Source of the DNA: an uncultured Alphaproteobacteria bacterium
Lineage (GTDB): Bacteria; Pseudomonadota; Alphaproteobacteria; GCA-2731375
Direction: 5' to 3'
Assembly: GCA_951812805.1 (NCBI GenBank)
Contig: CATOSZ010000016.1
Location: 1 to 64,000, forward strand
Length of the DNA stretch: 64,000 bases
The notes below the pieces were generated by a model. It worked only from the letters and a program-made list of their open reading frames with translations, was not told the origin of the DNA and did no database searches. The position numbers and the translations under genes were made by a program. Positions 1 through 64,000 of the stretch are shown here, in pieces. Every line of letters starts with the position of its first letter. The first letter of the stretch is position 1.

Positions 1-63
1 TACGAAACCCCTTTTGCAGAACAATCTGTACAGGACCCGTTTTGATTTGCCCGCCTTTGCGAT

Positions 64-114
64 GAAAGCCCCCAGGCTGATTGGCTCCATATAGCGGATC
101 AGCCTGGGGCTTTG
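64..114 (-). terminator. Hairpin terminator downstream of istB (copy 1)
   Basis: Inverted repeat AAAGCCCCCAGGCTGAT / ATCAGCCTGGGGCTTT with a short loop, just after the istB stop codon. The same hairpin follows istB in copy 2. It is a likely intrinsic terminator, though the T-run is short. Confidence 0.6.
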
Positions 115-206
115 CTTACAGGGCGGCTACTTTTGTCGTCGCTGTTTGCTTTGTGCGAAGCGGTAAGACATGTTGCCTGTTTCGATGATTGCGCAGTGAT
201 GCGTTA

Positions 207-1375
207 TACCAGTCGACATTGATGTCAACTCGCGGTTGGATTCCCTTGCTGGCTGATTTCTGACTCAATTGTGGTGATTCGGAAGAGGGGGATCACCATG
301 GGTCGGGGTATTGCCTTGCGCGAGGATTTCGATGCGGCGGCGTTGCGACGTCTGGCCAAGGGATCGAGGGATGCTAAACAGATCCGGCGCTTGCTTTCGC
401 TTGCTGTGATCTACGAGGGCGGGAGTCGGACGGAGGCCGCGCGGACGGGGGACGTCGGCCTTCAGGTGATCCGTGACTGGGTGCTGCGTTTCAACGCGGA
501 GGGCCCGGCCGGCCTGATCGACCGCAAGGCGCCGGGCGCGGCGAAGAAACTGGACCCGGCGCAACGGGACGCCTTGGCGGCCCGGGTGGAAGCGGGACCG
601 GATCCGGCGCGCGACGGCGTCATGCGCTGGCGGCTAGCGGATCTGGTCGACTGGATCGGCGAGAGCTTCGCGATCACGCTCGACCAGCGGACGGTGAGCC
701 GGGAGCTGAAGGCGATGGGCTTCGCCAGGATGACGATGCGGCCGCGCCATCACGCCCAGGAGCCGGGGGTGATCGAGGACTTCAAAAAAAATTCCCCGAG
801 CTGGTCGCGCGGGCTCGCAAAGCACTCCCCGACGGCACCGGGATAGAGATCTGGTGGCAGGATGAAACCCGCGTCGGACAGAAGAACAAGCATGCCCGGC
901 GCTGGGCCCGGCGCGGCACACGGCCACGCACCCCGCACGATCAGCGCACCAAGTCGGCCTATATCTTCGGCGCCATCTGCCCCGAGCGCGGCACCGGCGC
1001 CGCCATCGTCCAGCAACGCTGCAACACCGCCGCCATGCAGCAGCATCTGGAGGAAATCTCCGTCCAGGTTCAACCCGGAGCCCATGCCTTGATGCTGCTC
1101 GACCGGGCCGGCTGGCACACCACGAAACGGCTCGACGTCCCGGCCAACATAACCCTCCTGCCGCTGCCGCCGAGATCGCCCGAACTCAATCCTGCCGAGA
1201 ACGTCTGGCAGTACATCCGAAACAACTGGCTCTCCGACATCGTCTTCGAAGACCAGGACGACATCACCGATCATTGCTGCAAGGCCTGGAACAACCTCAT
1301 CGCACAGCCGGACAGAATCAAATCCATCGGACGAAGATCATGGGCCATCGGGTTCTGATCATTGTCGATTGGTAT
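207..1375 (+). mobile_element. IS630-family (Tc1/mariner-like) element inserted in istB
   Basis: The element is about 1.17 kb and has near-perfect terminal inverted repeats: TACCAGTCGACATTGAT on the left and TACCAATCGACAATGAT on the right (minus strand). TA dinucleotides flank it at 205-206 and 1376-1377, where the intact istB of copy 2 has a single TA. That is the hallmark of IS630 insertion. The exact boundary is uncertain by one base. It carries one transposase split into two overlapping frames. Confidence 0.92.
298..1358 (+). CDS. IS630-family transposase, made by a -1 frameshift
   Basis: Frame 1 starts at ATG 298 and encodes helix-turn-helix DNA-binding domains (about 180 residues), ending at 846. 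The catalytic part lies in the -1 frame and ends at 1358. The frames meet at a run of eight A residues (784-791): shifting back one base there reads KKKFPELV and continues without interruption. The DDE residues are all in the second frame: Asp in WWQDETRVG, Asp in LLDRAGWH, and Glu in [12 protein letters not shown]-run slippage is known in several IS630 members, so this is read as programmed frameshifting, not a mutation; a real frameshift mutation or sequencing error in the homopolymer is the alternative. Confidence 0.85.
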
Positions 1376-2025
1376 TACACGATCCAGCAACGCGGTTGTC
1401 ATTTTTGCATCTCCGAAGACGGAGACCCATTCCCCGAACTCCAGATTGGTGGTGATGATGACGCTGGTCTTCTCATAGAGTTTGCTGATCAGGTGGAACA
1501 AGAGCGCACCGCCGGATTTGGGGAATGGGATATAGCCCAGTTCGTCGATGATGACGCAATCCATGGCCGTCAGTTGCCGGATGATCTTGCCGGCGTTGCC
1601 TTCGGCCTGTTCCTTGATCAGCGCATTGATCAGATCGACGGCGTTGAAGAAACGGACCTTCTTTCCCTGATTGATCAACAGCGTCCCCAGAGCAATGGCG
1701 ATGTGGGTTTTGCCCGTACCGGTTCCGCCCACCAGAATGAGGTTGTGGGCCTCCTGGGTGAACTGCCCTGAGCAGAAGGGGTCGATTTGCGCTTGGGTGA
1801 CGGCGGCTAGGCCGTAATCGAAAGTGGCGAAGTCCTTATGGTGGGGGAACTTCGAGGCCCGCATTTGGTGCTGGATAGAGCGCACCCGGCGCTCTACAGT
1901 CTCGGCGTCGATCAGTTGCTTTATCGCAGTGGTCAGACTTGGCGGCTTGCGCGCGGCCAGCAAAGCTTCGGCGCAAGCCGCCATTCCATACAGCCTCAGG
2001 GCGATCAGTTGGTCTATCAAAGCTT

Positions 2026-3552
2026 TCATGCGACGGCCTCCCCGGCAACGCACAGCGTCTCATAGCGCTTGCAGTCCGCTTCGGGCCGCAAGGTCAGTTG
2101 CGGATAGGCGTGGCTCTCGCCCCATGGCGCGATGACCGGCTCCACCAGTTGGTTGATCAGATTGATGATGGCCGGAAGGCGCAGCGTGTTCTGCTCCACG
2201 GCCAGTTCACAGGCTATCTCGACCACCTCGATCCCGTGATCCTGGGCCAGCAGGAGCAGATCGACAAACTCCCGGTCCCCGCCTTTGCCGGCCATGTAAT
2301 GCGCCCTGACCCGGTGCATCGCCTCAGGCAATTGCCAACCCACAAAGGGCGCGCCATCTCTCAGCGCGCCGGGCTTGCGGTCGAGTAGGGGCAGGTAATG
2401 CCAGGGCTCGAAATAGCTGGCGTTGCGGGTAAAGCGGCGCTTGTGCTCGGCAATCACATTCTGCCCTGACACAACCACGATCCGGTCCGCATAGGCGCGC
2501 AGAGAGACAAGCTCCCCGGCGAACCGGGAGGGGACGCTATAGCGATTGGTGGCATATTGGACCAGACAGGTAGAGCGGACACGAGCGGCCTTCTCAACAT
2601 AGCCGTCAAAAGCCCGGCCCAGGGGACGCAGTTCGGCGCACTCGTCTGCGAACACGTCCGAGATCTTGCGATCCGATTGTTCGGGGTGGGCGCGATTCGC
2701 CAATTCCTCGCAGCGCAGACGCAACCAGCCGTTCAGCGCATCCAGATCGTCAAAGGCGGGCTTGGGCGCAAACAGCTGTCCCCGCAGGAACCCAACCTGG
2801 TTCTCAATCTGACCCTTCTCCCACCCCGCCGCGGGTGTGCAAGCAACCGGTTCCATCACATAGTGGTTCATCAACGCCAGAAAGCGCGGATGGAACACAC
2901 GGTCCTTAGAGCGCGAAACATAGGTTACCATCGTCTTGGGGTTGTCGATGATCACCCGGCGCGGTACGCCGCCATAGAAAGACATCGCCCGTGCAAAGGC
3001 GTCCAGCACCATCTCCTGAGATTCGCTGGGATAGGCAACAACAAAGGGCTTGCGGCTATGACATAGGCGGAAGTGGGCAACCTTTACCTTCTGCTCGACA
3101 CCGCCCAGGACAGCGTATTCCGTGCTCCAGTCAAACTGGAGCGCGTCACCTGCCGTAAAGTGCAACGGAATGAACGCATCCCCCGATCCGGCGCCAGAAC
3201 GCTTCAGGTCGCGGACAAACCTCTGAACCGTCGAGTAGGATCCGCTATAGCCTTCCGACACAAGCTGCTCATAAAGCTTCTTGGCCGTCCGGCGCTCACG
3301 GCGCGGGCGCCCCAGGTCCTGCTCAAAGAGCGCCCGAAGCCGGCTGGCGAAGCCATCGCTAAGCTTACGCCGGACGGGTGAAACGCGCCGCTGATAGCTC
3401 GGTGGATCGCCGTCCTTCAGATACTTCTTAATCGTGTTCCGCGACAAACCAGTCTGACGAGATACAGATCGGATACTCCGACCCTCCCGTAATATCCAAC
3501 GTCGGATCTTCAATACGCTTTCCATCAATACCACCTGCTCTTTCCTCCGCAC
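2026..3552 (-). CDS. istA: IstA transposase of IS21 copy 1
   Basis: This is a 508-residue transposase, full length for IS21-type IstA. An N-terminal helix-turn-helix ([17 protein letters not shown]) binds the element ends. The integrase core has Asp in FDWSTEY, Asp in VIIDNPKTM and Glu in KGQIENQVG, the DDE triad. The stop overlaps the istB start (ATGA), giving translational coupling. The start could also be the internal ATG at residue 10. It differs from the copy at 49652-51178 by at least Pro59 versus Leu59. The frame is intact, but its partner istB is disrupted. Confidence 0.94.
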
Positions 3553-3641
3553 TGTTCCGTGCGGATGCTAGCGTTCCAGGTGGGTCAATTCTTACCGCTC
3601 ATAACCCACCAAAGTGGGTCAGTTTTGCATGCCGATTCACA

Positions 3642-3866
3642 CGCTCGTTCGACGAGATGCTGAAATCCGTGGGCTCCGATCTCGCTCACGTCTTACATAT
3701 CCAGGTCTTCCTCTTGGAGATGCACGACTTCGACCGAATGAACGAAGCCTACATACACGTCATGGGAGACCACCGACCGGCCCGCACCGTGGTCGGCGCC
3801 CGTGAACTGCCCAAGCCTGGTTTCCGGGTTCTGATGAACCTGACGGCCGTCGTCGCCGACACCTGA
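3642..3866 (+). pseudogene. RidA/YjgF-family protein, 5'-truncated by IS21
   Basis: About 74 codons of the C-terminal half of a RidA (YjgF/YER057c/UK114) family protein remain. The frame enters directly from the IS21 end and reads SFDEMLKSVGSDLAHVLHIQ, then FDRMNEAYIHVMG, PARTVVGARELPK and the C-terminal beta strand. The pattern DxxxMNEaY...PARtvVg..LPk is characteristic of the family, which hydrolyses reactive enamines or imines. The N-terminal half is absent from the window on this side, so the gene is dead. ATG 3657 could start a 69-residue fragment, but that would lack half of the fold. Confidence 0.8.
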
Positions 3867-3878
3867 TCGGGTGGCGGT

Positions 3879-5555
3879 CTAGAACAATCCCTCGATCCGG
3901 CCCTGGTCGTCGATGTGGATGGCCTCCGCCGCGGGCACGCGGGGCAGGCCGGGCATGGTCATGATCTCGCCGCAGATGGCGACGATGAACTCGGCCCCGG
4001 CCGACAGCTTCACTTCGCGGATCGGGATGGTGTGACCGCTGGGGGCACCTTTCAGATTCTGGTCGGTCGAGAAGGAATATTGCGTCTTGGCGATGCAGAT
4101 CGGGAAGTGGCCGTGGCCCTGGGCTTCGAACTGCGCCAGCTGGTCGACGACGCGCTTCTCGGCCGTGATGTCGGCGGCGCCGTAAATGTTCTGCGCGACG
4201 CAACGAACCTTCTCCAGCAGGCCCATGTCGTCCGGGTACAGCGGCTGGAAGTCCGCCGTGCCGCCGTCGGCCAGATCCACGACCGTCTTCGCCAGGTCTT
4301 CCGTGCCGGCGCCACCGTTGGCCCAGTGGCTGCAGACATGGGCGGCGACGCCGCGCGCGGTGCAGAATTCGCGCACCGCCTCCATCTCCGCCGCGGTATC
4401 GGCGGTGAACTGGTTGACCGCGACGACGGCCGGCACCTGGTAGCGGGCGATGTTGTCGAGATGGCGGCCGAGGTTCTCCAACCCGGCCTTCACCGCCGCG
4501 ACATTTTCCTGGCCTAGCGCATCCCGGGCGACGCCGCCGTGCATCTTCAGGGCGCGGACCGTGGCGACGACGACCGCGGCGGCCGGCTTCAGGCCGGCCT
4601 TGCGGCATTTGATGTCGAAGAACTTCTCCGCGCCCAGGTCCGCGCCGAAGCCGGCCTCGGTCACCACATAGTCGGCGATCTTCAGGGCGCTACGGGTCGC
4701 GATGACGCTGTTGCAGCCATGCGCGATGTTGGCGAAGGGACCGCCGTGCACGAAGGCCGGGTTGTTCTCCAGGGTCTGCACCAGGTTGGGCGCCAGCGCG
4801 TCCTTCAGCAGCGTGGCCATCGGCCCGTCGGCCTTCAGCTCGCGCGCGGTGACCGGCTGGCGCTCACGGGTATATCCGACGACGATGTTGCCGAGGCGGC
4901 GTTGCAGGTCCTCGATGTCGGTGGCGAGGCAGAAGATGGCCATCACCTCGGAGGCGACGGTGATGTCGAAGCCGTCCTCGCGCGGGAAGCCGTTGGCGAC
5001 GCCGCCGAGGTTCACGTTGATCGAGCGGAGCGCCCGGTCGTTCATATCGACGACCCGGCGCCAGGTCACCCGGCGCGCGTCGATGCCGAGCGCGTTGCCC
5101 CAGTAGATATGGTTGTCCAACATCGCCGCCAGCAGGTTGTTGGCGGCCCCGATGGCGTGGAAGTCGCCGGTGAAGTGAAGGTTGATGTCCTCCATCGGCA
5201 CGACCTGGGCATAGCCGCCGCCGGCCGCCCCGCCCTTGACGCCGAAGCAGGGCCCGAGGCTCGGCTCGCGCAGGCAGATCAGCGCGTTCTTGCCGATCTT
5301 GTTCAGGCCGTCGCCGAGGCCGACGGTCGTCGTCGTCTTGCCCTCGCCCGCCGGTGTCGGCGTGATCGCGGTGACCAGGATCAGCTTGCCGTCCGTGCCC
5401 TCGAGGGACTCAAGATAGCCGAGATCGATCTTCGCCTTGGTCGGCCCATGGCGATAGAGGTGCGCCTGCGGGATCGCCAGCCGATCGGCGATCTCGTCCA
5501 CACCCTTCATCGTCGCCGCACGCGCGATTTCGATATCGCTCTTCACCTCGGTCAT
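3879..5555 (-). CDS. fhs: Formate-tetrahydrofolate ligase
   Basis: The protein has 558 residues, the normal length for this family. It makes 10-formyl-THF from formate, THF and ATP, feeding one-carbon units to purines or oxidising them in reverse. The family P-loop [11 protein letters not shown] lies at about residues 65-75, and the blocks [20 protein letters not shown] and [14 protein letters not shown] follow. The ATG at 5555 is preferred over one seven codons upstream because GGAGG sits about ten bases before it. It is a single gene: upstream lies the broken cyclase, downstream the RidA stump. No riboswitch or operator was seen in the roughly 90-bp leader. Confidence 0.97.
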
Positions 5556-6197
5556 CGTCACTTTCCTCCCAAGCATGGCCCAACCGGCCGACAGGGCATC
5601 ATGCGCATCCGCATGCCGTCTGTCGATATCGCGCCGAAAACTGGTCTATTCGCGCCGCATGCCGGCGGCCCGCAGGTACGCCGAGAGCGTTGCTTGATAT
5701 TCAATGTCCCGCGTCGGATAGGGCCGCAGAACATCGCGGATCGAGAAGCGCGGATCGATCTGCCCCAGCGCGGTGACCACATCCCCGGCGTCGGCGTGGC
5801 GACCGTGGGCTTCCAGCGCGGCCGCCAGCAGTCCGGCGCAATGTGGCAGGTGGGGCATCAACATGCGGGCCTTCTCGAGAACCAACACCGCGTCTCTCGA
5901 TTGGCCGCGCAGCAGAGCGGCGACCCCCAACGTCGTCAGATAGAAGGGAAAAATATCCGGCTGCAGCTCGATCGATTTCATCGCCTGCTGGTAGGCCCTA
6001 TCGATCTGGCCCACGGCAATGAGGCAGCGCGCATGGATATGAAGGCCAGGCGGGGCGACGGAAAGGACGATCCCCGCCTCGCATTGCCGGATCGCGTCGT
6101 CGAACTCGTAGCGGGCCAGGTGGATCAGCCCGCGCAGCAGAGGGAGGCCACCGAAGACCCGCTCCTCGGGCGACCGGGCCATGGCGTCCTCCCAAAT

Positions 6198-7968
6198 GTA
6201 ACAGGGGCAAAACCCCGGGCGGTCAAGCCATTTCGATGCAGCGTTGTCTGACGAGGATCGGCAGTGGGGGCACGGGTGGGGCGCCGGGGACCTTGAGGCG
6301 GTCGCCGAGATAATCCCAGAAGGAGAGGCCAAGTTTCTGGCAGGTCTTGTAGAGGCCGAGGAATGTGTCTCGGGCCTGCTTGCCGTCCTCGGAGCGTGTG
6401 CCGCCGGAGAATTTTCGCCTTGTGACCATGGCGCGGATGTCGCGTTCCGCGCCGTTGGTGTTGAGCGGGACCTCCGGGCGGTCGAGGACGACGAGCAGTT
6501 CGTCGCGGTTGGCATGCAGGCGAGCCAGGAGCCGGTCGAGGCGGAGGAATCCGGTCTTGGTCGCGAAGAGCGCATCGAAGCGGCATGCCAGGTGGGCCCG
6601 CCGTCCTGGCGCCGGCCTTTCGCGATAGGCTTTGAGATCGGCGTAGAGTTGCCAGAGCCGTGCCTGGATGTGTTCCTTCTCGCGCCGCTGGCTCCGGGAG
6701 AAGGTCATCAGCTTGTGGATCAAGCGCTCCGCATGGACCCAGCAGAGCGCGTGGCGGCCGACGTTGAACTGGCCAGCATCGTCACTCAGGACGACGCAGG
6801 CGCCCGCGGCCGTGCCCCTGAGCAGGCCGTGCGCGGCGATGGCGCCCCACAGCGCCCCCTCGGTGGCGGTCCGCGCGGCCCCGCGCCCGTCCCCGTGCCC
6901 GGTGATGGCGAGCCGCCCCAGGTGGGCCAGCCAGGCATCTTCGTTGGTGAAGCGCCGCGGGCAGCCCTCGGCCAGACGGGCGATCACCGATGCGGCCAGG
7001 TCGCGCTCGGCCATGTAGGCGAAGGCGGCGGCATTGAGCACATAGTCCGCGTGGCCGGCCCGCAGCCGTTCCAGGAAGTTCAAGCGGCTCTTGGAAAACG
7101 TCGTGGCGAACCAAGCGAAGGCGTCGTTGCCGATCCCGCTCGTCACCCCGTTGCGGTTGGCGTGGCGGGCGCCGGTATCGTCGACGCTGATCCAGGGCGC
7201 CGTCTCCAGGCCGGCGCGCAGCACCGCCTCGCCCTCGGCGACGAAGCCGTCATGGCCCTCGTTCAACAACCGCACCACCTGGCGCTTGGAGATCTTGATG
7301 CCGAGGTCGTCCAAGAGCCGCGCCAAGCGCTCCGCGCTGGTCTGGCCGCCATGATAGAGCGCCAGCACGAAACGCCTGAGCGCCGGGCCGAAGTGGCCGC
7401 GCGTCCCCGCCGGCAGCGGCGCCACGATCGTGGCCCCCTCGGGCGTCAGCCAGCGCTCGCGGCGTAACAGGACAGTGTTCGGCCGGCAGAGCAGGTCCTG
7501 AACCAGATAGTCTTCATAGCCCTTGAAGCGCGAGCCCGCCGGCACGGCGGCCCGGACGATCCGCCTCTCGTCGATGGGAACCCGGCCCTTCTTGGCCCGC
7601 CGTCCCGCCTTCCGCCCCGTCCGGCCCCGGGATACGGCCTGCTTGTCCATGCCGCTCGGCTTGATATCCGGTGGCCCGGAAAGGCCTTTGAGACGGCGGA
7701 TCTCTTCGCGCAATGTCGCGTTCTCGGCACGCAGGGCCGCCTGCTCCTCAAGCAGCGTCAGAACCAGCGCCTTCAGGGCGGCGACATCAAGATCGTCGAG
7801 ATCCGGAAGCGATTCGGCCATGACGGGATCGAATCACAGACCTCCCGCCGCGAACATCGATATCTGGTCACTTGACGCGGAAGCCTCACAAGATGTGGCC
7901 GTTGAGACTCACCCCTATACCCAGGCCAGATCCCCCCGTCCCCAGGCCCGGCCTTTTGCCCCGGTTAC
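6198..7968 (-). mobile_element. IS66-family (ISBst12-like) element, copy 1
   Basis: The element is 1771 bp, with terminal inverted repeats GTAACCGGGGCAAAA and GTAACAGGGGCAAAA. It is flanked by the perfect 8-bp duplication TCCCAAAT (6190-6197 and 7969-7976), as expected for IS66. One transposase gene fills it; the tnpA and tnpB helper genes of classical IS66 are absent, as in the ISBst12 subgroup. The encoded protein is the same as in copies 2 and 3. Confidence 0.96.
6223..7821 (-). CDS. IS66-family transposase (copy 1)
   Basis: The protein has 532 residues. An N-terminal coiled coil (EEQAALRAENATLREEIRRL) precedes a basic linker and a zinc-finger-like region, then the catalytic core. Putative DDE residues are Asp in WISVDDTGARH, Asp in VLSDDAGQFNVG and Glu in NTNGAERDIRAMV. 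The conserved IS66 signature CWVHAERL is present. The frame is intact, so the element may be active. GGGAGG lies somewhat far (about 19 bases) upstream of the ATG. Confidence 0.95.
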   Translation of the reverse strand: MAESLPDLDDLDVAALKALVLTLLEEQAALRAENATLREEIRRLKGLSGPPDIKPSGMDKQAVSRGRTGRKAGRRAKKGRVPIDERRIVRAAVPAGSRFKGYEDYLVQDLLCRPNTVLLRRERWLTPEGATIVAPLPAGTRGHFGPALRRFVLALYHGGQTSAERLARLLDDLGIKISKRQVVRLLNEGHDGFVAEGEAVLRAGLETAPWISVDDTGARHANRNGVTSGIGNDAFAWFATTFSKSRLNFLERLRAGHADYVLNAAAFAYMAERDLAASVIARLAEGCPRRFTNEDAWLAHLGRLAITGHGDGRGAARTATEGALWGAIAAHGLLRGTAAGACVVLSDDAGQFNVGRHALCWVHAERLIHKLMTFSRSQRREKEHIQARLWQLYADLKAYRERPAPGRRAHLACRFDALFATKTGFLRLDRLLARLHANRDELLVVLDRPEVPLNTNGAERDIRAMVTRRKFSGGTRSEDGKQARDTFLGLYKTCQKLGLSFWDYLGDRLKVPGAPPVPPLPILVRQRCIEMA

Positions 7969-9335
7969 TCCCAAATCGCCTCGGCCTCCGCGAGGCTCCG
8001 CTCCGGATCGCCGGCCCAGCCGAGCAACACACGGTGTGCCCGGGCCGCCACCCCGAAGAGCGAGGCATGCGTCAGATCCGGATCCAGGCGAAGGGCAAGG
8101 TCGACCTCCCGTTCGGCGCGGTCGATGCCCTTCGGATCGAGCCGCGCCCAGGAGATGATGGCCCGTTGAAGATGGCGGAACGCCTCGTCGCTGTTAGCCA
8201 ATTCACGCTGAGCGCGGACAGCATCCCCCTGCGACAACGCCGCGTCCGTCTCGACCAGGATGGCCATGCACAACTCGTCCTGAAGCTCGAAGAGATCCTC
8301 CATCCCGCGATCGTAGCGATCCGCCCATATCGGCTCGCCACTCTCCGTATCGATCAGTTGGACATTCAGCCGTAGCCGCGATCCCATCGCCTGAACGCTG
8401 CCTTCGATCAGATAGCGAACCGTCAGGCGTTCGCCGGCCGCGCGGGAATCGAGCGTTTGTCCCTGAAGGGCGAAGCTGGCGTTGCGCGAGGCGACACTGA
8501 GTCGCGTGGCCCGCGACAGATCGGCAATCAGGCTTTCCGTGAGGCCGTCGCAGAAATAGTCGAGATCCTCGTCCCGGCTCCTGTTGGCGAAGGGTAGAAC
8601 GGCGAGGGTCGGCTGGTGGATTCCGGCGATCAGCTCGGCAAGCGCACCGCGTTCCCCGCCCTCGTCACGCCCCGCCGCCCCCGCCTCGCCGCCCTCCCAG
8701 CGCCAGACATGCAGCGGCTGGCTCAGGTTCTTAACCTCGTGATGGCCGGCGTCCTCGAAACGGGCGGCGACCTTGCCGCGGACCTGGCGCATGACGTCGT
8801 CGGAGATCGCGATCGAACCGGCGCCGGCCAGGCCCTCGAGGCGGGCGGCGACGTTGATGCCCTCGCCCAGGATGTCGTCACCGTCGATCACGATATCGCC
8901 GACGTTGATGCCGATGCGATAGCGGATGCGCCGGTCGTCGGGCTGCCCGGCTTCGTGGTCGGCGACGCGGGTCTGGATCTCGACCGCGCATTCGACCGCA
9001 TCGACCGCGCTGGCGAATTCCACCAGCAAGCCATCGCCGGTCGTCTTTACGATGCGGCCCCGGAAGGCGGTGATCGCCGGGTCGATCAACGCCGCGCGAT
9101 GCCGGCGCTGGCGGGCGATGGTGCCGGCCTCGTCGGCTTCCATCAGCCGCGAATAGCCGACCATGTCGGTGGCCAGAATGGCCGCCAGCCGTCTCTCGAC
9201 CCGATCCACGATGATAACTCCGGTACATCCCCCCGCCGCTGGCGGCGCGCGATCCTAGCCGCCTTGGGGATTGATTTCACCTCCCAGCCCGTCGACACTC
9301 CGCCCCAGATAGAAACCTCGAAGAGGAGCGGGTCG

Positions 9336-10193
9336 GTGGCGACTGCTTTGAAGCCGACGGACGTCGAACATTTCCGCGAACAGGGCTTCATGCCGGCCCG
9401 CCCGATCCTAAGCGCGGGCGAGGTCGCGCACTACCGCGGCTGCCTTGAGGCGTTCGAGGCCGCGCAGGGCGCCACGCTCGGCGAGCTGCCGGGCCAGCTC
9501 AGGGCCAAGACCCATCTGCTGTTCCCCTGGATGGACGAACTCGCCCGCCATCCCGCCATCCTCGACGTGGTCGAGGGGCTGATCGGCCCGGACATCCTGA
9601 TCTATCACGTCACCAGCTGGCTGAAGGAGCCGGGCACCGGCAGCTACGTCAGCTGGCACCAGGACGCGACCTACTTCGGGCTCGATCCGGCGGAGCATGT
9701 GACGGCGTGGGTCGCGCTCTCCAACTCCGACCTGGAGAGCGGCTGCGTGCGGGTCCTGCCGGGCAGCCACCGCCAGGGCCAACGCCCGCACGAGAGCGGG
9801 CCGACCGAGGGCAACCTGCTGTCGAACGGCCAGGTGCTGCGCGATATCCCGCTCGACGAGCCGGGCGTGGCGCTGGAAGTGCCGCCCGGCCATCTCTCGG
9901 TGCACCACACCCACCTGATGCACGCCTCGGGTCCCAACCGGACGGCGGAGCGGCGCATCGGCTTCGGCATCAGCTATATCCCGACGCGGGTCCGCCATCT
10001 GGGCGAAACCCGACTGACCGCCATGCTGGTCCGGGGTGAGGACCGCTTCGACCATTTCGAGCATGAGGTGCCGCCCGCCGGCGAATTCGACGACGCGGCA
10101 CGGGCCCGCCACGCGGCGGCCTGCGAACGGTTCTTCTCCTCGCACGGCTCGCGCCGCACCGGGGACGGCGCCGGGGCGATCGAGGCACACTGA
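9336..10193 (+). CDS. Phytanoyl-CoA dioxygenase (PhyH) family protein
   Basis: The protein has 285 residues and belongs to the Fe(II)/2-oxoglutarate-dependent PhyH family. The iron-binding HxD is His108-x-Asp110 in SWHQDATYFG; the distal His is probably in SVHHTHLMHASG, followed by an Arg (TAERR) that would hold 2-oxoglutarate. The GTG at 9336 is chosen because GGAG lies eight bases upstream and similarity to the family begins there (LKPTDVEHFREQGF). The substrate cannot be told from sequence. A VOC-fold protein follows 48 bp downstream and may share the transcript. The 126 bp before it is a divergent promoter region shared with the broken cyclase gene. Confidence 0.9.
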   Translation: MATALKPTDVEHFREQGFMPARPILSAGEVAHYRGCLEAFEAAQGATLGELPGQLRAKTHLLFPWMDELARHPAILDVVEGLIGPDILIYHVTSWLKEPGTGSYVSWHQDATYFGLDPAEHVTAWVALSNSDLESGCVRVLPGSHRQGQRPHESGPTEGNLLSNGQVLRDIPLDEPGVALEVPPGHLSVHHTHLMHASGPNRTAERRIGFGISYIPTRVRHLGETRLTAMLVRGEDRFDHFEHEVPPAGEFDDAARARHAAACERFFSSHGSRRTGDGAGAIEAH

Positions 10194-10241
10194 CGGCGAC
10201 GGTGATATAGTGCCGCCCGAAAACGGGAGGAGCACAAAGAC

Positions 10242-10655
10242 ATGAGCGAACGGCCCAAGAGTTTCAACGGCATGCGCCACATCGCCTTCATGGTCGAGGA
10301 CCTGGAGGCCTGCGAAGCCTTCTACACCGATATCATGGGCATGGACCTGCTGTGGCGCGCCCACGAGGACCTCGTCTATCTTACCTGTGGCAACGACAAC
10401 CTCTCTCTCGCCCGCGCCAAGACACCGCGGGAGGCCGGCGGCTGCATGGACCACTTCGGCTTCATCGCCGACAGCAAGCAGGACCTGGACGACTGGTTCC
10501 GCTTCATGCAAGACAAGGGTGTGCCCCTGCTGGACGAGCCGCACGACCACAAGGACGGTGCCCGCAGCTTCCATTGCAAGGACCCGGCCGGCAACGTCAT
10601 CCAGCCGATCTATCATCCCGCGATCTCCGGCCAGCGTTTCAGCCAGCCCGACTGA
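10242..10655 (+). CDS. VOC-family (glyoxalase/dioxygenase superfamily) protein
   Basis: The protein has 137 residues and a single vicinal-oxygen-chelate domain. The N-terminal strand MRHIAFMVEDLEACEAFYTDIMGMDLLW and the later HFGFIADSKQDLDDW and KDPAGNVIQPIYH are typical, with candidate metal ligands His in MRHIAF and MDHFGF and a Gln near the C-terminus. GGGAGGAG precedes the ATG by about ten bases. Members include glyoxalase I, extradiol dioxygenases and resistance proteins; the reaction here is unknown. Confidence 0.85.
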   Translation: MSERPKSFNGMRHIAFMVEDLEACEAFYTDIMGMDLLWRAHEDLVYLTCGNDNLSLARAKTPREAGGCMDHFGFIADSKQDLDDWFRFMQDKGVPLLDEPHDHKDGARSFHCKDPAGNVIQPIYHPAISGQRFSQPD

Positions 10656-10662
10656 CCTCCTT

Positions 10663-12396
10663 GTGAGTGACGCGCGACCGCAACGCCGTCTCGCGGCGAT
10701 CCTGGCCTGTGACGTCGTCGGCTTTTCCCGCCTGATGGAGCGCGACGAAGCCGGCACGCTCGCCCGCGTCAAGGCGGTCCGGTCGGAAGTGGTCGAAGCG
10801 GAGACGGGGACGAGAGGCGGACGCGTCTTCAAGACCACCGGCGATGGCGCGCTGGCCGAGTTCCCAAGCGCCGTGGCGGCGGTCGAGGCGGCGATCGCCG
10901 TCCAGGCCGCCCTCGCCGGACGGGAGGCGGAACGGGCCGAGGAGAACCGCATCCACTTGCGCATCGGCGTTTCCCTGGGCGACGTCATGGTCGACGGCGA
11001 CGACCTCTATGGCAACGGCGTGAATGTCGCGGCCCGCATGGAGGCGCTCGCCGAGCCCGGCGGCATCTGCGTCTCCGGCAACGTGCACGAGCATGTGGAG
11101 ACCGCCCTCGAGGCGGGTTTCGAGGACCTCGGCGCGCAGACGGTGAAGAATATCGCGCGGCCGGTGCACTGCTTTCGGGTCACCACCGGGGCGCGCGGCG
11201 TTTCACCTCCACGTATCTCGGATAAGCCCTCCATCGTCGTCCTCCCCTTCGCCAACATGTCGGGCGACGCGGAGCAGGAGTTTTTCTCGGACGGGATCAC
11301 CGAGGACGTCATCACCGCGCTCAGCCGTATCCGCCAACTCTTCGTCATGGCGCGCAACACCGCCTTCACCTACAAGGGCCAGGCCGTCGACGTCCGCGCC
11401 GTCGCCCGCGAGTTGGGCGTGCGCTACGTGCTGGAGGGCAGCGTGCGCCGCGCCGGCGAGCGGGTCCGCATCACCGCGCAGCTGATCGACGGCGCCAGCG
11501 GCGATCACCTCTGGGCCGAGCGTTACGACCGGAAGCTGGAAGACATCTTCGCCGTCCAGGACGAAATCACCGAGATCGTCGCCGGCACGCTGGAGCCGGA
11601 AATCACCAAGGCCGAGTTCGAGCGCCAGCGCCATGCGCCGCCGGAGAGCCTGGATGCCTGGCAGCTCTTTCAACTCGGCGTCTATCACTTCAACCGCCTG
11701 ACGCCGGAAGACGACGCGGCGGCCGAGCGGCACCTCGAGGCGGCGATCGACCGGGACCCTGGCTTCAGCCCGTCGCACTCCATGCTGGCGCGGTTCCGAA
11801 CGCGCCACGCCAACGCCGAATTGGCCGCGGACATGGACCGTATCTACGCCTCGGCGCTCGCCACAGCCCGGACCGCCGTCTCGCTGGACCCGGAGGACGC
11901 GCACGCCCATACCGCCCTCGGCTTTACCTTGAAGCGAAGCGATCTCACGGCGTCGATCAAGGCGTTCGAGCAGGCCCTGACGCTCAATCCCAACCTGTCG
12001 ACGGCGCACTTCGGCCTGTCCGCGACCCTGCTGGAGGCCGGGCGGACGAGTGAGGCGCGGGACCATGTGACGACGGCGATGCGGTTGAGCCCCCGGGACC
12101 CGCTGACCCCGCTCTATCGCGGCATGCATGGCGCGATCCAGTTCGCCGACGGCGACTATGACGGCGCGCTGGCCCTGCTGCCGCGGCCGAGCGAGGGCAA
12201 GATGGCGCGCGCGCGGCGTTCCGCCCTGCGTGTCGCCGCCCTCGCCCTGCAGGGACGCGAGGCGGAAATGCGGGCGGAGAAGGCGCAGCTGCTGGCGACC
12301 TACCCGCATCTGACCATCGCCCTCGCGCTTCAATACAACGGCGACGTCGGCGGACATCTGGCCGAGGGTCTTGCCGCGGCGGGGATACCGGCGTGA
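10663..12396 (+). CDS. Class III adenylate/guanylate cyclase with TolB-N-like and TPR regions (tandem copy A)
   Basis: The protein has 577 residues. The cyclase domain (about 1-175) has both metal-binding aspartates (ACDVVGFSRLM and KTTGDGALAEF) and the NVAAR segment that stabilises the transition state, so it should be catalytic. A middle region (about 185-330; IVVLPFANMSGD, SDGITEDVITALSR, ARELGVRYVLEGSVRR) resembles the TolB N-terminal/FlgO-like module common in these proteins. TPR repeats follow (YHFNRLTPEDD, SLDPEDAHAHTALGF, LNPNLSTAHFGLS). The GTG at 10663 is inferred because the catalytic domain starts at once; no strong ribosome-binding site is visible. No membrane segment, so it is probably cytoplasmic. 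A close paralogue follows after 13 bp. Confidence 0.88.
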   Translation: MSDARPQRRLAAILACDVVGFSRLMERDEAGTLARVKAVRSEVVEAETGTRGGRVFKTTGDGALAEFPSAVAAVEAAIAVQAALAGREAERAEENRIHLRIGVSLGDVMVDGDDLYGNGVNVAARMEALAEPGGICVSGNVHEHVETALEAGFEDLGAQTVKNIARPVHCFRVTTGARGVSPPRISDKPSIVVLPFANMSGDAEQEFFSDGITEDVITALSRIRQLFVMARNTAFTYKGQAVDVRAVARELGVRYVLEGSVRRAGERVRITAQLIDGASGDHLWAERYDRKLEDIFAVQDEITEIVAGTLEPEITKAEFERQRHAPPESLDAWQLFQLGVYHFNRLTPEDDAAAERHLEAAIDRDPGFSPSHSMLARFRTRHANAELAADMDRIYASALATARTAVSLDPEDAHAHTALGFTLKRSDLTASIKAFEQALTLNPNLSTAHFGLSATLLEAGRTSEARDHVTTAMRLSPRDPLTPLYRGMHGAIQFADGDYDGALALLPRPSEGKMARARRSALRVAALALQGREAEMRAEKAQLLATYPHLTIALALQYNGDVGGHLAEGLAAAGIPA

Positions 12397-12409
12397 GGAG
12401 GCGACATCC

Positions 12410-14137
12410 ATGACCCCGCGCCGACGCCGCCTGGCCGCGATCCTGGCCGCCGACGTGATCGGCTATTCCCGCCTCATGGAGCGCGACGAGGCCGGGACGC
12501 TGGCCCGCGTCGAGGCCATTCGCGACGACATCGTCGCAACCGCGACCAGCACGCGCGAGGGGCGCATCTTCAAGACCACCGGCGACGGTGTGCTGGCCGA
12601 GTTCGCCAGCGCCGTCGCCGCCGTCGAGGCCGCGGTCGCCATCCAGGCCACCCTCGCCGAGCACGAGGTGGCGCGGGCGGAGGCGGAACGGATCGACCTG
12701 CGCATCGGCATCTCGCTCGGCGACGTGATGGTCGACGGCGACGATCTCTACGGCAACGGCGTCAACGTCGCCGCCCGCATGGAAAGCCTGGCGGAGCCCG
12801 GCGGCATCTGCGTGTCCGGCAACGTGCATGAACATGTCGCCGGCGCCCTGGATGTCGCCTTCGAGGATCTCGGGCCCCAACGGGTGAAGAACATCGAGCA
12901 GCCAATCCATTGCTACCGCGTCGCCACCGCGGCGACGCCGGCCCCCCGGCCCCGGATCTCGGATAAGCCCGGAATCGTCGTCCTCCCCTTCGCCAACATG
13001 TCCGGCGACGAAGAGCAGGCGTATTTCTCCGACGGCATCACCGAGGACATCATCACGGCGCTGTCCCGCATCCGCCAGCTCTTCGTCATGGCCCGCAATA
13101 CCGCCTTCACCTACAAGGGCCAGGCCGTCGACGTACGCGCCGTCGCCCGCGAGCTGGGCGTGCGCTACGTGCTGGAGGGCAGCGTGCGGCGCGCCGGCAA
13201 CCGGGTGCGCATTACGGCCCAGCTGATCCACGGCGAAAGCGGCGACCACCTCTGGGCCGAGCGCTACGACCGCAACCTGGAAGACATCTTCGCCGTACAG
13301 GATGAGATCACCGAAATCGTCGCCGGTACGTTGGAGCCGGAGATCACCAAGGCGGAGTTCGAACGCCAGCGCCATGCGCCGCCGGACAATCTCGATGCCT
13401 GGCAGCTCTTCCAGCGCGGCATCTATCATTTTCACCGCGTCACCGACGACGACGATCAGCGGGCGATCGCACTTCTCGAAGCGGCGATCGTCAAAGACGC
13501 AGGTTTTTCGCCGGCGTACGCGGCCTTGGCCCGGTGCCATTCACGCGGCGCCATCCGCCGGTTGGACCGAACTCGAACGGACGCCTACGAAAAAGCTCTG
13601 GTAATTTCCCGCAAAGCCGTCTCGCTCGACCCCGAGGATGCACATGCCCATGCCGCCTTGGGCTTCGCGTCCGAATTCGAGGATGCGCGTCACTCGATCC
13701 GATCGTTCCGACAGGCCCTGTCGTTGAACCCGAACCTGGCGCATGCCCACTTCGGCCTCGGCATGATTTTACTGAACACGGGCCAGACCGACGCCAGCAT
13801 CGAACATATCGAAACCGCGATCCGGCTCAGCCCGCGCGATCCCTTGATGACGCTTTATCAAAGCCTGCTCGGCTCCGCTCGCTTCGCCCTCGCCGACGAC
13901 GAGGGCGCACTCGAACTCATGCCCGCAGCCCGGCCAGGCGATCAGGCGAGCGGGCGGCGCTCCGCCGTCAGGGTCGCCGCCCTTGCCCATCTCGGCCGCG
14001 GCGCGGAGGCGCAGCTGGAGCTTGATCGCTACATGATCGTCTTTCCGCATGCGACGGTTTCGCTCGTCCTGCATCACACCAGCGACCTCGGCGGCAGGCT
14101 CGCCGATGGACTTCGCAAGGCCGGTATGCCGGAATAG
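12410..14137 (+). CDS. Class III adenylate/guanylate cyclase with TolB-N-like and TPR regions (tandem copy B)
   Basis: The protein has 575 residues and is a paralogue of the preceding gene with the same domain order. Catalytic residues are present (Asp in AADVIGYSRLM, KTTGDGVLAEF, NVAARME). The middle TolB-N-like region is nearly identical to copy A over some 150 residues, whereas the TPR region has diverged (RGIYHFHRVTDDDDQRA, ALGFASEFEDARHS, GLGMILLNTGQTDASIEH). ATG 12410 follows GAGGAGG by about nine bases and lies 13 bp after copy A, so the two are co-transcribed. Different TPR regions suggest different partners or signals for the same second messenger. Confidence 0.92.
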   Translation: MTPRRRRLAAILAADVIGYSRLMERDEAGTLARVEAIRDDIVATATSTREGRIFKTTGDGVLAEFASAVAAVEAAVAIQATLAEHEVARAEAERIDLRIGISLGDVMVDGDDLYGNGVNVAARMESLAEPGGICVSGNVHEHVAGALDVAFEDLGPQRVKNIEQPIHCYRVATAATPAPRPRISDKPGIVVLPFANMSGDEEQAYFSDGITEDIITALSRIRQLFVMARNTAFTYKGQAVDVRAVARELGVRYVLEGSVRRAGNRVRITAQLIHGESGDHLWAERYDRNLEDIFAVQDEITEIVAGTLEPEITKAEFERQRHAPPDNLDAWQLFQRGIYHFHRVTDDDDQRAIALLEAAIVKDAGFSPAYAALARCHSRGAIRRLDRTRTDAYEKALVISRKAVSLDPEDAHAHAALGFASEFEDARHSIRSFRQALSLNPNLAHAHFGLGMILLNTGQTDASIEHIETAIRLSPRDPLMTLYQSLLGSARFALADDEGALELMPAARPGDQASGRRSAVRVAALAHLGRGAEAQLELDRYMIVFPHATVSLVLHHTSDLGGRLADGLRKAGMPE

Positions 14138-14171
14138 CCTGGACACCACATTCCTCGGGAGGAGAAGACCC

Positions 14172-14570
14172 ATGTTCCTGACACGCGACGAAGCCAACCG
14201 GATTTGCGAGGGCGCCGTGGCCGAGGCCCAGCGCCTGGGCATCACCATCAATGTCGCGGTGTGCGACGCGGGCGGCATCCTGATGGCCTTTCAACGCATG
14301 GACGGCGCCATGTGGGCCGGCGCCTACGGCAGCCAGGGCAAGGCGATCGCGTCGGCCGCCTTCGGCAAGCCGAGCGGCGAGCTGACCGAGCGGTCCGCCC
14401 ATCCGACCTTCCAGGGCATCAAGGCCGATTCCGGCGGGCGCATGATCTTCGGCCAGGGTGCGGTCGACATCCGCCGCGGCGACGGCACGCTGGTCGGCGC
14501 CTGCGGCGTCGGCGGCGGCACCGCGCAGGAGGACGAAGACTGCGCGCGGGCCGGCATCGCCTGCCTTTGA
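14172..14570 (+). CDS. GlcG/HbpS-family protein
   Basis: The protein has 132 residues and the GlcG/HbpS (DUF336) fold: LTRDEANRICEGAVAEAQRLG, then NVAVCDAGGILMAFQRMDGA, a glycine-rich FGQGAVDIRRGDGTLVGACG and the C-terminal helix DEDCARAGI. Family members bind haem or small molecules; the precise role here is unknown. No signal peptide is seen. GGGAGGAG lies about eight bases before the ATG. It follows the second cyclase gene by 34 bp and converges with glnD, three bases away. Confidence 0.88.
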   Translation: MFLTRDEANRICEGAVAEAQRLGITINVAVCDAGGILMAFQRMDGAMWAGAYGSQGKAIASAAFGKPSGELTERSAHPTFQGIKADSGGRMIFGQGAVDIRRGDGTLVGACGVGGGTAQEDEDCARAGIACL

Positions 14571-14573
14571 GGG

Positions 14574-17327
14574 CTACTCCGCCGCGACCGCGTCGCCGGG
14601 CGCGGCTGCGGCGAGCGCCGAGAGCAGGGCGATCCGCAGCTTGGTCAGACGCTGCTCGCTCTCGATCTTCAGGCCGAACAGGTCCTTGACGTAGAAGACG
14701 TCCACCGCCCGCTCGCCGTAGGTCGCGATGCGGGCGTGCTGGATGGTGAGCGACAATTCGAAGAACACCCGGGTCAGGTCGTGCAGCAGGGCGGGCCGGT
14801 CGCGCCCGTTGACCTCGACCACCGTGTGGGTGTTGGAGGCCTGGTTGTCGATCAACACGCGCGGCTCGACCGTGAAGACGGCGCTGCGGCTCGGCAGCCG
14901 GCCCTTGCGCTTGGGCAGCTCGACCCGGAGGCTGAGATCGCCGGTGAGCGTCCGCTCGATCGTCGCCGACAGCTTGGCCAACCGGTCCGGGCGGTCGAAG
15001 GCCGCGCCCTCCAGGTCCTGGACGGTGAAGATATCGAGGGCCATGCCGTCGGTCGTGGTGTGGATGCGGGCATCGACGATGCCGGCTCCGCTCGCCGCGA
15101 TGGCGCCGGTCAGCCGGCTGAACAGGCCCGGATGGTCGGCCGTATAGACCGTGACTTCGGTCATCGCCTGGAAGCGGTTGATCCGCGTCGCCACGGTCAG
15201 CGGCGCCGCGCGCTGATCGGCGTCCCGCATCAGCCGGGCGCGATGCTCGTGGCTGTCGAGGTCGGTGGCCAGCCAGAAGCCCTCCTGCCCGCGGCCGAAG
15301 TGTCGCTCCCGGTCCTCGGCCGGCCAGTCGGACAGCCGCTCTGCCAGTTCGGCCTGCAGGGCCGCAACGCGCTGGTCGCGGGCGACCGCGGCATGGCCGC
15401 CCAGCATGAATTCCTCGGCCCGGTGGAACAGCTCGCGCAGCAGCTGGCCCTTCCAGCCGTTCCACACGCCCGGGCCGACGGCGCGGATGTCGGCCACGGT
15501 CAGCACCAGCAGCAGGCGCAATCGCTCCGGGCTTTGTACCAGAGCCACGAAGTCCTCGATCGTCTTCGGGTCTTCCAGGTTGCGTTTGAAGGCCGTGGCA
15601 CTCATCGCCAGGTGCCAGCGGACCAGCCAGGCGACCGTCTCCGTCTCGTCGGCATCCAGGCCGAAGCGCGGGCCGAGGCGGTTGGCGACCTCCTCCCCCA
15701 GCACCGAATGGTCGCCGCCGCGGCCCTTGGCGATATCGTGCAGCAGCACCGCGACATAGAGCACGCGGCGCATCTGCACCTTGGGCATGATTGCCACCGC
15801 CATGGGATGGTCTTCCGCGAGGCTGCCGTCCTCGATCCCGCCCAGCACGCCGACGGCGCGCACGGTGTGCTCGTCGACCGTATAGACGTGGTACATGTCG
15901 TGCTGCATCTGTGCCACGACGCGGCCGAAGTCGGGCACGAAGCGGCCCAGCACGCCCGCCTCGTTCAGCCGGCGCAGCGCCGTCTCCGGGTTCTTCCGGC
16001 TGGCCAGGATGGCCATGAAGTGTGCGTTGGCGTCCGCATCCTCGCGCAGCGCATTGTCGATCAGCCGCAGGTTCCGGGTGATCAGCTGCAACGCCCGGGG
16101 GTGGACGTCCAGCTCGCGCTCGTGCGCGACCCGGAAGAGGCGCAGCATGGCCGCCGGTTCGCGCTCGAAGGCATCGGCCTCGGCGACGTTCAGCCGTTCC
16201 CCCTCGGCGACGAAACCCTCGATCTCGCGCTTGCGCAGACCGAAGCGCGGCATCCGGAAGCGCGGCTTGCGGCGATGGCGATCCTCCATCGCGGCGCAGA
16301 AGATCCGCGTCAGGTCGCCGACTTCCTTGGCCACCAGGTAGTAATGCTTCATGAAGCGCTCGACGCCCCGGGTCCCGGCATGGTCGGTATAGCCGAGGCG
16401 GTTCGCCAGTTCCGGCTGCACGTCGAAGGTCAGCCGCTCCTCCGCCCGGCCGACCAGCACATGCAGGTGGCAGCGCACCGTGCGCAGGAACTCATAGGCC
16501 TTGTCGAAGGTCCGTTCTTCCGCCGCGGTCAGCACGCCCTGCTCGACCAGGCCGGCGACCTGGTCGGCGCCGTAGAGGTACTTGGCGATCCAGTAAAGGG
16601 TCTGCAAATCGCGGAAGCCGCCCTTGCCCTCCTTGATGTTGGGCTCCAGCACATAGCGGGAATCACCGAGCTTGCGATGGCGCGCGTCCCGCTCGGCGAG
16701 CTTGGACTCGACGAAATCCGGCCCGGTGCCGGCGACGACGTCGCGCTGGTAACGCTCGCGCAGCTCCAGGAACAGGGCCTGGTCGCCCCAGATGTAGCGG
16801 GATTCCAGAATCGAGGTGTTGATCGTCAGGTCCGATTTGGCGAGGCGAACGCATTCGTCGACGGAGCGGGTCGAATGGCCGACCTTCAAGCCCATGTCCC
16901 AAAGGATGTAGAGCATGAACTCGACGACCTGCTCGCCCCAGGGGGTCTGCTTGTAGGGCAGCAGGAACATGAGGTCGATGTCGGAGAAGGGCGCCAGCTC
17001 CGCCCGTCCGTAGCCGCCGAGGGCGACCAAGGACAACCGCTCGCCCGCCGTCGGGTTGGTCACCGGATAGACCCGGCTCGAGGTCACGTCGTAGAGCACG
17101 CGGACCAGCTGGTCCATGGCCCGGCTGGCCGCCGCCATCACCTCGCCGCCGCCGGTACCGGCCTCCAGGCGCAAACGCAACGTCTCGCGCGCCTCACCAT
17201 GGGCGGTCTTCATGAGATCCAGCAGTGCGGCGCGGAACTCGGCCCCGCTCGGCTGATGACGTTCGGCCAGTGCCTCGGCGCGGGCATTGAGCTCGGCGCG
17301 ATCGACGATGCGGGTTTCGGCGGCCAT
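14574..17327 (-). CDS. glnD: [Protein-PII] uridylyltransferase / uridylyl-removing enzyme
   Basis: The protein has 917 residues, normal for GlnD. It senses glutamine and adds or removes UMP on PII proteins, setting nitrogen assimilation. The nucleotidyltransferase motif GGYGRAELAPFSDIDLMFL is near residue 95, followed by the GlnD linker, the HD hydrolase domain (LLHDIAKGRGGDHS), and two C-terminal ACT domains (TEVTVYTADHPGLFSRL and LIDNQASNTHTVVEVNGRDRPALL) that bind glutamine. ATG 17327 is chosen by the family N-terminus; a longer frame exists upstream but overlaps the SDR gene end. The SDR and mutS genes lie upstream on the same strand. Confidence 0.97.
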   Translation of the reverse strand: MAAETRIVDRAELNARAEALAERHQPSGAEFRAALLDLMKTAHGEARETLRLRLEAGTGGGEVMAAASRAMDQLVRVLYDVTSSRVYPVTNPTAGERLSLVALGGYGRAELAPFSDIDLMFLLPYKQTPWGEQVVEFMLYILWDMGLKVGHSTRSVDECVRLAKSDLTINTSILESRYIWGDQALFLELRERYQRDVVAGTGPDFVESKLAERDARHRKLGDSRYVLEPNIKEGKGGFRDLQTLYWIAKYLYGADQVAGLVEQGVLTAAEERTFDKAYEFLRTVRCHLHVLVGRAEERLTFDVQPELANRLGYTDHAGTRGVERFMKHYYLVAKEVGDLTRIFCAAMEDRHRRKPRFRMPRFGLRKREIEGFVAEGERLNVAEADAFEREPAAMLRLFRVAHERELDVHPRALQLITRNLRLIDNALREDADANAHFMAILASRKNPETALRRLNEAGVLGRFVPDFGRVVAQMQHDMYHVYTVDEHTVRAVGVLGGIEDGSLAEDHPMAVAIMPKVQMRRVLYVAVLLHDIAKGRGGDHSVLGEEVANRLGPRFGLDADETETVAWLVRWHLAMSATAFKRNLEDPKTIEDFVALVQSPERLRLLLVLTVADIRAVGPGVWNGWKGQLLRELFHRAEEFMLGGHAAVARDQRVAALQAELAERLSDWPAEDRERHFGRGQEGFWLATDLDSHEHRARLMRDADQRAAPLTVATRINRFQAMTEVTVYTADHPGLFSRLTGAIAASGAGIVDARIHTTTDGMALDIFTVQDLEGAAFDRPDRLAKLSATIERTLTGDLSLRVELPKRKGRLPSRSAVFTVEPRVLIDNQASNTHTVVEVNGRDRPALLHDLTRVFFELSLTIQHARIATYGERAVDVFYVKDLFGLKIESEQRLTKLRIALLSALAAAAPGDAVAAE

Positions 17328-17340
17328 GGCGGGCGTTCCC

Positions 17341-18111
17341 TCAGGCCGGCGCGATGGTGACGCCGCCGTCCACCGTGATGGTCTGCCCGGTGATCCAGGC
17401 CCCGGCCGGTGCGGCCAGGAATACGGCGGCACCGGCAAGATCCTCGGGATCGCCGAGCCGGGCGAGCGGCGTGGCCGCGGTGCGATTCGCCTCTTTCTCG
17501 GGATCGTCCCACAGCGCGCGGGCGAAATCGGTCTTGACCAGACCCGGGGCGATACAGTTGAAGCGGATGTTGTGGCGCGAGAACTCGACCGAGAGGTTCC
17601 GCACGAGCTGCATGTCGGCGGCCTTGGAGAGGCAGTAGGTGCCGATGACCGGGTTGCCGACGAAACCGCCGATCGAGGAGACGATGACGAAGGCGCCGTC
17701 GTGCCGCTCCCGCATCTCGGGCACGACCAGTTCGGCGAGCCACATGTTGGAGCGGATGTTGCAGGTCATGACCTTGTCGAAGGCGCTGTCCGGCACCTCG
17801 ATGTTGGAGCCATAGTGCGGGTTGACCGCCGCGTTGGCGATGACGACGTCGATCGGTCCCCAATGCTCGCGCGTCTGGTTCACGAGATTTTCGAGCTGTT
17901 CCTTGTAGGTGATGTTACAGGGGATCGAGATCGCCTCGCCCCCCTCCGCGAGGATCTCGTCGCGGACCACGTCGCAAGCGTCGCCCTTGCGGCTGGAAAT
18001 GACGACCCGGGCCCCATGCGCCGCCAGTGCGTGCGCGATGGCCCGGCCGATACCCTTGGTCGAGCCTGTGACGATGGCCGTCTTGCCGCTGAGATCGAAC
18101 AGGTGACGCAT
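17341..18111 (-). CDS. SDR-family oxidoreductase
   Basis: The protein has 256 residues, a classical short-chain dehydrogenase/reductase. The cofactor motif TGSTKGIG lies at about residues 13-20, VIANAAVNPH follows, the catalytic Ser is in VSSIGG, and the active-site Tyr-Lys are in TYCLSK. Arg residues after the first strand (SSRKGD) favour NADP. ATG 18111 follows GGGAG by five bases. It ends 13 bp before the glnD start, so the two may be co-transcribed, though the functions are not obviously linked. Substrate unknown. Confidence 0.92.
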   Translation of the reverse strand: MRHLFDLSGKTAIVTGSTKGIGRAIAHALAAHGARVVISSRKGDACDVVRDEILAEGGEAISIPCNITYKEQLENLVNQTREHWGPIDVVIANAAVNPHYGSNIEVPDSAFDKVMTCNIRSNMWLAELVVPEMRERHDGAFVIVSSIGGFVGNPVIGTYCLSKAADMQLVRNLSVEFSRHNIRFNCIAPGLVKTDFARALWDDPEKEANRTAATPLARLGDPEDLAGAAVFLAAPAGAWITGQTITVDGGVTIAPA

Positions 18112-18190
18112 GATGACTCCCTTGCTTTGCACACTGACCTGATTTCGCGGGCACCATAACTCAATCCCGCCCGCCTGCCATCACGTGGCC

Positions 18191-20872
18191 TTAGTCGGCG
18201 AGTAGGTCCTTCAGCCGGTATAGCGCGTCCAGCGCCTCGCGCGGGCTCATCTGGTCGGGATCCAAGGCATCGAGCGCCTCGCGGGCCGGATCGGTCGTAT
18301 CCGAGACCGCCGGCCCGCCGCTCGGGCGCGCCGCGGCGAAGAGCGGCAGGTCCTCGGCCAGGCTGGCCGTCGCCGCGCCGCCCTCGGCATCGTTCTTCTC
18401 CAACGCCGCCAGCACCGTTTCGGCGCGGGCCAGCGCCGTCGTCGGCAGCCCGGCGAGACGGGCGACCTGGATGCCGTAGGAGCGGTCCGCGGCGCCCACC
18501 GCAACCTCGTGCAGGAAGACCACCTCGCCCTGCCATTCGCTGACCCGCATGGTGTGGTTGGCAAGCGAGGAGAGCCGGCCGGCGAGTGCCGTCAGCTCGT
18601 GATAGTGGGTCGCGAACAGGGTGCGGCAGCGGTTGACCTCGGCCAGATGCTCGACCGCCGCCCAGGCGATCGCCAGGCCGTCCCAGGTCGCCGTGCCGCG
18701 GCCGATCTCGTCGAGGATGACGAGCGAGCGATCGCCGGCCTGATTGAGGATCGCCGCCGTTTCCACCATCTCGACCATGAAGGTGGAACGGCCGCTGGCG
18801 AGATCGTCGGAGGCGCCGATCCGGCTGAACAGGCGGTCGACGACGCCGAGACGGGCCGAGGCGGCCGGCACCCAGAGCCCGGCCTGGGCCAGCACGCAGA
18901 TCAACGCGTTCTGGCGCAGGAAGGTGCTCTTGCCCGCCATGTTCGGCCCGGTCAGCAGCCACAGCCGGGCCGCGGGCCCGAGATCGCAATCATTGGCGAC
19001 GAAGCCGCCCTCGCGCCGGGCCAGGATCGCGGCCTCGACCACCGGATGGCGCCCGCCCTCGATCTCGAAGTCGAGGCCGTCGTCGACCTGCGGGCGGCTG
19101 TAGCGCTCGTTCGCCGCGAGTTCGGCGTTGGCGGCGGCGACGTCGAGGGCGGCCATGGCCTCGGCGGTCCGACGGATCGGCGCGGCCGCCTGGAGGATCT
19201 TGCTCGAAAGCCGTTCGAAGACCTCGAGCTCGATCGCCAATGCCCGCTCCGCCGCCTCGCCCATCGCGCGTTCCAGCTCGACCAGTTCGCTGGTCGAGAA
19301 GCGGAGCGCGTTGGCCATCGACTGGCGGTGAAGGAAGGTCTGGTCGAACGGCGGCGCCAGCAGCGGATCGGCCCGCCTGGCCGAAGCCTCGACATAATAG
19401 CCGAGCACATGATTGTGCCGGATCTTCAAGCCGTCGATGCCTGTCTCCCGGCGATACTTCGCCTCCAGCGCGAGGATGAGGCGGCGGCCCTCGTCGCGCA
19501 GCCGGCGCTGTTCGTCGAGATCGGCGCGCAGACCGACGGCGACGAAGCCGCCCTCGCGGGCCTGCGCCGGGACGTCCGGCGCCAGGCTGGCACGAAGCAG
19601 ATCAACCAGCCCCGCATGACCGCCGAGCGCGGCGACGGCGTCGCGAACCCCTTCCGGCGGCGGGACCAGCCCCTCTGCCGGCAAGGTGCGGGCCAAATCG
19701 CCGGCACGTTCGAGCCCGTCCGCGACGGCGGCGAGGTCGCGCGGGCCGCCGCGCTCGACGGCGAGACGGCCGAGCGCGCGGGCCAAGTCCGGGGCGCGGC
19801 CCAACCGCTCGCGCACCGCCTGGCGGGCGGCGACGGCCTCGACGAAGTGACCGACCATGTCGAGGCGCCGGTTGATCGCCGCCGCATCCGCCAGGGGGGC
19901 GGCCAGATGCGCCGCCAGCAACCGCGCGCCGGGGCCCGAAACGGTGCGGTCGACGGTCGCCAGCAGGCTGCCCTCGCGTGCGCCCGAGAGGGTTCGCGTC
20001 AGCTCCAGCCCCCGCCGGGTCGCGGCGTCGATGCGCAGTTCGCCGCCGGCATCGATGCGGCGTGGTGGATCGAGGCGCGGCACCTGCCCCTTCTGCGTCG
20101 CCAGCACATAGTCCAGCAGGGCGCCGAGCGCGGCGACCTCGGCCCGGGAGAAGGCGCCGAAGGCCTCCAGGTCCGCCACCTGGAAGTGTTCCTTGAGACG
20201 ACGGGCGCCCTGGTTGCTGTCGAAGGCCGGCCCCGCCCCCGGCACCCGGGCGTCGAGCCAGGGCGCCAGCGCCTCCGTTTCCGCCAGCGCGTCCGCGACC
20301 AGAAGTTCCGCCGGCGCGAGGCGGGCGAGGTCCGCCTCCAGCTCAGCCTCGCGCGTCTCCATCGCCTGAAAGGCACCGCTGGCGAGATCCAGCCAGGCGA
20401 GGCCCAACCGGCCCTCGGCCCGGGCCAGCGCGACCAGATGGGTGTCCGACTTGGCGTCGAGCAGCGCCTCCTCGGTGATGGTGCCGGGCGTGACCAGGCG
20501 GATGACTTCGCGCTGCACGACCGCCTTGTGGCCGCGCCGTTTTCGCGCCTCGGCCGGATCCTCGGTCTGTTCGCAGACGGCGACGCGAAAGCCCTTGCGG
20601 ATCAGCCGGGAGAGATAGGTCTCCGCCGCATGCACGGGCACGCCGCACATCGGAATATCGCGCCCCTCGTGCTTGCCCCGCTTGGTGAGCGTGATGTCCA
20701 GTGCTTCGGCTGCGGTCACCGCGTCGTCGAAGAACAGCTCGTAGAAATCGCCCATGCGATAGAACAGCAGGCAGTCGGGCACCTCGGCCTTGATGGCGAG
20801 AAATTGCGCCATCATCGGCGTCGGCCGGTCCGACGTCGCGGATTTTGCGGGTTTCGCGTCCTTCGCACTCAT
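18191..20872 (-). CDS. mutS: DNA mismatch repair protein MutS
   Basis: The protein has 893 residues. MutS recognises mismatches and recruits MutL. The N-terminal mismatch-binding motif (LLFYRMGDFYELFFDDA, with Phe and Glu) is near residues 34-50. The C-terminal ATPase has Walker A TGPNMAGKSTF, Walker B LVILDEIGRGTATWDG and the ATHYHEL switch. The C-terminal tetramerisation segment SPREALDALYRLKDLL is present. The start is set at the MSAKD methionine just before the conserved region; the reading frame stays open far upstream but that part has no similarity and overlaps maeB. Divergent from maeB with a 123-bp gap. Confidence 0.97.
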   Translation of the reverse strand: MSAKDAKPAKSATSDRPTPMMAQFLAIKAEVPDCLLFYRMGDFYELFFDDAVTAAEALDITLTKRGKHEGRDIPMCGVPVHAAETYLSRLIRKGFRVAVCEQTEDPAEARKRRGHKAVVQREVIRLVTPGTITEEALLDAKSDTHLVALARAEGRLGLAWLDLASGAFQAMETREAELEADLARLAPAELLVADALAETEALAPWLDARVPGAGPAFDSNQGARRLKEHFQVADLEAFGAFSRAEVAALGALLDYVLATQKGQVPRLDPPRRIDAGGELRIDAATRRGLELTRTLSGAREGSLLATVDRTVSGPGARLLAAHLAAPLADAAAINRRLDMVGHFVEAVAARQAVRERLGRAPDLARALGRLAVERGGPRDLAAVADGLERAGDLARTLPAEGLVPPPEGVRDAVAALGGHAGLVDLLRASLAPDVPAQAREGGFVAVGLRADLDEQRRLRDEGRRLILALEAKYRRETGIDGLKIRHNHVLGYYVEASARRADPLLAPPFDQTFLHRQSMANALRFSTSELVELERAMGEAAERALAIELEVFERLSSKILQAAAPIRRTAEAMAALDVAAANAELAANERYSRPQVDDGLDFEIEGGRHPVVEAAILARREGGFVANDCDLGPAARLWLLTGPNMAGKSTFLRQNALICVLAQAGLWVPAASARLGVVDRLFSRIGASDDLASGRSTFMVEMVETAAILNQAGDRSLVILDEIGRGTATWDGLAIAWAAVEHLAEVNRCRTLFATHYHELTALAGRLSSLANHTMRVSEWQGEVVFLHEVAVGAADRSYGIQVARLAGLPTTALARAETVLAALEKNDAEGGAATASLAEDLPLFAAARPSGGPAVSDTTDPAREALDALDPDQMSPREALDALYRLKDLLAD

Positions 20873-20995
20873 GGGCCGGCAGTTTAGGCCATGTGCACGA
20901 CCGGCTAGGCAAGCCCTTTCAATGTGGTAGCTTGCGACTATCCGTGGGACGCGAGGTGCCACGGGCATATTGGCGGGGGCCGAGGCGGAACAGAC

Positions 20996-23257
20996 ATGTC
21001 GACGAACAGTAACTATACCAACGACGAAGCCCTGCGATTTCACGCCGAGGGCCGGCCGGGCAAACTCGAGATCGCGCCGACCAAACCCATGGCGACGCAA
21101 CGGGATTTGAGCCTCGCCTATTCGCCGGGCGTCGCCGCGCCCTGCCTGGAGATCGAGAAGAATCCAGCGCTCGCCTATGACTATACGGCCAAGGGCAACA
21201 TGGTCGCGGTGATCTCGAACGGCACCGCGGTACTCGGTCTCGGCAACATCGGCGCGCTCGCCGCCAAGCCGGTGATGGAGGGGAAATCGGTCCTCTTCAA
21301 GCGCTTCGCCGACGTCGATTCGATCGATCTCGAACTCGCGACCGAGGACGTCGACGAATTCATCAACGCCGTCCGTTTCCTCGGCCCCTCCTTCGGCGGC
21401 ATCAACCTGGAGGACATCAAGGCGCCCGACTGCTTCGTCATCGAGGAGCGGCTGCGCGAGTTGATGGACATTCCGATCTTCCACGACGACCAGCACGGCA
21501 CGGCGATCATCGCGGCCGCGGGGCTGATCAACGCGCTGCACCTAACGGGCCGCGACATCGCGACCACCCGCCTGGTGGTAAATGGCGCCGGCTCGGCCGG
21601 CATCGCCTGCGCCGCCCTGCTGAAGTCGCTCGGCATGCCGCACGACAACGTCATCATGTGCGATACCCGCGGCGTCATCTACCAGGGCCGGACCGACGGC
21701 ATGAACCAGTGGAAGTCGGCGCATGCCGCGGAGACCGACGCCCGCACGCTCGCCGACGCGATGCACGGGTCCGACGTGGTCTTCGGCCTGTCCGTGAAGG
21801 GCGCGCTGACGGCCGAGATGATCGCAAGCATGGCGGACAAGCCGATCATCTTCGCCATGGCCAATCCCGATCCCGAGATCACGCCCGAGGAAGTGCGCGA
21901 GATCCGCGACGACGCGATCGTCGCCACCGGCCGCTCGGACTATCCCAACCAGGTGAACAACGTCCTCGGCTTCCCCTACATCTTCCGCGGCGCCCTCGAC
22001 GTTCGCGCGACCACGATCAACGAGGAGATGAAGGTCGCCGCCGCGCAGGCCCTGGCGGAACTGGCGCGCGAGGACGTACCGGACGAAGTCGCGGCGGCCT
22101 ATGCCGTGGAACGGCTGCAATACGGGCCGGAATACATCATTCCCGTGCCCTTCGATCCGCGCCTGATCAGCCATGTCCCGGCCGCCGTCGCCCGCGCCGC
22201 GATTCAATCCGGCGTCGCGCAGCGCCAGATCACCGATTTCGGACCCTACGAGGTCGAGCTGCGCGCCCGCCTGGATCCGACGATCGGCACGCTGCAGCTG
22301 CTGTTCGAACAGGTGCGCGAGAATCCCAAACGGGTGGTCTTCGCCGAGGGGGAGGAGGAACAGGTCATCCGCGCCGCCATGGGCTATCTGGAGGCCGGCT
22401 ATGGCACGCCGGTGCTGATCGGCCGGGAACACCGGGTGCGCGAAACCATGGAGCGCATCGGCATGAGCGGCTTCGACGGGCTGGAGATCCACAACGCCCG
22501 GCTCAGCCATAACAACGAGCGTTTCACCGATTTCCTCTATGCCCGCCTGCAGCGCGGCGGCGCGCTCTATCGCGACTGTCAGCGCATGGTGAACCAGGAC
22601 CGCAACATCTTCGCCGCCTGCATGGTCGCGCTCGGCGAGGCGGACGCGATGGTGACCGGCGCCACGCGTAACTACAACGTCGCCCACGAGGAGGTCCGCC
22701 GTGTGCTCGACGCGGAGGACGGCCGACGCGTCTTCGGCATTTCCGTCATCGTCTCACGCGATCGCACCGTGCTCGCCGCCGACACCACGGTGCACGAGCT
22801 GCCGGCGGCCGACGTCATGGTCGACATCGCCATGCAGACCGCGGAAGTCTCCCGCTGGCTCGGCCAGGAGCCGCGCGTGGCCCTGCTGTCGCATTCCAAC
22901 TTCGGCCAACCGCCCTGGCAGACCGGCGACCGGATCCGCGAGGCGGTCCGCCTGTTGGGTGAACGCGGCCCCGACTTCGAGTTCGAAGGCGAAATGGCCG
23001 CGGACATCGCGCTCAACCCGGATCTGGCGAAGCTCTATCCGTTCTCGCGCCTCTCCGGTCCGGCCAACGTGCTGATCATGCCGGCGCTGCATTCCGCCTC
23101 CATCGCCTCCAAGCTGATGCAGGAGCTGGGCGGCGGCACGGTGGTGGGGCCGATCCTCGTCGGCCTGGAGAAACCGGTGCAGATCGCCGGCATGGGCGCG
23201 ACGGTGAACGACCTGATCAACCTCGCCGCCTTCGCCGCGCGCCAGGCCGGGCGCTGA
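20996..23257 (+). CDS. maeB: NADP-dependent malic enzyme (MaeB type, with phosphotransacetylase-like domain)
   Basis: The protein has 753 residues, typical for the two-domain MaeB. It decarboxylates malate to pyruvate, making NADPH. The malic enzyme part (about 1-425) has LAYSPGVAAPC, the conserved IPIFHDDQHGTA motif and the nucleotide-binding VVNGAGSAGIA. The C-terminal part (about 440-753) resembles phosphate acetyltransferase (RVVFAEGEEEQVIRAA; MQELGGGTVVGPILVGL) and usually has a regulatory role. The ATG at 20996 fits the family start; the upstream ribosome site (GAGGCGGAA) is moderate. The gene stands alone before phoR. Confidence 0.96.
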   Translation: MSTNSNYTNDEALRFHAEGRPGKLEIAPTKPMATQRDLSLAYSPGVAAPCLEIEKNPALAYDYTAKGNMVAVISNGTAVLGLGNIGALAAKPVMEGKSVLFKRFADVDSIDLELATEDVDEFINAVRFLGPSFGGINLEDIKAPDCFVIEERLRELMDIPIFHDDQHGTAIIAAAGLINALHLTGRDIATTRLVVNGAGSAGIACAALLKSLGMPHDNVIMCDTRGVIYQGRTDGMNQWKSAHAAETDARTLADAMHGSDVVFGLSVKGALTAEMIASMADKPIIFAMANPDPEITPEEVREIRDDAIVATGRSDYPNQVNNVLGFPYIFRGALDVRATTINEEMKVAAAQALAELAREDVPDEVAAAYAVERLQYGPEYIIPVPFDPRLISHVPAAVARAAIQSGVAQRQITDFGPYEVELRARLDPTIGTLQLLFEQVRENPKRVVFAEGEEEQVIRAAMGYLEAGYGTPVLIGREHRVRETMERIGMSGFDGLEIHNARLSHNNERFTDFLYARLQRGGALYRDCQRMVNQDRNIFAACMVALGEADAMVTGATRNYNVAHEEVRRVLDAEDGRRVFGISVIVSRDRTVLAADTTVHELPAADVMVDIAMQTAEVSRWLGQEPRVALLSHSNFGQPPWQTGDRIREAVRLLGERGPDFEFEGEMAADIALNPDLAKLYPFSRLSGPANVLIMPALHSASIASKLMQELGGGTVVGPILVGLEKPVQIAGMGATVNDLINLAAFAARQAGR

Positions 23258-23288
23258 CGCCATGGTGGGCTGACGGGGCCGGGCCCGC

Positions 23289-24650
23289 GTGCGAGGATCG
23301 AACCGATACGCCCGCCTCGCCCTTCTCGCGGGCGCCTTCACACTCGCCCCGGCCACCACCGCTCTCGTCTTGGCCTGGCGGGGAGACATCTCCCTCGGAC
23401 TGGCTCTGATCATCGCGCTCGCCGCCTTCCTGGGCGCGGCGGTGGTGCTGGCACGCCCATTGCGCGACGCGGACCGACTGGCCGGGCCCTCGGCGGCAAA
23501 GCAATCCCCGGGTCGGATCGCCCTTTGGCTCGGCATCGGCGCGGCCGAGGAACGCGCGGAACGTGAGCGCGAACGCCTCGAAGAGGAGATGCGCGCGCGC
23601 CGCGACCGGGAAGGACGGAGCCTCGATGCGCATCCCGATCCGCTGCTGACCTTCGACGAGGCGCGACGGATCCACTCCGCCAACGCCAGCGCGCGCCGTG
23701 TGTTCGGCGAAGACCTCACCGGGCGCGACCTGACCGAAACGTTTCGCGATCCCGTCCTGCTCGGCGCCGTCGACCGAGCTCTGGAGGGCGCAGGGACGGC
23801 GGAGGCGGAGTTTCGAATCACCAGCCCGGTGGCCCTGGAATACGAGTGCGCCATCCGCCCGCTGGGCGACACCGAGGCGCGCTTCCTCCTGATCCTGCGG
23901 GATGTCACCGCGGTGCGGCAGACCGAGCGAATGCGGGCCGATTTCATCGCCAACGCCAGCCATGAGATCCGCACCCCCCTCGCCACCCTCGCCGGCTGTG
24001 TCGAGACCCTGATCGGGCCGGCCCGCGACGACCCGGCAGCGCGAGACCGCTTCCTCGACATCATGAGCCAGCAGGCGGAGCGCATGACCCGCCTGGTCCA
24101 GGATCTGCTGTCCCTCTCCCGCATTGAGCTTTCCGAGCACACGGTGCCGACGGATACGGTAAAAATCGCCCCGCTCCTCGCCCGGGTCGTGGACGGCCTG
24201 GCCCTGCCCGCCCGCGAAGCTGCCGTGGCGCTGGACCTGCAAGGAACCGAGACCGACGTCGAGGTGGTCGGCGACGAGGGTGAGTTGGAACAGGTCTTCC
24301 ACAATCTGATCGACAACGCGGTGAAATACGGCGCGGATGGCGATTCGGTCGAAATCCTTTGCGAGCGGACATCGGGCACCATCACCCTCGACGGCCGCGA
24401 CCATCCGGTTCTCGCCGTCACCGTGGTCGACCACGGTGACGGCATCTCGGACGAGCATCGACCGCGCCTGACCGAACGGTTCTACCGGGCCGACACCGCC
24501 CGGAGCCGCGCGCTCGGCGGTACCGGCCTCGGCCTGGCGATCGTCAAGCATATCGTCAACCGACATCGCGGCGACCTCGCCATCGCCTCGACACCTGGTG
24601 AAGGCAGCCGGTTCACCGTGCGGCTGCCGCTGTCCTTGTCACATATCTGA
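23289..24650 (+). CDS. phoR: Phosphate regulon sensor histidine kinase
   Basis: The protein has 453 residues. Two hydrophobic stretches at about 8-28 and 36-55 anchor it in the membrane. A PAS-like domain (about 110-205) precedes HisKA with the phosphorylated His225 in NASHEIRTPL, and the ATPase domain has NLIDNAVKYG, VVDHGDGIS, RFYRADTARS and GGTGLGLAIVKHI. It is assigned as PhoR because pstSCAB-phoU-phoB follows. The start is a GTG; the upstream sequence lacks a strong ribosome site. In the family it phosphorylates PhoB when phosphate is low. Its last codons overlap the predicted Pho box for pstS. Confidence 0.93.
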   Translation: MRGSNRYARLALLAGAFTLAPATTALVLAWRGDISLGLALIIALAAFLGAAVVLARPLRDADRLAGPSAAKQSPGRIALWLGIGAAEERAERERERLEEEMRARRDREGRSLDAHPDPLLTFDEARRIHSANASARRVFGEDLTGRDLTETFRDPVLLGAVDRALEGAGTAEAEFRITSPVALEYECAIRPLGDTEARFLLILRDVTAVRQTERMRADFIANASHEIRTPLATLAGCVETLIGPARDDPAARDRFLDIMSQQAERMTRLVQDLLSLSRIELSEHTVPTDTVKIAPLLARVVDGLALPAREAAVALDLQGTETDVEVVGDEGELEQVFHNLIDNAVKYGADGDSVEILCERTSGTITLDGRDHPVLAVTVVDHGDGISDEHRPRLTERFYRADTARSRALGGTGLGLAIVKHIVNRHRGDLAIASTPGEGSRFTVRLPLSLSHI

Positions 24651-24670
24651 AACAAGGCCGCCCTATAAGG
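24637..24670 (+). promoter_or_regulatory. Pho box and -10 element for the pst operon
   Basis: TTGTCACATATCTGAAAC (24637-24654) matches the two 7-bp half-sites and 4-bp AT-rich spacer of the PhoB box. Ten bases later comes TATAAG (24665-24670), a good -10. In PhoB-activated promoters the box replaces the -35 at just this distance. It overlaps the phoR stop codon (24648-24650), so phosphate starvation would raise pstS and downstream genes independently of phoR. Confidence 0.75.
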
Positions 24671-24706
24671 CGGGCGTATGGACAGACATGTCGACAGGAG
24701 ACACAG

Positions 24707-25741
24707 GTGAACCAGCAAACTTTGACCCTCGCGGCGGCCGTTACGGCACTCGGCCTTCTGGCCGGTGGCGCCCAGGCGCGCGACCAGATCCGTATCGTCG
24801 GCTCGTCGACGGTCTTCCCCTTCTCCACCGCCGTCGCCGAAGCCTTCGGCCGTTCGAGCGATTTCAAGACCCCCGTGGTCGAAAGCACCGGCTCGGGCGG
24901 TGGGCTGAAGCTGTTCTGCGCCGGGCTCGGCACGGGCCACCCGGACATCACCAACGCCTCGCGCCGCATCAAGTCTTCCGAGGTCGAGAACTGCGCCAAG
25001 AACGGCGTCACGGAGATTACGGAGGTGAAGGTCGGCTACGACGGCATCGTCATCGGCAACGCGGCCGCGGGCGAGCCCGTGGCCCTCGGCTTGAAGCAGG
25101 TCTTCATGGCGCTGGCGAAACAGGTTCCGATCGACGGCGAGCTGGTCGACAATCCCTACGTGACCTGGCGCCAGATTGACCCCTCCCTGCCCGGTGCGAA
25201 GATCGAGGTCCTCGGGCCCCCGCCGACGTCGGGGACGCGCGATGCCTTCGTCGAACTGGCGATGGAGAAGGGCGCCAAAGCCTTCCCGATGCTGAAGGCG
25301 ATGGCCAAGGCGGACAAGAAGACCTTCAAAGCCGTGGCGCATACGATCCGCGAGGACGGCCATTTCATCGAGGCCGGCGAGAACGACAACCTGATCGTAC
25401 AGAAGCTGGAGAAGAACCCGGCCGCCTTCGGCATTTTCGGCTTCAGCTTCCTCGACCAGAACGCCGACCGCATCCAGGGCGCCAGCATCGACGGCGTGGC
25501 GCCGGAGTTCGAGGACATTGCCGAGGGCCGCTATCCGGTGTCCCGCTCGCTCTACTTCTACGTCAAGAAGGCGCATGCGGACACGATCCCCGGCATTCGC
25601 GAGTTCGTCGCCGAGTTCACCAGCGACAAGGCCTGGGGCCCGGACGGCTATCTCGCCGACAAGGGATTGATCCCCCTGCCGGACGCCGAGCGGGCGGGCG
25701 TGGCGCGCGACGCCCGTGGTCTCGCCGACCTGTCCATGTAG
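24707..25741 (+). CDS. pstS: Phosphate ABC transporter, periplasmic binding protein
   Basis: The protein has 344 residues. An N-terminal signal peptide of about 24 residues ends in AGGAQA, with cleavage before RDQIRIVGSS. Phosphate-binding motifs of the PstS family are present: IVGSSTVFPF, STGSGGGLKLFCAG and PTSGTRDAFVELA. It captures phosphate for PstCAB in the periplasm. The GTG start follows AGGAG by six bases. It is the first gene after the predicted Pho-box promoter; pstC begins 19 bp downstream. Confidence 0.96.
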   Translation: MNQQTLTLAAAVTALGLLAGGAQARDQIRIVGSSTVFPFSTAVAEAFGRSSDFKTPVVESTGSGGGLKLFCAGLGTGHPDITNASRRIKSSEVENCAKNGVTEITEVKVGYDGIVIGNAAAGEPVALGLKQVFMALAKQVPIDGELVDNPYVTWRQIDPSLPGAKIEVLGPPPTSGTRDAFVELAMEKGAKAFPMLKAMAKADKKTFKAVAHTIREDGHFIEAGENDNLIVQKLEKNPAAFGIFGFSFLDQNADRIQGASIDGVAPEFEDIAEGRYPVSRSLYFYVKKAHADTIPGIREFVAEFTSDKAWGPDGYLADKGLIPLPDAERAGVARDARGLADLSM

Positions 25742-25760
25742 GCCAAGGGACCCCTCCGCC

Positions 25761-27149
25761 ATGTCCGCGTTCGTCGTCACCGCGGTGATCCTGGGGCTGG
25801 CCGCCCTCGGCTATCATCTCGGCCGCGGACGGGCGCGTGGCCTGGTCTCGAACGGCAGTGGCACGGCGCGCCTGCATTCCCTGCCCGGCTACCACGGCGG
25901 TTACGTCGCGCTCTGGTGTGCGCTGCCGGCCTTCGGGCTGCTGGCGCTGTGGCTGGCGCTGGAGCCGGCGGCGCTTCGTTATCAGACCCTTTCGACGCTG
26001 GGCGATCAGGTCGACGGACTGGCACCCGAACGGGTGGAACTGCTTTACAACGACATCCGCAACCTCGCCGCCGGTACCGCGACCAGCCGCGCGCCGGACG
26101 CCGGCCTGAAGGCGGCAGCAGACAGCCATGCCCGCCTGGAGGCCTTGCTTCCCTGGGCACTTCTGGTGGTCGCGTCCCTGCTGGCCGTCGCCGGACTGCT
26201 GTACGGACGGCGGCGGCTCACGCCCGCGTTCCGGGCCCGCAACGCGGTCGAGCGCAGCCTGCGCTGGATCCTGATCGCCAGCTCGACCATCGCGGTGCTG
26301 ACCACGATCGGCATCGTCCTCTCGCTGCTGTTCGAGGCCTTGCGCTTTTTCGACAAGGTGCCACTGGCCGAGTTCCTGTTCGGGCTGGAGTGGAGCCCGC
26401 AGACCGCGCTCCGCGCCGACCAGGTGGGCTCGTCCGGGAGCTTCGGCGCGGTTCCCATCTTCGCCGGCACGGCGCTCATCAGCCTCATCGCGATGCTCGT
26501 CGCCGTGCCCGTCGGCCTGTTCAGCGCGATCTATCTGGCGGAATACGCCAAGCGACGGGTCCGCGACGTGGTCAAGCCGGTGCTGGAGATCCTGGCCGGC
26601 ATCCCGACCGTGGTCTACGGCTTCTTCGCGGCGCTGACGGTGGCCCCTCAGGTCCGCGGCTTCGGCGAGGCGGTCGGCCTCGACGTGTCCAGCGAGAGCG
26701 CGCTGGTCGCCGGCGTGGTGATGGGCATCATGATCATCCCCTTCGTCTCCTCGCTCTCCGACGACGTCATCACCGCGGTGCCGCGCAGCCTGCGCGAAGG
26801 CTCCTACGGGCTCGGCGCCACCCAGTCCGAGACGATCCGCCAGGTGGTCCTGCCCGCGGCCCTGCCCGGCATCGTCGGCTCCATCCTGCTGGCGGTCAGC
26901 CGGGCGATCGGCGAGACGATGATCGTCGTCATGGCCGCCGGGCTGGCGGCAAACCTGACGGCGAACCCGTTCCAGGCGGTGACCACGGTGACGGTACAGA
27001 TCGTCACGCTGCTGATCGGCGACCAGGAATTCGACAGCCCGAAGACGCTGGCCGCCTTCGCGCTCGGCCTCGTGCTCTTCGCCATCACCCTGGTTCTGAA
27101 CATCGTGGCACTGGTCATCGTCAGGAAGTACCGGGAAGAATATGACTGA
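25761..27149 (+). CDS. pstC: Phosphate ABC transporter permease PstC (long form)
   Basis: The protein has 462 residues, about 140 more than enterobacterial PstC. The N-terminal extension has hydrophobic segments at about 1-20, 48-68 and 133-152 around a periplasmic-type stretch; this extension is known in alphaproteobacterial PstC. The permease core has at least six membrane spans and the coupling-helix sequence PRSLREGSYGLGATQSETIRQVVLP. It forms the inner-membrane channel with PstA. The end overlaps pstA by eight bases. Confidence 0.95.
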   Translation: MSAFVVTAVILGLAALGYHLGRGRARGLVSNGSGTARLHSLPGYHGGYVALWCALPAFGLLALWLALEPAALRYQTLSTLGDQVDGLAPERVELLYNDIRNLAAGTATSRAPDAGLKAAADSHARLEALLPWALLVVASLLAVAGLLYGRRRLTPAFRARNAVERSLRWILIASSTIAVLTTIGIVLSLLFEALRFFDKVPLAEFLFGLEWSPQTALRADQVGSSGSFGAVPIFAGTALISLIAMLVAVPVGLFSAIYLAEYAKRRVRDVVKPVLEILAGIPTVVYGFFAALTVAPQVRGFGEAVGLDVSSESALVAGVVMGIMIIPFVSSLSDDVITAVPRSLREGSYGLGATQSETIRQVVLPAALPGIVGSILLAVSRAIGETMIVVMAAGLAANLTANPFQAVTTVTVQIVTLLIGDQEFDSPKTLAAFALGLVLFAITLVLNIVALVIVRKYREEYD

Positions 27150-28440
27150 GACGACCGCGCCCTCGCGCCCCGCGCCCCGTGCGAAGCGGAGCGGCCGGCT
27201 CGCCCGGCGCTACGCCGCCGAGCGGCGCTTCCGCGCCTATGGCATCGCGGCGATCGCGCTCTCCATCACCTTTCTGCTGCTGCTGTTCGGTTCGATCCTC
27301 AACCAGGCCTGGAGCGCGCTGCAGCAGACCCGGATCGGCCTCGACATCCATTTCGATGCGGCCCTGCTCGACCCCGACGGCACGCGCGATCCCGCCATCC
27401 TCGCCAAGGCGGATTACGGGGCGCTGGTAAAGAAGGCCTGGCGGGAGCGTTTCCCCGAGGTCCGCAAGCGGCGCGACAAGCGGGCGTTGCGCCGGCTGTT
27501 GAGCGTCGGCGCCCCCTACGAGCTGGCGGCGATGGCCAGCGCCGACCCGGGCCTGATCGGCACGACACAACGGGTCTGGCTCACCGCTTCGGACGACGTC
27601 GACATGTGGCTCAAGGGCAAGCTCGCCGAGGGCGGTGGCAAGCGCGCCAAGATCGGCGCGAAGGCGCTTGGCTGGCTGACCATGCTCCGCGACGAGGGCC
27701 GGCTCGAACGGCAGTTCAATTCCGCTTTTTTCACCGCCGGCGACAGCCGGGAGCCCGAACTCGCCGGGGTCTGGGGTGCCGTCGCCGGGTCGTTCTTCAC
27801 CCTGGTCGTCTGCCTCGGCCTGGCCTTTCCCTTCGGCGTGATGACGGCGGTCTATCTGCAGGAGTTCGCACCGCGCAACCGCTGGACCGACCTGATCGAG
27901 GTCAACACCAACAACCTCGCCGCCGTGCCCTCGATCGTCTTCGGCCTGCTGGGCCTGGCGGTGTTGCTGAACTTCGCCGGCCTGCCGCGCTCCGCCCCGC
28001 TGGTCGGCGGCATCGTGCTGGCCTTGATGACGCTTCCCACCATCATCATCGCCGGGCGCGCGGCCCTGCAGGCGGTGCCGCCCTCGATCCGCGAGGCCGC
28101 GCTCGGCGTCGGCGCCAGCGAAATGCAGGTGGTCCTCCACCACGTCCTGCCGCTGGCGATGCCCGGCATCCTCACCGGCACCATCCTCGGCGCCGCCCGG
28201 GCGCTCGGCGAGACGGCGCCGCTGTTGATGATCGGCATGGTCGCCTTCATCGTAGACATCCCCGCCGACTTCACCGATCCGGCGACCGCCCTTCCCGTCC
28301 AGATCTACCTCTGGGCCGATGCGCCCGAGCGCGCTTTCGCCGAGCGGACCGCCGCCGCCATCCTGGTGCTGCTCGGCTTTCTCGTCTGCATGAACCTGGC
28401 CGCGGTGATGCTGCGCCGCGCCTTCGAACAACGCTGGTGA
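27142..28440 (+). CDS. pstA: Phosphate ABC transporter permease PstA (long form)
   Basis: The protein has 432 residues, longer than the enterobacterial form. After the first membrane span (about 33-52) there is a periplasmic insertion of about 150 residues (the DUF3333-type region of alphaproteobacterial PstA) before the permease core. The coupling segment [25 protein letters not shown] and the final spans are conserved. The ATG lies inside the end of pstC, indicating translational coupling. The function is the second half of the phosphate channel. Confidence 0.95.
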
Positions 28441-28444
28441 TCCG

Positions 28445-29236
28445 ATGAGCCTGCCCGACGACACGACGCCGCCCGAAGCCGCCAACATGATCGTCGCCCG
28501 CGACGTCGACGTGCATTACGACGACAAGCAGGCGCTGTTCGGCGTTTCCCTCGACGTCGTCGGCGGCAACGTCACCGCGCTGATCGGGCCGTCGGGCTGC
28601 GGCAAGAGCACCTTCCTGCGCTGCCTCAACCGGATGAACGACGTGATCGAGGGCTGCCGCGTCAGCGGCCGCATTGAGATCGAGGGGGAGGATATCTACG
28701 ACCGATCCCTCGACGTCGTGCAGCTTCGCGCCCGCGTCGGCATGGTGTTCCAGAAGCCCAATCCCTTCCCGAAATCGATCTACGACAACATCGCCTATGG
28801 GCCGCGCATCCACGGCCTGGCGGCGAGCCGGGGCGAGCTCGACGAGATCGTGGAACGCAGCCTGGTCCGCGCCGGCCTATGGGACGAGGCGAAGGACAGG
28901 CTCCGCCAGCCGGGCACCAGCCTGTCCGGCGGCCAGCAGCAACGGCTTTGTATCGCCCGGGCGATCGCGGTCGACCCGCAGGTCGTGCTCATGGACGAGC
29001 CCTGCTCGGCCCTCGACCCCATCGCCACGGCACGGATCGAAGAGCTGATCGACGAGCTTCGCCAGAACTACACCATCCTGATCGTCACCCATTCGATGCA
29101 GCAGGCCGCCCGGGTCTCGCAGCGCACCGCCTTCTTCCATCTCGGCTATTTGGTCGAGGTCGGCACGACGGAACAGATCTTCACCAACCCACACGACAGC
29201 CGCACCCAGGACTACATCACCGGCCGCTTCGGCTAG
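28445..29236 (+). CDS. pstB: Phosphate ABC transporter ATP-binding protein
   Basis: The protein has 263 residues, the normal size. Walker A is GPSGCGKST, the Q-loop is in [17 protein letters not shown], the ABC signature is LSGGQQQR, Walker B is [13 protein letters not shown] and the switch His is in VTHSM. [20 protein letters not shown] is specific to PstB. It powers phosphate uptake and, in the family, takes part in signalling to PhoR through PhoU. It starts four bases after pstA. Confidence 0.98.
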
Positions 29237-29255
29237 AGTGTAGCGCAACAGGGAA

Positions 29256-30020
29256 ATGGACGAGGCCATGGACAGGACCACCCCGGGCAATGCCCATCAC
29301 ATCGTCGCCAAGTACGACGAGGAACTGCGCGAGTTGTCGACCCTGGTGCTGCGCATGGGCGGGATGGCGGAAAGCCAGCTGGCAAGCGCGATCCAGGCGG
29401 TTGTCACGCGCGACGGCGCCCTCGCCGACACGGTCATCGCCGGCGACAAACGGATCGACGAGCTGGAGATCGAGATCGATACGGTCTGCACCCGCCTGCT
29501 GGCCTTGCGCCAGCCGATGGCCGTCGACCTCCGCGCCATCATCGCCGCCTTCAAGCTCGGCGGCGACATCGAGCGGATCGGCGACTATGCCAAGAACCTG
29601 GCGCGGCGCTCGAAGGTGCTGACCGAGGCGAAGCCGCAGAGCGCCGTCGCCGGCATGCCGCGCATGGGCACCCTGGTGCAGCGGATGATCAAGGACGTGC
29701 TCGACGCCTATATAGAGCGCGACCTCGAAAAGGCGGTCGACGTCTGGCGCCGCGACGGCGAGGTCGACCTGCTGCACAACAGCCTGATGCGCGAATTCCT
29801 GACCTACATGATGGAAGACGTCCGCACCATCACGCCGTGCACCCAGCTGTTGTTCATGGCCAAGAACATCGAACGGATCGGCGATCACGCCACCAACATG
29901 GCGGAGAACGTGTATTTCCTGATCACCGGTGAGCGGCTGGTCGAGGTCCGGCCGAAGACGGACGATACGGCCGCGGCGATCGCCGCCGACGCCGACATGG
30001 ATCCGGACGCCCAACCGTGA
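29256..30020 (+). CDS. phoU: Phosphate signalling protein PhoU
   Basis: The protein has 254 residues with the two repeated three-helix PhoU units. Metal-binding motifs of the type ExxxD are in ADTVIAGDKRIDELEIEID, KLGGDIERIGDYAKNLA and MAKNIERIGDHATNMAE. It is a negative regulator that couples the Pst transporter to PhoR. An alternative start is the ATG four codons in (29268). It ends overlapping the phoB GTG. Confidence 0.96.
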   Translation: MDEAMDRTTPGNAHHIVAKYDEELRELSTLVLRMGGMAESQLASAIQAVVTRDGALADTVIAGDKRIDELEIEIDTVCTRLLALRQPMAVDLRAIIAAFKLGGDIERIGDYAKNLARRSKVLTEAKPQSAVAGMPRMGTLVQRMIKDVLDAYIERDLEKAVDVWRRDGEVDLLHNSLMREFLTYMMEDVRTITPCTQLLFMAKNIERIGDHATNMAENVYFLITGERLVEVRPKTDDTAAAIAADADMDPDAQP

Positions 30021-30715
30021 TCCAGCCGAGCATTCTGCTGATCGAGGACGAGCCGGCCTTGGCGGAAATGCTGGCCTACAACCTGGAGGGGGCCGGCTTC
30101 GAGGTGGCGCGTGCCGAGGACGGCGAAGCGGGCTTGGCCCTGCTGGCGGCGCGACGCTTCGATCTGCTGCTGGTCGACTGGATGCTGCCCGGCGTCTCGG
30201 GTTTGGAGATCTGCCGCCAGGTCCGCCGGGGTCGCGACACAGCCGGCCTGCCGGTCATCATGCTGACCGCGCGCGGCGAGGAGGACGACAAGCTGCGCGG
30301 CCTGGAACTCGGCGCCGACGACTACATCACCAAGCCGTTCTCGCCGGCCGAGGTGGTCGCCCGCATCCGCACCGTGCTGCGACGGACCCGGCCGGCCAGC
30401 GCCGCCGACACGCTCGCCTTCGCCGACATTCACATGGACCTCGCCGGACATCGGGTCGTGCGCGGCACCCGCGACGTGCATCTCGGCCCGACGGAGTTCC
30501 GCCTGCTGCGTCATTTCCTCGAAAACCCGGGCCGGGTCTATACGCGCGATCAATTGCTGGATCAGGTGTGGGGCCACGACGTCTATCTCGAGACCCGAAC
30601 CGTCGACGTGCACATCCGCCGCCTGCGCAAGGCCCTCAACGCCGCGGGCGAGGCCGATCTGCTGCGCACGGTCCGCGGCACCGGCTACGCCCTCGACCAT
30701 TCCGCCACGATGTAG
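30017..30715 (+). CDS. phoB: Phosphate regulon response regulator
   Basis: The protein has 232 residues of the OmpR/PhoB class. The receiver domain has acidic EDEP, the phosphorylated Asp in LLLVDWMLPGVSG (about residue 54) and Lys in YITKPFSP. The C-terminal winged helix ends RTVDVHIRRLRKAL...TVRGTGYAL. The GTG start overlaps the phoU stop by four bases, so it is the last gene of the pst operon and would be autoactivated through the Pho box before pstS. Confidence 0.97.
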   Translation: MIQPSILLIEDEPALAEMLAYNLEGAGFEVARAEDGEAGLALLAARRFDLLLVDWMLPGVSGLEICRQVRRGRDTAGLPVIMLTARGEEDDKLRGLELGADDYITKPFSPAEVVARIRTVLRRTRPASAADTLAFADIHMDLAGHRVVRGTRDVHLGPTEFRLLRHFLENPGRVYTRDQLLDQVWGHDVYLETRTVDVHIRRLRKALNAAGEADLLRTVRGTGYALDHSATM

Positions 30716-30732
30716 CGGAACCCCGGCGCCGC

Positions 30733-31749
30733 CTACCACTCCTTGCGAAGCGGACGGGCGAGGTCGAGCCAGGCCCGGAGATCGTCGGCCAATGCGACGC
30801 GCGCCGTGTGCACGCCGGCTTTATCGCACGCCTCGCCCGCGACGCCGTCCAGGCCCTCGCCATAGCGGCGCAGGGTCGCGCGTTGCTGGTCCCCGGTCAT
30901 GTAGTTCTCGAACAGGCCGGCGACCTTGTCGCGCGCCAAGGACGACTTCAGGCCGCACAGCATTTCCCGTCCGTGCAGGCGTCCCATGCGCCGGGCGATG
31001 TCGCCGCTGCGGATCACAAACGCCGCGCGAGAGAGACGCGGGGCGGCAGCCGGCGTGCGGTCCCGCTCGCGCAGATAGGCCGCGACCATGTTGAGCAGGC
31101 GATGGTCGGAACCGACGAGAGAGGTCGCGGGTGCAAGGTCGGCGTAATGCTGGTTCACGGCGGTGATGACACGGCCGAGCAGGATCCGCTCCGCCGCCGA
31201 CAGCCGCTCGGCAAGGGCCGTGAACAGGATCAGCGGGGCCGCCGGCAGCAGCAACCGTTCAAGGCCCTCATCCCGCTTTAGCCGGCCGTAGAGCGTTTGC
31301 CTGGAACTTTCGGCGAGCGAGACGCGATAGGTCCGCCCACTCACCGCTTCGTCGCTTTCGGCCAGGCTCCAGGGATAGACGGGCATGCTCAGCGCGTCGG
31401 TTTGCAACATCCAGTCCGCGGGAGCGAAACGTGCCGCCCCCTCTGCCAACGCCCGGGCGGCGGGCGCGGTGCGCCGGATCAGGGCGTCCCGGGCCTCACC
31501 ATGGACGACGAGGATACGGGCATAGAGAAAGGCGGCGAGCGCGATCCGGGCCCGGCTTTCCGGCAACCCGAAGACCGGCTCGCCCGCGATCCAGCGGACC
31601 TGTGCCACGCCGCGGGGCAGGCGCCAGTCATACGCCATGGTGATCTCGACGCCGATGCCGGAGACCGCCGCGCTCTCGCCCCGGGCCGCGGCGGGGGCGG
31701 CCAGCAGGGCAAGCAGAAGCAGCAGCAGCAGGACCGGGGCACGGATCAT
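30733..31749 (-). CDS. Secreted protein of unknown function
   Basis: The protein has 338 residues. A clear signal peptide (MIRAPVLLLLLLLALLAAPAAARG) gives probable cleavage near residue 23, so it is exported. The mature part has no motif that I recognise; it is rich in Ala, Arg and Leu, predicted mainly helical, with cysteines in MLCGLKSS and GEACDKAG. Its ATG overlaps the stop of the upstream amidohydrolase gene (ATGA), so the two are translated together. It converges with phoB, 17 bp away. Confidence 0.8.
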   Translation of the reverse strand: MIRAPVLLLLLLLALLAAPAAARGESAAVSGIGVEITMAYDWRLPRGVAQVRWIAGEPVFGLPESRARIALAAFLYARILVVHGEARDALIRRTAPAARALAEGAARFAPADWMLQTDALSMPVYPWSLAESDEAVSGRTYRVSLAESSRQTLYGRLKRDEGLERLLLPAAPLILFTALAERLSAAERILLGRVITAVNQHYADLAPATSLVGSDHRLLNMVAAYLRERDRTPAAAPRLSRAAFVIRSGDIARRMGRLHGREMLCGLKSSLARDKVAGLFENYMTGDQQRATLRRYGEGLDGVAGEACDKAGVHTARVALADDLRAWLDLARPLRKEW

Positions 31750-32723
31750 CCCATCGAGAACAACCTGGCCGCGGTGCCGCCGAGCATGGCCTCGACCTCG
31801 GCCTGGTCGTAGCCCGAGGTTTCGATCACCCGGCGCGGATCGCGATCACCGATCGGGAAGGGATAGTCGGAACCGAGCATGATCCGCTCCACGCCGACGA
31901 GATCGGTCAGGAAGCGCAGCACGTCGGTGCGGAAGATGATGGAATCGAAGTAGAGCCGGCGCAGTTCTTCGACCGGGTCGGCCATGTCGTCGTGGATCTC
32001 GGCGTTCCGGGCCAGGCGGCCGAGCATATAGGGCAACGCCCCACCGCCGGTGGAGGCGACCAACGCGAGGCCGTCGAACCGGCTCAGGTGGCCGGTCAAC
32101 AACAGACGGGAGATGGCGATGGTGACGTCGGTGACCCGGCCGACGGCGTTCATCATACCCATGTCGGCGAGCCGCCCGTCGGTGGAACCGAACATGGGAT
32201 GGACGATGATCGGGCAACCGAGCTCCGCCGCCCGGGCCCAGAAGGGATCGAGATCGAGATCGTCCAGGTTGCCGTGATCGCCCTTCGGCTGGGTGCCGAT
32301 CATGGCCCCCGGCATGCCGGCGCGCACCGCCTCGCCCAGCACCTCGGCGGCGAGACGGCCGTCCTGCATCGGCACGGTGGCAAGCGGCGTCAGCATCGGA
32401 TCGCCGGCGCAGGCGCGCAGCGCCTCGGTGTTGAGAAAACGGCTCCAATCGGCCCCCTCCTCCGCCTCCAGCTCATAACCGAAGGAATCGAGCCAGCCGC
32501 CCGGCAGTTGATGCTCGATGCCCGCCTCGGCCATCCAGGCTGCCCGGGGTGCCGGATCCCGCAGGCCGTTCATGATCGGCCGGGTCGGCGAACGCCCGGC
32601 AAAGGCGAGGCGGAACTGGCCGTCGGCCTGGATCAGGCTGACGCCCGGAAACTCGCCCGCGCGGCCGGCGAGCGTGTCGAGCGTCGATTGCGGCAGGACA
32701 TGGGCATGGGTGTCGATGATCAT
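31746..32723 (-). CDS. Amidohydrolase-family (ACMSD-like) protein
   Basis: The protein has 325 residues, a TIM-barrel amidohydrolase of the decarboxylase/hydrolase type related to aminocarboxymuconate-semialdehyde decarboxylase. The metal motif IDTHAHVLP is at residues 3-11, the third His is in IIVHPMFGS and the catalytic Asp in LGSDYPFP. GAAGGAG lies about nine bases before the ATG. Such enzymes act in aromatic or heterocycle breakdown; the substrate here is unknown. It overlaps the next gene and lies close to an acyl-CoA-dehydrogenase-like gene on the same strand. Confidence 0.88.
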   Translation of the reverse strand: MIIDTHAHVLPQSTLDTLAGRAGEFPGVSLIQADGQFRLAFAGRSPTRPIMNGLRDPAPRAAWMAEAGIEHQLPGGWLDSFGYELEAEEGADWSRFLNTEALRACAGDPMLTPLATVPMQDGRLAAEVLGEAVRAGMPGAMIGTQPKGDHGNLDDLDLDPFWARAAELGCPIIVHPMFGSTDGRLADMGMMNAVGRVTDVTIAISRLLLTGHLSRFDGLALVASTGGGALPYMLGRLARNAEIHDDMADPVEELRRLYFDSIIFRTDVLRFLTDLVGVERIMLGSDYPFPIGDRDPRRVIETSGYDQAEVEAMLGGTAARLFSMG

Positions 32724-32793
32724 GGGCGCGGTCTCCTTCGGGCGTCGGCGCCGAACATACCGGCCCCACTCGCGCATTCAAGCGAGGGCCCGG

Positions 32794-33321
32794 CTAACCC
32801 TCGCTCCACAGCGCCGGGTCGTTCCAGGCTTCGGGCACGTCGAGCACGCCGCGCCGCGTCGGAGCGGCGACATCGAACGTCACCGACCGCCACGCGTCGT
32901 GCCATTCCTCGGGCAACGGGAACGGCGGCGCGATCCATTGTTCCGGCTCGAACCCGAACCGCCCGTAGTAGGCCGGGTCTCCGAGCACGAAGACCTGGCC
33001 GACGCCGGCGGATCGCTGCCGGTCGAGCCCCGCACGCACGAGCGCACTTCCGATGCCCCGCTTTTGACACGTGCTCGCAACGGCGAGCGGCGCCAAAAGC
33101 GCGACGGCGTCACCGCCACCGGTCACGCGGCAGCGGGTGAACGCGACATGCCCGACCAGCCTCGCCCCGACAGCCGCGACGAGCGAGAGCACGCCGGGTG
33201 TGTCGCACAACAGACTTCTGACGAGCGGGCGAAGTTCCTCGTCCGGAAAGGCGTCGGGATAGAGCCGGTCGATGTCGGCGAGGTCGTCCGGCGCCCCGTC
33301 GCGGATCACGAAGTCCTCCAT
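32794..33321 (-). CDS. GNAT-family N-acetyltransferase
   Basis: The protein has 175 residues. The acetyl-CoA-binding motif is LAVASTCQKRGIGSALVRAGLD (Q/R-x-x-G-x-G/A), followed by VFVLGDPAYYGRFGFEPE, typical of the YhbS-like GNAT group. ATG 33321 is supported by GGGAGAG about five bases upstream; an upstream in-frame ATG overlaps the neighbouring gene and lacks similarity. It probably acetylates a small molecule or protein amine; the substrate is unknown. Confidence 0.9.
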   Translation of the reverse strand: MEDFVIRDGAPDDLADIDRLYPDAFPDEELRPLVRSLLCDTPGVLSLVAAVGARLVGHVAFTRCRVTGGGDAVALLAPLAVASTCQKRGIGSALVRAGLDRQRSAGVGQVFVLGDPAYYGRFGFEPEQWIAPPFPLPEEWHDAWRSVTFDVAAPTRRGVLDVPEAWNDPALWSEG

Positions 33322-33343
33322 GGCTCTCCCTTTCCCGAGCGCG

Positions 33344-34495
33344 TCAGAAGCGAGACCCCGCCAAGTCTTGCCCCAGGACGAACTTACCGGCGGCCACATA
33401 GGCGGCGGGGCTCATCGCCACATGCTTGGCCGCGGCCCGCGCGTCGCGCTCGTAACGCTCCAACGGACAATGGCGGTAGATCGAGACGGCGCCCGCGAGT
33501 TCGGTCAGCGTGTCGATTGCCCGCAGCGCACTTTCGCCGGCGAAGGTACAGGAAAGGCGGAAACGCACCCGAGTCGGCACCAGGTCCACGTCCGCTTCGA
33601 CCGCATCGAGCAGATCCGTCATGGCCTGCCGGAGGAGGAGGCGTGCTGCGCGCAGGCGGGCCTCGATGCGGCCGACCGCGGCCTGCACGACCTCGCGTTC
33701 CGCCAGCGGCAGGCTTTCGCCCACCCGCTTGCGCCGGCCCGCAAGGGCGGTGAATTCATCCAGCGCGCCGCGGGCGAGGCCGAGGGGAACCGTCGCGACG
33801 GTCCAGGGGAAGATCGAGCCCGTGGGCAACCGATAGAGCGTGCCCGGCAGCGTCGGCGCGGGCTGCTGGAGATGGACGAACGGGTCCGCTACGAAAACAT
33901 CCTCGAGCTCGAAGTCGACACTGCCCGTCCCGCACAGGCCCGAGACCTGCCAGTTATCGTGCAAGATCACATCGCCGCGGGGCGCATAGACGAAGACCAG
34001 GCGCCCGGTGCTCTGTCCGTCCTCTTCGATGTCGCATTGCGGCGAGAACCAGGTGGCGTGCGGCGCCCCGCTGCCGAAGGGCCAGCGCCCACTGACACGA
34101 AAGCCGCCCGCCACCCGCCGGGCCCGCCCGACGCCGGCGGTCCCGGAGACGACAAAGGCATGGGGATCCTCGAAGATCGCGCGGGCACTGTCGCAGGGCA
34201 GGTAGGCGGCGACCCGCCCCATGCCGCCGCCGTTGCCGACGAGCCAGCCGACCGTCCCGTCCAGCGCGGATGCCGCCTCGACGACATCCATGAACTCGTG
34301 CGCCGACAACGCCGGCCCACCATGTTCCGCGGGCAGCCAAAGCCGGAACACCCCGGCCTCGGCCAACGCCGTGAAGAGATCGTCGGAGACCCGCCCCGCG
34401 CCGTCGAAATCGTCCCGCTCCCGCGCCACGACATCCGCCATCGCATCCAGCCGCGCAATGAAACCCGCCGCCGACCTTTCACCGATGCCTTCCAT
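33344..34495 (-). CDS. Acyl-CoA-dehydrogenase-like flavoprotein (possible flavin-dependent monooxygenase)
   Basis: The protein has 383 residues with the acyl-CoA dehydrogenase fold: N-terminal helical domain (LFTALAEAGVFRLWLPAEHGG), a beta domain (GFRVSGRWPFGSGAPHATW, VSGLCGTGSVDFELEDVFV) and a C-terminal four-helix domain. The wording of the beta domain, with GxWxFGSG, is closer to the HsaA/DszC-type monooxygenase branch than to classical dehydrogenases, and no clear catalytic Glu is seen. GGGAGG lies before ATG 34495. It is divergent from the iron alcohol dehydrogenase, so they may form one catabolic pathway; this is inference. Confidence 0.85.
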   Translation of the reverse strand: MEGIGERSAAGFIARLDAMADVVARERDDFDGAGRVSDDLFTALAEAGVFRLWLPAEHGGPALSAHEFMDVVEAASALDGTVGWLVGNGGGMGRVAAYLPCDSARAIFEDPHAFVVSGTAGVGRARRVAGGFRVSGRWPFGSGAPHATWFSPQCDIEEDGQSTGRLVFVYAPRGDVILHDNWQVSGLCGTGSVDFELEDVFVADPFVHLQQPAPTLPGTLYRLPTGSIFPWTVATVPLGLARGALDEFTALAGRRKRVGESLPLAEREVVQAAVGRIEARLRAARLLLRQAMTDLLDAVEADVDLVPTRVRFRLSCTFAGESALRAIDTLTELAGAVSIYRHCPLERYERDARAAAKHVAMSPAAYVAAGKFVLGQDLAGSRF

Positions 34496-34622
34496 GGAAA
34501 CCACCTCCCGGCTCAAGACTCTAAACGATATACCTCCCGGTGATGAGCATCATGCACACCGTATGTTCGATCCCCGGCGCCCTGGTGTAAGGTGCCGCGC
34601 GGAATTTCGGGGAGGAAGGCGT

Positions 34623-35792
34623 ATGACGGACGGGCAGATCGTATTCACCGACATGGACCGGGTGATTTTCGGGCGTCCCGCGGGCGAGGCGATCGCGGCG
34701 GAGGCGGCGCGGCTGGGGGCGGAGCGCGTGTTCCTGCTGACCGGCGGGACCCTCAACCGGGAGACGGACGAGGTCGAGAAGATCCGCCGGGCGCTCGGCC
34801 CCCGTTGCGTCGGCCTGGTCGACCGGATGCCGGCGCACAGCCCGCGCTCGGCAGTGATCGCCTGCGCCGCCGAGGCGCGCGCGGCCCGGGCCGACCTGCT
34901 GGTGACCTTCGGCGGCGGCTCCGTCACCGACGGCGGCAAGGTCGTGACCATCTGCCTGGAACACGACATCACCGACGAGGACGGGTTGGAGCCGTTCCGC
35001 AGCGTCATCACCGACGGCGAGAAGCACATCCCGCCCTTCACGCCACCGACGGTGCGGCAGATTTGCGTGCCGACGACGCTTTCGGGGGGTGAGCACAACG
35101 CCCGCGCCGGCTGCACCGACGGGCGGCGGCGGGTGAAACAATCCTACGAGAACCGCGGCATCGTGCCGCTTTCGGTCATTCTCGATCCCGCCCCCTGCGT
35201 ACATACGCCGGAATGGCTGTGGCTTTCGACCGGCATTCGCGCCTTCGATCACGCGGTGGAGACGGTCTGCTCGCTCGACGCCAATCCCTATACCGACGGC
35301 ACGGCGCTGCATGCCATCCGCCTGCTCGGCCGGGGCCTCGCCGCATCGAGAGCGGACCCGGCGGACCTCGACGCCCGCCTCGATTGCCTGGTCGGCGCCT
35401 GGCTCTCCATGGTCGGCGTCGTCTCCGGCGTGCGCATGGGCGGCAACCACGCCATCGGCCATATCCTCGGCGGCACCGCGGGCGTACCGCACGGCTATAC
35501 CTCCTGCGTGATGCTGCCCCATGTCCTGGAATGGAACGCCAGCGTCAACGGCGCCCGACAGGCGATGATTTCCGAAGCCCTCGGCCGAGCGAACACGCCG
35601 GCGAGCGAAGCCGTCGCCGACTTCATCGCCGGCCTCGGCCTGCCGCGCAGCCTGGCCGCCGTCGACGTCGATCCCTCACAGTTCGAGCTGATCGCGAAGA
35701 ATACGATGAACGACTCCTGGACCTACTCCAACCCCAGGCGCATCGCCGGGCCGGAGGACGTGATGGAGATCCTCGCGGCGGCAGCGGGTTGA
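34623..35792 (+). CDS. Iron-containing alcohol dehydrogenase family (maleylacetate-reductase-like)
   Basis: The protein has 389 residues of the type III alcohol dehydrogenase superfamily. The NAD-binding GGGSVTDGGK is near residue 98. Metal ligands fit the family pattern: Asp and His in GIRAFDHAVET, His in GGNHAIGHILGG, and His in GVPHGYTSCVMLPHVLEWN. The overall pattern resembles maleylacetate reductases, but sequence alone does not prove the substrate. GGGAGGAAGGCGT precedes the ATG. Convergent with the muramidase gene, 18 bp away. Confidence 0.9.
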   Translation: MTDGQIVFTDMDRVIFGRPAGEAIAAEAARLGAERVFLLTGGTLNRETDEVEKIRRALGPRCVGLVDRMPAHSPRSAVIACAAEARAARADLLVTFGGGSVTDGGKVVTICLEHDITDEDGLEPFRSVITDGEKHIPPFTPPTVRQICVPTTLSGGEHNARAGCTDGRRRVKQSYENRGIVPLSVILDPAPCVHTPEWLWLSTGIRAFDHAVETVCSLDANPYTDGTALHAIRLLGRGLAASRADPADLDARLDCLVGAWLSMVGVVSGVRMGGNHAIGHILGGTAGVPHGYTSCVMLPHVLEWNASVNGARQAMISEALGRANTPASEAVADFIAGLGLPRSLAAVDVDPSQFELIAKNTMNDSWTYSNPRRIAGPEDVMEILAAAAG

Positions 35793-36498
35793 GCGCCGTC
35801 GCCTGAGATTTCAGTCATTGATCTCGGCCGACATCGCAACCGGATCCTGCGTGGGACCCAGACCGAGCGCCGCTATCGTCTTCGCACCCGCAACGCCGTC
35901 TGCGACCAAACCCTGATCGTGTTGGAACTGACGAATGGCCTCCCGTGTCGCCGGGCCGGTTATACCGTCGACGGTCAAACTCGCACCGAATCGATTCAAG
36001 GCCGCCTGAATATCCGCGGTGCCGGGAGCGATGACGCCGCCACTGAACTCCGCGTAGGCCGCCGCCATTTTCTCGTCATAACGGTTCTTCTTGTAGGCCG
36101 GCCCGTTGTAGCGACGGGCGAAGTCCGCCCAGCGGAGATCTCGCAATTCATCATCCAACTTGTTATGGAAAATGAAATTCACAAAAGCATCCAGATGATT
36201 GCCCTCGGATACCAATTGGGCCGCAACATAAGCCTCGACGTCGGCGAAGCCGGCGGCTTTGTGGTTTACGCCGAGAATTTGGAACATCCCCCAGCTCGCG
36301 GACTTCAGAGCAGCCTCCCGATCGAGGGAAATCGCGCTCTCCAGACGCTCGTACTCCCCGGCACCCCCTTTGTAGTTTCTGACCCAATTGGGCGTTGAGA
36401 TGCCGCGGGGATCGCCGTCATGCGCACCATTGGTCAGTTTATGGAACCATCGGGATTCGAACAGGATCTTCGGGCGGCCATCAGGAAGGAACCCGTCC

Positions 36499-38269
36499 GT
36501 AACCGGGGCAAAAGGCCGGGCCTGGGGACGGGGGGATCTGGCCTGGGTATAGGGGTGAGTCTCAACGGCCACATCTTGTGAGGCTTCCGCGTCAAGTGAC
36601 CAGATATCGATGTTCGCGGCGGGAGGTCTGTGATTCGATCCCGTCATGGCCGAATCGCTTCCGGATCTCGACGATCTTGATGTCGCCGCCCTGAAGGCGC
36701 TGGTTCTGACGCTGCTTGAGGAGCAGGCGGCCCTGCGTGCCGAGAACGCGACATTGCGCGAAGAGATCCGCCGTCTCAAAGGCCTTTCCGGGCCACCGGA
36801 TATCAAGCCGAGCGGCATGGACAAGCAGGCCGTATCCCGGGGCCGGACGGGGCGGAAGGCGGGACGGCGGGCCAAGAAGGGCCGGGTTCCCATCGACGAG
36901 AGGCGGATCGTCCGGGCCGCCGTGCCGGCGGGCTCGCGCTTCAAGGGCTATGAAGACTATCTGGTTCAGGACCTGCTCTGCCGGCCGAACACTGTCCTGT
37001 TACGCCGCGAGCGCTGGCTGACGCCCGAGGGGGCCACGATCGTGGCGCCGCTGCCGGCGGGGACGCGCGGCCACTTCGGCCCGGCGCTCAGGCGTTTCGT
37101 GCTGGCGCTCTATCATGGCGGCCAGACCAGCGCGGAGCGCTTGGCGCGGCTCTTGGACGACCTCGGCATCAAGATCTCCAAGCGCCAGGTGGTGCGGTTG
37201 TTGAACGAGGGCCATGACGGCTTCGTCGCCGAGGGCGAGGCGGTGCTGCGCGCCGGCCTGGAGACGGCGCCCTGGATCAGCGTCGACGATACCGGCGCCC
37301 GCCACGCCAACCGCAACGGGGTGACGAGCGGGATCGGCAACGACGCCTTCGCTTGGTTCGCCACGACGTTTTCCAAGAGCCGCTTGAACTTCCTGGAACG
37401 GCTGCGGGCCGGCCACGCGGACTATGTGCTCAATGCCGCCGCCTTCGCCTACATGGCCGAGCGCGACCTGGCCGCATCGGTGATCGCCCGTCTGGCCGAG
37501 GGCTGCCCGCGGCGCTTCACCAACGAAGATGCCTGGCTGGCCCACCTGGGGCGGCTCGCCATCACCGGGCACGGGGACGGGCGCGGGGCCGCGCGGACCG
37601 CCACCGAGGGGGCGCTGTGGGGCGCCATCGCCGCGCACGGCCTGCTCAGGGGCACGGCCGCGGGCGCCTGCGTCGTCCTGAGTGACGATGCTGGCCAGTT
37701 CAACGTCGGCCGCCACGCGCTCTGCTGGGTCCATGCGGAGCGCTTGATCCACAAGCTGATGACCTTCTCCCGGAGCCAGCGGCGCGAGAAGGAACACATC
37801 CAGGCACGGCTCTGGCAACTCTACGCCGATCTCAAAGCCTATCGCGAAAGGCCGGCGCCAGGACGGCGGGCCCACCTGGCATGCCGCTTCGATGCGCTCT
37901 TCGCGACCAAGACCGGATTCCTCCGCCTCGACCGGCTCCTGGCTCGCCTGCATGCCAACCGCGACGAACTGCTCGTCGTCCTCGACCGCCCGGAGGTCCC
38001 GCTCAACACCAACGGCGCGGAACGCGACATCCGCGCCATGGTCACAAGGCGAAAATTCTCCGGCGGCACACGCTCCGAGGACGGCAAGCAGGCCCGAGAC
38101 ACATTCCTCGGCCTCTACAAGACCTGCCAGAAACTTGGCCTCTCCTTCTGGGATTATCTCGGCGACCGCCTCAAGGTCCCCGGCGCCCCACCCGTGCCCC
38201 CACTGCCGATCCTCGTCAGACAACGCTGCATCGAAATGGCTTGACCGCCCGGGGTTTTGCCCCTGTTAC
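36499..38269 (+). mobile_element. IS66-family (ISBst12-like) element, copy 2
   Basis: The element is 1771 bp with the same ends as copy 1 (GTAACCGGGGCAAAA ... TTTTGCCCCTGTTAC). It is flanked by perfect 8-bp repeats ACCCGTCC at 36491-36498 and 38270-38277. It lies in the muramidase gene in the opposite direction. Its transposase sequence is identical to those of copies 1 and 3. Confidence 0.96.
36646..38244 (+). CDS. IS66-family transposase (copy 2)
   Basis: This 532-residue protein is identical in translation to that at 6223-7821: N-terminal coiled coil, basic linker, DDE core with Asp in WISVDDTG, Asp in VLSDDAGQ and Glu in NGAERDIR. The frame is intact. It could supply transposase to all three copies. 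Confidence 0.95.
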   Translation: MAESLPDLDDLDVAALKALVLTLLEEQAALRAENATLREEIRRLKGLSGPPDIKPSGMDKQAVSRGRTGRKAGRRAKKGRVPIDERRIVRAAVPAGSRFKGYEDYLVQDLLCRPNTVLLRRERWLTPEGATIVAPLPAGTRGHFGPALRRFVLALYHGGQTSAERLARLLDDLGIKISKRQVVRLLNEGHDGFVAEGEAVLRAGLETAPWISVDDTGARHANRNGVTSGIGNDAFAWFATTFSKSRLNFLERLRAGHADYVLNAAAFAYMAERDLAASVIARLAEGCPRRFTNEDAWLAHLGRLAITGHGDGRGAARTATEGALWGAIAAHGLLRGTAAGACVVLSDDAGQFNVGRHALCWVHAERLIHKLMTFSRSQRREKEHIQARLWQLYADLKAYRERPAPGRRAHLACRFDALFATKTGFLRLDRLLARLHANRDELLVVLDRPEVPLNTNGAERDIRAMVTRRKFSGGTRSEDGKQARDTFLGLYKTCQKLGLSFWDYLGDRLKVPGAPPVPPLPILVRQRCIEMA

Positions 38270-38561
38270 ACCCGTCCTTGCCCCCTGATTCAACCTTGGC
38301 GACGGCCCGGATGGCGGCCTCGTCACACATCAAACGCGCCGCCGCGCGTTCGTAATCCTGGTCCGAGATCTTGGCGGCACTTCCCTTGAACGACGACATG
38401 TTCATCACTCCCACATAATTGCATTCAGCGAAACGGTTGAACTAATCGGCGTCAACGGATCAGCTCGTCGACGCAACTGCAACTGTTCAGGCCGGCGGTA
38501 GGCCCTCCTGAAATTACAATCGTTTACGGGCTTGGATCGGCTCGCACGGCCGAAACCTGTC

Positions 38562-38738
38562 TCACGTCGGATCGTCGTTCTGAAAAATCAGCACAAGATG
38601 CTGCCCAACAGTGAACGTCGACGCCAAATTGGCGTTCGTCGGCGGGTCCTGGCGATCGTTGCACCGCGACTTGATGCTTGCAGCGAGATCCTGTTCGCCG
38701 AGACCGGACATATCAATTCTTTCGACAAATGTAGCCAT
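38562..38738 (-). CDS. 58-residue protein of unknown function in the lipoprotein-muramidase operon
   Basis: This short frame runs from ATG 38738 to TGA 38562 and encodes 58 residues beginning MATFVERIDMSGLGEQDLAA and ending GQHLVLIFQNDDPT. AGGAGG sits eight bases before the ATG, a near-ideal site, and the gene starts 19 bp after the stop of the upstream lipoprotein gene on the same strand, so it is very likely translated. There is no membrane segment or signal peptide; one Cys is present. It is not a family I recognise. Its place just before the muramidase gene would fit an immunity, chaperone or regulatory role, but nothing in the sequence proves this. Confidence 0.72.
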   Translation of the reverse strand: MATFVERIDMSGLGEQDLAASIKSRCNDRQDPPTNANLASTFTVGQHLVLIFQNDDPT

Positions 38739-38757
38739 GACCGAAACCTCCTATCCC

Positions 38758-39441
38758 CTAACAATCGATATCCTTGACAGCTTTCCAAACTTTATCGATT
38801 TGGTCAGCCGACGTCTCACTGGCATGGAACTTCTTGTACCCTGAGGGATACACTGCCGCCACTTTGGCACTGAAGCTCTCCGTATTGTCGTCTGTGCTGT
38901 CCGCCTTATCCTTCGCAAGGCAGGCTTTGTAGATCTTTGAAATCTTGCGTCTGGCTTTCGTCGCGCCTCCTGTTATCACGGGGACACCACCCGCAGCCTC
39001 CAACGCCTTCGCTGCTTCTTCGTCCAATTCCCCCTGCGGCGTTTTGGCGAACAGAACACCCGCACCTGGTTGTCCAACTGCGGCTCTGCCCACCGCCAGA
39101 CGTTGATAAATGACGGACTCGCCCGAACCCTGAAGGGACGTTCCGAAATAAATCTCCATCAGGACATCCGTGGACTCTTCCGCCCCCTCGGCAGCCGTCC
39201 CCTCGAGTTTCCGGTTGGTCGGAACCAGCGCCAATTCGCCACGATGGTAACCGATCTTGGCCTCCGGGGTTTGCGTCGCAGGGTTCTGCCCGACATCGAT
39301 ACCAATGACGGTCCCCGTCGCCGCGATCACATAATGGTCCTTGTTTCCGCCACAGGCGCCCAGCATCAAAAGGGAACCGATAACGACAATCACGGTGGAC
39401 CGGCGTGCGAAAACCTCACAAACTGATTTCTTCTTTGTCAT
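38758..39441 (-). CDS. Predicted lipoprotein of unknown function (second in operon)
   Basis: The protein has 227 residues. The N-terminus (MTKKKSVCEVFARRSTVIVV...LLMLGACGG) has a basic region, a hydrophobic core and the lipobox LGAC, so Cys30 is the likely lipidated residue. The mature part carries ATGTVIGIDVGQNPA...KIGYHRGELALVPTN, which recurs in weaker form in the neighbouring lipoprotein, then an alanine-rich region and a basic KARRKISKIYKACLAKD. Its ATG overlapped the stop of the ancestral upstream lipoprotein gene (ATGA). No enzymatic motif was recognised. The DNA is visibly less GC-rich than the flanking core genes, suggesting transfer. Confidence 0.85.
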   Translation of the reverse strand: MTKKKSVCEVFARRSTVIVVIGSLLMLGACGGNKDHYVIAATGTVIGIDVGQNPATQTPEAKIGYHRGELALVPTNRKLEGTAAEGAEESTDVLMEIYFGTSLQGSGESVIYQRLAVGRAAVGQPGAGVLFAKTPQGELDEEAAKALEAAGGVPVITGGATKARRKISKIYKACLAKDKADSTDDNTESFSAKVAAVYPSGYKKFHASETSADQIDKVWKAVKDIDC

Positions 39442-39466
39442 CGGCTCTCAACAACCTCGCTTTTCT

Positions 39467-41237
39467 GTAACCGGGGCAAAAGGCCGGGCCTGGGGACGGG
39501 GGGATCTGGCCTGGGTATAGGGGTGAGTCTCAACGGCCACATCTTGTGAGGCTTCCGCGTCAAGTGACCAGATATCGATGTTCGCGGCGGGAGGTCTGTG
39601 ATTCGATCCCGTCATGGCCGAATCGCTTCCGGATCTCGACGATCTTGATGTCGCCGCCCTGAAGGCGCTGGTTCTGACGCTGCTTGAGGAGCAGGCGGCC
39701 CTGCGTGCCGAGAACGCGACATTGCGCGAAGAGATCCGCCGTCTCAAAGGCCTTTCCGGGCCACCGGATATCAAGCCGAGCGGCATGGACAAGCAGGCCG
39801 TATCCCGGGGCCGGACGGGGCGGAAGGCGGGACGGCGGGCCAAGAAGGGCCGGGTTCCCATCGACGAGAGGCGGATCGTCCGGGCCGCCGTGCCGGCGGG
39901 CTCGCGCTTCAAGGGCTATGAAGACTATCTGGTTCAGGACCTGCTCTGCCGGCCGAACACTGTCCTGTTACGCCGCGAGCGCTGGCTGACGCCCGAGGGG
40001 GCCACGATCGTGGCGCCGCTGCCGGCGGGGACGCGCGGCCACTTCGGCCCGGCGCTCAGGCGTTTCGTGCTGGCGCTCTATCATGGCGGCCAGACCAGCG
40101 CGGAGCGCTTGGCGCGGCTCTTGGACGACCTCGGCATCAAGATCTCCAAGCGCCAGGTGGTGCGGTTGTTGAACGAGGGCCATGACGGCTTCGTCGCCGA
40201 GGGCGAGGCGGTGCTGCGCGCCGGCCTGGAGACGGCGCCCTGGATCAGCGTCGACGATACCGGCGCCCGCCACGCCAACCGCAACGGGGTGACGAGCGGG
40301 ATCGGCAACGACGCCTTCGCTTGGTTCGCCACGACGTTTTCCAAGAGCCGCTTGAACTTCCTGGAACGGCTGCGGGCCGGCCACGCGGACTATGTGCTCA
40401 ATGCCGCCGCCTTCGCCTACATGGCCGAGCGCGACCTGGCCGCATCGGTGATCGCCCGTCTGGCCGAGGGCTGCCCGCGGCGCTTCACCAACGAAGATGC
40501 CTGGCTGGCCCACCTGGGGCGGCTCGCCATCACCGGGCACGGGGACGGGCGCGGGGCCGCGCGGACCGCCACCGAGGGGGCGCTGTGGGGCGCCATCGCC
40601 GCGCACGGCCTGCTCAGGGGCACGGCCGCGGGCGCCTGCGTCGTCCTGAGTGACGATGCTGGCCAGTTCAACGTCGGCCGCCACGCGCTCTGCTGGGTCC
40701 ATGCGGAGCGCTTGATCCACAAGCTGATGACCTTCTCCCGGAGCCAGCGGCGCGAGAAGGAACACATCCAGGCACGGCTCTGGCAACTCTACGCCGATCT
40801 CAAAGCCTATCGCGAAAGGCCGGCGCCAGGACGGCGGGCCCACCTGGCATGCCGCTTCGATGCGCTCTTCGCGACCAAGACCGGATTCCTCCGCCTCGAC
40901 CGGCTCCTGGCTCGCCTGCATGCCAACCGCGACGAACTGCTCGTCGTCCTCGACCGCCCGGAGGTCCCGCTCAACACCAACGGCGCGGAACGCGACATCC
41001 GCGCCATGGTCACAAGGCGAAAATTCTCCGGCGGCACACGCTCCGAGGACGGCAAGCAGGCCCGAGACACATTCCTCGGCCTCTACAAGACCTGCCAGAA
41101 ACTTGGCCTCTCCTTCTGGGATTATCTCGGCGACCGCCTCAAGGTCCCCGGCGCCCCACCCGTGCCCCCACTGCCGATCCTCGTCAGACAACGCTGCATC
41201 GAAATGGCTTGACCGCCCGGGGTTTTGCCCCTGTTAC
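39467..41237 (+). mobile_element. IS66-family (ISBst12-like) element, copy 3
   Basis: The element is 1771 bp, with ends as in copies 1 and 2 and perfect 8-bp repeats GCTTTTCT at 39459-39466 and 41238-41245. It lies in the first lipoprotein gene, in the same direction as copy 2, about 1.2 kb from it. Confidence 0.96.
39614..41212 (+). CDS. IS66-family transposase (copy 3)
   Basis: A 532-residue protein, identical in translation to copies 1 and 2, with an intact DDE core. Identity of all three copies points to recent transposition. Confidence 0.95.
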   Translation: MAESLPDLDDLDVAALKALVLTLLEEQAALRAENATLREEIRRLKGLSGPPDIKPSGMDKQAVSRGRTGRKAGRRAKKGRVPIDERRIVRAAVPAGSRFKGYEDYLVQDLLCRPNTVLLRRERWLTPEGATIVAPLPAGTRGHFGPALRRFVLALYHGGQTSAERLARLLDDLGIKISKRQVVRLLNEGHDGFVAEGEAVLRAGLETAPWISVDDTGARHANRNGVTSGIGNDAFAWFATTFSKSRLNFLERLRAGHADYVLNAAAFAYMAERDLAASVIARLAEGCPRRFTNEDAWLAHLGRLAITGHGDGRGAARTATEGALWGAIAAHGLLRGTAAGACVVLSDDAGQFNVGRHALCWVHAERLIHKLMTFSRSQRREKEHIQARLWQLYADLKAYRERPAPGRRAHLACRFDALFATKTGFLRLDRLLARLHANRDELLVVLDRPEVPLNTNGAERDIRAMVTRRKFSGGTRSEDGKQARDTFLGLYKTCQKLGLSFWDYLGDRLKVPGAPPVPPLPILVRQRCIEMA

Positions 41238-41615
41238 GCTTTTCTGCATCGACAAAACTCTGGCGCTCTCGGTATCTATACGCACCACGCCGGACTTGTC
41301 GGACATTTCCACACGGACATCTTCGGCACTGTCGGGAACCTGTACTGCCATGCTATTCGTATATCCCACGCTGAGGGATATTCCCGGGGCATTGGTAACG
41401 GTTACGCCAAGCGCCTTCACTCGTGTTGCCCGTACGGCATCACTCACGCTCGGCTTCGTCATGGTAAAAATCCCGAACCCAAGGATCAAATAGGTTTCTG
41501 TCGAACTGGTTTTCTTGTCATCGATGGGCAGTACAAAAAGGCCGGCAGCTTGGCCACCACACCCGGAAAGAAATAGGGTCAGCACAAAAGAGGCCAACAG
41601 GCAGCCTCGACGCAT

Positions 41616-41882
41616 TACATATGCTGAAAGGATAACCCCATTGGGGATTCGTTGAAAAAGCAAAATATGCCCCCGTCGCATAGCCACGGATACTGGGCCA
41701 ATATCCTCACATAATTCCATCAGCCGGTCCAGAATTTTCTTTGTTGAGAAACTTATTTTGTATTCCTTAATATATGAATTCGCGAACTACGAAACCGGCA
41801 TTCATCGGGATTTTCGCGTCCGCCCTCACTCGATCCGGGTCGCCCGGGTAGGAGCCACCTGTTCATCCGATACCGAGAGACC
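41616..41882 (-). promoter_or_regulatory. AT-rich leader upstream of the lipoprotein-muramidase operon
   Basis: No convincing gene lies here. The part at about 41735-41785 is strikingly AT-rich for this window (minus strand TATATTAAGGAATACAAAAT) and probably holds the operon promoter, but no clear pair of -35 and -10 boxes could be fixed. An in-frame ATG at 41720 would extend the lipoprotein by 35 residues and destroy its signal peptide, so it is not used. Confidence 0.4.
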
Positions 41883-42383
41883 CTAGAAATCAAACGCCAC
41901 TTGCCGGGCCGTCGAAAGATGGACGACGTCGAAACCATGCTCCTCCGTAAGACACATGGCAAGGAGGGAGCGATGGCAGCGTACCGGATCTGCCTCCATG
42001 CACATGAGGGCGACGCGGCACGCGCGGGCCCGGGCCACAGCCTCGTCCCGCGCAGCGCTGGCGGCGAGCGTCTGCAGATGCGCGAGGTAGCCGGCGCGAT
42101 AGGCCACGCGGTCACCGCTTCGGGCCACCGCGCGAAGCGCGTCGGGGCTGCCGAGCGGGGAGAGGTGCAGATAGTCGATGCCGGCGCCGGCGAGATGGCC
42201 GGCGAGCGCTCGCTTGGTGAAATCGGGATTGCGCGACCAGGGGTTGAAACGAACGTCGATCAGCAGGGCGATGCGGGCCTCGGCCAGGGTCTCGAGAAAA
42301 CGGGCGAGGCCGGCGCCTTCATAGCCGGCGGTCCACAGGCGCGGCGGCTCAGCGCAGGTGGTCGCGGGCGAAGGCGCGGACAT
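41883..42383 (-). CDS. DUF488-family protein
   Basis: The protein has 166 residues. The DUF488 pattern is clear: TAGYEGAGLARFLETL near the start, LIDVRFNPWSRNPDF, YLHLSPLGSP, and the conserved ALMCMEADPVRCHRSLLA with its paired Cys. The biochemical role of the family is not established. The start lies 35 bp inside the end of the upstream epoxide hydrolase gene; no good ribosome site is visible, so coupling to that gene is likely. Confidence 0.88.
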   Translation of the reverse strand: MSAPSPATTCAEPPRLWTAGYEGAGLARFLETLAEARIALLIDVRFNPWSRNPDFTKRALAGHLAGAGIDYLHLSPLGSPDALRAVARSGDRVAYRAGYLAHLQTLAASAARDEAVARARACRVALMCMEADPVRCHRSLLAMCLTEEHGFDVVHLSTARQVAFDF

Positions 42384-43518
42384 CGTCGATCAACAGGGGG
42401 CCGTTTTCGAGCGCGACGAAGTGGCCACCCGTCGCCACGTCGTTGCGCCGGTCGACCCGGCCAACGCGGGCGAGCCAGCTGGTCGGCGGCGGCGGCACCA
42501 GATCCAGCGGCACCAGCTGATAGGCGCACGGCACCTCGATCCGCCGGTCGGCAGGCGCCCGGCCGTCACCGGATTCGCGGAAGCCGCGATAAAGCCAGGT
42601 CGAGGAATTGATCGATTCCGTGACCCAGTAGATCATCACGTTGGTCAGCAGCTGGTCCATGGTGAACAACGGCTCGGCCGCCTCGGGCGTGGTCCAGCCG
42701 TGAAACTTCTCGACGATCCAGGCGGCCAGGCCGGCCGGGCTGTCCATCAGGCTCCAGGCCAGGGTCTCCGACTTGGTCGCGTGGGTGTCCTGATAGGCGG
42801 TCTCGTATTTCATACGCCCGCGCGCGGCGGCGATCCAGCGTGTCTCCTCCTCGCTGAGCGGCGCATCCTCGGGCCCGGTCGAGGGGCGCAGGCCAGCCAT
42901 GTTCAGATGCGCACCGACCACGTTCTCCGGATAGTCGAGCGCCATCCAGGCGGAGATGATGGCACCCCAATCGCCACCCTGCACCATGAACCGCTCGATC
43001 CCGAGGGTCTCCGTCATCAAGCGGTGCATCAGCGCCGCGATGGCGCGCGGCCCGATCGGCCCCGGCGGCGGCGCGGAAAAGCCGTAGCCCGGAAGCGAAG
43101 GCACGACGACCTCGAACGCATCGGCCGCCGCGCCGCCGTGCGCCGAAGGACGGGTGAGCGGGCCGATCACCTCCTGAAATTCGAAGACGGAGCCGGGCCA
43201 ACCGTGCAAGAGCAGCAGCGGCATCGCCGCCCCGCCCTCGCCGGCCTGGTGAATGAAGTGCATCTCCAGCGGGGCCTCCGCCCCGTCCAGCGCGACCGGC
43301 GCGGTGAAATGGTCGAAACGGTTGAGCGCCGCCTCCGCCGCCCGCCAGTCGTAGCCGTCGCGCCAGTAGTCCAGCAGGCGGGCCATATAGCCGGCGTTCA
43401 TGCCGTGCGCCCAGCCCGCGTCGCGCGGCGCCGCCCGGGGCGCGCGGGTTCGCGCCAGCCGTTCCGCCAGATCGCTCAGGACCTCGTCCGCGACGTCGAT
43501 GCGGAAGGGGGTGGGCAC
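42349..43518 (-). CDS. Epoxide hydrolase (alpha/beta hydrolase with EHN domain)
   Basis: The protein has 389 residues. The N-terminal EHN domain (FRIDVADEVLSDLAERLARTR, YDWRAAEAALNRFDHF) is followed by the alpha/beta hydrolase core: oxyanion HGWPGSVFEFQ, nucleophile Asp in VQGGDWGAIIS, and catalytic His in VATGGHFVALE. Together these are typical of microsomal-type epoxide hydrolases opening epoxides to diols. The GTG at 43518 is chosen because the EHN domain begins there and longer starts would lie inside secA. It begins five bases after the secA stop, so it is probably in the same transcript. Confidence 0.92.
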   Translation of the reverse strand: MPTPFRIDVADEVLSDLAERLARTRAPRAAPRDAGWAHGMNAGYMARLLDYWRDGYDWRAAEAALNRFDHFTAPVALDGAEAPLEMHFIHQAGEGGAAMPLLLLHGWPGSVFEFQEVIGPLTRPSAHGGAAADAFEVVVPSLPGYGFSAPPPGPIGPRAIAALMHRLMTETLGIERFMVQGGDWGAIISAWMALDYPENVVGAHLNMAGLRPSTGPEDAPLSEEETRWIAAARGRMKYETAYQDTHATKSETLAWSLMDSPAGLAAWIVEKFHGWTTPEAAEPLFTMDQLLTNVMIYWVTESINSSTWLYRGFRESGDGRAPADRRIEVPCAYQLVPLDLVPPPPTSWLARVGRVDRRNDVATGGHFVALENGPLLIDDVRAFARDHLR

Positions 43519-43522
43519 CGAT

Positions 43523-46267
<2,745 letters not shown>

Positions 46268-46519
46268 GAATGGCCCTCGTTGCAGGCGGGGGGCGGGATG
46301 CCGAAAGGCCGGCCGAAACCCCTCCCACCTCGTCGCCAGACATAAGCACCGGGGCCTTCACTGTCAACGCGCCGGGGCCGTCGTGGCGCAAGCGCAGAGG
46401 TGCAAAAACCACGCTTGCATGTCGGCGCGCTTGGCACGATCATGCGCGCCGGGCGGGGCACGTGGCCACCATGGGGCGTCGACGTCGGTACGCGCCCTGA
46501 ACGCGAAGGATTTCCCATC

Positions 46520-47458
46520 ATGCGCTTACTTTCCCCGCTCGCGGCCCTGGCGCCGGCGTGCGTCCTGTTGATCGCCTCGGCCACACTAGCGCCGCTCGCC
46601 GCGCAGACCGCCCAGGGCGGGCAGACCCAGGCCCCCGCCGCCTCGGCCGCCGCCACCACGGACACCGCTGCCTCGGGCGACCGGGTCGTGGCCCGGATCG
46701 GCGACGACCCACTCTATCTCTCGGACCTGATCGTCGAACAGCTGGCCCTGCCGCCGCAGTACCAGCAGGTCCCGCTGGATCAGATCTTCCCGCAGCTGGT
46801 CACCCGGGTGATCGAGCGGCGTCTGATGGCGGCCGAGGCGGAACGCGCCGGCATGCAGGACGACCCGGACATCGCCCGCCTGCTGCGCCGGGCCCGTGAT
46901 CTGGTGCTGCTGGAGGCCTATGCGACCAAGCATATCCAGCCCCTGCTGACCGAGGCCGCGGTGCGCGCGCGTTATGAACGCGACCATACCGGCGCCGGCG
47001 GCTCGGGCGAGGACGAGGTTCACGCCCGCCATATCCTGGTCAAGAGCGAGGCCGACGCGCTCGCCGTCATCGCCGAGTTGAACGGCGGCGCCGACTTCGC
47101 CGAGCTGGCGAAGACCCGCTCGACGGGCCCCTCCGGCCCGCGCGGCGGCGACCTGGGCTTCTTCGCGAAAAGCGCCATGGTTCCCCCCTTCGCCGAGGCG
47201 GCCTTCGCGCTGCAGCCGGGCGACGTCTCCGGCCCGGTGGAGACCCAGTTCGGCTGGCACGTGATCAAGGTCGAAGAACGCCGCCAGTCCGCCGGCCCGA
47301 AGTTCGAGGAGGTCCGCGACCAGGTCCGCGGCCAGATCGCGCAGGAGGAGTTGGGCAAGATCCTCGACGGCCTGCGCGAGCAGCACAAGGTCGAGATCTA
47401 CACCCTCGACGGCAAGCCCGTGGTCGGGCCGGGCGGGGCGGCGCCAGCAAGCAAGTAG
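46520..47458 (+). CDS. Parvulin-type peptidyl-prolyl cis-trans isomerase, exported
   Basis: The protein has 312 residues. A signal peptide (MRLLSPLAALAPACVLLIASATLAPLAAQ) directs it to the periplasm. A SurA-N-like helical region (about 55-150) comes before the rotamase domain (about 165-265): HARHILVKSEADA, GADFAELAKTRSTGPSG, GGDLGFFAKSAMVPPFAEAAF and FGWHVIKVEER. GAAGGA lies about nine bases before the ATG. It assists folding of exported proteins, which suits its position next to secA. Confidence 0.94.
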   Translation: MRLLSPLAALAPACVLLIASATLAPLAAQTAQGGQTQAPAASAAATTDTAASGDRVVARIGDDPLYLSDLIVEQLALPPQYQQVPLDQIFPQLVTRVIERRLMAAEAERAGMQDDPDIARLLRRARDLVLLEAYATKHIQPLLTEAAVRARYERDHTGAGGSGEDEVHARHILVKSEADALAVIAELNGGADFAELAKTRSTGPSGPRGGDLGFFAKSAMVPPFAEAAFALQPGDVSGPVETQFGWHVIKVEERRQSAGPKFEEVRDQVRGQIAQEELGKILDGLREQHKVEIYTLDGKPVVGPGGAAPASK

Positions 47459-47507
47459 GAGAGGCGCCCGGTTCCCATTTTCCGTGCCGTCCCGCATCTG
47501 TCCAGCC

Positions 47508-48224
47508 ATGGATTGGTACACCACCACCCGCCTCTCCGATGACGTCACCCTGATCACCGAGCGGCGCATCCAGCCCTACTTCCGTTGCAATATCTGGCAT
47601 GTGCGCGGGCGGGACCGCGACATGCTGGTCGACAGCGGGATGGGCCTGGTCAGTCTGCGCGAGGCGGTGCCGCTGGTGACCGAGAAGAGCTGCCTCGCCG
47701 TCGCCTCGCACAGTCACTACGACCATATCGGCGGCCACCACGAATTCGCGGAGCGCCTGGCGCATCCCGCGGAAGCGGCGATCCTGGCCTGCCCGGACCG
47801 CAGGGCCACGCTGGCCGCCGACTTCGCGACGGACGAGATCTTCGAGGGCGCGCCGCCGCCCGGCTGGGCCGCCGCCGAATACGCCGTGCGGGCCGCGCCG
47901 GTCACGCGGACCATCGACGACGGCGACATCGTCGACCTCGGCGACCGGCGCTTCGAGGTCCTGCACCTGCCCGGGCACTCGCCCGGCGGGATCGGCCTTT
48001 GGGAGCGCGAAACCGGCGTGCTGTTCACCGGGGATACGCTCTATGACGGACCCTTGGGCGAGGGTCTGCCGGGTGAAGACCGGGCGGCCTGGCGGCGCAG
48101 CATGGAACGGCTGTCGGCCCTCCCCGCCCGCGTCGTCCATGGTGGCCATTTTCCGAGCCACGACGGCGCCCGTCACCGGGAACTCCTCCGCGATTGGCTG
48201 GCACGCGACGACGCGCGGGCTTGA
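47508..48224 (+). CDS. Metallo-beta-lactamase-fold hydrolase
   Basis: The protein has 238 residues. The two-metal motif is HSHYDHIGG (HxHxDH), with further ligands in LHLPGHSPGGIG, FTGDTLYDG and VVHGGHFPS. It is a general MBL-fold hydrolase of the glyoxalase II/lactonase type; the substrate is unknown. ATG 47508 is taken as start because the fold begins at once; an upstream ATG eight codons earlier is possible. It follows the isomerase gene by 49 bp. Confidence 0.88.
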   Translation: MDWYTTTRLSDDVTLITERRIQPYFRCNIWHVRGRDRDMLVDSGMGLVSLREAVPLVTEKSCLAVASHSHYDHIGGHHEFAERLAHPAEAAILACPDRRATLAADFATDEIFEGAPPPGWAAAEYAVRAAPVTRTIDDGDIVDLGDRRFEVLHLPGHSPGGIGLWERETGVLFTGDTLYDGPLGEGLPGEDRAAWRRSMERLSALPARVVHGGHFPSHDGARHRELLRDWLARDDARA

Positions 48225-48328
48225 GCGACCTGCCCGTACCGCGGCACATCTCTTCAAGTCTTCGCCAGTGGCTGGCGGGACCGCAACGGCGCTGCTATCT
48301 TGCCGCGCTTCGTCCCGGGAACCGCTGC

Positions 48329-49567
48329 ATGACCACCTCCGACGACATTGAAATGCGCGCGCTGTTCGACGCCGTGCCGGTCTCGGTGCGGGTCGAGGAT
48401 CTCTCCGGCATCAAGCGGCGCATCGACGCCTTGGGCATCGCGGATCCCGGCGAGTTTTCGCACTATCTGGATCGCCATCCGGATTTCATCGCCGCCTGCG
48501 CCGGTGAAATCCGGGTCGTCGACGTCAACGCATCGGCACTCGAACTGCATGGCTTCGCCACGCGCGAGGCATTCATCGATACGGTCACGCAGAACTTCAC
48601 CGAAAAGCACTTACGGGCGATCCGCGGCGGCATCGAAGCGATCCATGCCGGCAAGACATTGCTGGAGTTCGAGTCGACCATCACCCGCAACGACGGCACC
48701 AGCCGCATCGTCATGGTCCGCTGGACCGTGCCGCCCGGCAACGAGGCGACCTATGCCCGCACCCTGCTGACCTCGACGGACATCACGGACCTGCGCCGGG
48801 CCGAGGAGATGCTGCGCCACTCCCAGAAGCTGGAAGCGATCGGCCAGATCGCCGGCGGCGTGGCGCACGATTTCAACAACCTGCTGGCGGTGATCCACGG
48901 CAACGCCGAACTGCTGGACACCCACGACGGCCCGATCACGGAGCTGACCGCCAGCATTCGCCGCGCGACCCGGCGGGGCGCCGAACTCACCCAGCGACTG
49001 CTCGCCTTTTCGGGCCGCCAGCCGCTCAGGCCCCGGGCGATCGACCTGGCCGGCCTGGTGGATTCCATGACCGCACTGCTGTCGCGCACGCTCGGGTCCG
49101 CCATCACCGTCGAAACGCGGATCGACCCGGACGTCCGCCCGATCCTGGCGGATCCCGGCCAGGTCGAAAGCGCCCTGCTGAACCTGGCGCTCAACGCCCG
49201 CGATGCGATGGCGATCGGTGGGCGGCTGGTCATCTCCGCCGGGAATGTCGGCGCGGACAGGGCCGGCGAGGGCCGACAGGGGCAAGCCTATCTTTCCATT
49301 ACCGACAGCGGCACAGGCATGTCCGCGGAGGTGCGCGAGCGGGCGTTCGAGCCGTTCTTCACGACCAAGGAGATCGGCAAGGGCAGCGGCCTCGGCCTCT
49401 CGATGGTCTATGGTTTCGCCCGGCAATCCGGTGGCAGCGTCGAGATCGACAGCGACGAGGGACGCGGCACGACGGTGACGATCTATCTGCCCTGCGGCGA
49501 GACCCCCGCCGAAGCGGTGGAAGACGCGGCGACGAGCCTGCCGCCGCGCGGCGACAACCAGATGTGA
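48329..49567 (+). pseudogene. PAS histidine kinase, 3'-truncated by IS21 copy 2
   Basis: The remaining 412 residues hold an N-terminal region and a PAS-like domain (about 50-155), HisKA with His180 in GGVAHDFNNLLAV, and a complete ATPase domain ([51 protein letters not shown]). IS21 begins at 49563, so the final Met and the TGA are IS-derived. Kinases of this GGVAHDFNN class commonly carry a receiver domain about 20 residues after the ATPase domain, which is just where the break lies; loss of such a domain is inferred. The kinase core may still be made. Confidence 0.85.
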
Positions 49568-49651
49568 ATCGGCATGCAAAACTGACCCACTTTGGTGGGT
49601 TATGAGCGGTAAGAATTGACCCACCTGGAACGCTAGCATCCGCACGGAACA

Positions 49652-51178
49652 GTGCGGAGGAAAGAGCAGGTGGTATTGATGGAAAGCGTATTGAAGATCC
49701 GACGTTGGATATTACGGGAGGGTCGGAGTATCCGATCTGTATCTCGTCAGACTGGTTTGTCGCGGAACACGATTAAGAAGTATCTGAAGGACGGCGATCC
49801 ACCGAGCTATCAGCGGCGCGTTTCACTCGTCCGGCGTAAGCTTAGCGATGGCTTCGCCAGCCGGCTTCGGGCGCTCTTTGAGCAGGACCTGGGGCGCCCG
49901 CGCCGTGAGCGCCGGACGGCCAAGAAGCTTTATGAGCAGCTTGTGTCGGAAGGCTATAGCGGATCCTACTCGACGGTTCAGAGGTTTGTCCGCGACCTGA
50001 AGCGTTCTGGCGCCGGATCGGGGGATGCGTTCATTCCGTTGCACTTTACGGCAGGTGACGCGCTCCAGTTTGACTGGAGCACGGAATACGCTGTCCTGGG
50101 CGGTGTCGAGCAGAAGGTAAAGGTTGCCCACTTCCGCCTATGTCATAGCCGCAAGCCCTTTGTTGTTGCCTATCCCAGCGAATCTCAGGAGATGGTGCTG
50201 GACGCCTTTGCACGGGCGATGTCTTTCTATGGCGGCGTACCGCGCCGGGTGATCATCGACAACCCCAAGACGATGGTAACCTATGTTTCGCGCTCTAAGG
50301 ACCGTGTGTTCCATCCGCGCTTTCTGGCGTTGATGAACCACTATGTGATGGAACCGGTTGCTTGCACACCCGCGGCGGGGTGGGAGAAGGGTCAGATTGA
50401 GAACCAGGTTGGGTTCCTGCGGGGACAGCTGTTTGCGCCCAAGCCCGCCTTTGACGATCTGGATGCGCTGAACGGCTGGTTGCGTCTGCGCTGCGAGGAA
50501 TTGGCGAATCGCGCCCACCCCGAACAATCGGATCGCAAGATCTCGGACGTGTTCGCAGACGAGTGCGCCGAACTGCGTCCCCTGGGCCGGGCTTTTGACG
50601 GCTATGTTGAGAAGGCCGCTCGTGTCCGCTCTACCTGTCTGGTCCAATATGCCACCAATCGCTATAGCGTCCCCTCCCGGTTCGCCGGGGAGCTTGTCTC
50701 TCTGCGCGCCTATGCGGACCGGATCGTGGTTGTGTCAGGGCAGAATGTGATTGCCGAGCACAAGCGCCGCTTTACCCGCAACGCCAGCTATTTCGAGCCC
50801 TGGCATTACCTGCCCCTACTCGACCGCAAGCCCGGCGCGCTGAGAGATGGCGCGCCCTTTGTGGGTTGGCAATTGCCTGAGGCGATGCACCGGGTCAGGG
50901 CGCATTACATGGCCGGCAAAGGCGGGGACCGGGAGTTTGTCGATCTGCTCCTGCTGGCCCAGGATCACGGGATCGAGGTGGTCGAGATAGCCTGTGAACT
51001 GGCCGTGGAGCAGAACACGCTGCGCCTTCCGGCCATCATCAATCTGATCAACCAACTGGTGGAGCCGGTCATCGCGCCATGGGGCGAGAGCCACGCCTAT
51101 CCGCAACTGACCTTGCGGCCCGAAGCGGACTGCAAGCGCTATGAGACGCTGTGCGTTGCCGGGGAGGCCGTCGCATGA
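49652..51178 (+). CDS. istA: IstA transposase of IS21 copy 2
   Basis: The protein has 508 residues with a helix-turn-helix near the N-terminus and the DDE triad in [16 protein letters not shown] and KGQIENQVG. It differs from the copy at 2026-3552 by Leu59 for Pro59. GCGGAGG lies upstream; the internal ATG at 49679 is an alternative start. Its stop overlaps the istB ATG. Confidence 0.95.
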
Positions 51179-51906
51179 AAGCTTTGATAGACCAACTGAT
51201 CGCCCTGAGGCTGTATGGAATGGCGGCTTGCGCCGAAGCTTTGCTGGCCGCGCGCAAGCCGCCAAGTCTGACCACTGCGATAAAGCAACTGATCGACGCC
51301 GAGACTGTAGAGCGCCGGGTGCGCTCTATCCAGCACCAAATGCGGGCCTCGAAGTTCCCCCACCATAAGGACTTCGCCACTTTCGATTACGGCCTAGCCG
51401 CCGTCACCCAAGCGCAAATCGACCCCTTCTGCTCAGGGCAGTTCACCCAGGAGGCCCACAACCTCATTCTGGTGGGCGGAACCGGTACGGGCAAAACCCA
51501 CATCGCCATTGCTCTGGGGACGCTGTTGATCAATCAGGGAAAGAAGGTCCGTTTCTTCAACGCCGTCGATCTGATCAATGCGCTGATCAAGGAACAGGCC
51601 GAAGGCAACGCCGGCAAGATCATCCGGCAACTGACGGCCATGGATTGCGTCATCATCGACGAACTGGGCTATATCCCATTCCCCAAATCCGGCGGTGCGC
51701 TCTTGTTCCACCTGATCAGCAAACTCTATGAGAAGACCAGCGTCATCATCACCACCAATCTGGAGTTCGGGGAATGGGTCTCCGTCTTCGGAGATGCAAA
51801 AATGACAACCGCGTTGCTGGATCGTGTAACGCATCACTGCGCAATCATCGAAACAGGCAACATGTCTTACCGCTTCGCACAAAGCAAACAGCGACGACAA
51901 AAGTAG
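51175..51906 (+). CDS. istB: IstB helper ATPase of IS21 copy 2
   Basis: The protein has 243 residues, an AAA+ ATPase related to DnaC. Walker [10 protein letters not shown] is at about 101-109 and Walker [12 protein letters not shown] at about 150-160; [10 protein letters not shown] carries the sensor 1 region. The C-terminus [15 protein letters not shown] is typical of IstB. The ATG lies in the ATGA overlap with istA. This is the only intact istB in the window and probably serves both IS21 copies. Confidence 0.95.
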
Positions 51907-51918
51907 CCGCCCTGTAAG

Positions 51919-51968
51919 CAAAGCCCCAGGCTGATCCGCTATATGGAGCCAATCAGCCTGGGGGCTTT
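51919..51968 (+). terminator. Hairpin terminator after istB (copy 2)
   Basis: AAAGCCCCAGGCTGAT pairs with ATCAGCCTGGGGGCTTT across a loop of about 16 bases, starting 13 bp after the istB stop. The same hairpin occurs at 64-114. Confidence 0.65.
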
Positions 51969-52201
51969 CATCGCAAAGGCGGGCAAATCAAAACGGGTCC
52001 TGTACAGATTGTTCTGCAAAAGGGGTTTCGTAGCTGGGGCACAAGTCCGGGCCGATGGGGTGGATGAGCTGCCTCCGGCTGGTCCGGGCTCTCGCGATCG
52101 AAATCCATGAGGACTGGCTGGATGCCAACCGCTAGCTCAACATGATCCATCTCAAGGAGAGCAAAAGCGAACGCATCCAGAAAGCCGCCTGACGGCGGCT
52201 C

Positions 52202-52249
52202 GGCATGCCTGGCGCTCCGAGCAATCGAAATCTCCGCGCCAGGCATGCC
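52202..52249. repeat. Perfect 14-bp inverted repeat with 20-base loop
   Basis: GGCATGCCTGGCGC at 52202-52215 pairs perfectly with GCGCCAGGCATGCC at 52236-52249. It lies right after the degraded frame described for the passenger segment and could be its terminator. No T-run follows. Confidence 0.7.
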
Positions 52250-52361
52250 GGTGGCCCTCATCGGCAGCCATGACAAACTTGCAGAACAGTCTGGACACTA
52301 CTTCAAAAGCTCATTGCCACTTCAAGAACCCCACCTGATCCCCACGTTCCGCCGCCGGCCC

Positions 52362-52468
52362 GGTTGTCCCGGTGGGCCCACAGGCCCCTCCCACGCGGCT
52401 TCGCTCCGCGTAACGCAAAGCGCTACACGAAGCCGCGCGGGGCCCTCCCGTGGACTACCGGGACAACC
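52362..52468. repeat. Long imperfect hairpin in the IS21 passenger segment
   Basis: The outer arms GGTTGTCCCGGT (52362-52373) and ACCGGGACAACC (52457-52468) are perfect complements. An inner pair, GCGGCTTCG and CGAAGCCGC, is also perfect, and the stretch between them pairs in part. The 107-bp structure could be a structured RNA, a REP-like palindrome or a recombination site; nothing decides between these. Confidence 0.6.
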
Positions 52469-52523
52469 TCCGTCGAAGCAAGGGGGGGGTCAATTTTGCA
52501 CGCCGATAGGGGGTCAGAATTAA

Positions 52524-52640
52524 ATGCTGATTGACACCCTGGTCGCGGAACTTATGGCCCGGCTCGCCGAGGCGTTGGACGAGATTGACAACCTTCGTGC
52601 GGATCTCGCACCCTATTGCCTTCAGGGCTCTTTCTTGTGA
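52524..52640 (+). CDS. Short prophage reading frame fused to the IS21 right end
   Basis: Thirty-eight codons begin at an ATG inside the IS21 terminal repeat and end MARLAEALDEIDNLRADLAPYCLQGSFL. The stop overlaps the GTG of the methyltransferase gene (GTGA), as do the other genes in this cassette, so the 3' part is probably the end of a real phage gene. Its true N-terminus was lost at the IS21 junction; the first four residues come from the IS. It may serve only to couple translation. Confidence 0.45.
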   Translation: MLIDTLVAELMARLAEALDEIDNLRADLAPYCLQGSFL

Positions 52641-53398
52641 ACAACGCGTACCGCATCGGCGAGGCGACCATCTACCGGGGCGATTGCCTGGATCTCCTGC
52701 CCACGCTCGGCCCGGTCGACCACGTGATCACGGACCCGCCCTACGAGGCCGCCCTGCACCGGGCCGCGGCGGAGGGCCGGATCCAACGCGCCGACGGCCA
52801 GGCGCCGCCGCGCGGGTTCGAGTTCGCCGGCATCGACGCGATCCGCGAGGAGGCGGCCCGGACCATGGTGACGGCCGCGCGGGGCTGGCTCCTGGCGTTC
52901 GCCCTCGCCGAGGGCGTCGGCGCCTGGCGCGACGCCATCCAGGCGGCCGGCGGCAAGTGGGACACGACGCTCTGCTGGGTGAAGCCGGACGCGACCCCCA
53001 GGTTCAACGGCCAGGGCGCGGCGCGCGGCTTCGAATGTATCGTCTCCGCCTGGTGCGGCACCGGCCATCGGCGCTGGAATGGCGGCGGGCGGCGCGGTGT
53101 GTTCACCTATCCGACCGCCAAGGGCGGCCATCCGACGGCCAAGCCGCTGGCGCTGATGATGGCGCTGATCCAGCTCTACACCCAACCGGGCGATCTAATC
53201 TGCGATCCCTTCATGGGCTCGGGCACGACGGGCGTGGCGGCCATCGCGCTCGGCCGGCGCTTCCTCGGCATCGAGATCGAGCCTGGATACCACGAGATCG
53301 CACGCCGCCGGCTCGAGGCCCGCGTGGCCCAGCCACTGCTGCCGTTCGACGTCCCCGCCACCCAACAGGCTCCACTGCCGCTGGAGGACGCGGGGTGA
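52637..53398 (+). CDS. Phage DNA methyltransferase (DPPY type)
   Basis: The protein has 253 residues. Catalytic motif IV is TDPPYEAALH at residues 32-41 and the S-adenosylmethionine motif I is DPFMGSGTTGVAA near 189, so the order is IV then I, with the target-recognition region between (the beta-like arrangement of N6-adenine or N4-cytosine enzymes). GTG 52637 overlaps the preceding stop. No restriction endonuclease gene is next to it; in Mu-like phages such lone enzymes usually protect phage DNA. Its own stop overlaps the GTG of the next gene. Confidence 0.88.
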   Translation: MNNAYRIGEATIYRGDCLDLLPTLGPVDHVITDPPYEAALHRAAAEGRIQRADGQAPPRGFEFAGIDAIREEAARTMVTAARGWLLAFALAEGVGAWRDAIQAAGGKWDTTLCWVKPDATPRFNGQGAARGFECIVSAWCGTGHRRWNGGGRRGVFTYPTAKGGHPTAKPLALMMALIQLYTQPGDLICDPFMGSGTTGVAAIALGRRFLGIEIEPGYHEIARRRLEARVAQPLLPFDVPATQQAPLPLEDAG

Positions 53399-53727
53399 CG
53401 ACGCTACCGGGCGTGCTTTCCGAGATCGAGGCGCTCGCGGGGCGCGGGGCGGCGCTCGGAATCGCTCTGGCGCACGGCGGCGACGACGGTTGGGACGTGC
53501 CGCGCGCACTCGATACGCCACCGGGCCAGGCGCTGGCAGGCCTCGTCGGCGCCGAAGCGGCGGCCGCGATCGTCGGCCGCTTCGGTGGCGGGGCGATTGC
53601 CGTGCCGCTCGCGCGGCGCGCCCTGGTGCGACATCTCGCGGCACAAGGCATGAGCACGGCCGAGATCGCGCGGCGGCTCGCCATCACCCGGCGCACCGCG
53701 CGGCGCTACCGGCGGCACGGCGCGTAA
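53395..53727 (+). CDS. Mor-family middle transcription activator
   Basis: The protein has 110 residues. The layout fits phage Mu Mor/C: an N-terminal dimerisation region, the central VGRFGGGAIAVPLARRA (Mu Mor has a comparable FGGxxxYIP-type segment), and a C-terminal helix-turn-helix (MSTAEIARRLAITRRTARRYRRHG). GTG 53395 overlaps the methyltransferase stop. A perfect palindrome and -10 box lie just downstream, before the lysis and head genes it would switch on. Confidence 0.78.
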   Translation: MTTLPGVLSEIEALAGRGAALGIALAHGGDDGWDVPRALDTPPGQALAGLVGAEAAAAIVGRFGGGAIAVPLARRALVRHLAAQGMSTAEIARRLAITRRTARRYRRHGA

Positions 53728-53740
53728 GACCGCCTGTGCG

Positions 53741-53792
53741 GCGGACCATGGTCCGCTGCAACCGCCTGCCGGGATGCGCGATAATCCCCTCC
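53741..53792 (+). promoter_or_regulatory. Predicted Mor-dependent promoter of the lysis and head genes
   Basis: GCGGACCATGGTCCGC (53741-53756) is a perfect 16-bp palindrome. GATAAT at 53780-53785 is a good -10 and there is no -35. If the -10 ends at -7, transcription starts at 53792 and the palindrome is centred at -43.5. That is the position of the Mor-binding dyad in the Mu middle promoter, as I recall it. The predicted transcript begins 26 bp before the holin gene. Confidence 0.6.
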
Positions 53793-53817
53793 CGACCCCA
53801 GCCCGACAGGACACGCG

Positions 53818-54315
53818 ATGATCATCTCCCTGATTTCCACCGGCCTCGGCATGCTCGGCGGCGTCATCCCTGACCTCCTGAAGGAGTTCCGCGAGAGCCG
53901 CGAGCACGGGCGCGAGATGGACCGCATGGACAAGCAGGCTGAGCTGCAACTGAAGCTGCTGGCGCACCGGACCGACGCCCGCCTTCAGGAGATCGAGGGC
54001 CAAGCGCAGATGGAGGAGGTGCGCGCCTTCCGCACCCAGATGTCGGAGATCTACAAATCCCAGGCGCCGGTCGGCGTGAAGTGGGTCGACGCCTGGAACG
54101 CCGCCCTGCGGCCCGGCGCCTGCACCGTCATCATCGCGCTGTTCACCGCGATCGCCGGCACGTACGCCTACGGGATGTATTTTGGCGCGCCGCATCTGGC
54201 CGAGATCTCCACGGTGATCTGGGGTTCGCTGGTCGGCGATGCGATCCAGGCCGTGCTCGGCTATCTGTTCGGCTACCGCTCCGGCGCGAAGCTCTCGGCG
54301 GCGGTCAGGCGATGA
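53818..54315 (+). CDS. Phage holin-like membrane protein
   Basis: The protein has 165 residues. A short hydrophobic N-terminus (MIISLISTGLGMLGGVIP) is followed by a charged coiled region (about 20-85) and two hydrophobic stretches at about 102-123 and 128-150. This layout resembles the 3TM holin family of Mu-like phages and gene transfer agents. It lies directly before the lysozyme gene with ATGA overlap, which supports a lysis role: it would let the lysozyme reach the cell wall. Confidence 0.72.
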   Translation: MIISLISTGLGMLGGVIPDLLKEFRESREHGREMDRMDKQAELQLKLLAHRTDARLQEIEGQAQMEEVRAFRTQMSEIYKSQAPVGVKWVDAWNAALRPGACTVIIALFTAIAGTYAYGMYFGAPHLAEISTVIWGSLVGDAIQAVLGYLFGYRSGAKLSAAVRR

Positions 54316-54773
54316 GCCGGCGCCGCGCCCCGGTCTGCCGCCGGGCAGTCCGCCTGATCAAGCACTTCGAGGGCTTCTCGGCGGAACCCTATCTCTGCCC
54401 CGCCGGGGTCTTGACCATCGGCCACGGCGCCACCTATGGCGTCGATGGGCGCCGCGTCGGCCTGGACCACCCGCCGCTCGACGCGGCGGGCGCGGAAGCG
54501 CTGCTGCGGCGCGATCTCGCGCGCTTCGCTCTCGCGGTCGACCGCATGGTGGTCGTGCCGATCGGCACCAACCAGCACGGCGCGCTGACCTCTTTCGCCT
54601 TCAACCTCGGATCGGGCGCACTGCGCGCCTCGACCCTGCTGCGCCGCGTCAACGCCGGCGCGTGGGACGACGTGCCGGATCAGTTCCGCCGCTGGGTGTT
54701 CGCCGGCGGGCGGCGGCTTGCCGGCCTGGTCCGCCGGCGCGAGGCCGAAGCCGCTCTCTGGGGGATGACATGA
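54312..54773 (+). CDS. Phage lysozyme (GH24 type endolysin)
   Basis: The protein has 153 residues. The T4-type catalytic pattern E-x8-(D/C)-x5-T is present as Glu in KHFEGFSAEPY, Cys in LCPAG and Thr in VLTIGHG, with Cys in the place of Asp as in many phage enzymes. The C-terminal lobe has QHGALTSFAFNLGSGAL and RRWVFAGGRRLAGLVRRREAE. There is no signal or anchor segment, so it would need the adjacent holin. It overlaps its neighbours on both sides by four bases. Confidence 0.92.
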   Translation: MSRRRAPVCRRAVRLIKHFEGFSAEPYLCPAGVLTIGHGATYGVDGRRVGLDHPPLDAAGAEALLRRDLARFALAVDRMVVVPIGTNQHGALTSFAFNLGSGALRASTLLRRVNAGAWDDVPDQFRRWVFAGGRRLAGLVRRREAEAALWGMT

Positions 54774-55081
54774 GCGCCGAGGAGATCACCGGCTGGCTGG
54801 TGCGCGCCGCTGTCGCCGCGATCGTCGCTGCCATCGTGCTGCTGTTCCGCCGCATGCGCGAGGCCGAGGCCAGGCTGGCCGAGACGAAGGTGCGCCTCGC
54901 GGCGGTCGAGAAGCAGGACAACTCGGCGACCTTCGGCGCACTGCGGAATCGGATCGAGGAGCTCGACCGTATCTCGGCGGAAACCCGCGCCGATGTCGCC
55001 GCCGTCAAGGCCTCGGTCGCCGCCATCGAACGGACGCTACACCTGATTCATGAGCATCTGATGGACAAGGGGGTGCCGTGA
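54770..55081 (+). CDS. DUF2730-type phage protein (Mu gp25-like)
   Basis: The protein has 103 residues: one membrane segment near the N-terminus (about 9-27, WLVRAAVAAIVAAIVLLF) and then a long heptad-rich coiled coil to the end (EAEARLAETKVRLAAVEKQ...ISAETRADVAAVKASVAAIERTL). This is the usual form of the protein between lysis and packaging genes in Mu-like phages. Its function is not known; some spanin-like role has been suggested by position only. Confidence 0.7.
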   Translation: MSAEEITGWLVRAAVAAIVAAIVLLFRRMREAEARLAETKVRLAAVEKQDNSATFGALRNRIEELDRISAETRADVAAVKASVAAIERTLHLIHEHLMDKGVP

Positions 55082-55380
55082 GCTCTTACGCCCGCATCGT
55101 GGCCGAGGATATGCGCCTCGTCGTTCTGCAGCTCCTGGCGCAAGCCGAAGGCTTCGATCTCAACGACCGCATCCTGGCCAGCGCGCTGACCGCGTTCGGC
55201 CACCGCCCGAGCCTCGACAGGCTCGCCACCGAGCTCGCCTGGCTGGCCGAACAGGGCCTGATCGAGACCCGCGACGTCGAGGGCTTCACCGTCGCCGCGC
55301 TTCTGGCCCGGGGCCAGGATGTCGTCGAGGGCCGCACCGCCGCGCCCGGGGTCCGCCGCCCGCGCCCGGACGAACTCTGA
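55078..55380 (+). CDS. Mu gp26-like phage protein
   Basis: The protein has 100 residues with a winged-helix look: RIVAEDMRLVVLQLLAQAEGFDLND, then RPSLDRLATELAWLAEQGLI and TVAALLARGQDVVEG, ending in a basic proline-rich tail. It matches the small protein found at this place in Mu-like phages, sometimes annotated as a regulator. The GTG overlaps the preceding stop. Role unknown; a DNA-binding or packaging function is possible. Confidence 0.7.
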   Translation: MSSYARIVAEDMRLVVLQLLAQAEGFDLNDRILASALTAFGHRPSLDRLATELAWLAEQGLIETRDVEGFTVAALLARGQDVVEGRTAAPGVRRPRPDEL

Positions 55381-55383
55381 ACC

Positions 55384-55923
55384 ATGCCGCGCCGCGCTCT
55401 GATCGACCGCCATTTCTCGGCCGAGGAGCAGGCCAGTATCGCCGCCTTCCTCGACGCCAACCCCACGATCAGCGTCGACGACTTCCGCGCCCTGCTGCGC
55501 GAGCGCGGCGCCGAGCTCTCCCGCTCCACCGCGCATGCCGCCAAGCGCAAGCTCGAGGCGATGGGCGGCCGGCTGCGCGAATCGCGGAGGATGATGGATG
55601 CCATCGCCACGGATCTCGAGGGCGAGGACGAGAGCCGGCGCCACCGCGCGTTGTTGGAGATCGCGCGCACACTGTGCTTCGAGTTCCAGCAGGCACTGCT
55701 CGATGGCGACGCCAGCACCCTGAAGGCCGGCGATCTCGCCCACCTGGGGCGCTCCCTCAAGGATCTGATGCAGGCTGCCCGCCTCGATCAGGACTATGCC
55801 GCCCGCCTGGTCGAGCAGGCCACCAAGCGCGCCGCCCAGGCGGCCGGCCAACAGGCCCGCAAGCTCGGCCTCTCCGAGGAGGGCGCCGCCTCGATCCGCG
55901 CGTTCGTGGAGGGCGGCGCATGA
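55384..55923 (+). CDS. DUF3486-type protein (Mu gp27-like, probable small terminase)
   Basis: The protein has 179 residues. The N-terminal region RRALIDRHFSAEEQASIAAFLD...SRSTAHAAKRKLEAM looks like a helix-turn-helix that would bind phage DNA, followed by a helical oligomerisation region. It fits Mu gp27, which by position next to the large terminase is taken as the small terminase. It overlaps the next gene by four bases. Confidence 0.82.
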   Translation: MPRRALIDRHFSAEEQASIAAFLDANPTISVDDFRALLRERGAELSRSTAHAAKRKLEAMGGRLRESRRMMDAIATDLEGEDESRRHRALLEIARTLCFEFQQALLDGDASTLKAGDLAHLGRSLKDLMQAARLDQDYAARLVEQATKRAAQAAGQQARKLGLSEEGAASIRAFVEGGA

Positions 55924-57359
55924 AGGACGCGCGCACCTTGCTCCCTTACCAGCAGCGCTGGGTCGCCGAGACGAGCGGATTGGCGGCGATCCAGAAGTCC
56001 AGACGGATCGGCATCTCCTGGGCCGAGGCATATAACGCGGTAATGCACGCCGGCCTCGGGCGCGGCGACGTGTACTACCAGTCCTATTCCCTCGACATGG
56101 CGCGCGGCTTCGTCGCCGACTGCGCCGAGTGGGTCGAGCACTGCCAGGGCATCGCGATCGAGACCGCCGGCGAGACCTTGATCGACACCGGTGATTCCCA
56201 CGCCGTGCAGGCCTTCCGCCTGCGCCTCGCCGCGGGCAAGACCATCACCGCCCTCGCGTCCAGTCCACGGGCCTGGCGCTCCAAGGGTCGGCCCGGCGAT
56301 ATTGCCGTCATCGACGAGGCCGCCTTCATCGACGATCTCGAGGCCGTGCTGACCGCCGCGCTGGCGACCCGCATGTGGGGCGGCGCGGTGCGCGTGATCT
56401 CCACTCATAACGGCGAGGCCAACCCCTTCGCCGCGCTCTGCCGCGATATCGCCGAGCGCCGCCAGCCGGGCGCGCTGCATACCGTCACGCTGGCCGACGC
56501 ACTTCACGAGGGCCTTTACAAGCGCATCTGCATGGTTACCGGGCAGCACTGGACGGGCGCGGCCGAGGCGGCCTGGGAGGCGGGGTTGCGTGCCGAATAC
56601 GGCGCCCGCGCCGCCCAGGAGCTCGACTGCGTGCCCTCGGCCGGCTCGGGCGCCTGGCTCGCCTGGAAGGCGATCACCGATGCCGAGGACGCGGAGGCCG
56701 GCAAAGCGGAACTGTATGCGGGCGGCACCACCTATATCGGCGTCGATGTCGCGCGGCGGCGCGATCTCTGGGTCGCCGCCGTCATCGAGAAGGTCGGCGA
56801 TGTCTTGTGGCTGCGCGAGATCCAGACGGCGCGCGATATCTCCTTCTCCGAACAGCGCGCGATCGTGCGCACGCTCGCCGCTCGCTACCGCCCGCTCCGC
56901 ATCGCCGTCGATCAGACCGGCATGGGCGAGGCCGTCGTCGAGCAGCTGGCCGAGGATCACGGCGGCCTCACCGTCGAGGGCGTGCTGATGACGACCCCCA
57001 AACGGCTCGACGTCGCCACCGCGCTGCGCGAGGCCTTCGAGGACAACCGTATTCGTATCCCCGCCGACGAGGCGCTGCGGCGCGACCTGCACAGCCTGCG
57101 CGCCGAAGCCGGGCCCACGGGCGCCCCCCGGCTGACCGCCGAGCGAGCCGACACCGACGGCCACGGCGACCGCTTCTGGGCCCTCGCGCTCGCCTGCGCC
57201 GCTGCTGCCCAGGCCCGCGGCCCCTTCGAGGCCTGGACCACGGACCGCCGGCACGCCGCCTTCCGCGCGCCCGATGGACTGGGACCCGGCAGTGGCCACG
57301 AGATCGACTACGAACTCGGCGTCGTGCGCTCGCCCCTCTCGGCTCTGAACGGGTGGTGA
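55920..57359 (+). CDS. Phage terminase large subunit (Mu gp28-like)
   Basis: The protein has 479 residues. It would cut and pump phage DNA into heads. The ATPase has a Walker A-like QKSRRIGISWA near residue 26 and Walker B IAVIDEAAF near 128. The nuclease part has Asp in YIGVDVARRRDLW (about 275), Asp in RIAVDQTGMGE, and a final acidic patch in DGHGDRFWALALA. The length is normal and no frameshift is seen. ATG 55920 overlaps the preceding stop. Confidence 0.92.
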   Translation: MKDARTLLPYQQRWVAETSGLAAIQKSRRIGISWAEAYNAVMHAGLGRGDVYYQSYSLDMARGFVADCAEWVEHCQGIAIETAGETLIDTGDSHAVQAFRLRLAAGKTITALASSPRAWRSKGRPGDIAVIDEAAFIDDLEAVLTAALATRMWGGAVRVISTHNGEANPFAALCRDIAERRQPGALHTVTLADALHEGLYKRICMVTGQHWTGAAEAAWEAGLRAEYGARAAQELDCVPSAGSGAWLAWKAITDAEDAEAGKAELYAGGTTYIGVDVARRRDLWVAAVIEKVGDVLWLREIQTARDISFSEQRAIVRTLAARYRPLRIAVDQTGMGEAVVEQLAEDHGGLTVEGVLMTTPKRLDVATALREAFEDNRIRIPADEALRRDLHSLRAEAGPTGAPRLTAERADTDGHGDRFWALALACAAAAQARGPFEAWTTDRRHAAFRAPDGLGPGSGHEIDYELGVVRSPLSALNGW

Positions 57360-57361
57360 GC

Positions 57362-58849
57362 ATGGCGAAAGACCTCCCCGCGACGCCCGACACCGCCGAG
57401 ATCGCCGCGCCCGAGGCCGGCCGCGAGGGTATCGGCGCCTGGATCGATGCCTGGCTCGACGAGATGGGCGCGTTCGCCGGTGATCCCCGCCAGTGGCGAA
57501 GCGGCCCCGCCTCGATCTCCGCCGCCACGGCGGCACTCACCGATCCCCATGCCCGCGCCGTGCTCGACCAGCGCCTCGACGCCGGCACCGCCGCGCCGCT
57601 CGAGATCGAACCCGGCGGCACGGCGCGGCGCGACCGCATCGCCGCCGAGGACCTCGCCGGGCAGCTCGAGGCCATCGAGATCGACCGCGTCAGCCGGGAG
57701 CTGCTGCACGCCGTCTGGTACGGCTATGCCATCGCCGAGTGCCTCTGGGAGATCGACGGCGCCCAGGCCCGCCTCGCCGACCTCAAGGTGCGCGACCCCG
57801 GCCGATTCCGCTTCCGCCCCGACGGCAGCCCGCTGCTGATCACCCGGGACCGGCCGCGCGGGATCGAGTTGCCGTCGGCCAAGTTCACCGTACTGCGCCA
57901 ACCCCGCCAGCACGGCGGCCAGCCGCACGGCCCCGGCGTCGCCCGCTGGTGCCTCTGGCCCGTCTGGTTGAAGCGACAGGGCGTCCGCTTCTGGTCGACC
58001 GCGTTGGAGAAGTTCGGCATGCCCGCCCTCGTGATCTCGCTCCGGGGCGAGGCCTGTCCCGAGGAGGTCGACTTGGCCCTTAGAACCGTAAACGCCGTCA
58101 TCGGCGGCGCCGGCGTCGTGACCAAGGAGGGCCAGAAGATTGAGACCCTCGACTCCCAGCGCCGCGCCGGCGGCGACTACAAGGAGTTCACCGCCGCCAT
58201 GGACGGCATGATCGCCGACGCCGTGCTCGGCCAGCGCGCCACCAGCGAGATCGGCCCCTGGCAGGCCACGGCCGAGGTCCATGCCGAGGTGCTGCAACGC
58301 CTCGTCGCCGCCGACGCACGACGCCTCTCCGCCGCCCTCCAGCACTCCCTCGCCACCTGGCTCACCCACTGGAACCACCCAGGCGCCGCCGTGCCGCGCT
58401 TGATCCGCGACACCGCCCCGCCGGAAGACCTGGAGCGCCGCGCGAACCGCGATGACATCGTCGCCCGGATGTCCGAGCTCAAGCCGACCCAAGCCTATGT
58501 CGAGCGCACCTACGGGGGAGAATGGGAAGCGGCGGCGCCCTCGACGCCGCCCGCGCGGGCCGAGGAGGAGCGTCTGGCGCTCGCGGGACCCAGGCGGGCG
58601 GGCGACGCTATCGATCGGGCCGTCGACGCGCTGATCGAAGACGAAGGCTGGACACGCATCATGGAGCCCATCGTCCAGCCGGTGCTCGACGCCGCCACCG
58701 ACGCCCCTGGATTCGCGACATTCCGCCAAAGGCTCGACGGCGAGGCGTTGCAAAACGCCATGGACACGAGCGAGCTGGCCACCACGTTGCACCGCACGAC
58801 CTTCTCGGCCGAGATCGCCGGACAGGGCGAACCCGAGGGCGGAAGGTAG
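57362..58849 (+). CDS. Phage portal protein (DUF935, Mu gp29-like)
   Basis: The protein has 495 residues. DUF935 features include LLHAVWYGYAIAECLWEI, VLRQPRQHGGQPHGPGVARWCLWPVWLKRQG, FWSTALEKFGMPALVISL and QRATSEIGPWQATAEVH. It would form the portal ring through which DNA enters the head. A GTG at 57356, overlapping the terminase stop, is an equally good start and would add two residues. Full length, so this gene appears intact. Confidence 0.92.
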   Translation: MAKDLPATPDTAEIAAPEAGREGIGAWIDAWLDEMGAFAGDPRQWRSGPASISAATAALTDPHARAVLDQRLDAGTAAPLEIEPGGTARRDRIAAEDLAGQLEAIEIDRVSRELLHAVWYGYAIAECLWEIDGAQARLADLKVRDPGRFRFRPDGSPLLITRDRPRGIELPSAKFTVLRQPRQHGGQPHGPGVARWCLWPVWLKRQGVRFWSTALEKFGMPALVISLRGEACPEEVDLALRTVNAVIGGAGVVTKEGQKIETLDSQRRAGGDYKEFTAAMDGMIADAVLGQRATSEIGPWQATAEVHAEVLQRLVAADARRLSAALQHSLATWLTHWNHPGAAVPRLIRDTAPPEDLERRANRDDIVARMSELKPTQAYVERTYGGEWEAAAPSTPPARAEEERLALAGPRRAGDAIDRAVDALIEDEGWTRIMEPIVQPVLDAATDAPGFATFRQRLDGEALQNAMDTSELATTLHRTTFSAEIAGQGEPEGGR

Positions 58850-58852
58850 GCC

Positions 58853-59059
58853 ATGGCCGGACGCGAAGACGCACAAGACGATATCCGGCCCGGCCACTGG
58901 ATGCGCTGGCCAGCGGGACGGCGCAATGGCCGCATTCAACGTCTACTCCACGACGACCATGGTGGCCTCGCCGGCGCCGTGCTGGAAGCCGACGGCGGCG
59001 GATGGATTGCCGCCGCCGTCGGCGAGCTCACGCCTATCTCCCCCCGCGGCCTGAACTGA
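58853..59059 (+). CDS. Small phage protein of unknown function
   Basis: The protein has 68 residues, lying snugly between the portal and F-like genes (three bases after the portal stop, nine before the next ATG) with GGAAGG upstream. It begins MAGREDAQDDIRPGHWMRWP and has no recognised domain. The coding case rests on spacing and ribosome site alone. Confidence 0.5.
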   Translation: MAGREDAQDDIRPGHWMRWPAGRRNGRIQRLLHDDHGGLAGAVLEADGGGWIAAAVGELTPISPRGLN

Positions 59060-59068
59060 AGACCGATC

Positions 59069-59830
59069 ATGGCGGACCCCGAGATCCTCGACGTCCCGCC
59101 CCTGGAGGCGATCGAGCACTTCCGCGCCAAGGGCTACCATATCGGCTACCACTGGCTCGACACCGACGCCGCACGGCACACCGCCTCCTTCACCGTCGCC
59201 AAGGTGGCGCAGCTCGACATTCTCGAGGACATCCGCGCCGCCGTGGACGCGGCGGTCGCCGAGGGCAAGACCTACGACTGGTTCCAGGGCGAACTCGAAC
59301 CCATTCTGCGCCGCAAGGGCTGGTGGGGCCGCGAGCGCATGATCGATCCCCTGACCGGCGAGAGCCAGATCGTCCAACTCGGCTCGCCCCATCGTCTGCG
59401 CATCATCTTCGACACCAATCTCCGCATGGCCTACGCCCATGGCCGCTGGGAAAAGATCGAACGGCTCGCCGACCGATTGCCCTATCTCCGCTACGTCGCC
59501 GTTCAGGACAGGCGCACCCGGCCCGAACACATGGCCTGGCATGGCACCGTGCTGCGCTGGGACGACCCCTTCTGGCACAGCCACTATCCGCCCAACGGCT
59601 GGAAATGCCGTTGCATCGTCCAGCAGCTCGGCGAAGACGATCTCGAGCGCTACGGTCACGCCGTCTCCGATCGCCCACCCGACGGCTGGGACCGGACCCG
59701 GGATTGGCTCGACAAGCGCAACGGACAGATCCACCGGATCCCGGTCGGCATCGATCCGGGCTTCGCCCACAACGTCGGACTCGTCGATCCCGCCGCGCAG
59801 GCCCAGCGCCTGCTCGATCAAAGGACGTAG
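59069..59830 (+). CDS. Phage minor head protein (Mu gpF-like)
   Basis: The protein has 253 residues. The Mu F-like domain is seen in LRIIFDTNLRMAYAHGRWEKIERL, the block RTRPEHMAWHGTVLRWDDPFW and the Cys motif NGWKCRCIVQQLGEDDL. These proteins take part in head assembly. It is shorter than Mu gpF, which has a long C-terminal part; the stop here comes after VGLVDPAAQAQRLLDQRT, so truncation is possible. It is the last recognisable phage gene before the prophage end. Confidence 0.88.
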   Translation: MADPEILDVPPLEAIEHFRAKGYHIGYHWLDTDAARHTASFTVAKVAQLDILEDIRAAVDAAVAEGKTYDWFQGELEPILRRKGWWGRERMIDPLTGESQIVQLGSPHRLRIIFDTNLRMAYAHGRWEKIERLADRLPYLRYVAVQDRRTRPEHMAWHGTVLRWDDPFWHSHYPPNGWKCRCIVQQLGEDDLERYGHAVSDRPPDGWDRTRDWLDKRNGQIHRIPVGIDPGFAHNVGLVDPAAQAQRLLDQRT

Positions 59831-60111
59831 TCCCGGCCGCCGTTCCTCGGTTTGGCAACCGCGAATCGACGCTCCCGGAAATGGCCGATTTTGGCGCGAA
59901 TTCAGGGGGCTGAAAATGGGCCTTTTCGATCCGTTTCCAGCCAATTCACGGCACCTGAACGGCCATTTTGACAAATATTTTCGATTAACCGATTCCGGCC
60001 TCGATAGGCCCGCCGATCACCTCCAACCTACTGATCCAGAAAGACTTTGTTCGGAATAGTCCGACCTCATCCGAGATAGTCCGGATTCTTAGTCTTTTCT
60101 GTCTCCCCACA
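59831..60111. other. Non-coding stretch and likely right end of the Mu-like prophage
   Basis: No gene is supported. Two copies of ATAGTCCG occur at 60056-60063 and 60076-60083, exactly 20 bp apart, each in a similar context (TCGGAATAGTCCGA and CCGAGATAGTCCGG). Read from the other side, the sequence begins TGTGGGGAGACAG at about 60111, and the conserved host gene frame stops matching its family there. A 5'-TG end with tandem transposase sites fits a Mu-type right end. Mu-like tail genes, expected after F, are absent. Confidence 0.55.
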
Positions 60112-60684
60112 CAGCTGGTGGCGCAACTGCGTGACGTCGACGTCGAAGCGGCGCGCCAGCCCGGGGAGATGCCAGACCGGGTCGATGGCGATCTTCACCA
60201 CGGCGATTTCGCCCGCCTGGTTCACGATCTCGCCGTCGGCGCGTAGGCGGCCGGCGGCCAGCGCCTCGCCGATCTCCGGCAGGTTCAACCGGGCCCGGGT
60301 AACGGCGATGGTCGGGCGGATGTCGACGCCGTCGCCAAGCTCGGTGGCGAAGGCGGTGTTGATCATATGGCCGTAGGGATCGAGGGCGACGATACGGTCC
60401 GGATCGGCCCATTGCGGATGCGGGCCGATTTCGGCCGCGGGATCGGTGTTGCCGAGGTCCGGCACGTGGAAGGGGTCGAGCCTGCCCGACGCGACTGACA
60501 GCGCCCGATAGATCGAATAGGCGCCGCCGTGGGTGCCGATGACGTTGCGCTGGTCGGGATGGGTGAGGGAGGCGACCAGCGGGCCGCGCCGGGCGGCCTC
60601 GCCCGCGCCCCAGTTCAACGGCGGCAGCCGGTTGGCGCCGGGCCGGTTGTGCGAAGTGAGAATGATGTGGCTGTGGCCCGCCAT
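60067..60684 (-). pseudogene. GTP cyclohydrolase II family protein, 3'-truncated by the prophage end
   Basis: About 190 host codons (60684 to about 60112) match the N-terminal domain of the long GTP cyclohydrolase II type: GHSHIILTSHNRPGANRLPPLNWG, HPDQRNVIGTHGGAYSIYRAL, AEIGPHPQWADPDRIVALDP, VDIRPTIAVTRARLNLPE and PVWHLPGLARRFDVDVTQLRHQL. The next residues (CGETEKTKNPDYLG) are read from phage DNA and a stop follows. The catalytic C-terminal cyclohydrolase domain with its zinc cysteines is missing from the window, so the gene is inactive. Long forms of this family occur in riboflavin and in uracil-breakdown gene sets. Confidence 0.85.
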
Positions 60685-60780
60685 CTCCGTCAGTCCCGAA
60701 AAGGCCCCGAAACCCGGGGCGGGTCCGACAGAGTGACCAGTCAGGCCTTAAAAATCAATTGCCTGAAGGTCACACATGAA

Positions 60781-60821
60781 CACGAACCCCCGCCCGGCGC
60801 GGGGCCGGACGGGGGTTCGTG
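60781..60821. terminator. Hairpin between the PuuD-like and GTP cyclohydrolase genes
   Basis: CACGAACCCCCG (60781-60792) pairs perfectly with CGGGGGTTCGTG (60810-60821), with further CCGG pairing in the loop. It may stop transcription or mark a structured leader for the cyclohydrolase gene, which starts about 100 bp away. Confidence 0.45.
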
Positions 60822-60837
60822 GGTCTTGGATCTCAAG

Positions 60838-60923
60838 GCCCGGGCCGCCCCGCGCCCCCGGCCCAACCACCCGTGGAGTGTACCCTTGGGGTGGTTGGGC
60901 CGGGGGAGCGGGGCGGCCCGGGC
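60838..60923 (-). terminator. Very long hairpin (35-bp stem) downstream of the PuuD-like gene
   Basis: The arm at 60838-60872 pairs with that at 60889-60923 with one mismatch in 35, around a 16-base loop. The stem is almost all G and C, starting GCCCGGGCCGCCCC. It begins 17 bases after the stop of the PuuD-like gene and would strongly block polymerase, though no T-run follows on either strand. The length far exceeds a normal terminator. Confidence 0.6.
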
Positions 60924-60939
60924 TATCGCCAAATACCGC

Positions 60940-61536
60940 CTAGAACAGGTTCTGCGCCGAGACCATCGCGAACAGCATGGGCACGGACAGCATGGTGTTC
61001 GTGCGGCTGAACAGCATCGCGGTGCGGGCCGACTTCGCCTTCGAGTCGGCGTCCGCGTCGACGATGCCGAGCGCGCGCTTCTGGTTCGGCCAGATGATGA
61101 ACCAGACGTTGAACCACATGATGGTACCGAGCCACATGCCGATGCCGATCATCGTGTGCTTGCCGACGCTGTCGGTAAGACCGAGCAGGATGGCCTCCAG
61201 CAGGTAGCCGTTCAGCGCCGCCAGGATGATGCCGGTGATGATCGTGCCCATCGCCGCCCAGCGGAACCAGAACAGGGCCGCCGGCGCGATCACCTTGCCG
61301 ATCGCCGGCTTCTGTTCGTCCGGGATCTTGCCCATGTTCGGGATCTGCACGAAGTTGAAGTACCAGAGAATGCCGATCCACATGACGCCGGCCAGCACGT
61401 GCAGCCAGCGGAACAGGAAGGCCCAGAACTCCGTCGCTCCGAAGCCCTGCACACCCAGATAGATAAGGAACATGACGACGGCCAGCACGATGCCGGCGAC
61501 GATCGTCTTGTTGAGATCACTCAGAATTCCAGCCAT
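60940..61536 (-). CDS. PuuD-type (urate hydroxylase N-terminal family) membrane protein
   Basis: The protein has 198 residues with about five membrane segments (TIVAGIVLAVVMFLIYLGV, FRWLHVLAGVMWIGILWYFN, WAAMGTIITGIILAALNGYL, MIGIGMWLGTIMWFNVWFIIW, NTMLSVPMLFAMV). FLFRWLHVLAGVMWIGxLWYFN and IWPNQKRALG match the urate oxidase N-terminal membrane domain of PuuD. Full PuuD has an added cytochrome c domain, absent here. Histidines in membrane segments could bind haem. GGGGAGGGG precedes ATG 61536. Whether this short form hydroxylates urate is not known. Confidence 0.82.
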   Translation of the reverse strand: MAGILSDLNKTIVAGIVLAVVMFLIYLGVQGFGATEFWAFLFRWLHVLAGVMWIGILWYFNFVQIPNMGKIPDEQKPAIGKVIAPAALFWFRWAAMGTIITGIILAALNGYLLEAILLGLTDSVGKHTMIGIGMWLGTIMWFNVWFIIWPNQKRALGIVDADADSKAKSARTAMLFSRTNTMLSVPMLFAMVSAQNLF

Positions 61537-61586
61537 CGAACCCCTCCCCAACGGCATGTCGATCTGCGAATCGCTCGCAAGATCGC

Positions 61587-61611
61587 GCATTGTCTCAATA
61601 GTCAACAATGC
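61587..61611. promoter_or_regulatory. Palindromic operator candidate between divergent genes
   Basis: GCATTGT and ACAATGC form 7-bp arms around an 11-base centre in the 136-bp gap between the PuuD-like gene and the GFA gene. It resembles sites bound by GntR- or MarR-type regulators, but no such regulator gene is in the window. Confidence 0.35.
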
Positions 61612-61672
61612 TGTCCAGTTCCGGGCTAAACTTCGACGTCTCGAACGAAGGCCGAAGAAGGGATGCGGGATC

Positions 61673-62521
61673 ATGGCGACGGGTGCCTGTCTTTGCGGAG
61701 GGGTCGGTTGGCGGGTGGACGAGGCCGGGTTCCACCACATGAGCCATTGTCATTGTTCGATGTGCCGCAAGGCGCACGGCGCCGCCTTCGCCACCTACGC
61801 GACGGTGGCCCGCAGTGCCTTCGAGCGGACCGGCGACGCGGCGCTGGTCGTCGAGCGGCAATCCTCACCCGGTTTCCACCGGGCCTTCTGCCGGACCTGC
61901 GGCGCGGTCGTGCCGTCGCTGAACAACGGCGATACCGTCTATGTGCCGGTGGGCGGCATGCACGACGATCCCGGCTGGCGGGCGAGCCATCACATCTTCA
62001 CCGCCCATGCGGCCCCCTGGCACCGCATCGCCGACACGCTGCCGCGCCACGCGCTCTATCGCCCGGGCGAAGCGGGGCCGGTGGTCGAGCGGCCGGCACC
62101 GGTCGACGGGGACGGCGTCGCGGGCAGTTGCCTGTGCGGCGCCGTTGCCTTCGCGGTGACGGCGCCGTTCCGCGTGGTGCACAACTGCCATTGCACGCGC
62201 TGCCGGCGCGCGCGCCAGGCCGCTCATACGACGAACGGTTTCGTCGCCATCGACGATTTCCGCTGGCGGCGCGGCGCGGCGGGGGTCGTGCTCTATCGCC
62301 TGCCCGAGGCGCGCGTCTTCGCGCACGCCTTCTGCCGGCTCTGCGGTTCCGGCATGCCGCGCATCACGGACGCGGGCGATACGGCCATTCTGCCGCTCGG
62401 TGCCCTCGACAGCGATCCGGGTCGGCAGGCCGACGACCACATCTTCACCGACTTCGCGACGCCCTGGTACGAAGGCGAGGACGGCCTGCCCCGCCATCCC
62501 GGTCCGCCGCCGCCCTCCTGA
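61673..62521 (+). CDS. Double-domain GFA-family (CENP-V/GFA) protein
   Basis: The protein has 282 residues with two GFA domains in tandem. Each has the zinc-binding Cys sets: CLCGG...HCHCSMCRKAHG...FCRTCG (about 6-85) and CLCGA...NCHCTRCRRAR...FCRLCG (about 151-225). The first ends VGGMHDDPGWRASHHIFT and the second LGALDSDPGRQADDHIFTD, the same motif. Related proteins bind glutathione adducts such as S-hydroxymethylglutathione; no activity can be claimed. ATG 61673 follows GCGGGA. Confidence 0.92.
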   Translation: MATGACLCGGVGWRVDEAGFHHMSHCHCSMCRKAHGAAFATYATVARSAFERTGDAALVVERQSSPGFHRAFCRTCGAVVPSLNNGDTVYVPVGGMHDDPGWRASHHIFTAHAAPWHRIADTLPRHALYRPGEAGPVVERPAPVDGDGVAGSCLCGAVAFAVTAPFRVVHNCHCTRCRRARQAAHTTNGFVAIDDFRWRRGAAGVVLYRLPEARVFAHAFCRLCGSGMPRITDAGDTAILPLGALDSDPGRQADDHIFTDFATPWYEGEDGLPRHPGPPPPS

Positions 62522-62610
62522 GTGGTCCTGGTCATTTCCGTTGCTCTCGGCCTATAGTGGTCTCGCCGGAAGGAACGACAGCCTTGGGGGCAGGGAGTCG
62601 GGATCCGACC

Positions 62611-62796
62611 ATGGATCTTTCACAGATCGTACTCATCACCATGCCGTTGCTCGGCGCGGCGCTGCCGTTGCTGGTAACGCAGATCTCCAGCGATCCGGAG
62701 CTGAAGGCGATCGGCCGCGCGGTGATCAAATACGCCGTCGCCCTGCCCGCCGTGCTGGCGATCGTGATCTTCGGTATCGTCGAGCTGGTGATCTGA
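62611..62796 (+). CDS. Small membrane protein of unknown function
   Basis: The protein has 61 residues: two hydrophobic segments (about 5-22, IVLITMPLLGAALPLLV; and about 38-60, IKYAVALPAVLAIVIFGIVELV) joined by a short polar loop. It is probably a two-span inner-membrane protein. GGCAGGGAG lies about a dozen bases upstream. No family recognised. It converges with the pterin dehydratase gene. Confidence 0.6.
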   Translation: MDLSQIVLITMPLLGAALPLLVTQISSDPELKAIGRAVIKYAVALPAVLAIVIFGIVELVI

Positions 62797-62806
62797 AGCG
62801 GCGGGT

Positions 62807-63100
62807 TCAGCCCGGCGCATAGCCGTCGATGGCGCGGGCCATCGCCGTGTCCTTGGCGCTGAGGCCGCCGGCGGAATGGGTCGTCAGCACCACCTCGACC
62901 CGGTCGTAGACGTTGCACCATTCGGGATGATGGTCCATCGCCTCGGCCAGCAGGGCGACCCGTGTCATGAAGGCGAAGGCTGCATTGAAGTCGGCGAAGC
63001 GCAGTTCGCGCCGGATGGCGTCCCGCCCCTCGACCTCGTGCCAGAGCGTCAATTCCGCCAGCGCCGCGCGCCGCGCCTCGTCGTCCAGCTTCGCCGTCAT
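62807..63100 (-). CDS. Pterin-4a-carbinolamine dehydratase
   Basis: The protein has 97 residues, the standard size. It recycles tetrahydrobiopterin-type cofactors after aromatic amino acid hydroxylation. The active-site motif [23 protein letters not shown] (ExxxHHPxW...Y) is complete, and [15 protein letters not shown] is the usual C-terminal block. No phenylalanine hydroxylase gene is visible nearby. Confidence 0.95.
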
Positions 63101-63230
63101 GCCCTCGTCTCCCCTGCCCGTCTGGCGCCGAGTCTACCGGGGATCGCACCCGGCGGCCACGCCCGCCCCTTGACGTCGCGCGGTCGAGGCGGATGATTCT
63201 TCTCTGGATCGTTCGGGGAGGAGAGGCACG

Positions 63231-64000
63231 ATGAAGATCACCAACGTCAAGGTCGACATGTTCAACTGGCTTTCGGAAAGCTGGAAGACCGGCGTCGGCA
63301 CGCAGTTCGGCCAGACCCGCCAGCTCGGCATCGTCACGGTGGAGACGGACGATGGGGTCACCGGCAACGCCTTTCTCGGCTCGTCGCGGGTCGGCGCGGA
63401 CCATTTCGCCCCGGGCCTGATCGAGTTCATCAAGCCCCTGATCATGGGCCGCAACCCGCAGGACATCGGCGCCATCTGGTGGGACCTGTGGAAGATGAAC
63501 CGCTCGGTCTCGACCTATGTCATCGGCGCGATCGACGTCTGCCTGTGGGACATCAACGGCAAGATCGCCGGCCAGCCGATCCACCGCCTGCTCGGCACCT
63601 GCAAGGAAACGGTGCCGGTCTATTCCTCCACCGCCTGGCACGCGACGGCGGCGGAATATGTCGAGGAGGCGTTGCGTTTCAAGGAGATGGGCTGGACCGC
63701 CCACAAGCTGCATCCCCACGGCGAGCCCAAGATGGACATCGAGATCTCCCGCGCGGTGCGCGACGGTGTCGGCGACGAGATGAAGCTGATGCTCGATTCC
63801 ATGTGGGCCTACCGCTACGAGGACGCGCTGCGCGTCGGCCGGGCGATCGAGGAGCTGGACTTCTACTGGTACGAGGACCCGCTGGTGGAGGAGGACATCT
63901 ACAACTACATCAAGCTGAACCAGAAGCTGGACATCCCCATCATGTCGACGGAATACGCGCCCGGGCGCTATTACGGCATGGTGCCCTGGATCATGCAGAA
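63231..64000 (+). CDS. Mandelate racemase/muconate lactonising (enolase superfamily) protein, cut by window end
   Basis: The first 256 residues are seen. The N-terminal capping domain includes VETDDGVTGNAFLGSSRVG and IGAIDVCLWDINGKIAGQPIHRLLG; the barrel starts with KLHPHG (in place of the usual KxK motif), the first metal Asp is in LMLDSMWAY, and the second metal residue Glu is in WYEDPL. The Lys-x-His rather than Lys-x-Lys points to an acid-sugar dehydratase-like subgroup, but this is uncertain. GGAGGAG lies nine bases before the ATG. Confidence 0.88.
   Translation, partial: MKITNVKVDMFNWLSESWKTGVGTQFGQTRQLGIVTVETDDGVTGNAFLGSSRVGADHFAPGLIEFIKPLIMGRNPQDIGAIWWDLWKMNRSVSTYVIGAIDVCLWDINGKIAGQPIHRLLGTCKETVPVYSSTAWHATAAEYVEEALRFKEMGWTAHKLHPHGEPKMDIEISRAVRDGVGDEMKLMLDSMWAYRYEDALRVGRAIEELDFYWYEDPLVEEDIYNYIKLNQKLDIPIMSTEYAPGRYYGMVPWIMQ

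Follow-up and report, generated by a model that had tools for sequence, protein, structure and literature searches.

What is the function of a perfect 16-bp palindrome, GCGGACCATGGTCCGC, that fills part of the gap between a regulator gene and a set of lysis genes (53741-53756)? A sequence-only reading of the window, meaning the whole 64-kb stretch of DNA that was analysed, had placed this palindrome where an activator of the Mor type would bind in front of a promoter, and its description of the locus holds. The palindrome lies 13 bp past the stop of a 110-codon gene (53395-53727) and 61 bp ahead of the ATG at 53818, and belongs to an extended symmetry, GCG-palindrome-TGC, with one pair mismatched (53738-53759). 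Several relatives of the window element have GCA-palindrome-TGC at this place. Downstream, the plus strand reads GATAAT (53780-53785), a proposed -10 hexamer matching TATAAT at five of six bases, and no sigma-70 -35/-10 pair was found on either strand within 53400-54000. With the hexamer set as -12 to -7, transcription is predicted to start at 53792 on the plus strand and the palindrome covers -51 to -36, with its centre at -43.5. The geometry given in that reading for the Mu middle promoter agrees with the Mor site published by the Howe laboratory: at Mu Pm, Mor binds a 16-bp element from -51 to -36, centred at -43.5, and a -10 is present with no -35 (PMC4390567, PMC4287176). The window site has this same arrangement, its start being a predicted one. 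We consider it highly probable, judging from sequence comparison, that GCGGACCATGGTCCGC is the site where the Mor/C-type activator encoded upstream turns on the lysis-terminase-portal operon, and that one such activator serves all late genes.

The 16-bp symmetry alone proves nothing, because the window contains two perfect 16-bp palindromes and 20 base shuffles gave a mean of 2.3. Of these two, GCGGACCATGGTCCGC is the only one outside the called genes, and also the only one with an in-register -10-like hexamer. A chance palindrome beside a chance -10 would account for the locus if nothing but this expectation of about two per window were considered; the confinement of the word to one element family and the conservation of its register across diverged phages render it practically negligible. 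The palindrome could also act at the RNA level, as a terminator or processing hairpin after the activator gene, in keeping with its self-complementarity and, in the window copy, its place directly past the stop codon. We regard this as extremely unlikely. No terminator was called within 53400-54000 and no T tract follows the palindrome, while a perfect palindrome without loop bases makes a poor RNA hairpin. In relatives, moreover, the site does not always follow the activator gene, and -10-like hexamers occur on both of its sides.

The distribution of the word is far more telling than its symmetry. A pattern scan of the 7.42-Mb source genome found nine exact copies of GCGGACCATGGTCCGC, all of them inside copies of the Mu-like element, compared with 0.011 expected from base composition; the reversed pattern, used as a control, had 0 occurrences. 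Six copies adjoin the activator gene, and five of these, the window copy included, are identical to each other over 301 bp. The sixth (C3:347506) is 88% identical, with the palindrome kept and different bases between the stop codon and the palindrome. The remaining three, ~17 kb distant, are in two larger element copies, next to the protease gene. Among 385 genomes of the same class, six contain the word: the source genome with its nine sites, and five others with one site each, which showed neither an activator match nor a TGC flank.

Neither a tblastn search of phage records nor a scan of genome contigs with the window's activator protein gave a match, and the DNA pattern was used for scanning instead. 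The exact word was present in 19 viral contigs. Eight were assigned to the phage group of the window (L032, L034, L036, L040, L041, L042, L043, L047), and in four of these eight an activator gene of 54-60% sequence identity is present; the other four, each a partial phage, had no activator gene in the available stretch. Six contigs with a different context were set apart (L031, L033, L037, L038, L039, L044); there, a TATTAT- or GATAAT-like stretch follows GCGGACCATGGTCCGC after a few bases, in a different geometry. The occurrences in L029, L030, L035, L045, and L046 look like chance and were dropped before counting. A genome scan with GCGGACCATGGTCCGC plus TGC retrieved 38 loci, at which the TGC flank was selected by the scan pattern and the -10 was not. 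Four genomes with activator genes, i.e. two Rhodobacteraceae MAGs, Ruegeria atlantica, and one Vicinamibacteraceae-labelled MAG, contributed 31 of these loci; the remaining seven, single matches elsewhere at loci without an activator gene, were set aside. When at most one mismatch was allowed, the four genomes with activator genes had 32, 12, 3, and 1 sites, accompanied by 8, 5, 1, and 1 activator genes, respectively, and the reversed word again had 0 occurrences. The eight and five activator gene copies belong, with clusters of sites, to the single genomes of the MAGs CATOSB01 and CATOSU01, whose phages seem to be present in many copies per genome. The exact word did not occur in the literature text searched, where its inner 12-mer appeared only in an unrelated diatom paper, and such a late regulon was not described among the literature titles returned by topic searches.

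The spacing between the palindrome and the -10 was compared on the flanks of the sites. Merging flanks with at most nine differences in their first 45 bases reduced 54 flanks to 47 distinct ones, L047 being removed. In these, TANNNT occurred 14 times over 54 offsets, and 13 of the 14 were at offset 23 or 24 past the palindrome. The 31 flanks beginning with TG had 12 TANNNT at offset 23 or 24, compared with a mean of 0.35 and a maximum of 3 in 2000 shuffles. Base conservation was read from 45 flanks, of which 32 begin with TG or TA (L068, kept in the 47-flank count, was omitted here). In the 32 flanks, the conserved bases were T at -12 (22/32), A at -11 (21/32), and T at -7 (22/32), and the TATAAT score peaked at offset 24 (3.06, mean 1.10). 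Offset 24 corresponds to -12, therefore the palindrome occupies -51 to -36 in the relatives as well. The sequence-only reading had pointed to related Mu-like phages as the place to look for the dyad, and there both the palindrome and a -10 at equal distance recur. Shared ancestry without function is an unlikely reason for this, because the flanks have diverged.

The palindrome belongs to the right-arm remnant of a Mu-like element (52537-60111, plus strand), delimited by alignment to complete copies and with a right end reading ...CTCCCCACA. To the left, the remnant is bounded by an insertion (49563-52536, plus strand), IS21-type in our reading of its IstA/IstB-like gene pair and of the Mu-transpos_C_2 and rve domains of the IstA-like protein. 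An element of this type was also seen in or beside several prophage copies of the source genome. The genes named below are all on the plus strand. Upstream of the activator gene lies a DNA methyltransferase (52640-53398; PF01555, E 2.9e-27). The first gene past the promoter encodes a 165-aa protein of unknown function (53818-54315; PHROG 6637, E 3.9e-11), which matches the holin PHROG 3427 weakly (E 0.035). It is followed by a phage lysozyme, or endolysin (54312-54773; PF00959, E 2.2e-39), a 103-aa protein with a weak Rz-like spanin match (54770-55081; PHROG 7686, E 0.018), a 100-aa protein of unknown function (55078-55380; PHROG 436, E 1.4e-31), a Mu Gp27-like terminase small subunit (55384-55923; PF11985, E 5.3e-22, PHROG 426), the terminase large subunit (55920-57359; PF17289, PHROG 2), a Mu-type portal protein (57362-58849; PF06074, E 2.2e-77), and a Mu F-like minor head protein (59069-59830; PF04233, E 1.3e-22). 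These genes are open and closely match those of the larger copy.

Two near-complete copies are present in the source genome (C3:1034343-1074009 and C3:817877 to ~857911). TG...CA ends and a 5-bp target duplication are a hallmark of Mu-type transposition, and the complete copies have such ends with the duplications CCGGG and GACGA, in addition to a transposase (PHROG 310), a Mu-type portal, and an F-like protein, which makes them Mu-like transposing phages. Genes and starts were called with our own script, and functions were assigned by PHROG matches. The left arm, on the minus strand, encodes the head protease, scaffold, major head, major tail, tape measure, and central fibre proteins; the right arm, on the plus strand, the transposase, methyltransferase, activator, lysis, terminase, portal, and F-like proteins. 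One palindrome stands ahead of each arm. One of the near-complete copies has a 399-bp unit (L022:12002-12400, C3:834002-834400) that is missing from the other, consisting of a promoter flank, two small ORFs (48 and 52 codons), and the next palindrome, with the junction inside the palindrome. It looks as if recombination between palindromes had brought in or removed this small-gene cassette. In the window copy, the transposase, the repressor, and the head/tail arm have been lost, and of the two ends only the right one is present. Because it is the right arm only, its circuit is partial. For its activator gene, the upstream part has been replaced by the IS21-type element. Expression of the window copy would depend on activator from its own gene or from elsewhere in the genome, where the two near-complete copies could supply it in trans.

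Which protein would bind the palindrome? The gene at 53395-53727 has a GTG start and encodes 110 aa with a C-terminal HTH and the recognition helix ITRRTARRY. Residues 3-107 match PHROG 836, annotated as late transcriptional activator (E 2.5e-15). Pfam PF08765 was not matched by this protein at E 0.1, and was matched by 19 of the 26 aligned family members (best 1.5e-9); because the direct match is found in relatives only, we use the name Mor/C-type and do not call the protein a Pfam Mor member. A profile of the 26 homologs matches the PDB chain of Mor (1rr7) with an E of 1.7e-4, and in hhalign the homolog profile matches Mu C with an E of 3.3e-5 and a probability of 72%. The predicted structure (pLDDT 95) ends in an HTH. 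Fold searches (Foldseek, VIA-align) gave mainly generic C-terminal HTH matches, none with an E of 0.001 or less and the Mor structure not among them, and NCBIfam gave nothing useful. The Mor-like proteins that occur with the recurring palindrome are 50-60% identical and come from Rhodobacteraceae and viral contigs; these homologs keep R-x-x-RRY in the recognition helix. The sequence-only reading had named the gene mor. The Mor/C-type family assignment stands, whereas Mor alone seems too narrow a name: judged by where its gene lies, just ahead of the lysis genes, and by the further sites served, the predicted activator appears to combine Mu C and Mor.

The wider activator family behaves differently. 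In 21 regions downstream of distant homologs (20 loci and Rhizobium phage RR1-B), no in-register dyad with a -10 scored better than shuffles, while the window, as positive control, did. Likewise, no repeated palindrome of such geometry was found around more distant homologs in ten regions spanning at most 40 kb each; the same scan recovered the known word in two elements, one from Ruegeria atlantica (RUE, L127-L129) and one from MAG CATOSB01 (CSB, L130-L132), and missed it in E1067, for which the -10 rule was too strict. Since these regions around distant homologs lack a repeated palindrome of such geometry, the wider family does not share the strong palindrome.

Within the family of the window, the sites stand before late genes. 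Each complete relative has 2-4 sites and one Mor/C-type activator, and one activator homolog was found per element. A lysis-side site, after or near the activator gene, is present in the window and its copies, in RUE, CSB, and L042, and in the element of MAG CATOSU01 (CSU, L133-L135); two Rhodobacteraceae elements have 0.9-1.5 kb between this site and the activator gene. A head-protease site is present in the elements of the source genome and, by alignment, in RUE, CSB, CSU, L032, L036, and L041, while the protease of L040 is of another family (PHROG 328). In five phages (RUE, CSB, L032, L036, L040), one palindrome lies between the protease gene and an endolysin-, amidase- or lysozyme-type gene, both pointing away from it. 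In six of the seven protease genes of one family (E1067 (L019), L127, L133, L032, L036, L041), the likely ATG is 36-37 bases past the palindrome, i.e. at the predicted +1/+2, and in CSB it is at 40. L040, with its protease start 179-182 bases past the palindrome, was left out of this count. Thus, the capsid message may be leaderless, its protease start codon coinciding with the predicted +1/+2.

A further site precedes a DNA methyltransferase gene (phrog_56) in RUE, CSB, and L036, as well as in CSU and L041, recognized by the same leader. A methyltransferase gene also adjoins the activator gene in the window. These neighbours raise the idea that the palindrome, with its core GGACC/GGTCC and CCATGG, is a recognition or regulatory site of the methyltransferase. 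However, a 16-bp word that is conserved, locked to a -10, and in many cases extended by GCA/TGC greatly exceeds the usual length of a methylation site, and the enzymes differ, being of the PF01555 type by the window's activator gene and of the phrog_56 type at the sites of the relatives. We therefore consider a methyltransferase site very unlikely.

The leader itself is conserved over ~120-150 nt between the palindrome promoter and the methyltransferase gene in five phages (L036:12570-12690, L041:9563-9683, L131:1037-1160, L064:3968-4091, L127:18217-18340). It also occurs without the palindrome in six more viral contigs (L143-L148), with a similar gene next in at least four; a match in L149 was due to chance and was left out of the alignment. 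The consensus fold of the 11 sequences has 28 pairs, four of them with compensatory changes, and no Rfam family was matched. In some sequences, base pairing of CTCCCACGA with TCGTGGGAG close to the start codon is also possible, so that this leader might act as a translational switch; Mu mom/com is the system to compare. In L148 (~840-860), a different perfect 16-bp palindrome, GGGGAACATGTTCCCC, takes the place of the usual word before the leader, possibly as an operator variant.

How would the switch work? The comparison shows the word, its confinement to these elements, the constant -10 register, the genes around the sites, and one activator homolog per element. We infer that the activator binds the palindrome, that it activates, and that RNA starts at 53792. 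A dimer at -51 to -36 would take over the role of the -35 element and bring RNA polymerase of the host to the -10 (53780-53785), from where the lysis-terminase-portal operon would be transcribed. Since complete copies have the same site ahead of their head-protease operon, which runs on the other strand, and relatives have it at further genes, one activator would control all late genes. The palindrome could instead be the operator of another protein, a phage repressor or a host regulator, which blocks these promoters while the Mor-like protein acts elsewhere. Perfect palindromes are common as repressor sites, and in the complete copy the gene of a CI-type repressor (1052839-1053495) is close to the protease-side site. 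Nevertheless, on both arms the site stands in place of the -35, at a constant distance from the -10, which fits an activator; an ordinary -35 that a repressor could block was not found within 53400-54000. The sites are also found at late genes, and in the complete copy no site with at most two mismatches was found at the start of the activator gene or at the transposase. A repressor operator is thus unlikely, and activation by the Mor/C-type protein is our preferred explanation.

A palindrome situated between opposed genes would provide a single dimer site for the two. In-register hexamers on both sides were found in RUE (TAGAGT/TAGTGT) and L040 (TAGTGT/TATGAT). In L032, L036, and CSB, one or both are weaker or one base off register, and a clean -10 is absent on some sides (RUE 240147, TTAAAC; CSB 39493, left side). 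Whether one dimer on one fully symmetric palindrome drives a late promoter on each side, one for capsid and one for lysis, with equidistant -10s, is to us an even bet. If true, two polymerases would compete for one site, and the balance between capsid and lysis expression would follow from this competition.

Most of what is known of Mor and C comes from Mu and E. coli. In the present case, comparing sequences was by itself enough to give a candidate operator, its register, and its regulon. They belong to a separate lineage of Mu-like phages with a predicted one-step late switch and a rearranged genome, in which the head/tail arm is on the strand opposite to the lysis/packaging arm. The regularity of the operator makes it directly testable which activator goes with which promoter and whether two opposed promoters share one site.

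The closest known system is Mu. Our own scan of the Mu record did not find the Pm and Plys dyads (best 4/8 pairs), so the Mu geometry used here rests on the papers. Pm shares with our sites the 16-bp dyad at -51 to -36 centred at -43.5, the -10, and the missing -35 (PMC4390567, PMC4287176), and in both cases an activator of the same extended family is encoded by a Mu-like transposing element. In contrast, the Mu dyad has 5-bp arms and a G/C-rich 6-bp spacer (PMC4390567, PMC4287176), while all 16 bp are symmetric here, often with the GCA/TGC extension; and Pm is a single promoter, while here the word recurs at 2-4 promoters of each element. The likeness to C lies in the regulon. In Mu, mom is the DNA-modification gene, and the C regulon thereby includes such a gene, as do the relatives here with their methyltransferase. 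Pmom is listed as a C-dependent late promoter, and Plys, PI, PP, and Pmom are several late promoters with related dyads under one activator, lysis genes included (PMC4287176). Mu needs Mor first and C second (PMC4287176), whereas one homolog per element was found here. Unlike the C promoters, some of our sites appear to serve both directions, a feature that leads to a second comparison. Ogr of P2 and Delta of P4 are small activators, each serving several late operons, some of them divergent. The use of one small activator for several late operons is alike; the protein family and the site position are different, and here a single palindrome lies between two opposed -10s. Most likely, GCGGACCATGGTCCGC is the operator of a late regulon with one activator, in which the Mu order of early, Mor, C, and late would be shortened to early, one activator, and late, merging the steps of Mor and C.
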